Positions 1-24,722 of a stretch of DNA of 24,722 nucleotides are shown here, in pieces (within the stretch, counting starts at the first letter, position 1; every line of letters begins with the position of its first letter). The position numbers were made by a program, and so were the translations under genes. Below the pieces are notes generated by a model, which worked only from the letters and a program-made list of their open reading frames with translations, did not search any database and was not told where the DNA came from. Source of the stretch: Sulfuritalea sp. (lineage in GTDB: Bacteria; Pseudomonadota; Gammaproteobacteria; Burkholderiales; Rhodocyclaceae); the NCBI GenBank assembly GCA_021738105.1, contig JAIPCS010000019.1:1-24722 (forward strand), written 5' to 3'.

Positions 1-2
1 GG

Positions 3-1019
3 TCCGCGGATACCCTGATCGTGGTTTTCTCGGTTAGCAAGGGTTTGACTGCCATGGCGCTCAACCTGGCGGCGGAACGCGGCAGGTTTGAATGGGATGC
101 GCCGGTGGCCGAGTATTGGCCGTCCTTTGCACAATGCGGCAAGCAGTCGATTACGGTGCGCCAGTTGTTCAACCATCAGGCCGGCCTTGCTGCCATAAGC
201 CTGCCTCTCACTCTGACGCAGTATTGCGACCCGGCACAACGCCTTTTCATACGCGCGGTGCTGGAGCGGCAGGCACCCGCCACTCCCGTCCGTCAGGCCT
301 ATCACGCTTTGAGCTTTGGCATGTACGCGGATCATTTTTTTGAAATCGTTTGCGGCGAGTCGGTGGCTAGCTATCTGCATCGCGAATGGCTTGACCCCCT
401 TGAGGCGGATATTTTTCTGGGAACACCTGCTGCACAGGACTCTCGTGTGGCCAAGCTTTTTCCGGTTGGAAATGGTGTTCGATTGGGGCATATGTTGTGG
501 GCGGCAGTGCGCGGCGGTAGTACAGAGGCGAATGTCGCCCGGTCGATATTGCGGGGCGGCCTGGCCAAAAAGGCGTTGACCAACCCCTCATCGCCGGACG
601 GAATGGCGGATTACAACCGCGAACCGGTGCGGCGCTGTTTCCTTCCCTGGGCATCGGCCACGGCAACTGCGCGTGGCCTGGCGCGTGCTTATCTACCCTG
701 GTCGCTCGGCGGTGTGTGGCAGGAGCGAACCTGGGTAAGCCCGACAACGATGGCGCAAGTGATCGATCGTCAGTCCTGGAGTGAGCGGGATCAGGTGCTG
801 GGCAAGCCTCTGGGATGGTCGCAGGGTTTTTTGAAGGAAGAGAACGGCGTTTTTTCCCCCAACGCGGAATCATTTGGCCATCCCGGTATTGGCGGGCCAT
901 TGGGCTGGTGTGACCCCAAGGAACAACTCGCCATAGGCTACACGCTTAATCGCAGCGACTGGCGCGTACGCTCACCACGCGCGCTCGCACTTTGTGCCGC
1001 CATTTATCAATGCGTGTAG
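3..1019 (+). CDS. Serine beta-lactamase / esterase family hydrolase (5'-partial)
   Basis: The frame is open from the left edge, so the N-terminus lies outside the window. The visible part starts just before the active-site motif S-V-S-K (SxxK, nucleophile Ser plus general-base Lys). Typical class C beta-lactamase/EstB-like sequence follows: a 'LFNHQAGL' block, a 'YHALSFG' block at the place of the Y-x-N motif, and near the C-terminus 'FGHPGIGG', which occupies the H-x-G position. Family members hydrolyse esters, D-amino-acid peptides or beta-lactams; the substrate cannot be read from the sequence. About 339 residues are visible. It ends with TAG and converges on the LysE-type gene with only 47 bases between. 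The family call is firm and the function is not. Confidence 0.85.
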   Translation, partial: SADTLIVVFSVSKGLTAMALNLAAERGRFEWDAPVAEYWPSFAQCGKQSITVRQLFNHQAGLAAISLPLTLTQYCDPAQRLFIRAVLERQAPATPVRQAYHALSFGMYADHFFEIVCGESVASYLHREWLDPLEADIFLGTPAAQDSRVAKLFPVGNGVRLGHMLWAAVRGGSTEANVARSILRGGLAKKALTNPSSPDGMADYNREPVRRCFLPWASATATARGLARAYLPWSLGGVWQERTWVSPTTMAQVIDRQSWSERDQVLGKPLGWSQGFLKEENGVFSPNAESFGHPGIGGPLGWCDPKEQLAIGYTLNRSDWRVRSPRALALCAAIYQCV

Positions 1020-1066
1020 CGGGTCGGCGAGACTGAGAGCGTCCAGACAGCGTGCGCTACAAGTAC

Positions 1067-1672
1067 CTACCAGGTGGTGACAATGGAGCCGATCAGCAAA
1101 GCTGCCATGAAATAGTTGAATGCCTGGCGGCGCGCTGCCTGTGCAAGAAAGGCCCGGAGCTTTTCGCCCAACAATGCCCACGAGCCCACACAGGGCAGAT
1201 TCACCATGCCAAACAGCAGTGAGGACGCGATCACCACTGCCCAGTTGGCATTGGCGGGAACATAGGCGCTATAAAAGCCGAATACCATCACCCATACCTT
1301 GGGATTAACCCACTGGAACAATGCCGCACCGACGAAGCCCAGCGGTTTGCCTTCAATCTTCAGTGCTTTAGTGTTGGGTTCGCCACTTTGCGAGATTCCC
1401 CATGCCAGATACAGCAGATACCCGGCGCCCAGCCATTTCATGGTCGTGTAAACCCACGGGAAGCTGATGAAAACCTGCTGCAAGCCAAATCCGGCCAGCA
1501 GCAATATCACCACCAGACCGATGCAAACGCCTGCCAGATGACGCAGCGTCGCAACAAAGCCGAAGTTCACTCCCGAGGCCAGCAACATCATGTTGTTGGG
1601 ACCGGGTGTGATCGATGTGACGAAGGCAAACAGCAGCATCGAGACAACTACGCTTGGCGCCAGGACTTCCAT
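1067..1672 (-). CDS. LysE/RhtB-family amino-acid exporter
   Basis: 201 residues, very hydrophobic, the usual length for LysE/RhtB translocators with about six membrane spans. The N-terminal block with 'TSITPGPNN' is the family signature; Gly/Pro-rich spans follow. Family members export amino acids or derivatives from the cytoplasm by proton-coupled antiport. The start ATG has the purine-rich AGAGGTGAG a few bases upstream. It is divergent from a MocR-type regulator 92 bp away, and such pairs commonly make the regulator control the exporter. The substrate is unknown. Confidence 0.88.
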   Translation of the reverse strand: MEVLAPSVVVSMLLFAFVTSITPGPNNMMLLASGVNFGFVATLRHLAGVCIGLVVILLLAGFGLQQVFISFPWVYTTMKWLGAGYLLYLAWGISQSGEPNTKALKIEGKPLGFVGAALFQWVNPKVWVMVFGFYSAYVPANANWAVVIASSLLFGMVNLPCVGSWALLGEKLRAFLAQAARRQAFNYFMAALLIGSIVTTW

Positions 1673-1713
1673 TTCTCACCTCTGTTCAACAGGAGGTTGC
1701 AGCATAAGGTCTG

Positions 1714-1747
1714 ATATCGATACAATCAAAAAATTGTCATAGATACA
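1714..1747. promoter_or_regulatory. Candidate MocR operator in the lysE/mocR divergent promoter
   Basis: The 92-bp divergent intergenic region has two copies of a nonamer, ATCGATACA at 1716-1724 and ATAGATACA at 1739-1747, in direct orientation 23 bp apart (about two helical turns). Between them ACAAT (1722-1726) and ATTGT (1733-1737) form a short inverted repeat. MocR/PdxR-type regulators are known to bind direct repeats in divergent promoters. That this one does so is inference. Confidence 0.5.
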
Positions 1748-1764
1748 TCTCCCGAAATCGTCCA

Positions 1765-3102
1765 ATGCGAGTCAGTCGATACAAAACCCTGGTGGATGGC
1801 TTTGCCCAGCAGATTCATGGCGGGCAACTTCCCGCAGGAACTCGCCTGCCAACACACAGGGAGCTTGCCGCCCGGCACCGGATTGCGTTGGCCACCGCAA
1901 GCCGTGTATATGCCGAGCTGGAACATGCCGGTCTGGTGACCGGGGAGACGGGGCGCGGCACTTTCGTGCGCGATATTGCCAATCCGCCGGGCTACGGCCA
2001 TACGCAAAAACCCTTCGAATCGGGCGGGCTGGATCTGGCATTCAATTACCCGACCACGCCGGGCCATGCCGACATGCTTCGAGCCGCATTGCGAGAGCTA
2101 TCGTCTTCAGGCGAACTGGGATCCTTGATGGCGGCCCAGCCTGCGGTGGGTCGCGCGACGGAAAGAAGATTTGTCGCCGACTATCTGCACACCAAAGGCA
2201 TTCAGGCCGGTGTGGACGACATCGTGCTGGTCGCCGGTGCACAGCAGGGTTTGGCCACCACCGTAATGAGCCTGCTGCGACCGGGTGATGTCGTGGCGGT
2301 GGACGAGTTGACCTACCCCGGTTTTCTCGCTCTCGGAAAACTTCACAAGCTGGACATGCACGCGCTGCGCTGGAACTCGAGGGGGCCGGACATGGACGCG
2401 CTGGAACAACTCTTGCGCAAACGACCGGTCAAGGCGATTTTCTGCATGCCGACACTGCACAACCCGAGCGGACTGGTAATGGAGCTCGAGGTGCGAAAGA
2501 GAATGATCGAACTTGCCAGACACCATGACGTATGGATCATCGAGGACGGCTCATATGCATTCCTGATCGAGAATCCGCCGCCACCCATTGTGACGCTTGC
2601 AGCCGAACGTACCGTCTATGTGTCTGGCCTGAGCAAAATTCTGGGTGGCGGCATCCGCTTCGGATTCATCGTGACGCCGCCAGGTTTGCAAGCGAAGTTC
2701 GAGAAAACCTTGCGGGCCATGGTCTGGAGCAACGCGACACTGATCTCGGCACTTGCCGGGCGCTGGCTGGACGACGGCACGGTGCATCGGCTGGAAGCCG
2801 ACAAGCGTCGTGAAGCCCGGCGGCGACACAAACTGGCAATCAAAAAGCTGGCCGGTCTGGAGTTGGTTGCCAACGAAAACTCGTTCTTCGTCTGGGTCAA
2901 GCTACCGGAAAGCGTTCGGGCTGAGCAGTTGGCGATTTCCCTGTCTCAAAAAGGCATTCATGTGGCAACCTCGGAAGCCTTTGCGGCCTCCGATGTCTAT
3001 CCGCATGCGGTGCGGCTGAGCCTGGGTATCGAATCCATGGAAACGGTGGGCAATGCCCTGGACGTTATTCGTCGTGAAATAGAACTGGCCAGTTGCTTGT
3101 GA
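1765..3102 (+). CDS. MocR-family transcriptional regulator (GntR HTH + aminotransferase-like domain)
   Basis: 445 residues, the normal length for MocR/PdxR proteins. Residues about 1-70 are a GntR winged helix, including 'LPAGTRLPTHRELAARH' and 'GLVTGETGRGTFVRD'. From about residue 95 it has the fold-type I aminotransferase body: 'HNPSG', then 'DGSYAF' (the D-x-x-Y that holds the PLP pyridine ring), and 'SGLSKILGGGIRFGF', whose Lys291 is the expected Schiff-base lysine. The C-terminal 'VRLSLG' carries the carboxylate-binding arginine. All PLP-binding residues appear intact. It probably senses an amino-acid-type ligand and controls the divergent LysE-type exporter. The start at 1765 has only a weak ribosome binding site. 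A small hairpin follows the stop codon. Confidence 0.9.
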   Translation: MRVSRYKTLVDGFAQQIHGGQLPAGTRLPTHRELAARHRIALATASRVYAELEHAGLVTGETGRGTFVRDIANPPGYGHTQKPFESGGLDLAFNYPTTPGHADMLRAALRELSSSGELGSLMAAQPAVGRATERRFVADYLHTKGIQAGVDDIVLVAGAQQGLATTVMSLLRPGDVVAVDELTYPGFLALGKLHKLDMHALRWNSRGPDMDALEQLLRKRPVKAIFCMPTLHNPSGLVMELEVRKRMIELARHHDVWIIEDGSYAFLIENPPPPIVTLAAERTVYVSGLSKILGGGIRFGFIVTPPGLQAKFEKTLRAMVWSNATLISALAGRWLDDGTVHRLEADKRREARRRHKLAIKKLAGLELVANENSFFVWVKLPESVRAEQLAISLSQKGIHVATSEAFAASDVYPHAVRLSLGIESMETVGNALDVIRREIELASCL

Positions 3103-3106
3103 GCCA

Positions 3107-3122
3107 GGCGTTCTAAAACGCC
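3107..3122 (+). terminator. Small hairpin after the MocR gene
   Basis: Perfect 6-bp stem GGCGTT / AACGCC with a CTAA loop, starting 5 bases after the MocR stop codon. No T-run follows, so an intrinsic terminator is possible but weak. It lies between convergent transcripts (MocR and hoxW). Confidence 0.35.
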
Positions 3123-3143
3123 GTATCACCAGCGCCGAATTTT
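3119..3143 (+). repeat. Copy 1 of a ~25-nt dispersed repeat
   Basis: Begins CGCCGTATCACC and ends GCGCCGAATTTT. It matches, with a few changes, five further copies: 18437-18462 and 18541-18566 (identical to each other, opposite orientation), 18619-18643, 20469-20493 and 20499-20524. Consensus: CGCCGTAT-YR-CCA-K-CGCCGA-V-TTTT. All copies are intergenic. Confidence 0.65.
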
Positions 3144-3213
3144 ACGGATCGTGTAAAGGTGATTTCGGCAATGTCCAGGCTTTAAACCTCAGGTCAACTG
3201 CTCCCTTTTTCAA

Positions 3214-3675
3214 TCACGAAGGACCTTCAATCCATTGCGCGGCGCATTCCAGCGCGGCGGTGAGATTGCTGCGGGCAGCCGCTGTGATCTCTTCTCCAAG
3301 TTCAAAGCGCTCGCCGCGTATTGCCAACAGCCAGCAGGGCGGCGGCTCGCCATCGTCGATGTCGGCAAAAACCTTGAGCACGGCTTGCGGGCTCATGGCG
3401 TGGGTGGTGAAACTGGTGTCGCGCGCGGCTTCGATGCGAGTGAGCGAGCAGGGCGTCGGCGAATCGAGACTGGCATCGACAAACAGCACGCGTTGCCGGC
3501 CCTGAAGGTCGAGCGCGTGCTCCACCTGCAACTGAAAATCGGTCAGGCATTCGACGACACCCCATTCGGGGTGCAGCGTCGCAAGCGCAGTGAAGTGCTC
3601 GACGAACAGCGGGCCCAGGGCATCGTCACCCCGGCTGGGATTGCCCCAGCCGAAGACCAGCGTCGGTGCAATCAA
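3214..3675 (-). CDS. hoxW: HoxW, hydrogenase-specific maturation endopeptidase
   Basis: 153 residues. It opens with 'FGWGNPSRGDDALGP', the G-x-G-N-x-x-R-x-D-D-x-x-G motif of HyaD/HybD/HoxW-type proteases; the Asp residues bind the nickel of the precursor. A 'LFVDASLD' block follows. The family removes the C-terminal tail of the [NiFe] large subunit once nickel is in place. The neighbouring HoxH carries such a tail of 34 residues, so HoxH is the expected substrate. Last gene of the hox operon. Its start is a TTG that overlaps the hoxH stop codon (TTGA overlap), which suggests translational coupling. Confidence 0.9.
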   Translation of the reverse strand: MIAPTLVFGWGNPSRGDDALGPLFVEHFTALATLHPEWGVVECLTDFQLQVEHALDLQGRQRVLFVDASLDSPTPCSLTRIEAARDTSFTTHAMSPQAVLKVFADIDDGEPPPCWLLAIRGERFELGEEITAAARSNLTAALECAAQWIEGPS

Positions 3676-5162
3676 ACCACGACTCGCGTCAGTCCGCGAT
3701 GATCGCGCGTGATGTCGTCAATAATTTCACCGTCAGGGCCGATCAGCGCGACTTCAAGCGGCATCTGCCCGAGCGCGTGGGTGGCGCAGGACAGGCAGGG
3801 ATCGAAGGCGCGGATCGCAATCTCGATGTGATTGAGCAGGCCTTCGGTGATCTCGCGGCCATTCAGGTATTTCTTCGCCACCTCGCGTACAGCGGTGTTC
3901 ATCGCCTGGTTGTTGTGGGTGGTGGAAACGATCAGGTTGGCGCGGATGACCTGGTCGTTTTCATCGACGCGATAGTGGTGAATCAGCGTACCGCGCGGCG
4001 CCTCGATGACGCCAACGCCGCGTTCCTGACGCACACCGGTCGCCATCAAGTCGGAGCCGGTAATGTCGTCGTCGTGCAGCAAGTCCTTGATGCTTTCCGC
4101 TGCGTGCAGCATTTCTATCATGCGCGCCCAGTGGTAGCCCAGTGTTGCACCGGTGACGCTGCCACCGTCGAAAGCCAGGAACTCTTCGCGCTCCCTGTCT
4201 GCCAGCGGTGTCGCGATGTTGTCGCACATCACGACCCGTGACAGCGGTCCGACGCGGTAGGAACCCTCTTCGGGTCCCTTTGACTTGAAGAAAGGGAACT
4301 TCATGTAAGACCAGGGTTTGACGTCCTCGGCGATGACGTCCCAATAGCGACCGTAGTCGTAATGGTCGAACAAAATGTTGCCGTCGATATCGCGCGCGCG
4401 CAGGCCGCCGTGGTAAAGATCCATCGCCCCCGCGGGATTTACCAGACACATGCCGGCAGAATCGAAACGGCCGAAGGCGTTGTACTCTGGCAGGTTCTGT
4501 TCGAACAGCTGACGAATCAGGCCAACTGCATCGCGACTCCAGGCCACCATCTGGTAGGCATCCTTGAGCAATTCGGCGCGTTCGCCGGAGCTCAGCGATT
4601 TGTTCACGCCACCCGGTACCGAGCCCGTGCCGTGCACCCGCTTGCCGGCGGTCATGCGGATGACTTCCTGTCCGTATTTTCTGAGCAGCACGCCCTTTTT
4701 GGCGATTTCCGGATGGGCGGCAATGACGCCAACGATGTTGCGTGCGGCGACGTCGGAGCCGAAACCGAACAGCAGGTCGGGCGACGACAAGTGGAAAAAG
4801 TGCAGGGCATGCGATTGCAGGATCTGGCCGTAGTGCATCAGGCGGCGAATTTTCTCTGCCGTTGGCGTCAACTGCTTTACGCCGAGAATCATGTCCAGCG
4901 CTTTCGATGCCGCCAGATGGTGCGACACCGGACAGATGCCGCACAGGCGTTGCACCATGACCGGCACTTCCCAGTACGGCCTGCCTTGAATGAACTTCTC
5001 GAAGCCGCGAAATTCGACGATATGCAGGCGCACCTGATGCACCTTGTTTTCTTCGTCGAGCAGGATCGTTACCTTGCCGTGGCCTTCGACGCGGGAAACA
5101 GGATCAATGGCGACGCGGCGGAGTTTTTCCGGGGAGACGGCGGTTTCAAGTTCGAATTTCAT
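3672..5162 (-). CDS. hoxH: HoxH, large (NiFe) subunit of NAD-reducing hydrogenase
   Basis: 496 residues from the chosen ATG, in line with HoxH. All four nickel-binding cysteines are present: 'RLCGICPVSHH' near the N-terminus (Cys74, Cys77) and 'DPCLSCATH' near the C-terminus (Cys456, Cys459). 'DPVSRVEGHG' carries the conserved glutamate near the active site. After the CATH motif 34 residues remain; known processing is just after that His, so the tail should be cut by HoxW. HoxH oxidises or evolves H2 at the NiFe(CN)2CO site in the cytoplasm, paired with HoxY. An ATG-like start 33 bases upstream was rejected because it lies inside the arm of a long inverted repeat. Confidence 0.97.
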   Translation of the reverse strand: MKFELETAVSPEKLRRVAIDPVSRVEGHGKVTILLDEENKVHQVRLHIVEFRGFEKFIQGRPYWEVPVMVQRLCGICPVSHHLAASKALDMILGVKQLTPTAEKIRRLMHYGQILQSHALHFFHLSSPDLLFGFGSDVAARNIVGVIAAHPEIAKKGVLLRKYGQEVIRMTAGKRVHGTGSVPGGVNKSLSSGERAELLKDAYQMVAWSRDAVGLIRQLFEQNLPEYNAFGRFDSAGMCLVNPAGAMDLYHGGLRARDIDGNILFDHYDYGRYWDVIAEDVKPWSYMKFPFFKSKGPEEGSYRVGPLSRVVMCDNIATPLADREREEFLAFDGGSVTGATLGYHWARMIEMLHAAESIKDLLHDDDITGSDLMATGVRQERGVGVIEAPRGTLIHHYRVDENDQVIRANLIVSTTHNNQAMNTAVREVAKKYLNGREITEGLLNHIEIAIRAFDPCLSCATHALGQMPLEVALIGPDGEIIDDITRDHRGLTRVVV

Positions 5163-5175
5163 GGAAAGCCTTTCA

Positions 5176-5252
5176 CCACAGAGACACAGAGACACAGAGA
5201 AAAAGCAAATGAGATTGGTTTTGCATCTCTCTGTGCCTCTGTGTCTCTGTGG
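5176..5252. repeat. Long inverted repeat between hoxY and hoxH (CACAGAGA type)
   Basis: The arms 5176-5200 and 5228-5252 are 25 bp each, near-perfect, and separated by 27 bp. They are built of the short unit CACAGAGA. The repeat fills almost the whole hoxY-hoxH gap. In the mRNA it would form a long stem ending 13 nt before the hoxH start. Repeats of this wording are scattered in many unrelated bacterial genomes. A sister element of different wording sits at 10093-10171. Confidence 0.85.
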
Positions 5253-5261
5253 TTAGCAGTT

Positions 5262-5831
5262 TTAGTCGTAATGCAACAGGCCGTGCCCGAGATTGGGCGT
5301 GCGGCCGGCGAGCAGGTCGGTCAGCAGTTTCCAGAACGCATCGGCCGGCGGCGGGCAGCCGGGCAGGAAGTAGTCGACCTTCACCACTTCGTGGATCGGA
5401 TGCACCTTGTTCAGCGGCAGGGGCAGTTCCGGGTCGTTCGGAATGCCATGGCTACCCATCAGGTACTCGGTCTGGTACACCTCTTCGAGGATGTCGCGCA
5501 AATCAAGGTGGTTGCGCTGCGCGGGCAGGCCGCCATTGATGGCGCAGGCACCGACGGCGACCAGAATCTTGCAGTTCTTGCGAAACTCGCGCAGCACATG
5601 CACGTTCTCCGCATTGCACAGCCCGCCTTCGATCAGGCCCAGATCGCAGGGTCCGCAGTGCTTGATGTCGGTCAGTGGCGAGCGGTCGAATTCGATGTGA
5701 TCGAGCAGTTTGAGGATGCGTTCGTCGATGTCGAGAAAAGACATGTGGCAGCCGAAGCAGCCCGCGAGACTGGTGGTGGCGACACGCAGTTTTTTAACGG
5801 GAGGTGCCACCGCATTCGTCGGCGTGTTCAT
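5262..5831 (-). CDS. hoxY: HoxY, small subunit of NAD-reducing hydrogenase
   Basis: 189 residues, the short small-subunit form typical of bidirectional hydrogenases; it lacks the extra C-terminal cluster domain of uptake enzymes and has no Tat signal. Cysteines for the proximal [4Fe-4S] cluster are visible: 'AGCFGCH' (Cys25, Cys28), 'GACAINGG' (Cys96) and 'PGCPPP' (Cys159). It passes electrons from HoxH to the HoxFU diaphorase. Its start overlaps the hoxU stop by 4 bases. The downstream gap to hoxH holds the CACAGAGA inverted repeat. Confidence 0.96.
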   Translation of the reverse strand: MNTPTNAVAPPVKKLRVATTSLAGCFGCHMSFLDIDERILKLLDHIEFDRSPLTDIKHCGPCDLGLIEGGLCNAENVHVLREFRKNCKILVAVGACAINGGLPAQRNHLDLRDILEEVYQTEYLMGSHGIPNDPELPLPLNKVHPIHEVVKVDYFLPGCPPPADAFWKLLTDLLAGRTPNLGHGLLHYD

Positions 5832-6619
5832 GGCTTGGTCTCCGATGCCTGCTCGCTGATGGGCGCTTTGTCATACTTGCGTTTGCCAATGGGGATGGCG
5901 AAACCCTTGCGCTTGGGCAGGATCACGCCAACCGGGCAGATACTGGCAGCGCGATCGCTCAGCGCGATATCGGTGTCGCCAAGTTGCCCGGATTCGCTGT
6001 TGATGTGCACCTTGCGCCCGAGGATGCCGCGCCCACCCATGTAGAACACGTTTTTCTTGTCGACTTCGCGCGAGGCGACCACGCACAGCGAGCACATGAT
6101 GCAGCGGTTGAAGTCGAGCAGGATATCCGGGTGCGAGGCGTCGACAGGACGGTCGGGATAGAACATGTCGAAATGCGGCGACATCATCTTCAGCTCGTAG
6201 GCCGTCGCCTGCAGGGTGCAGTTGCCGCTTTTCTCGCAAGAGGGGCAGAAATGGTTGCCCTCGACAAAGAGCATTTGCAGCATGGTGCGACGTTTGTCAT
6301 CGAGCTCGGTTGTGCGGTTCTCGACGGTCATGCCGGGCTGCGCTTCCATGGTACAGCTTGAGCCGAAACGACCATTGACCTTGACAGTGCACAGTTTGCA
6401 CGAGCCGTGCGGTGCGAAGTCCGGGTGCCAGCACAGATGCGGAATGTAGATGCCGCTCTCGGTGGCCGCCTGCATGATGGTCTGGCCCGCGGTGAAGCTT
6501 ATGTCTTCACCATCAAGCTGAAAAATGTTGTCGGTGTTGGTATCGGCCGGCAGGTCGGCCTTGGCCAGCGCTTCGCGCTCGTTGGCCTGCACCGAAATAT
6601 CGTTGTTGCTCGTTTTCAT
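5828..6619 (-). CDS. hoxU: HoxU, iron-sulfur subunit of the hydrogenase diaphorase
   Basis: 263 residues, similar to the N-terminal part of NuoG. Cluster ligands visible in order: a plant-type [2Fe-2S] set (Cys63, Cys74, Cys77, Cys89); the His-containing set 'HFCPSCEKSGNC' (His123, Cys125, Cys128, Cys134); and a [4Fe-4S] set 'CIMCSLC' with a later 'ICPVG' (Cys173, Cys176, Cys179, Cys228). It wires HoxF to HoxY. About 30 N-terminal residues precede the ferredoxin fold and look like a non-conserved extension. Start and stop overlap hoxF and hoxY respectively by 4 bases each. Confidence 0.96.
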   Translation of the reverse strand: MKTSNNDISVQANEREALAKADLPADTNTDNIFQLDGEDISFTAGQTIMQAATESGIYIPHLCWHPDFAPHGSCKLCTVKVNGRFGSSCTMEAQPGMTVENRTTELDDKRRTMLQMLFVEGNHFCPSCEKSGNCTLQATAYELKMMSPHFDMFYPDRPVDASHPDILLDFNRCIMCSLCVVASREVDKKNVFYMGGRGILGRKVHINSESGQLGDTDIALSDRAASICPVGVILPKRKGFAIPIGKRKYDKAPISEQASETKP

Positions 6620-8415
6620 GCGTCTGCCTCGTCGGGAAAATGTGCGGCGGCGTCGTCGCGGCCGGTCATTTGTCGCGCTTGCGACAGCGCGGCATCAAGA
6701 TCAAAAGCCGGCTCGTAGTTGAGCGACATGAGTCGGCGTTCATAGGCCGGGCGAAACTTGTTTAGCGTATCGAACACAGGGTTGGAGGCGGTGTTGCCCA
6801 AACCGCAGTGACTGGCGCCCTGCATCAGTCGATGCAGCTTGAACAGTTCATCAATGTCGTAGGGTGAGCCGTGGCTGTCGGAAATTTTGTCCATCAGATT
6901 TTTTACGAGCGTGGTGCCGACCCGACAGGGAGTGCAAAAGCCGCAGGACTCATGGGCGAAGAAATGAGCAAAATTGCGAGCCACCTCGAACATGTCGCGG
7001 GTTTCGTCGAAAACCATGAAAGCGCCTGCGGTGGGCAAATCTTCGAAGGCGATCTTGCGGTCGAATTCTTCTTCGGCAATGCAGATACCCGATGGACCTG
7101 AAATCTGCACTGCCTGGGAATCGGTGGCACCGCAGTCCTCCAGCACCTGGCGCACGCTGACGCCCCAGGGGTATTCGTAGATGCCGGGCCGCTCGCAATC
7201 ACCGCTGACCGAAAGAATTTTGCTGCCGCTGGATTTTTCCGTGCCGTGCTCGGCGTACCAGGCTCCGCCATGGGTCGCGATGAGGCATGACGCGGCCAGG
7301 GTCTCGACGTTATTGACGGTGGTCGGCTGCTCAAGATAGCCGTGTGTTACCGGGAAGGGCGGGCGGATGCGTGGCCGGCCGGGTTTGCCTTCCAGCGATT
7401 CGATCAACGCGGATTCTTCGCCGCAGATATAGGCGCCGGCACCGAGGTGAATCTCGATGTCGAATTCGAAGCCGCTGTCGAGGATGTTGCTACCCAGCAG
7501 TCCTGCCGAGCGCCGTGTCGCCAGCGCCGAGTTCAGTGGCTCGAGCAGGTAACGATACTCGCCGCGAAGATAGATCAGGCCTTTCTTCGCGCCAACTACC
7601 AGGCCGGCGATGCTCATGCCCTCGAACACCAGATCGGCATAGGAGTTGAGCAGCACGCGGTCCTTGAAAGTGCCCGGCTCGCCTTCGTCCGCATTGCAGA
7701 CCACATAATGTGCCGGGTTGGCTCCGCTACCTGAGGCGTTGCGGCAGGCCTCCCATTTGAGCCCGGTACCGAAGCCGGCGCCACCGCGCCCGCGCAGTTT
7801 TGCGGTCTTGATCTCGGTCAGCGTTTGTTCCGGGCCGCGTTCCAGCGCCGCCTTGAGGGCTTGGCCCGGTTTCAGATCATGGCCCAGCAGAATGTCACGG
7901 CGGCGAATATTGTCCTCGATGGCGAACCACTCCGCTGGCCAGTCCGCCAGCGGAGTCTGGTTGCGGATCAAGCCGACCATTTCGCCCAGGCGTGCCTGTG
8001 TCATGCGTGTGATGGCGCGGTAATTCACCAACAGCGCCGGCCCCTGATCGCACATGCCGGTGCATGACGTTGTGTTTACGCTGACCAGGCCGTCCTCCGA
8101 AAGTCGGCCCGGTTCGAGCCAGAGTTTCTTGCACATCGCGTCCATCATGTCGGTGTTGCCCAGCATGCGGTCGGTGATGTTGTCCGACCAGAGCACGCAG
8201 TATCTTCCGCGCGGCCGGGTGTGGAAGAAACTGTAAAACGAGGCTGTGCCGCTCACCATCGCGCGCGGCCAGCCAACCGCATCAGCGATACGGGTCAGTG
8301 TGGCCGGGGACAGCCAGCCAAGTTCCTCTTGTACCTGGCGCAGAATTTGCATAAGACGGATGCCGTTGCAATTATTGCCGGCAAGAACACGATCGATTGC
8401 ATCAGTTTCAGACAT
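6616..8415 (-). CDS. hoxF: HoxF, NAD/FMN-binding diaphorase subunit (NuoE-NuoF fusion type)
   Basis: 599 residues, as in proteobacterial HoxF where a NuoE-like N-terminal domain is fused to NuoF. Residues about 1-155 are NuoE-like. 'LRGRGGAGFGTGLKWE' (about 207-222) is the FMN-binding loop. 'GAGAYICGEESALIESLEG' (about 325-343) with 'PGRPRIRPPFP' is the NADH site. 'ESCGFCTPCR' (Cys491, 494, 497) with Cys537 holds the [4Fe-4S] cluster. It exchanges electrons between NAD(H) and the hydrogenase. The NuoE-like domain shows Cys73-x4-Asp78 and Cys118-x3-Cys122, so one of the four cysteines of stand-alone NuoE/HoxE is absent. First gene of the operon. AGAGG lies 7 nt before the ATG. Confidence 0.96.
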   Translation of the reverse strand: MSETDAIDRVLAGNNCNGIRLMQILRQVQEELGWLSPATLTRIADAVGWPRAMVSGTASFYSFFHTRPRGRYCVLWSDNITDRMLGNTDMMDAMCKKLWLEPGRLSEDGLVSVNTTSCTGMCDQGPALLVNYRAITRMTQARLGEMVGLIRNQTPLADWPAEWFAIEDNIRRRDILLGHDLKPGQALKAALERGPEQTLTEIKTAKLRGRGGAGFGTGLKWEACRNASGSGANPAHYVVCNADEGEPGTFKDRVLLNSYADLVFEGMSIAGLVVGAKKGLIYLRGEYRYLLEPLNSALATRRSAGLLGSNILDSGFEFDIEIHLGAGAYICGEESALIESLEGKPGRPRIRPPFPVTHGYLEQPTTVNNVETLAASCLIATHGGAWYAEHGTEKSSGSKILSVSGDCERPGIYEYPWGVSVRQVLEDCGATDSQAVQISGPSGICIAEEEFDRKIAFEDLPTAGAFMVFDETRDMFEVARNFAHFFAHESCGFCTPCRVGTTLVKNLMDKISDSHGSPYDIDELFKLHRLMQGASHCGLGNTASNPVFDTLNKFRPAYERRLMSLNYEPAFDLDAALSQARQMTGRDDAAAHFPDEADA

Positions 8416-8460
8416 TGCATTACCTCTTGAACGGTCATTCCTGGCCTTGATGAGGATTCA

Positions 8461-8476
8461 AGCTTAATCCGGTCCA
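8461..8476 (-). promoter_or_regulatory. Possible sigma-54 -24/-12 promoter for hoxFUYHW
   Basis: On the minus strand the sequence TGGACCGGATTAAGCT has the invariant GG and GC dinucleotides exactly 10 bp apart. It agrees with the sigma-54 consensus at TGG, C/G in the -24 box and GC-T in the -12 box, but lacks TT before GC. It would start transcription about 34 nt before the hoxF ATG. Sigma-54 control is established for the Ralstonia eutropha hox operons. The match here is only moderate. The 223-bp region 8416-8638 is the divergent promoter region with the HD-domain gene. Confidence 0.4.
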
Positions 8477-8638
8477 TTTTTTGTTGCTTAACCTAGGTCA
8501 ACAGTCTGTTTCTGACAAATGAATATGAAGAAATTGGCTGAGCTGTCGATGTGTTGTCACCAGTTTGTCGAAATATGAACGTGAAATAAGTCACACATCC
8601 CGTTTTCCTGTCCCCAAGAGGGCTGATTTTTACAGTCT

Positions 8639-9565
8639 ATGGTATCAAGCGAACATGTCATGAACACTACCAGTCCGTTTTCCGCTCTCGGCAATATCCG
8701 CGATACCGGCGAGGTGGAGGCGCAGGTGCGCGATATCGTGAAGGCATTCGCTCCGTCTCACGATCTGTCGCGCATTGCCGATGCTTTCGATTTGCTTGAC
8801 CGTGCTTTTGACGGGAGGTTGCCGGGCTACCAGCCACTCAAGACCCCGTATCACAATCGTAGCCATACCAACGAGGTGGTGCTGTGCAGTGCCCGCATGT
8901 TGCATGGCTTGTATCTGGCGGGCAAGGGGCTGGAGGCCGATTACATCGATGCCGCGCTGATTGGCGCCCTGATGCACGATGTCGGCTATCTGATGAGCGA
9001 CGAGGAAGCCAGCGGCACCGGCGCTCAATTTACCGACAGCCACGTGCTGCGCGGCGTCGAATTTACCCGCCGGCATCTGCCCGGGCTGCCGCAGGATGTC
9101 ATGGACAGCACCACCAAGGTCATTTTGCTGACCGATCATCGCAAACATCCCGGCTGGGTCGAGTTCGACAATCCGCAACAGCAGCGTGCCGCCTACGCCA
9201 CGGCGACTTCCGATCTCATCGGCCAGATGGCCAACCGCGAATATCTTGAACGTGTGCTGCTGCTCTACTCGGAATTTGAAGAAGCGCAAATGGGCGGGTT
9301 TGCCGATATTCATGACCTGCTGGAAAAGACCGGTGCCTTCTATCGCATGACCAAGGGCCGCCTGGATCAAGACCTCAATGGGCTTTCTGCGCATCTGGGT
9401 CTGCATTTCAGTCAGGCGCAGGGCGCGGATCGGAACTATTATGTCGAATCGATTGATCGCAATTTGAACTACCTGGAGCAGGTGGTAGCCATTGATCGAT
9501 CGCACCGTCTCGACGCCCTGAAACGCGGCGGTGTGGTTGAAAAAATCCGACAACTGTCACGTTGA
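8639..9565 (+). CDS. HD-domain / PDEase-like metal-dependent phosphohydrolase
   Basis: 308 residues from the first ATG; the ATG at 8660 is an equally possible start. Metal ligands of an HD-type or class I phosphodiesterase fold are visible: 'YHNRSHTNEV' (His72, His76), then 'ALMHDVGYL' (His113-Asp114), with a later 'LLTDHRKHP'. The family hydrolyses phosphodiesters or phosphomonoesters, often of nucleotides; the substrate here is unknown. No membrane segment or sensor domain is evident. It is divergent from hoxF and its stop codon is 7 bases before the nikR start, so it is probably cotranscribed with nikR, an unusual partnership for a nickel regulator. Confidence 0.8.
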   Translation: MVSSEHVMNTTSPFSALGNIRDTGEVEAQVRDIVKAFAPSHDLSRIADAFDLLDRAFDGRLPGYQPLKTPYHNRSHTNEVVLCSARMLHGLYLAGKGLEADYIDAALIGALMHDVGYLMSDEEASGTGAQFTDSHVLRGVEFTRRHLPGLPQDVMDSTTKVILLTDHRKHPGWVEFDNPQQQRAAYATATSDLIGQMANREYLERVLLLYSEFEEAQMGGFADIHDLLEKTGAFYRMTKGRLDQDLNGLSAHLGLHFSQAQGADRNYYVESIDRNLNYLEQVVAIDRSHRLDALKRGGVVEKIRQLSR

Positions 9566-9572
9566 AACTTAT

Positions 9573-10055
9573 ATGGAACGCATAACCATTTCGCTGGATG
9601 CTGATCTGGCGGCTGAATTCGACCAACTGATTGCCGAGCGCGGCTACCAGAATCGATCCGAGGCCGTTCGCGATGTGCTGCGCGCGCATCTCGAGCAGGC
9701 GCGTCAGACGCGGGGCGACGCGAGCCACTGTGTTGCCAGCCTGTCCTATGTCTATAACCATCATGAGCGTGATCTGGCCGAGCGGCTCACCGCTTTGCAG
9801 CATGGCCAGCACGACCTGACCGTGGCAAGCATGCATGCCCATCTCGATCACGAAAACTGTCTCGAATGCGTGATCCTGCGCGGTCCGACCGTCGCGGTGC
9901 GGAGTTTTTCCGATGCGCTGATTGCCGAGCGCGGCGTGCGCCACGGTCAGCTCAATCTGATCGATGTCGAGCTTGATTCAGGGCGAGAGCATCAGCATGC
10001 CTATCGCCCGGCGGGAAGCTCTCTCGGACATGTCCATCTGAAACCCAAGACTTAG
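9573..10055 (+). CDS. nikR: NikR, nickel-responsive ribbon-helix-helix regulator
   Basis: 160 residues. 'MERITISLDADLAAEFDQLI' with 'GYQNRSEAVRDVLR' is the N-terminal ribbon-helix-helix DNA-binding domain. The C-terminal ACT-like domain keeps the four high-affinity nickel ligands, matching E. coli His76, His87, His89 and Cys95: His77, His88, His90 and Cys96 ('MHAHLDHENC'). In the presence of nickel, NikR represses nickel uptake genes. A likely operator lies upstream of the NiCoT permease 1.6 kb away. No clear ribosome binding site precedes the ATG, and only 7 bases separate it from the preceding stop codon, so translation may be coupled. Confidence 0.95.
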   Translation: MERITISLDADLAAEFDQLIAERGYQNRSEAVRDVLRAHLEQARQTRGDASHCVASLSYVYNHHERDLAERLTALQHGQHDLTVASMHAHLDHENCLECVILRGPTVAVRSFSDALIAERGVRHGQLNLIDVELDSGREHQHAYRPAGSSLGHVHLKPKT

Positions 10056-10092
10056 TGCCCGGTCACCTGGAAGGCGATGGAAAGTCAATTGA

Positions 10093-10171
10093 TCACCACG
10101 GAGTACACGGAGAGCACGGAGAAAAGCGAACCGGGTTTTGAGCCTTGATTTCTCCGTGTACTCCGTGGTGA
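10093..10171. repeat. Long inverted repeat (CACGGAG type)
   Basis: Perfect 21-bp arms at 10093-10113 and 10151-10171, with an outer pair AAGTCAAT (10082-10089) / ATTGACTT (10186-10193). The arms are made of CACGGAG units. It resembles in design, but not exact sequence, the CACAGAGA repeat between hoxY and hoxH. It occupies the 153-bp gap between nikR and the glyoxalase-like gene and could act as a transcript end for nikR. Confidence 0.85.
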
Positions 10172-10208
10172 GATTTTTCAAGTTGATTGACTTCCGGATC
10201 GGGCGCAA

Positions 10209-10844
10209 GTGGCGGTAGCGGATCACCTGGTACTTGCCACCCGCGATCTTGAACAAGGTACGACGTGGCTTGACGATCGCCTGGGCGCAAGTCTGGTCGC
10301 CGGTGGCCAGCATGAGCGCATGGGGACGCACAATCGCTTGCTTGGTCTGGGCGAAGGTTTCTACCTTGAGCTGATTGCCATCGATCCGCAGGCCCCGGCG
10401 CCCAATCGTCCGCGCTGGTTTGAACTGGACAGACTGTCGCCCGAGTTGGACCGGCCGCGCCTGATTCATTGGGTGGCGCGTAGCGACGATATTGAGCGCG
10501 AAGCAGGGACGAGCAGCGAGGCGCTGGGAGAAATAGTGCCGATGGCGCGCGGCGATTATCGCTGGCGCATAACCGTTCCGGCAGACGGCCACCTGCCGGG
10601 TGACGGGCTGGTGCCTACCTTGATTCAATGGGATGTAGCGTTCCACCCTTCACAGCGGCTGCCGGAGACTGGGTGTCGGCTGATGAAACTGGAGGCTTTT
10701 CATTCACAGCCGGAGCGGATCAGAAGCGCACTGGCGGCGCTTGATCTGTCTTCACGGCTGGACGTGCACCCCAGTGAAGCCGGGGAAGCGGCGCAACTGG
10801 TTGCCTACCTTCGAACGCCGCGCGGTCTCGTGGAACTGGACTAA
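10209..10844 (+). CDS. Glyoxalase-like (VOC superfamily) domain protein
   Basis: 211 residues beginning 'ADHLVLATRDLEQGTTWLDDRLG', the first beta-alpha unit of a VOC/glyoxalase-like domain of the Glyoxalase_3 type. 'GTHNRLLGLGEGFYLELIAID' is the second conserved block. The C-terminal half repeats the fold less clearly. These proteins bind a metal and act on small electrophiles, but the reaction is unknown for this subtype. The start is a GTG, since no in-frame ATG precedes the domain. It converges on the nickel permease with 2 bp between the stop codons, leaving no room for a separate terminator. Confidence 0.85.
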   Translation: MAVADHLVLATRDLEQGTTWLDDRLGASLVAGGQHERMGTHNRLLGLGEGFYLELIAIDPQAPAPNRPRWFELDRLSPELDRPRLIHWVARSDDIEREAGTSSEALGEIVPMARGDYRWRITVPADGHLPGDGLVPTLIQWDVAFHPSQRLPETGCRLMKLEAFHSQPERIRSALAALDLSSRLDVHPSEAGEAAQLVAYLRTPRGLVELD

Positions 10845-10846
10845 GC

Positions 10847-11677
10847 TCAGCCGCTGGCCGGCGCTCTGGCCTCGACCATTCGCGATTCACGCGCCAGCCA
10901 GGTGCCGATGACGAAGCTCGCGGCCAGCAGCGCAATCACCGCAACGCCGACCAGCAGTTCCTTGCCTTCATACCATTGCGAGACATCGCCATCGAGCCAG
11001 CGGGCGAGGCCGAAGCCGGCCACGGCGAAGCTGATTGCCGCGACCATCAGGCCCATGACGCGAGAGGCGATGCGCGCGCGATGGTCGGCGCGACGCAGCA
11101 GGCGGGCGATCCACAAGCCGTTGGCGCCGTCGGCCAGCAGCATGCCAACGGTGAAGGCCAAGCCGAGCGCCAGCGTGTGCGTGAGCCCGCCGTGCTGCGT
11201 GGCCGTGACGGCGAACAGCGCGGCTTGGCTCATGGTGTCGAACGACAGCGCGAACAGCGCACCCACGGCGGCAATGGCCAGGGGGTGGGAAGTGGCATGC
11301 AGGGGGCGCAGCAAGCCCGCCTTGATGCCGACGGTGGCGACCATGGCGCCGGCCGGGGCCATCAATACCGCGCGCAAATTGAGGCTGCCGAGCAGGGTCA
11401 GGAAACCGATGGAAATCCAGGTGCCCAGGTCCTCCATCCATTCCGGCACCTGCCACTTCGCCGACGCCAGCCCGACGCCCAGCGCGATCAGCATGACGAT
11501 GGCTCCATGGCCGAGCGAGAACAGGGAGCCGCACCAGCGGGCACGGTGCGGCGACAGGCGCAGGTTGTAGCGGGTCAGCCCGTCGATGGTGGCAAGGTGG
11601 TCGGCGTCGAGGCCGTGCTTGGCGCCCAGGATGAAAACCAGGGCAAGAAGGGCGATCCATTCGTTGGGCAGATCCAT
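10847..11677 (-). CDS. NiCoT-family nickel/cobalt permease
   Basis: 276 residues with about seven to eight hydrophobic segments. The segment at residues 20-31 has the NiCoT signature H-x4-D-H ('KHGLDADHLATID', His21 to His27), which forms the metal selectivity site in HoxN-type permeases. 'FSLGHGAIVM' is the second signature block, and a later block 'ALSFDTMSQAALFA' also fits the family. It imports Ni2+ (possibly Co2+) across the inner membrane, here most plausibly for the HoxH active site. A NikR-type palindrome lies 28-54 bases upstream of the start codon, so repression by Ni-NikR is likely. It is shorter than HoxN of R. eutropha. Confidence 0.9.
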   Translation of the reverse strand: MDLPNEWIALLALVFILGAKHGLDADHLATIDGLTRYNLRLSPHRARWCGSLFSLGHGAIVMLIALGVGLASAKWQVPEWMEDLGTWISIGFLTLLGSLNLRAVLMAPAGAMVATVGIKAGLLRPLHATSHPLAIAAVGALFALSFDTMSQAALFAVTATQHGGLTHTLALGLAFTVGMLLADGANGLWIARLLRRADHRARIASRVMGLMVAAISFAVAGFGLARWLDGDVSQWYEGKELLVGVAVIALLAASFVIGTWLARESRMVEARAPASG

Positions 11678-11704
11678 GGGTGGCAGGCCTCGTCAGAGTT
11701 GATA

Positions 11705-11731
11705 GTATGAAGTCTATTAAATTTTTCATAC
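11705..11731. promoter_or_regulatory. Candidate NikR operator upstream of the nickel permease
   Basis: GTATGA (11705-11710) and TCATAC (11726-11731) are perfect half-sites of the E. coli nik operator, separated by 15 bp instead of 16. On the minus strand a -10-like TACTAT overlaps the proximal half-site. A nikR gene is in the same window. Seen directly: half-sites and position. Inference: Ni-NikR represses the permease here. Confidence 0.8.
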
Positions 11732-12059
11732 AATTTCCATGCCTGTCGGAAAATTCAAAACAAAGTTATCTTATTCAATGGGTTGCAACAAACGCCTACA
11801 CTCGGTATTGGTTAGCTGCTAATCGTGGCGCTAGCGTTTCTATCCGCCGTTGGCCTGTCTTCAATTTGCCAGCTTTGTCACGACGATGCTCCGCTGTGCC
11901 GGCGATACGGCTAGCAGTCCGATATCGCAGGCGGCAGGCCGGGTATCCGTGAATGCCGTGCATCGATGTCTCTTTGGCGAAGCACCGCTTTTCTTTTGAT
12001 CAAGAATTCGCGCGATGTGCTAAGGTCTTCGCCCCTCCTGGCCCGGCCCTTTTCACTGA
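11732..12059. other. Intergenic stretch with no supported gene
   Basis: Between the NikR site and the SNF2 gene. No reading frame with family character was seen. A weak sigma-70-like element (TTGATC, 16 bp, TGCTAA) at about 11998-12025 could serve the helicase gene. No strong hairpin was noticed. Confidence 0.4.
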
Positions 12060-15000
12060 ATGACTGCAAAATCTGGTTCAACTAGCGACACACAAGACGC
12101 ACACGTCGGGCAGTTCAACGACGCAACTTTGCAGCGAGGCCGGGCCTATGCCGCCGAAGGTCGTGCAACTGTGGTGCGCATTGAGCGGTCTCCGGGAGAG
12201 ATCCATGTCGACGCCCGGGTTCAGGGCACGCGCACGAGGCCGTACGAAGTGGATCTATGGCTGGAAGTCGATGCGCAGGGTGCGATCATCGACGTCGACA
12301 ATTCCTGCATGTGTCCAATGCGGGAGAACTGCAAGCACGTTGTTGCCGTGCTGCTGAGTCTGGATCAGGAAACCGATATCGCAGGTTTTGTGGGAACGGG
12401 AAAGCTTTCCCGCCATGAGGCCGAGTTTCCAGAGCCCTGCGCCGCCACGCTCGAGTGGTTGGAGTCGCTGGAAGAACCGAAAGCCAGAACCGCGCCGGCG
12501 AGAAACTCCCAGGCACGCGTGGTCTACCTGTTGCATACGGGCAACCCACCCAGTCTGGCATTGGGCAAGAGCAAACCCTTGAAGAAAGGCGGCTTTGGCA
12601 AGCCCGGAGTGTATCGCCCGCAACCCTACGACCTGGGTAACGAGCGCAGCCATCGGGACTTCATTCTTGACGAAGACATTGCGCCGCTGCGCCTGTTTCT
12701 GGCGTTACAGGCTGGGGGTGGATATTTCTACAACGAGGCGGTCGATCTGACAGGCGAGATGGGAGCCTTGCTGCTCCGCCTTGCGCTGCGCACCGGCCGG
12801 ATGCATCTCGACGGACTTGTCGAGCAGCCTTTGCAGCCCGGCGAGTCCCGACCGCTCAAGCTGGGATGGACGCACAATGCTGCCGGACTGCAGCAACTGT
12901 ACTTCGACCTGCCACGCTCGATGCAACTGATCCCCACCTGGCCGCCGCTTTACCTCGATAGCGAGACGGCCACTGTTGGTGAGCTTCAGTCGGACCTGTC
13001 CGATCACTTGTTGCAGCAATTGATGAAAGCACCGCCGCTGAACGAGGCCGATGCGCCCTTGGTGCGGTCGCAACTGGCCCGGCTGGCCAAAGAGCAACGG
13101 CTGGAGCTACCCTTGCCGGAGGCGCCGGAAGCGGTAGCGGCGGGCAAGCCGGTAGCGCGACTGTTGCTCACCCAGGGACGCTTTCGCCATGCGAGCATGA
13201 GCCGGCTGCACGATGAGTTGGCAATTGCCGTGCCTTACTTTGACTATCCGCAGGGCTTGACCGTGGTGGGAGCCGAGCAGCCCGTGCCCTTCATGCGGCA
13301 GCGAACCGGCGGCCAGTGGCAAACCCTGCAGCGCGACCTGGAGGAAGAGGGCAATGTGTGGCAACTGCTGCACGACGCAGGTCTGGAAAGCTGGCAAAGC
13401 AGTCTGGGCAACTACCAGCGTCTGGAAGGCACCGAAGATGGCCTGATGCCGCCGCGCAGCGATGCGGTGGGCTGGTTGTCGTTCCTCAACGAGGGCGTGC
13501 CGGAAATCGAAAGGCAAGGCATTCCGGTCGTTTTTGCCGAAGATTTTCCCTATTGCATTGCCCAGGCCGAAGACTGGTTCGTCGCGGTCGAAGAAACTGT
13601 CGGCAGTGACTGGTTCGATCTCGATCTGGGCGTGACCGTGGCGGGTGAGCGACTCAGCCTGGTGCCCCCCTTGCTGCGCCTGCTGCGCGAACAGCCGGAT
13701 CTGCTCGGGGTCGTGCGCGGCCTTGAAGACAACCAGACATTTCCTGTCGCGCTGGATACGCGGCGCATCCTGCCGGTGCCTGCAGGTCGGCTCAAGGCCT
13801 GGCTGCTGCCGCTGCTGGAATTCCTCGACGAGGACCGGCCACGCCTGTCGCGCCACAACGCCGCGGCACTGGTCGGGCTCGATGATTTGCCGACACACTG
13901 GATCGGCGGTGAAGATTTGCGCACATTGGGGCAGCGCCTGCGCGATTTCTCGGGCATGACCCATTGCCCGCAGGCGCCGGGATTCAACGCCACCTTGCGT
14001 CCCTACCAGCAGATCGGTCTCGACTGGTTGCAGTTCCTGCGCGAATACGGGCTGGCCGGCATTCTTGCCGACGACATGGGTTTGGGCAAGACGGTACAGA
14101 CACTCGCCCATATGCATCTGGAAAAAGCCTCGGGACGGGCCGACCGACCCAGCCTGGTGGTTGCCACCACCAGCCTCATGGCCAACTGGCGCAACGAAGC
14201 CGCGCAGTTCGCCCCCGGGCTCAAGGTGCTGACCCTGCATGGCAAGGATCGCGCCGAGCGTTTCCATGAAATTTCCGGGGCCGATCTGGTGCTGACGACC
14301 TATCCCTTGCTGGTGCGCGACCGTGAAACCCTGCTGGCGCATGAATACCACCTGCTGGTAATGGACGAGGCCCAGTTCATCAAGAATCCCAAAGCGCAGT
14401 CACATCAGGTGGCGCGCAGTCTCAAGGCGCGGCACCGTCTTTCATTGACGGGCACGCCGCTGGAGAACCATCTGGGCGAACTCTGGGCGCAGTTTGATTT
14501 TCTGATGCCGGGTTTGCTGAGCAATGCCAAGCGTTTCACCCAGGTATTTCGTACCCCTATCGAAAAACTGGGCGACGAGGATGCACGCCATCGACTCAGC
14601 GAACGGGTGCGCCCCTTCCTGCTGCGCAGAACCAAGGAGCAGGTGCTCAAGGATCTGCCGTCGCGTACCGAGATGGTGCGTTGGGTGGAGATTGAGGGCG
14701 GCCAGCGCGACCTCTACGAATCCCTGCGCGTGGCCTTCGACCGCAAATTGCGACTGGTGTTGACCGAGCAAGGTGTGGGGCGCAGCCAGATCATGATTTT
14801 CGACGCGCTGCTCAAGTTGCGACAGATTTGCTGCGATCCGCGCCTGGTCAAATTGCCCGCCGCCGAAGCCCTGGTCAAGAAGGGCCATGCCCATTCGGCC
14901 AAGCTGGCGACGCTGATGGAGATGCTCGAAGAATTGCTCGATGAAGGCCGCAAGGTCTTGCTGTTTTCGCAATTCACCTCGATGCTGGGCCTGATCGAAC

Positions 15001-15419
15001 TCGAACTTGAAAAGCGCGGGATCCTGTATTCAAAACTCACCGGCCAGACCCGCGACCGCGAAACGGCGATCGACGACTTCCAGCAGGGGCGTGTGCCGCT
15101 ATTTTTGATCAGCCTCAAGGCCGGCGGTACGGGCCTGAACCTGACGGCCGCCGATACCGTGATCCACTACGACCCCTGGTGGAATCCGGCGGTGGAAGAG
15201 CAGGCCACGGCGCGCGCGCATCGCATCGGCCAGGACAAACCGGTGTTTGTTTACAAGCTGATGACCCAGGGCACGGTGGAGGAGAAAATCCTGGCCCTGC
15301 AGAATCGCAAGCGCGGGCTCGCCGATCAGTTGATGAAGAAGGGCGGCGCCGGAGGCGAAGGTGGCGGGCATCTGCTCAACTCGAGCGATCTGGATGTCCT
15401 GTTTCAGCCGCTGGCCTGA
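12060..15419 (+). CDS. SWIM zinc-finger SNF2-family helicase
   Basis: 1119 residues. An N-terminal SWIM finger C-x-C-x5-C-x-H (Cys83, Cys85, Cys91, His93) probably binds DNA or protein. A long middle region of unknown fold follows, then the SNF2 ATPase: motif I 'DDMGLGKT' (Lys677), motif II 'DEAQ' (Asp769), motif III 'SLTGTPLEN', motif IV 'LLFSQFTSML', motif V 'KAGGTGLNLT' and motif VI 'ATARAHRIGQ' near residue 1053. All motifs are intact. Bacterial proteins of this architecture are ATP-driven DNA or RNA-polymerase remodellers, mostly uncharacterised. It stands alone, without nuclease or methylase neighbours that would mark it as a defence system. Confidence 0.92.
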   Translation: MTAKSGSTSDTQDAHVGQFNDATLQRGRAYAAEGRATVVRIERSPGEIHVDARVQGTRTRPYEVDLWLEVDAQGAIIDVDNSCMCPMRENCKHVVAVLLSLDQETDIAGFVGTGKLSRHEAEFPEPCAATLEWLESLEEPKARTAPARNSQARVVYLLHTGNPPSLALGKSKPLKKGGFGKPGVYRPQPYDLGNERSHRDFILDEDIAPLRLFLALQAGGGYFYNEAVDLTGEMGALLLRLALRTGRMHLDGLVEQPLQPGESRPLKLGWTHNAAGLQQLYFDLPRSMQLIPTWPPLYLDSETATVGELQSDLSDHLLQQLMKAPPLNEADAPLVRSQLARLAKEQRLELPLPEAPEAVAAGKPVARLLLTQGRFRHASMSRLHDELAIAVPYFDYPQGLTVVGAEQPVPFMRQRTGGQWQTLQRDLEEEGNVWQLLHDAGLESWQSSLGNYQRLEGTEDGLMPPRSDAVGWLSFLNEGVPEIERQGIPVVFAEDFPYCIAQAEDWFVAVEETVGSDWFDLDLGVTVAGERLSLVPPLLRLLREQPDLLGVVRGLEDNQTFPVALDTRRILPVPAGRLKAWLLPLLEFLDEDRPRLSRHNAAALVGLDDLPTHWIGGEDLRTLGQRLRDFSGMTHCPQAPGFNATLRPYQQIGLDWLQFLREYGLAGILADDMGLGKTVQTLAHMHLEKASGRADRPSLVVATTSLMANWRNEAAQFAPGLKVLTLHGKDRAERFHEISGADLVLTTYPLLVRDRETLLAHEYHLLVMDEAQFIKNPKAQSHQVARSLKARHRLSLTGTPLENHLGELWAQFDFLMPGLLSNAKRFTQVFRTPIEKLGDEDARHRLSERVRPFLLRRTKEQVLKDLPSRTEMVRWVEIEGGQRDLYESLRVAFDRKLRLVLTEQGVGRSQIMIFDALLKLRQICCDPRLVKLPAAEALVKKGHAHSAKLATLMEMLEELLDEGRKVLLFSQFTSMLGLIELELEKRGILYSKLTGQTRDRETAIDDFQQGRVPLFLISLKAGGTGLNLTAADTVIHYDPWWNPAVEEQATARAHRIGQDKPVFVYKLMTQGTVEEKILALQNRKRGLADQLMKKGGAGGEGGGHLLNSSDLDVLFQPLA

Positions 15420-15449
15420 GTCCATCCAAGCGCTTCAGTCAGGCTGAAA

Positions 15450-15485
15450 GACAGGCCGCTAGACGGGCCGATAGACGGGCCGAAT
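15450..15485 (+). repeat. Three tandem 12-bp units
   Basis: GACAGGCCGCTA, GACGGGCCGATA and GACGGGCCGAAT follow one another 30 bases after the helicase gene. A minor feature, possibly slippage. The remaining bases to 15598 show nothing clear. Confidence 0.7.
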
Positions 15486-15598
15486 CGCCCTCCTGCTTTA
15501 GTTTCTGCGTCACATGCCGTTGACCCCCCATAGCGGTGTCGATGGCGTTCGTCCGGAGTCTGACGAATCTGCGGCTGCCGCATGGCACGGGGGCCTGA

Positions 15599-16333
15599 AT
15601 GGACGACGAAACTCAGGATCAGGAACAAGAAGAGATCGAGCAGCCACCAACGCAGACGGCAAATCTGAAAACCAAGCTGTCAGCCGTGGTCCTGCGCGTG
15701 CTCGATGGGGGTTTGGCGGCTCTGCAAAAACTGCGCGCCCGTATTGCACCGCCTGCAGAAGAGGGCGAATCTGATGAAGACGAGCGCCGGCCCCGTCGGC
15801 CGGATCATGACGAGACAGAGCCGGCCGCAGCCGCCGTAGCAGGCAAAAAGTCCTTCACGCGGCGCGCATTGACGGTGCTGATGCTCCTGCTGCTCGGCGT
15901 AGCGGTCGGCACGGTGATTTCCCATCGCATGTTTTCAAAACAGCTCGATGGCAAGACAAAAGTGATCGAGTACATGCAGGTCGAAGTTGACGAGACGCGC
16001 AAGGACGAGCTTCGCAGCCAGAAGTTCCGGGACGAGCAACAGCGACAGATCGGCGAATATCGTAGGCAGTTGCGAGAGATGCAAGTCATGGTCGAGGAGT
16101 ACGAGAACGATATCGAGGACTACAAGATCGCGATCGAGGAAATGAGCAAGCGACCGGGTGCCGTGAGACGAGCGAGCAGCAGGACCCCGACGAGAGGCCC
16201 GGGGGTCGGCCCATCGGCGCGCGCATCGGGGGCTGGAGCCGGCAATCCAATGAAAGCCGGCAGTTGTGTCACGGGCACTGCAAATCTGAATGAGAACCTG
16301 CTGAGTTGCATCGAAGCCTTCAACGGCAAATAG
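15599..16333 (+). CDS. Hypothetical single-pass membrane protein with coiled coil
   Basis: 244 residues, family not recognised. N-terminal part acidic with charged low complexity. One clear transmembrane helix follows at about residues 84-103 ('ALTVLMLLLLGVAVGTVISH'). It is followed by about 80 residues of charged heptad-like helix (rich in E, K, R, Q) that should form a coiled coil, then a Ser/Arg/Gly/Pro-rich linker and a short C-terminal segment with two cysteines ('GSCVTGTANLNENLLSCIEAF'). The layout suggests an inner-membrane protein with a periplasmic coiled coil and a possible disulfide. A G-rich ribosome binding site precedes the ATG. Convergent with the EamA transporter. Confidence 0.75.
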   Translation: MDDETQDQEQEEIEQPPTQTANLKTKLSAVVLRVLDGGLAALQKLRARIAPPAEEGESDEDERRPRRPDHDETEPAAAAVAGKKSFTRRALTVLMLLLLGVAVGTVISHRMFSKQLDGKTKVIEYMQVEVDETRKDELRSQKFRDEQQRQIGEYRRQLREMQVMVEEYENDIEDYKIAIEEMSKRPGAVRRASSRTPTRGPGVGPSARASGAGAGNPMKAGSCVTGTANLNENLLSCIEAFNGK

Positions 16334-16345
16334 GGTCGGGCCGGT

Positions 16346-17311
16346 TCAGCCGCGCCGCACACGGCTCACACGGCTCACACTGCGCATGCCGAGCATGACG
16401 CCTATCACCAGCAGGACGATGCCTGCCAGCGTTACCCCACCCGGCGCTTCGCCGCGCCACCAGAAGGCGTAAGCCAGCGCTGCCAGCGTCTCAAAGACGA
16501 TCAACTGCCCCGAGAGCGTTGTCGGCAACAGTTTGCTGGCCCGGTTCCACAGCAGCGTGCCGAGCCAGGAGGACAGCAATCCCAGGGTCAGCATCAGTCC
16601 AATAAACCGGGCCGGGTCGGGTCCCAGGGGCCAGACAAAGCCGGAAGGTGCTTCCTGCAGTGCGCTCACGGCAGCAAAGCCGATCAGTGCCAGTGGCAGC
16701 GTGGCCAGCCCTTGCGCCGTCGCCCAGGTTCCCGAGGCGAGATGCGGCCGGGCTTGCAACCAGCGGGCATTGCGTATCGGATACCAGGTCCAGCATGCCA
16801 CGGCACCGATTGCCAGCGCGCCTCCCAACAAATACTGCTCAAGGCCGCAGCTGGCATCGATACGCATCATCTCCTGGCGGTTGACCAGCAGAATACCGCA
16901 GGCGATCACCAGCAAGGAAGGCAGTAGCCGCCTCCAGGCCAGCGCTTTTTCGCCGAAGTTGGAAGACACCGCAATGACGATGGGCAGGGTGCCGATCAGC
17001 ATCGTCGGAAAGGGTGCGTCGGCAAGCTGGATCGCGGCGGCGAGCAAGCCGTAGTAAAGCAGATTGCCGATCAGCGCGAGTTCAAGGGCGCGCAGCCAAT
17101 CCTGACGATCGAGCTGGCGCAGGCGCGATCCGTCGCGCAACGCCAGCGGCAATGCAATCAGGCCGAAGGCCAGATAGCGACCTACCGAAAGCAGCATTGG
17201 CGGGTAGTCGATCAACATCAGCGGGACCACAAATACCAGGCCCCAGGCCAGCCCGGCGCCGAGTGCGCAGGCGACCCCTTGTACAAGAAAACTCGGGTTC
17301 ATGCGGCACAT
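16346..17311 (-). CDS. EamA/DMT-family transporter
   Basis: About 321 residues with some ten hydrophobic segments in two halves, the layout of EamA (drug/metabolite transporter) permeases. 'GLAWGLVFVVP' opens the first half and 'WTWYPIRNARW' lies in the middle. The last segment holds 'FWWRGEAPGGVTLAGIVLLVIGVMLG', typical of EamA C-terminal halves. Substrate unknown. The ATG at 17311 was chosen because AGGTGG lies just upstream; 17302 is an alternative. The C-terminal codons contain a small tandem repeat (CGGCTCACA twice). Confidence 0.85.
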   Translation of the reverse strand: MCRMNPSFLVQGVACALGAGLAWGLVFVVPLMLIDYPPMLLSVGRYLAFGLIALPLALRDGSRLRQLDRQDWLRALELALIGNLLYYGLLAAAIQLADAPFPTMLIGTLPIVIAVSSNFGEKALAWRRLLPSLLVIACGILLVNRQEMMRIDASCGLEQYLLGGALAIGAVACWTWYPIRNARWLQARPHLASGTWATAQGLATLPLALIGFAAVSALQEAPSGFVWPLGPDPARFIGLMLTLGLLSSWLGTLLWNRASKLLPTTLSGQLIVFETLAALAYAFWWRGEAPGGVTLAGIVLLVIGVMLGMRSVSRVSRVRRG

Positions 17312-17415
17312 TACCACCTGATTCCAGGCGCCCAGTATGGTCTGCTGCGAACGAATGGCTCACAGCGATCGTAACGACCCACATTGGGCTGACGTATATG
17401 GAATCGGGAGTGTCT

Positions 17416-18300
17416 TCAGCCCGGCCAACCCAGTCGCCGCGCACGGTCGATGAGTCGCTGCGCGTTGCGGTAGGTTGGCACTTCCACCCACAGGCCGTCA
17501 ACCAGCGCCCGTTCTTCGCCGCGCGACCGCGCCGCCTCGAAGCCGGCAACCATCGCCGTGGCGCGACGCAATTCATCTTCGCTGGGGGTTAGCGCCACGT
17601 TCAGCGGCTGTGCGTGATCGGGCCGCACCAGCGATTTGCAGCGGTAGCCCAGGCGGCGCGCGTAACCCGCCTCGCGCACGGCGCCCTCGACATCGCTGAA
17701 GGTGTAAGGCGCGTCAATCGGTTCAATCGCGGCAGCCCGGCATTCGAGTACAAAGCGCCGTCGCGCATGGTCCAGTTCCACCGCGTCGGGCTGGCGCTCG
17801 GCGCAGAGATCGGCGGCCAGATCTTCGGCGCCGAGCAAGGCGGCGCGAATGCGCGAACTGCCGCCGGCAATCGTGCGCACATCCACCACGCCCAGTGCGG
17901 TCTCGCATACCGGCAGAATTTCCGTGGTGCCCAGCTTGATTCTCAGCGTCTCTTCCCAATGCGTCAGCGCCGCATGCAGCGCCTGCATCTGTGCCGCGCT
18001 GCTCGCCATCGGGTAGGCGACGATATCGGGGCGGGCCGGCATGGCGGCGGCCAGATCAACGGGGCCATCGGCATCCAGCGCGTTGATGCGTACCGCGACA
18101 ATCCGCCCGGCATCGCGCCAGCCTTGCAGCAGGCCTGGCAGACCGCGTCGCGCTTCTTCACGACGTGCCGGAGGCGTGAAGTCTTCGAGATCGACGATCA
18201 GAACATCTGCGCCACTGCCCTGCATCGCCTCGTGCGCATCGGCATTGGCACCGGGGCCGAACAGCCAGGTGCGTCTTAGATCGGGGTCGGGTATGGGCAT
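17416..18300 (-). CDS. HpcH/HpaI aldolase / citrate lyase (CitE-like) family protein
   Basis: 294 residues from the chosen ATG. CitE-like features in order: 'RRTWLFGPGAN', 'GADVLIVDLEDFTPP' (phosphate and metal region), 'VRINALDADG' (substrate-binding Arg), 'PVCETALGVV' (metal-binding Glu) and 'ALLGAEDLAADL'. Family members cleave or form C-C bonds of acyl-CoA thioesters such as citramalyl-CoA or malyl-CoA. No citrate lyase alpha or gamma subunit is adjacent, so a stand-alone lyase or thioesterase role is likelier than citrate lyase itself. An upstream start at 18372 would add 24 residues without family character and was not chosen. Confidence 0.85.
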   Translation of the reverse strand: MPIPDPDLRRTWLFGPGANADAHEAMQGSGADVLIVDLEDFTPPARREEARRGLPGLLQGWRDAGRIVAVRINALDADGPVDLAAAMPARPDIVAYPMASSAAQMQALHAALTHWEETLRIKLGTTEILPVCETALGVVDVRTIAGGSSRIRAALLGAEDLAADLCAERQPDAVELDHARRRFVLECRAAAIEPIDAPYTFSDVEGAVREAGYARRLGYRCKSLVRPDHAQPLNVALTPSEDELRRATAMVAGFEAARSRGEERALVDGLWVEVPTYRNAQRLIDRARRLGWPG

Positions 18301-18436
18301 GGGGTATCGATTCGATAAAGAGAGGGACGGATTAGTGCACGGCCAATGATACTCAAGCTGGAGATGGGTCAATAGTCAGTTGTGGGATGCAACTCGATCT
18401 TGCGCCATCAATCCGTTGGCAAAGCGCGGCGGGGCA

Positions 18437-18566
18437 GAAAAGTCGGCGATGGCGATACGGCGATGGGAGAAACTCTTCGCTTGGCGGCTCTCGATTCGTA
18501 TCTGAGGCAGGCTCATCCATTCCCTGCTGCGAAAATGCACCGCCGTATCGCCATCGCCGACTTTTC
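18437..18566. repeat. Perfect 26-bp inverted pair of the dispersed repeat
   Basis: 18437-18462 and 18541-18566 are exact reverse complements over 26 bp. Each is a copy of the dispersed repeat first seen at 3119-3143. A third, diverged copy lies at 18619-18643. This is part of the roughly 0.68-kb stretch 18301-18979, which holds repeats but no supported gene. Confidence 0.8.
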
Positions 18567-18576
18567 ACGTCCCGTC

Positions 18577-18596
18577 ATTCCGGTGGCAGCCGGAAT
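18577..18596. repeat. REP-like hairpin
   Basis: ATTCCGG / CCGGAAT with a 6-nt loop, preceded by GTC and followed by CCAGG. This wording (GTCATTCC...GGAATCCAG) is a common extragenic palindrome in proteobacteria. Confidence 0.6.
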
Positions 18597-18688
18597 CCAG
18601 GGTTTTATTGAAAACTTCGCCGCATCGCCAGCGCCGACTTTTCGACCGTGCCCTCAACAAATATGCCGGGACTCGCCCCGGCGGGCGA

Positions 18689-18720
18689 GTTACTTTCTTG
18701 TTGCACGACGAGAAAGTAAC
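18689..18720. repeat. Inverted repeat at the head of the long dispersed repeat
   Basis: GTTACTTTCT and AGAAAGTAAC form a perfect 10-bp stem with a 12-nt loop. This lies just left of the 123-bp repeat copy and seems to be part of the same dispersed family, which in many proteobacteria carries a similar 'ACTTTCTT...AAGAAAGTAACC' segment. The matching part is not visible beside the right-hand copy. Confidence 0.6.
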
Positions 18721-18757
18721 CAAAGAAACGTGCCCACCTCCCCGGCCCTTCGGGCTG

Positions 18758-18880
18758 CCCTCGCTGCGAAAGGCCCGCCGGGCCGGTCGCTAAACTAGCC
18801 GGCCAAAAACCGGCCGTCGTCGGACAACGCGACCGGACAACTCCCGGCGAACCTTTCTCGCTCGGCGGCTCAGAGGGGGA
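18758..18880 (+). repeat. 123-bp dispersed repeat, left copy
   Basis: Near-identical (a few substitutions) to the reverse complement of 24512-24634. Includes an internal stem CCGGC...GCCGG around CCAAAAA. The two copies lie in inverted orientation around the entire cassette array. Translated shadows end in the same '...RRARKVRRE-SGRVVRRRPVFGRLV' tail and should not be called genes. Confidence 0.9.
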
Positions 18881-18979
18881 GAAAAACCGCCGCGCTTGTG
18901 AGATCGCGACGAAAAAAATCCGAAGCTGACCCCAATAATTCTGTGGGAGTGGGGTTGGCTGTCGGCTTGGGCGCCCGGT

Positions 18980-19408
18980 TCATTGACGCTCCCAGGGTTC
19001 AACCTCACCTGTTCGCACGATAAACACCGGATGCGGCTCCGGTACTTCAACAGCCAGCCACTTCCGATAAAGCGCAGGGTTTCGCTCTTTCAGCTTGGCG
19101 CGGAGATGCGCCCATTCATACGCGATCTGTCCGGACGTGACAGCTAGCGTCACCGCTTTCCGTGTGGGCTTGATTTTGCTTTTGTCGAAAGCGTACCCGC
19201 GCAACTCGGCCTCGGCATGGATTGCTTTTAGATACCGCGAAATGGCCGCGAGTGGCGCCGAGTGGTTCTTGAAGCGGTCCAACTGCGGGTGATTGCGATA
19301 ACCCCGTGTTTCGCCGCGCAGAACCGCCTGAGCCAGAAGGGTTTCCCGCCACAGCGCGACCAGGCCTTGGGGATCGAGATACTTGGGATGCAATGACCAG
19401 AGGCGCAT
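18980..19408 (-). CDS. Pyrimidine-dimer DNA glycosylase / endonuclease V family protein
   Basis: 142 residues beginning 'MRLWSLHPKYLDPQGLVALW' and containing 'RGYRNHPQLDRFK', the hallmark blocks of the Pyr_excise family related to T4 endonuclease V. These enzymes cut the glycosidic bond at UV-induced cyclobutane dimers and then the backbone. The protein is full length. It is the last gene of the minus-strand array, lies just downstream of a decayed attC and has no recognisable attC of its own. It may be the distal end of the array or a host gene that borders it. Confidence 0.85.
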   Translation of the reverse strand: MRLWSLHPKYLDPQGLVALWRETLLAQAVLRGETRGYRNHPQLDRFKNHSAPLAAISRYLKAIHAEAELRGYAFDKSKIKPTRKAVTLAVTSGQIAYEWAHLRAKLKERNPALYRKWLAVEVPEPHPVFIVRTGEVEPWERQ

Positions 19409-19426
19409 GTCTTATGTCTCTCTACA

Positions 19427-19506
19427 TTTGAAATCACAGGTGCGGCGCGGCTTCATCGTGCAGTGTTCAGCGACCGAAGGGAATGGGGGCGACCGGCGGA
19501 TTGGGC
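19427..19506 (-). other. Decayed attC site
   Basis: The central stem region matches the good attC at 21350-21436 at most positions (for example TCGCCCCC-TTCCCTTCGGTC). The R'' box reads GCCCAAT instead of a xCTAAC-type core, and no GTT core remains at the other end. It should be a poor recombination substrate. Confidence 0.7.
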
Positions 19507-19741
19507 TGTACCACTATACGCAGCGAGTTCCTGCAAAACCTCGGGATGACGCTCGGCGACCCGGAATAGGGTCTTTGCCGCGCCGGATGGTTCGCGGCGA
19601 CCTTGTTCCCAGTCCTGGAGCGTGCGCACAGAAACACCAAGCAGTGCGGCGAAGGCGGTCTGAGACAGTCCCGACACCAGGCGGGCGCTAGCAATTGCCG
19701 AAATCTCCGGGCGATGTACGCGCGCGGATACCGGCCTTCAT
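19453..19741 (-). pseudogene. Broken Xre/HTH antitoxin-like regulator
   Basis: The main frame encodes 'GLSQTAFAALLGVSVRTLQDWEQGRREPSGAAKTLFRVAERHPEVL', a full helix-turn-helix of the HigA/NadS antitoxin type. The expected N-terminal part ('LLTSVREMKAGIRAR') is in another frame just upstream (around 19718-19760), so a one-base frameshift lies near 19718. No proper start codon precedes the main frame, only a GTG at 19677. At the other end the frame runs through the decayed attC, adding about 20 residues, apparently because the usual TAA in the R'' box became CAA. No toxin partner is visible. Confidence 0.65.
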
Positions 19742-19753
19742 TTCGCGCACCGA

Positions 19754-19835
19754 CGTTAACAGTTCAAGATCAGAGGCGCTGCGCGGCTTTATGGTGCAGC
19801 GTCCTCTGGAACGCCCGATTCGGCCACATACCTAT
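19754..19835 (-). other. attC remnant downstream of brnA
   Basis: Minus-strand GGACGCTGC...ATAAAGCCGCGCAGCGCC matches the centre of the attC sites at 22.7 and 23.8 kb. The flanking R and L boxes are diverged. It follows the brnA stop codon directly, as an attC would. Confidence 0.6.
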
Positions 19836-20131
19836 GCGCTGCGGGAATGGCGCGCTACGTACTTACGCAGCACACCATCCATGCGAGTTTGCCAACCTTC
19901 GCCCGTGGACTTGAAGTAGGCAACGACCTCTGGGCTGTAGCGCACCGACACCAGCAGCTTCTTGTTTTCGGACTTTGGTCGCCCACGCAACGATCGCAAG
20001 GGAACCATAGCCTTCAGCTGCGCAGGTGTGAGCGGCCGTGCATCAGGATCGCTTTTGGCTGCTGCAGTAATGGCCTTGTCTTCAGCCGCGGTAGGCATGC
20101 GAACGGCAGGTCGTTTAGAAACTTTCGACAT
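19832..20131 (-). CDS. brnA: BrnA-family antitoxin
   Basis: 99 residues. The pattern 'MPTAAEDKAITAAAKSDPDARPLTPAQLKAM' and the ending 'GRPKSENKKLLVSVRYSPEVVAYFKSTGEGWQTRMDGVLRKYV' are those of BrnA: a disordered N-terminal part that neutralises BrnT and a C-terminal ribbon-helix-helix that binds DNA. It overlaps the end of brnT by 17 bases, the normal order toxin then antitoxin. BrnA usually represses its own operon. It is followed by an attC remnant, so the pair was probably acquired as a cassette. Confidence 0.9.
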   Translation of the reverse strand: MSKVSKRPAVRMPTAAEDKAITAAAKSDPDARPLTPAQLKAMVPLRSLRGRPKSENKKLLVSVRYSPEVVAYFKSTGEGWQTRMDGVLRKYVARHSRSA

Positions 20132-20384
20132 AGTGCTTTACCTCCCGACGGTTGGCGCGGCGAAGGCTGATGATCCTTCGCACATCACCACGATCTACAA
20201 ATGCCACGTAGTACAGGATTTCGGTATTTGGAGCGAGCGCGATCATCCGCATCTCGTTGTATTCAATCCGTTCATCAACCCACACCAGCGCGGCTTCCCA
20301 ATCGAGTTCGACGGCCATGAGCAGGGACACGCCGTGCTTTGCTTGGTTTGCCTCATCCTTGGCTGGATCGAACTAAATACGCAT
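20115..20384 (-). pseudogene. brnT: BrnT-family toxin with in-frame amber codon at position 4
   Basis: Read from the ATG at 20384 the sequence is M-R-I-stop-F-D-P-A-K-D-E-A-N-Q-A-K-H-G-V, then the rest of a normal BrnT ending 'VRRIISLRRANRREVKHYVE' (89 codons in all). Codon 4 (20375-20373) is TAG where a GAG or CAG is expected. BrnT is a ribonuclease of the RelE fold; its N-terminal F-D-P-x-K strand is part of the fold. A shortened product could start only at the GTG at 20330, without a visible ribosome binding site. Possibilities are an inactivated toxin, a sequencing error, or amber suppression. Confidence 0.8.
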
Positions 20385-20389
20385 GCATT

Positions 20390-20418
20390 ACTGTAGCTAC
20401 ACTAATTGCGATTGTCAA
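20390..20418 (-). promoter_or_regulatory. Sigma-70 promoter and palindromic operator of brnTA
   Basis: Minus strand: perfect -35 TTGACA, 17-bp spacer, -10 TACAGT. The -10 box overlaps the perfect palindrome TGTAGCTACA (20392-20401), a good candidate operator for BrnA. The -10 box ends 5 nt before the brnT ATG, so the transcript would be nearly leaderless. Confidence 0.7.
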
Positions 20419-20468
20419 ACGGGCGGTGGTGCGCGCTTCTATGGGGCCCAACGAAGTTGTACTGACCT

Positions 20469-20524
20469 AAAACTCGGCGCTGGTAATACGACGATCGGAA
20501 AAACTCGGCGCTGGTGACACGGCG
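20469..20524 (-). repeat. Two tandem copies of the dispersed ~25-nt repeat
   Basis: 20469-20493 and 20499-20524 both begin AAAACTCGGCGCTGGT and repeat with a 31-bp period. They belong to the family at 3119, 18437, 18541 and 18619. The gap 20400-20600 holds these and a hairpin, but no gene that can be supported. Confidence 0.7.
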
Positions 20525-20551
20525 ACTGAATCAACATGAAGCTGAAATGAC

Positions 20552-20579
20552 GAATGGCGCGATGGAAATCGCGCCATTC
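20552..20579. repeat. Perfect 11-bp hairpin
   Basis: GAATGGCGCGA and TCGCGCCATTC enclose a 6-nt loop. No T-run follows on either strand. It lies left of the MITE-type terminus and could be part of that element's remnant. Confidence 0.6.
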
Positions 20580-20603
20580 AGAGGATGCTTTGCAACTCGA
20601 AAA

Positions 20604-20622
20604 GGGGTTTTTCTACAGCTTC
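20604..20622. mobile_element. Terminus of a MITE-like element at the attC4 core
   Basis: GGGGTTTTTCTACAGCTTC matches the right terminus of the 158-bp element at 23719-23737 at 17 of 19 positions and, like it, abuts the AAC triplet of an attC R' core. A matching second end was not found in 20400-20600, so it is a remnant or a diverged copy. Confidence 0.65.
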
Positions 20623-20684
20623 AACGTAGAGGTCATCGGCGGAACGCCGCAGGCGCGGAGTCCGGTGGACCGCCGGGTTGAGGG
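20623..20684 (-). other. attC site 4 (after the 213-residue membrane protein)
   Basis: Minus strand: R'' CCCTCAAC directly after the gene stop, then an imperfect palindrome, L'-type GATGACC, spacer TCTAC and the core GTT. About 62 bp, shorter than the others. R'' pairs in seven of eight bases with the core GTTGGGGG that opens this cassette at 21349-21356. Confidence 0.8.
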
Positions 20685-21326
20685 TTAGTCGCCATGGGAC
20701 TTGGATTGCCTGGAAAAATGTTGCGCGGTGTCGCCGACAAAATTGATGAGGCTTTGCTTTGTTTCCTCGTAAAGATTCAGATAGTAGGAACCGGATATGT
20801 CATCTGCGGTGAGGTTGTTGATAACAGTAGACATGTAGTTGAAGTCAGCAAAACTCCGGTCAACGGTGTTTTTGACAAAGACGTGATAACCGTTGTTTTC
20901 GTCGAACTCCTCAACAAGTGGAAGACAGAGCGCGGCATTGATGTTTGCTGTAGCGGTGTAATACCACAAGCAAATGTAGCAATTGATGATTTCCCGCCGT
21001 GCAGCGGCGCCAGAGGTGTCTTGGGTAGGAACTTTGAACTGCAAAAAGATAGCAGGCAATTCTTTGAGCGCTGTGGACAGAGCACTGGCTACTTGGGAAG
21101 TGCCGTCTTCCCGGTGTGTCGTTGCATATTTTGTGAGTCTGTCCAGAGTTCGCCCGTTGATGGACTGCAAAGTCTCGACTTGCGCCTTGATGGCGGCAAG
21201 GGCAGTTTCGACGCGAGATTCGGTATTTTTCCCTTGCGAGTAGAAGTGGACTGCTTGCCAGATAGCAACAACGGCGAGAATGATTGAAGCGATGCTGGCG
21301 GCAACGCTGAAAGTGTTAGCGTCCAT
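20685..21326 (-). CDS. Cassette protein: N-terminally anchored membrane protein of unknown function
   Basis: 213 residues from an ATG with GGAGA 5-6 nt upstream; an upstream extension would run back into attC3 and was rejected. A transmembrane helix lies at about residues 7-29. A predicted coiled coil follows ('ESRVETALAAIKAQVETLQSINGRTLDRL'). The globular C-terminal part (about 80-213) is rich in aromatic residues, with 'CYICLWYYTATANINAALCLPLVEEF'. Probably an inner-membrane protein with a cytoplasmic or periplasmic domain. No family recognised. Sole gene of its cassette, between attC3 and attC4. Confidence 0.75.
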   Translation of the reverse strand: MDANTFSVAASIASIILAVVAIWQAVHFYSQGKNTESRVETALAAIKAQVETLQSINGRTLDRLTKYATTHREDGTSQVASALSTALKELPAIFLQFKVPTQDTSGAAARREIINCYICLWYYTATANINAALCLPLVEEFDENNGYHVFVKNTVDRSFADFNYMSTVINNLTADDISGSYYLNLYEETKQSLINFVGDTAQHFSRQSKSHGD

Positions 21327-21349
21327 ATGCTCTCCAGATGTTGTTAAAC

Positions 21350-21436
21350 CCCCAACGTAGAGGTGGCCAGCGCTGCGCGGCTTCATCGTGCAGCGTTCAG
21401 TGACCGAAGGGAACGGGGGCGACTGACGGGTTATGC
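21350..21436 (-). other. attC site 3 (after the nucleotidyltransferase gene)
   Basis: Minus strand: R'' GCATAAC, whose TAA is the stop codon of the preceding gene, then AGTCGCCC, a central stem with GCCGCGCAGC, L' GGCCACC, spacer TCTAC and core GTTGGGG. About 87 bp. R'' is nearly the complement of the core GTTATAC that opens this cassette at 22642-22648. Confidence 0.88.
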
Positions 21437-21859
21437 TACTCCACGATATTGGCAATGGTGTTGGCCAGTCAAATAGATAAGATGAGAATTATTCAGCGCC
21501 ATGAAGTCCGGGTCAGGGACGTTGTCATCAAGAACCACAAAATCATACCGTTTAGAACTGGAATATCGTGTGATGCCTCCGCCACCGCCATAAGATAACG
21601 CCAAGGCGTTCTGATCTAACTCAAAGTGCCACTTATGCCCGTCTACCGCGTCTTGGATATGAGCAACTGAGCATGATCGCGTGAATAGCGCTAGATCAAT
21701 GTCATGCGCCTCAGCCAGTGATCGCTTTGCGCAGGAGCCGAATAGGGCGACTCTGACTAACTCATCCCCAAGGAGTCGATGCAGCTGTAATACGTCTTCA
21801 AGGATGCGTGGATCTAATGTTTTTGTTAGATTGTTCAATTGTGGGATAGCTTTTGCCAT
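21431..21859 (-). CDS. Minimal nucleotidyltransferase-fold protein (cassette gene)
   Basis: 142 residues from an ATG with GGAG 6 nt upstream; the longer open frame (to 21976) lacks such a site. 'ALFGSCAKRSLAEAHDIDLALF' carries the Pol-beta nucleotidyltransferase signature G-S-x10-D-x-D (Gly41, Ser42, Asp53, Asp55). A possible third acidic residue lies at 'RYDFVVLDD' (Asp106). Length and motif recall MNT proteins, which act as antitoxins that AMPylate HEPN toxins. It is too small for a typical CBASS cyclase. It overlaps the upstream gene by 62 bases in another frame, so the two are translationally linked and share one cassette. Its partner is not a HEPN protein as far as can be seen. Confidence 0.75.
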   Translation of the reverse strand: MAKAIPQLNNLTKTLDPRILEDVLQLHRLLGDELVRVALFGSCAKRSLAEAHDIDLALFTRSCSVAHIQDAVDGHKWHFELDQNALALSYGGGGGITRYSSSKRYDFVVLDDNVPDPDFMALNNSHLIYLTGQHHCQYRGVA

Positions 21860-22601
21860 TGTGATCTCCAGGAAGTTGCGCATAGACATAGTTGCCAGAT
21901 ACGCCGATAAGCACTCCGCCCAAAAAGGACCCAACAAGTTGTGTTGCTTTAGCAAAAATTCGTGAACCAGATTCAATCTGAATTAGCGGCGAAAAGACTT
22001 GTCTTGCGCGTAGGCCGTCAGGCTTCGTAATTTCGACTTCGGTGCCAGACGTCGGATTGGACAATTGCCTTGGCCACGCTTGAACGATGGTGCCGTTTGA
22101 TGCTTTAAATCGCATCGCAAATGCGGCGACTGGGCACGAGTACCCAAGGTCATATCGAAATAGGAACTTCTTAAAGAAAAGTACCCTTTCCATGACTAGG
22201 AGCTTGTCCTCCTTTTCGTGTCCTGATGTTTCAAGTTCAACTACAAGCGCTAATTGTGTACCGATAGGATACCTCTTTCGGAGGTCGATCCAATGGACAA
22301 GATTTGACCTTTCATCGAGAAATGTCTCATACCCATAACCATTCTGGTCGCCCTTGGCGTGCAATATCTTTCCTCCAGGGCACCCGGTGACTTCCCACCA
22401 CCAATCATCACCTTCGTGTGCATCGCGAACCTTGCTAAGAGAGTATGACTTCGTCCAGGTGGCAATCCTTGTCTTCGTATCAAACTGAATTGATATGCGT
22501 AGATCATCTATCTCAAAACTACTCTTGTCGCTAGTAGGAAGCATCGACGCCGGGGAAAATAGTTCCCGAAACTTGGAATTGGACAATCGTTGATAGTTCA
22601 T
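21798..22601 (-). CDS. Cassette protein with C-terminal membrane segment, unknown function
   Basis: 267 residues, family not recognised. Residues 1-205 look like a beta-rich soluble domain with many Trp and Tyr ('HEGDDWWWEVTGCPGGK', 'GYGYETFLDERSNLVHWIDL', 'VFFKKFLFRYDLGYSCPVAAFAMRF'). A hydrophobic, Gly-rich segment near residues 222-242 ('TQLVGSFLGGVLIGVSGNYV') should span the membrane, followed by a short polar tail. An AAGG-type site precedes the ATG. It overlaps the nucleotidyltransferase gene by 62 bases. The pairing of a membrane-anchored sensor-like domain with a nucleotidyltransferase is unfamiliar to me. Confidence 0.7.
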   Translation of the reverse strand: MNYQRLSNSKFRELFSPASMLPTSDKSSFEIDDLRISIQFDTKTRIATWTKSYSLSKVRDAHEGDDWWWEVTGCPGGKILHAKGDQNGYGYETFLDERSNLVHWIDLRKRYPIGTQLALVVELETSGHEKEDKLLVMERVLFFKKFLFRYDLGYSCPVAAFAMRFKASNGTIVQAWPRQLSNPTSGTEVEITKPDGLRARQVFSPLIQIESGSRIFAKATQLVGSFLGGVLIGVSGNYVYAQLPGDHNGKSYPTIEQSNKNIRSTHP

Positions 22602-22641
22602 TACCTTGCCTTGCTAGAGGACACTGGTGAGATGAAAAGAC

Positions 22642-22730
22642 GTATAACGTGGAGCTGACCGGCGCTGCGCGGCTTTATCGCGCAGCGTCCAGCGGCCGAA
22701 GGGAGCGAGGTCGAGCGAAAGGTTAGAACG
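22642..22730 (-). other. attC site 2 (after the TIR gene)
   Basis: Minus strand: R'' CGTTCTAAC, whose TAA is the stop codon of the TIR gene, L'' GCTCGACC, a central stem around GCTGCGCGATAAAGCCGCGCAGC, L' GGTCAGC, spacer TCCAC and core GTTATAC. About 89 bp. L'' differs from the complement of L' by one extra C, the extrahelical base known in attC sites. R'' is the exact complement of GTTAGAACG at 23571-23579, which opens this cassette. Confidence 0.93.
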
Positions 22731-23547
22731 CACTAGGCGTCCTCGGTGTGTTTAGCAGAAGCCACTGAAAGAAGGCTTGGCCACGTTCTGTGAGTGAGGC
22801 CAATGAAGAATTTTTTTCCCAAGGCTCTATCAGCCCAAACGCGCGTGCCTCGGAAGCATTCGGGAGACCCTTGAATTCAGCATATGGCTTAGCCAAGAGA
22901 TAATTGCGACTGTGAATTAACTCATCAATAGTGCCAGATTCGAGAATTGCACGAAATTCTTCATCCTGCTTAGAGGCTGGGTTGTTTGACCGCAGTTGAT
23001 CAACCTCTTGGCGAAGTTCAGCCAGTTGCTGCTCTTTGCGAAATATCTCTCGATCTTTTTCCAGGAGTTGGCGCTGAGTAGCGACATCACCCCCTTGCAA
23101 ACTTAAATACTTTGACCAAATAGCGGAAACCAGCTGCCCAAGCTGTACGGATGAATAGTCTTTTGGCATTAGATGAAGTAAGTCATCTGTCAATTCTGGG
23201 TAACGACCGCTAATAGCCTTGTAGGTATCGTCAGAGTCAAATATTGATATGATTTTTCTGAGATCAAAGTCATTGCCGCGAGCGTGCTCGTCGCGAAGAA
23301 CATGCTTAATCTCGCGATCTACCCAAGATGACTTTAAAGAGTTTTCGGTAAAAAAGATTAGGGCAACGTCGGCTTTGTCGAGCCCATCCCGAAAGATGGA
23401 CTTGCGTAAGTTGTCACCTGGAACGATCTTTCTTTTGTCGAGCCATACGTTGATGTAGCAGTCTTCAAGGTCTCTGACGAGCGGCTCGATGCGGGTCGCC
23501 TTGTCTTCCGACGAGTGGCTAACAAATACGAGAATTGAATGGCCCAT
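22723..23547 (-). CDS. TIR-domain protein (integron cassette), putative NAD-consuming defence effector
   Basis: 274 residues. Residues 1-150 are a TIR domain: 'SILVFVSHSSEDK' (strand A and BB-loop region), 'INVWLDKRKIVPGD', 'ADVALIFFTENSLKSSWVDREIKH' with Glu79 at the place of the catalytic glutamate of NAD-cleaving TIR enzymes. A coiled coil follows (about 156-188, rich in E, K, Q, L). The C-terminal 80 residues look helical, perhaps winged-helix-like. Bacterial TIR proteins often deplete NAD+ in anti-phage defence. GAGG lies 8 nt before the ATG. Only gene of its cassette; no Argonaute, SIR2 or cyclase partner adjacent. Base composition is more AT-rich than the hox region. Confidence 0.88.
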   Translation of the reverse strand: MGHSILVFVSHSSEDKATRIEPLVRDLEDCYINVWLDKRKIVPGDNLRKSIFRDGLDKADVALIFFTENSLKSSWVDREIKHVLRDEHARGNDFDLRKIISIFDSDDTYKAISGRYPELTDDLLHLMPKDYSSVQLGQLVSAIWSKYLSLQGGDVATQRQLLEKDREIFRKEQQLAELRQEVDQLRSNNPASKQDEEFRAILESGTIDELIHSRNYLLAKPYAEFKGLPNASEARAFGLIEPWEKNSSLASLTERGQAFFQWLLLNTPRTPSAF

Positions 23548-23579
23548 TGGTATGCCTCGGGAGATATGTGCGTTCTAAC

Positions 23580-23737
23580 GAGGGTGTAGGAAAACCCCCT
23601 GAGGGGTCGAGTGTGCAGGATTGCAGGGGTCCCTTGACCATTCACCGACTGGAGATCGGCCCGTGGCGAGCGTTTTAAGAGGTCGATTTATCTGCATGGC
23701 ATTCAGCAAATTCACAAAGGGGTTTTCCTACAGCCTC
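23580..23737. mobile_element. 158-bp MITE-like element inserted at the attC1 core
   Basis: Termini GAGGGTGTAGGAAAACCCC (23580-23598) and GGGGTTTTCCTACAGCCTC (23719-23737) are inverted repeats with 18 of 19 matches. The AAC triplet is duplicated on both sides (23577-23579 and 23738-23740). Those triplets are the GTT of the attC core on the minus strand; removing the element restores a complete attC1-cassette 2 junction GTTAGAAC. No gene inside. Family of the parent transposase unknown to me. Confidence 0.85.
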
Positions 23738-23821
23738 AACGTAGAGCTAACCGGCGCTGCGCGGCTTTATCGCGCAGCGTCCAGCGACCGAAGGGAGCGA
23801 GGTTGAGCGCCGGGTTAGGGC
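23738..23821 (-). other. attC site 1 (after the first cassette gene)
   Basis: Minus strand: R'' GCCCTAAC, L'' GCTCAACC, a central stem around GCTGCGCGATAAAGCCGCGCAGC, L' GGTTAGC, spacer TCTAC and the GTT of the core. About 84 bp. L'' has one extra C compared with the complement of L'. R'' is the exact complement of the core GTTAGGGC that opens the cassette at 24129-24136. The core is split by the MITE-like element. Confidence 0.93.
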
Positions 23822-23833
23822 TTGGGCCTGTCG

Positions 23834-24121
23834 TCACGAGGAAGTCTTGTGACTGAGCACAGTGAACTCCCACACCCACGAAGCCAAACCCAACGTCAAA
23901 TAGATATCGGCTAGGGCAACATTTCTGGAGATTGGGAAAACGCTTGCTAAAAGTGAGGCCAAAGAACATAACCGTCGATCGTTCGAGGAACAGAGGTCCG
24001 TCGTGGCGGAAAACAACGCGATTGCTTCATAACTTAGCCAGACTGAAAGTGCACCGAGAAGAGCAACGCGAGCCCATCGCGGCAAGAGTTTAGGCTTCCA
24101 ATAGTCTGGCCATACTTTCAT
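23834..24121 (-). CDS. First cassette: small two-helix membrane protein, unknown function
   Basis: 95 residues. 'ARVALLGALSVWLSYEAIALF' (about 17-37) is a clear transmembrane helix and 'ALADIYLTLGLASWVWEFTVL' (about 69-89) a second. The loop between holds two cysteines ('LCSSNDRRLCSL'). No family recognised. The gene starts 7 bases after the attI core and so sits in the first cassette position, which is normally the best expressed. A GCGAG lies just upstream of the ATG. It ends 12 bp before attC1. Confidence 0.72.
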   Translation of the reverse strand: MKVWPDYWKPKLLPRWARVALLGALSVWLSYEAIALFSATTDLCSSNDRRLCSLASLLASVFPISRNVALADIYLTLGLASWVWEFTVLSHKTSS

Positions 24122-24128
24122 CTCGCGG

Positions 24129-24190
24129 GCCCTAACTTTGTTATAGGGAGACAGTTTTGCGCCCTAACTCCGGCGCCTGCTGCATAACTC
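24129..24190 (-). other. attI-like integron attachment site
   Basis: On the minus strand the site ends CCCTATAACAAAGTTAGGGC, almost the same as the well-known end of class 1 attI1 (CCCTAAAACAAAGTTAGGC). About 50 bp earlier it has GTTATGCAGCAGG, against GTTACGCAGCAGG in attI1. A further core-like GTTAGGGC is at 24161-24168. The first cassette starts exactly at the final core. The attI1 comparison is from memory of the 5' conserved segment. Confidence 0.82.
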
Positions 24191-24511
24191 CTTGCCGCGA
24201 GGAAACCGAACAACCAAAAGGGGTCGGAGACATTTGACTTTGGCAATTCGGGCGAGTTACTTGCGAAAGTGGCGTTGGGCACGGCGTTTCTTCCTGTGCG
24301 GTGGCGGGTATTCCGAACGAATGTCGGCGAGAATAGTCCTGATCCATGCCGATGGCAAGGCCGGATGCCATTGCAATGAGTCCACAGGCCGGGGGTTGTC
24401 GCTACTTGCCTTGCTCTGCATTACCTTCGGGTTGTCACCATCGCCAGCGCTTTGCGTCCCTTCGGGAATTTTTTGCTTTTCAGCACAGCGAAACCCGCGC
24501 GACGTATTAAA
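24191..24511. other. Region next to attI without integrase gene
   Basis: In integrons of this type intI begins within a few hundred bases of attI and points away from the cassettes, here on the plus strand. No frame here shows tyrosine-recombinase blocks. A long open frame (24192-24602) runs into the dispersed repeat and lacks any family character, so it is not called. A fragment GGGTCGGAGACATTTGACTTT at 24220-24240 resembles text often found near degenerate transposon ends. Confidence 0.5.
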
Positions 24512-24634
24512 TCCCCCTCTGAGCCGCCGAGCGAGGAAGGTTCGCCGGGAGAAGTCCGGTCGCGTTGTCCGACGACGGCCGGTTTTTGGCCGGCTAGTTT
24601 AGCGACCGGCCCGGCGGGCCTTTCGCAGCGAGGG
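24512..24634 (-). repeat. 123-bp dispersed repeat, right copy
   Basis: Reverse complement of 18758-18880 with a few substitutions. It lies on the far side of attI, so the two copies enclose the whole array. Confidence 0.9.
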
Positions 24635-24649
24635 GTGAGTGCGGGGTTT

Positions 24650-24675
24650 CACAAGGCCATCTGCATGGCCTTGTG
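24650..24675. repeat. Perfect 11-bp hairpin near the right edge
   Basis: CACAAGGCCAT and ATGGCCTTGTG around a CTGC loop. No T-run follows. It lies just beyond the right repeat copy; its role is unknown. Confidence 0.7.
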
Positions 24676-24722
24676 CCGCGCGAACGGGCGAGACTCTGGC
24701 GAGCCCTCCGCCCGCAGGGCCG

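Follow-up and report, generated by a model that had tools for sequence, protein, structure and literature searches.

The window analysed here is the whole stretch of 24,722 nucleotides from the Sulfuritalea sp. contig JAIPCS010000019.1. Its minus strand is the direction of the cassette genes, and on this strand an attC ending CTCTACGTT is followed by a 158-bp element and then by GTTAGAAC and the cassette of a TIR-domain gene. The features of this region are:

19758 to 19824, minus strand: further attC, no element end seen (covariance model, E 2.7e-8)
20501 to 20622, minus strand: attC-proximal end of a related insertion sequence (IS), a 122-bp remnant that abuts the second attC
20623 to 20683, minus strand: second occupied attC (covariance model, E 1.3e-5)
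22646 to 22726, minus strand: attC of the TIR-gene cassette, empty, 91% identical to the occupied attC
22723 to 23547, minus strand: TIR-domain gene, in the cassette after the MITE (Pfam TIR_2, E 2.3e-17)
23577 to 23579, minus strand: GTT copy 2, the start of the next cassette (GTTAGAAC)
23580 to 23598, plus strand: terminal inverted repeat, distal, GAGGGTGTAGGAAAACCCC
23580 to 23737, minus strand: MITE, 158 bp, with its 23737 end toward attC
23719 to 23737, minus strand: terminal inverted repeat, attC-proximal, GAGGCTGTAGGAAAACCCC (minus-strand reading)
23738 to 23740, minus strand: GTT copy 1, the final triplet of the attC
23738 to 23818, minus strand: occupied attC, 81 bp (model match 23808-23738, E 1.2e-6, the last base touching the MITE)

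Read on the minus strand, the order at the MITE is ..CTCTAC GTT, element, GTT AGAAC; on the plus strand AAC stands at both 23577-23579 and 23738-23740, flanking the element. The terminal inverted repeats are 19 nt long and pair at 18 of 19 positions (95% complementary, one mismatch). In 20 random sequences with the first-order composition of the window, no inverted-repeat pair of equal quality was found within 400 bp, and the real window also contains a few further strong inverted repeats. Our coordinates and the attC model agree in this with the preliminary description, which had placed a non-coding 158-bp element with 19-bp terminal inverted repeats precisely at the GTT of an attC, with the triplet doubled.

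We class the element as a MITE: it is short and non-coding, carries terminal inverted repeats, lies in a doubled target (GTT/GTT), and has both further copies and autonomous relatives with the same ends. It is not a gene cassette with its own 3' attC, the attC model giving no match inside 23580-23737 at E up to 1. Rfam searched at gathering score gave no match over the whole window, which argues against a group IIC-attC intron, and the element does not belong to the IS1111-attC group, since its relatives carry DDE families and the repeats are terminal rather than subterminal. IS1111 is not known to duplicate its target. A consensus scan revealed no promoter at 23480-23900. A conserved fold inside the MITE is not supported: of the 25 consensus pairs most belong to the terminal repeats, and covariation counts against such a fold.

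Sixteen attC sites from other genomes went into the attC covariance model, which gave four matches below E 0.001 in the window plus two weak ones. Two of the four strong matches (23738-23808 and 20623-20683) are adjoined exactly by an element end. The second of these ends (20622, abutting attC 20683-20623), missing from the preliminary description, belongs to the IS remnant at 20501-20622, which is 75-81% identical to stretches of loci L076, L089, L021, L024, L058 and L067; no far end of this remnant was found.

BrnT/BrnA toxin-antitoxin genes (window 19832-20330) adjoin the IS remnant, and DNA about 80% identical to this stretch lies beside another element end in L050. A repeat unit with ACTCGGCGCTGGT occupies window 20470-20526, and L024 contains a portion of this unit several times, like a dispersed repeat. 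The TIR-domain gene (22723-23547) gave weak matches to Thoeris ThsB (Pfam 3.4e-4, PADLOC 4.5e-10), its best PADLOC match being PDC-S66 (3.8e-15). The cassette stretch is flanked by a 123-bp sequence present twice in inverted orientation (18758-18880 and 24512-24634, 97.6% identical). Judged by eye, window 3214-8415 (minus strand) is a hydrogenase-diaphorase gene cluster.

A scan for the end pattern over a one-genome-per-species collection returned at least 119 stretches, which are neither a complete nor a random sample. When the insertion points were tabulated, 110 of 124 ends, in 105 of 119 stretches, abutted GTT at a cassette joint among the matches listed, rather than lying mostly at random, non-attC places. 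Among these listed matches, 83 ends were preceded by GTT, 27 by AAC and 14 by other triplets; the AAC-preceded ends are the other side of the element, from which a cassette start, GTTA or GTTG, follows outward. Four of the 14 listed off-triplet ends (L040, L047, L081 and L091) lie, by eye, at an attC with an altered triplet, and the other ten listed have no partner end and are regarded as fortuitous. Among the matches listed, the base before GTT on the attC side is C in 93% of 82 flanks. An attC match (E < 0.01) ending no more than one base from the element was present at 45 of the 83 listed GTT ends, and no attC match below E 0.01 at the other 38; with the loci used for the model left out, a match within one base was present at 29 of 67 listed GTT ends. 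A crude and uncontrolled folding test was passed by 61 of the 83 listed GTT ends. Note that none of the 124 listed ends had an attC match on the opposite side within 8 bases.

Ends within 2.1 kb were paired with the nearest partner, and this gave 98 elements unique by their flanks. GTT was found on both sides in 89 of these 98 pairs among the matches listed, and the doubling was seen, in the same listed matches, in elements of all sizes: 34 of 40 below 500 bp, 50 of 53 above 1500 bp and 5 of 5 in between. Each of the nine other listed pairs keeps the triplet on one side; these include L133, with the triplet in inverted order, and L174 and L026, which are wrong pairings from the nearest-partner rule. 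In no pair among the matches listed was there an identical flanking triplet other than GTT.

Sites near-identical to the window's attC were collected as those ending CTCTACGTT with at most 8 of 81 mismatches, 30 of the loci being the best matches from a search of 297 genomes. Among the 37 distinct sites of this set, 33 are empty, the triplet not being followed at once by another GTT, and four are occupied (the window, L058, L064 and L286). In L058, the identical 81-bp attC carries a 1805-bp IS at the same base. Since 33 of the 37 copies are empty and have a single GTT, as against the four occupied ones, the GTT is doubled on insertion; the second GTT would be either a copy of the target triplet or one that the element brought with it.

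Among the matches listed, 34 of the 40 small elements measure 98-223 bp. Related elements of 156-160 bp are present in the window, L131, L198, L106, L064, L078 and L053, and the window MITE matches the L131 copy at 85% identity over 158 bp and the L198 copy at 77% over 161 columns. In Marinobacter ELB17, three different joints each hold a 167-bp copy (98-100% identity among the three) with a GTT triplet on either side; an attC model match touches one of the three, and the flanks of the other two were judged by eye. Some forms of 185-399 bp derive from full elements by internal deletion (L090, L118 and L066). The window MITE has only its ends in common with the full elements, the best match being 20 bp at a threshold of E 1e-4. 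As DNA, it gave one 26-bp match in 369 genomes of one class and no match in plasmids and phages; in viral contigs, one end pattern gave 20 matches, none with a partner within 4 kb.

The preliminary description had proposed looking for full-length elements that share the ends and encode a transposase. Such elements were found; they are about 1.75-1.85 kb long and encode a protein of about 525 residues. The transposases of two relatives match nearly the entire length of the IS1182 model (NCBIfam NF033551; E 1.6e-78 and 6e-78). Their scores, 264.8 and 262.9 bits, fall a little short of the curated cut-off of 270, and we class them as IS1182-type. The same transposases match Pfam DDE_Tnp_1_6 and DUF772. 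No transposase of this attC-specific lineage was seen within the window. Since these full-length elements share its ends and carry a transposase, the window element is probably the miniature of an IS lineage. The "new kind of attC parasite" suggested in the preliminary description stands as a miniature at attC, but probably not as a stand-alone parasite.

To avoid selecting loci by their ends, we also searched by transposase alone, in 249 genomes of one family and in the 369 genomes of one class. Relatives were present in 38 of the 249 (E 1e-40 or better) and in 26 of the 369 (pieces of at least 39% identity, many of them fragments). We examined 63 loci, 60 from these searches and 3 from plasmid records. 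Both ends were recognised in 36 of the 63, and 32 of these 36 are GTT/GTT; the four others are L194 (GTT/GTT if paired by hand), a truncated copy (L195), a partial one (L266) and one with an altered side (L273). Another 18 loci have one recognised end beside GTT or AAC, a class defined by the triplet and hence no test. No end was recognised in nine loci, three of which are ordinary IS1182 elements. The control set, drawn from the same bacterial family, was 20 loci whose transposases are of the ordinary IS1182 kind (24-34% identity). None has an attC at the element, the one attC match (E 0.0022, L204) lying 1.0 kb away. The repeats of these control elements are mostly different (in three loci none was found), but some come close: at each end of L220, an ordinary locus with no attC, 2 of 16 positions differ from the repeat of the lineage.

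When 71 transposases were placed in a tree, the 50 rows associated with attC, five of them with one end recognised only, formed one side of a branch that has support 100/100 and is present in all 200 bootstrap trees; long branches meet at this branch, and the targets were checked for 18 of the 21 other rows. In an alignment of 13 attC-group and 8 ordinary transposases, no extra domain was visible by eye in the attC group, and a sequence search of solved structures gave no match. The cysteine-rich stretch is also present in some ordinary relatives. In plasmids, the transposase search (E up to 1e-50) identified two Pseudoalteromonas replicons and one Catenovulum replicon (45-50% identity), and in these the element ends lie beside GTT or AAC. 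A gene annotated with a group II intron maturase domain (L243, 1733-2245) lies in Catenovulum near a fragmentary IS of the attC group.

Relative to the attC, the transposase points away in 36 of 50 elements and toward it in 14, with 2 changes on the tree. Miniatures with matching interiors, compared after their ends were trimmed, fall into six groups, and all 18 comparisons show the two partners facing attC the same way. Since the orientation is fixed within a lineage, the two element ends must be told apart. In 101 elements, position 3 of the repeat is C in 2% at the attC-facing end versus 24% at the far end, a bias that would fit a near end constrained by the purines in GTTRRRY; the copies being related, this is only suggestive.

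The same anatomy would be produced by the integron integrase, if a circle with GTT between the abutted element ends recombined with attC as a pseudo-cassette. This route predicts a fixed orientation as well as a GTT at either flank, and within lineages the orientation is indeed fixed. Moreover, an integron integrase was present above the cut-off in 17 of 20 genomes searched; one of these 20, G021, is without a transposase match in the family search. However, G192, which together with G215 and G005 has no integrase above the cut-off, carries three 1797-bp copies that are 100% identical, and all three are in contact with an attC model match. These copies at attC in a genome without the integrase lead us to favour the transposase as the mover. 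G192 may have lost its integrase after transposition, or its assembly may have a gap. In addition, the target preference tracks the transposase group and the window element contains no attC match, and we consider insertion by the integrase improbable.

Still less likely, in our opinion, is a transposase that targets any hairpin or palindrome, with attC merely the commonest of them. The attC sites are imperfect palindromes and IS1272, from the same family, replaces stem-loops in the account given by the accessible text of PMC5678879. At the tested loci, however, attC lies on one side only and ends at the triplet; here the attC is kept and GTT is doubled, whereas in that text IS1272 removes its target and leaves no duplication. 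Finally, the element could belong to the cassette proper, as the preliminary description had allowed for its ends, or be an ordinary MITE at attC by chance. A single copy would not decide the matter, and we consider this reading negligible given the 33 empty copies of the window's attC and the related 156-160-bp copies at other attC sites in other genomes.

We therefore hold it very likely that the MITE was moved in trans by an attC-specific IS1182 lineage, becoming the leader of the next cassette. The target, the doubled GTT, the orientation, the single transposase group and the near-identical miniatures in one genome are all documented by sequence comparison. We infer that the window copy itself was moved in trans, and that attC, and not another feature of the joint, is what is recognised. 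In the proposed mechanism, a DDE transposase supplied by a full-length relative would bind the inverted repeats, recognise the R' end of attC and join the element to either side of GTT, resulting in a 3-bp duplication, with the same end facing attC within a lineage. The attC would retain its GTT and the opening purines of the R' core (GTTGAG), and the element would become the 5' leader of the following cassette, able to travel along with it.

The occupied attC still ends in GTT, followed by GAGG or GAAG in most copies. This suggests that, in the window, the first attC retains its triplet and the element is attached to the second cassette, and a cassette excised at GTT would presumably take the element as its leader. 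L068 and L182 are 82% identical over 2424 bp; this similarity sets in two bases ahead of the triplet and covers both the element and the following gene, and their upstream attC sites are unrelated; after the following gene there is an attC in L182 and none shown in L068. This one locus pair, a single case, fits the leader model. A tandem element pair at L251, also a single case, suggests that the site remains a target. The broader proposal, to which we give slightly less than an even chance, is that a DDE lineage reads attC, inserts one way on the crossover triplet, rebuilds a near-consensus R' core from the bases at its own start, and, along with the miniatures derived from it, spreads as a cassette leader via the integrase as well as its own transposase.

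In the accessible literature, which leaves subscription papers mostly outside, we found no description of IS1182 elements at attC, and a database record may exist. The available text of PMC12444791, PMC7923331, PMC3826837, PMC11089894, PMC11187229, PMC8618304 and PMC13367494 describes no such element. With the IS1182 family, the full-length relatives have the type of transposase in common, but the attC target and the doubled GTT are absent from the 20 ordinary relatives. As described in the accessible part of PMC5678879, IS1272 (IS1182 family) replaces its stem-loop target without duplication; it shares the family and a stem-loop-bearing target with the elements studied here, in which the attC stays and GTT is doubled. 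The integron mobilization unit and other Tn3-derived miniatures have Tn3-family ends and are likewise integron-linked, but the text of PMC13367494 available to us describes no attC target for them. Group IIC-attC introns, which have a ribozyme and a retroelement protein (PMC7923331, accessible text), have the target in common and a different anatomy. The IS1111-attC group comprises insertion sequences that target attC (Tetu and Holmes 2008 and Post and Hall 2009, as cited in other papers), with a DEDD transposase, a guide RNA and subterminal repeats in the available text of PMC11187229. The target is the same, but the lineage analysed here has a DDE transposase, terminal repeats, doubled GTT and miniature forms. 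Two questions become testable: by what means an enzyme of the cut-and-paste type recognises attC and sets its orientation, and how cassettes acquire leaders. The attC parasites named in the accessible literature are the RNA-guided DEDD group (IS1111-attC) and the group IIC introns, and a DDE lineage that includes miniatures would add another, independent way of using the attC target.
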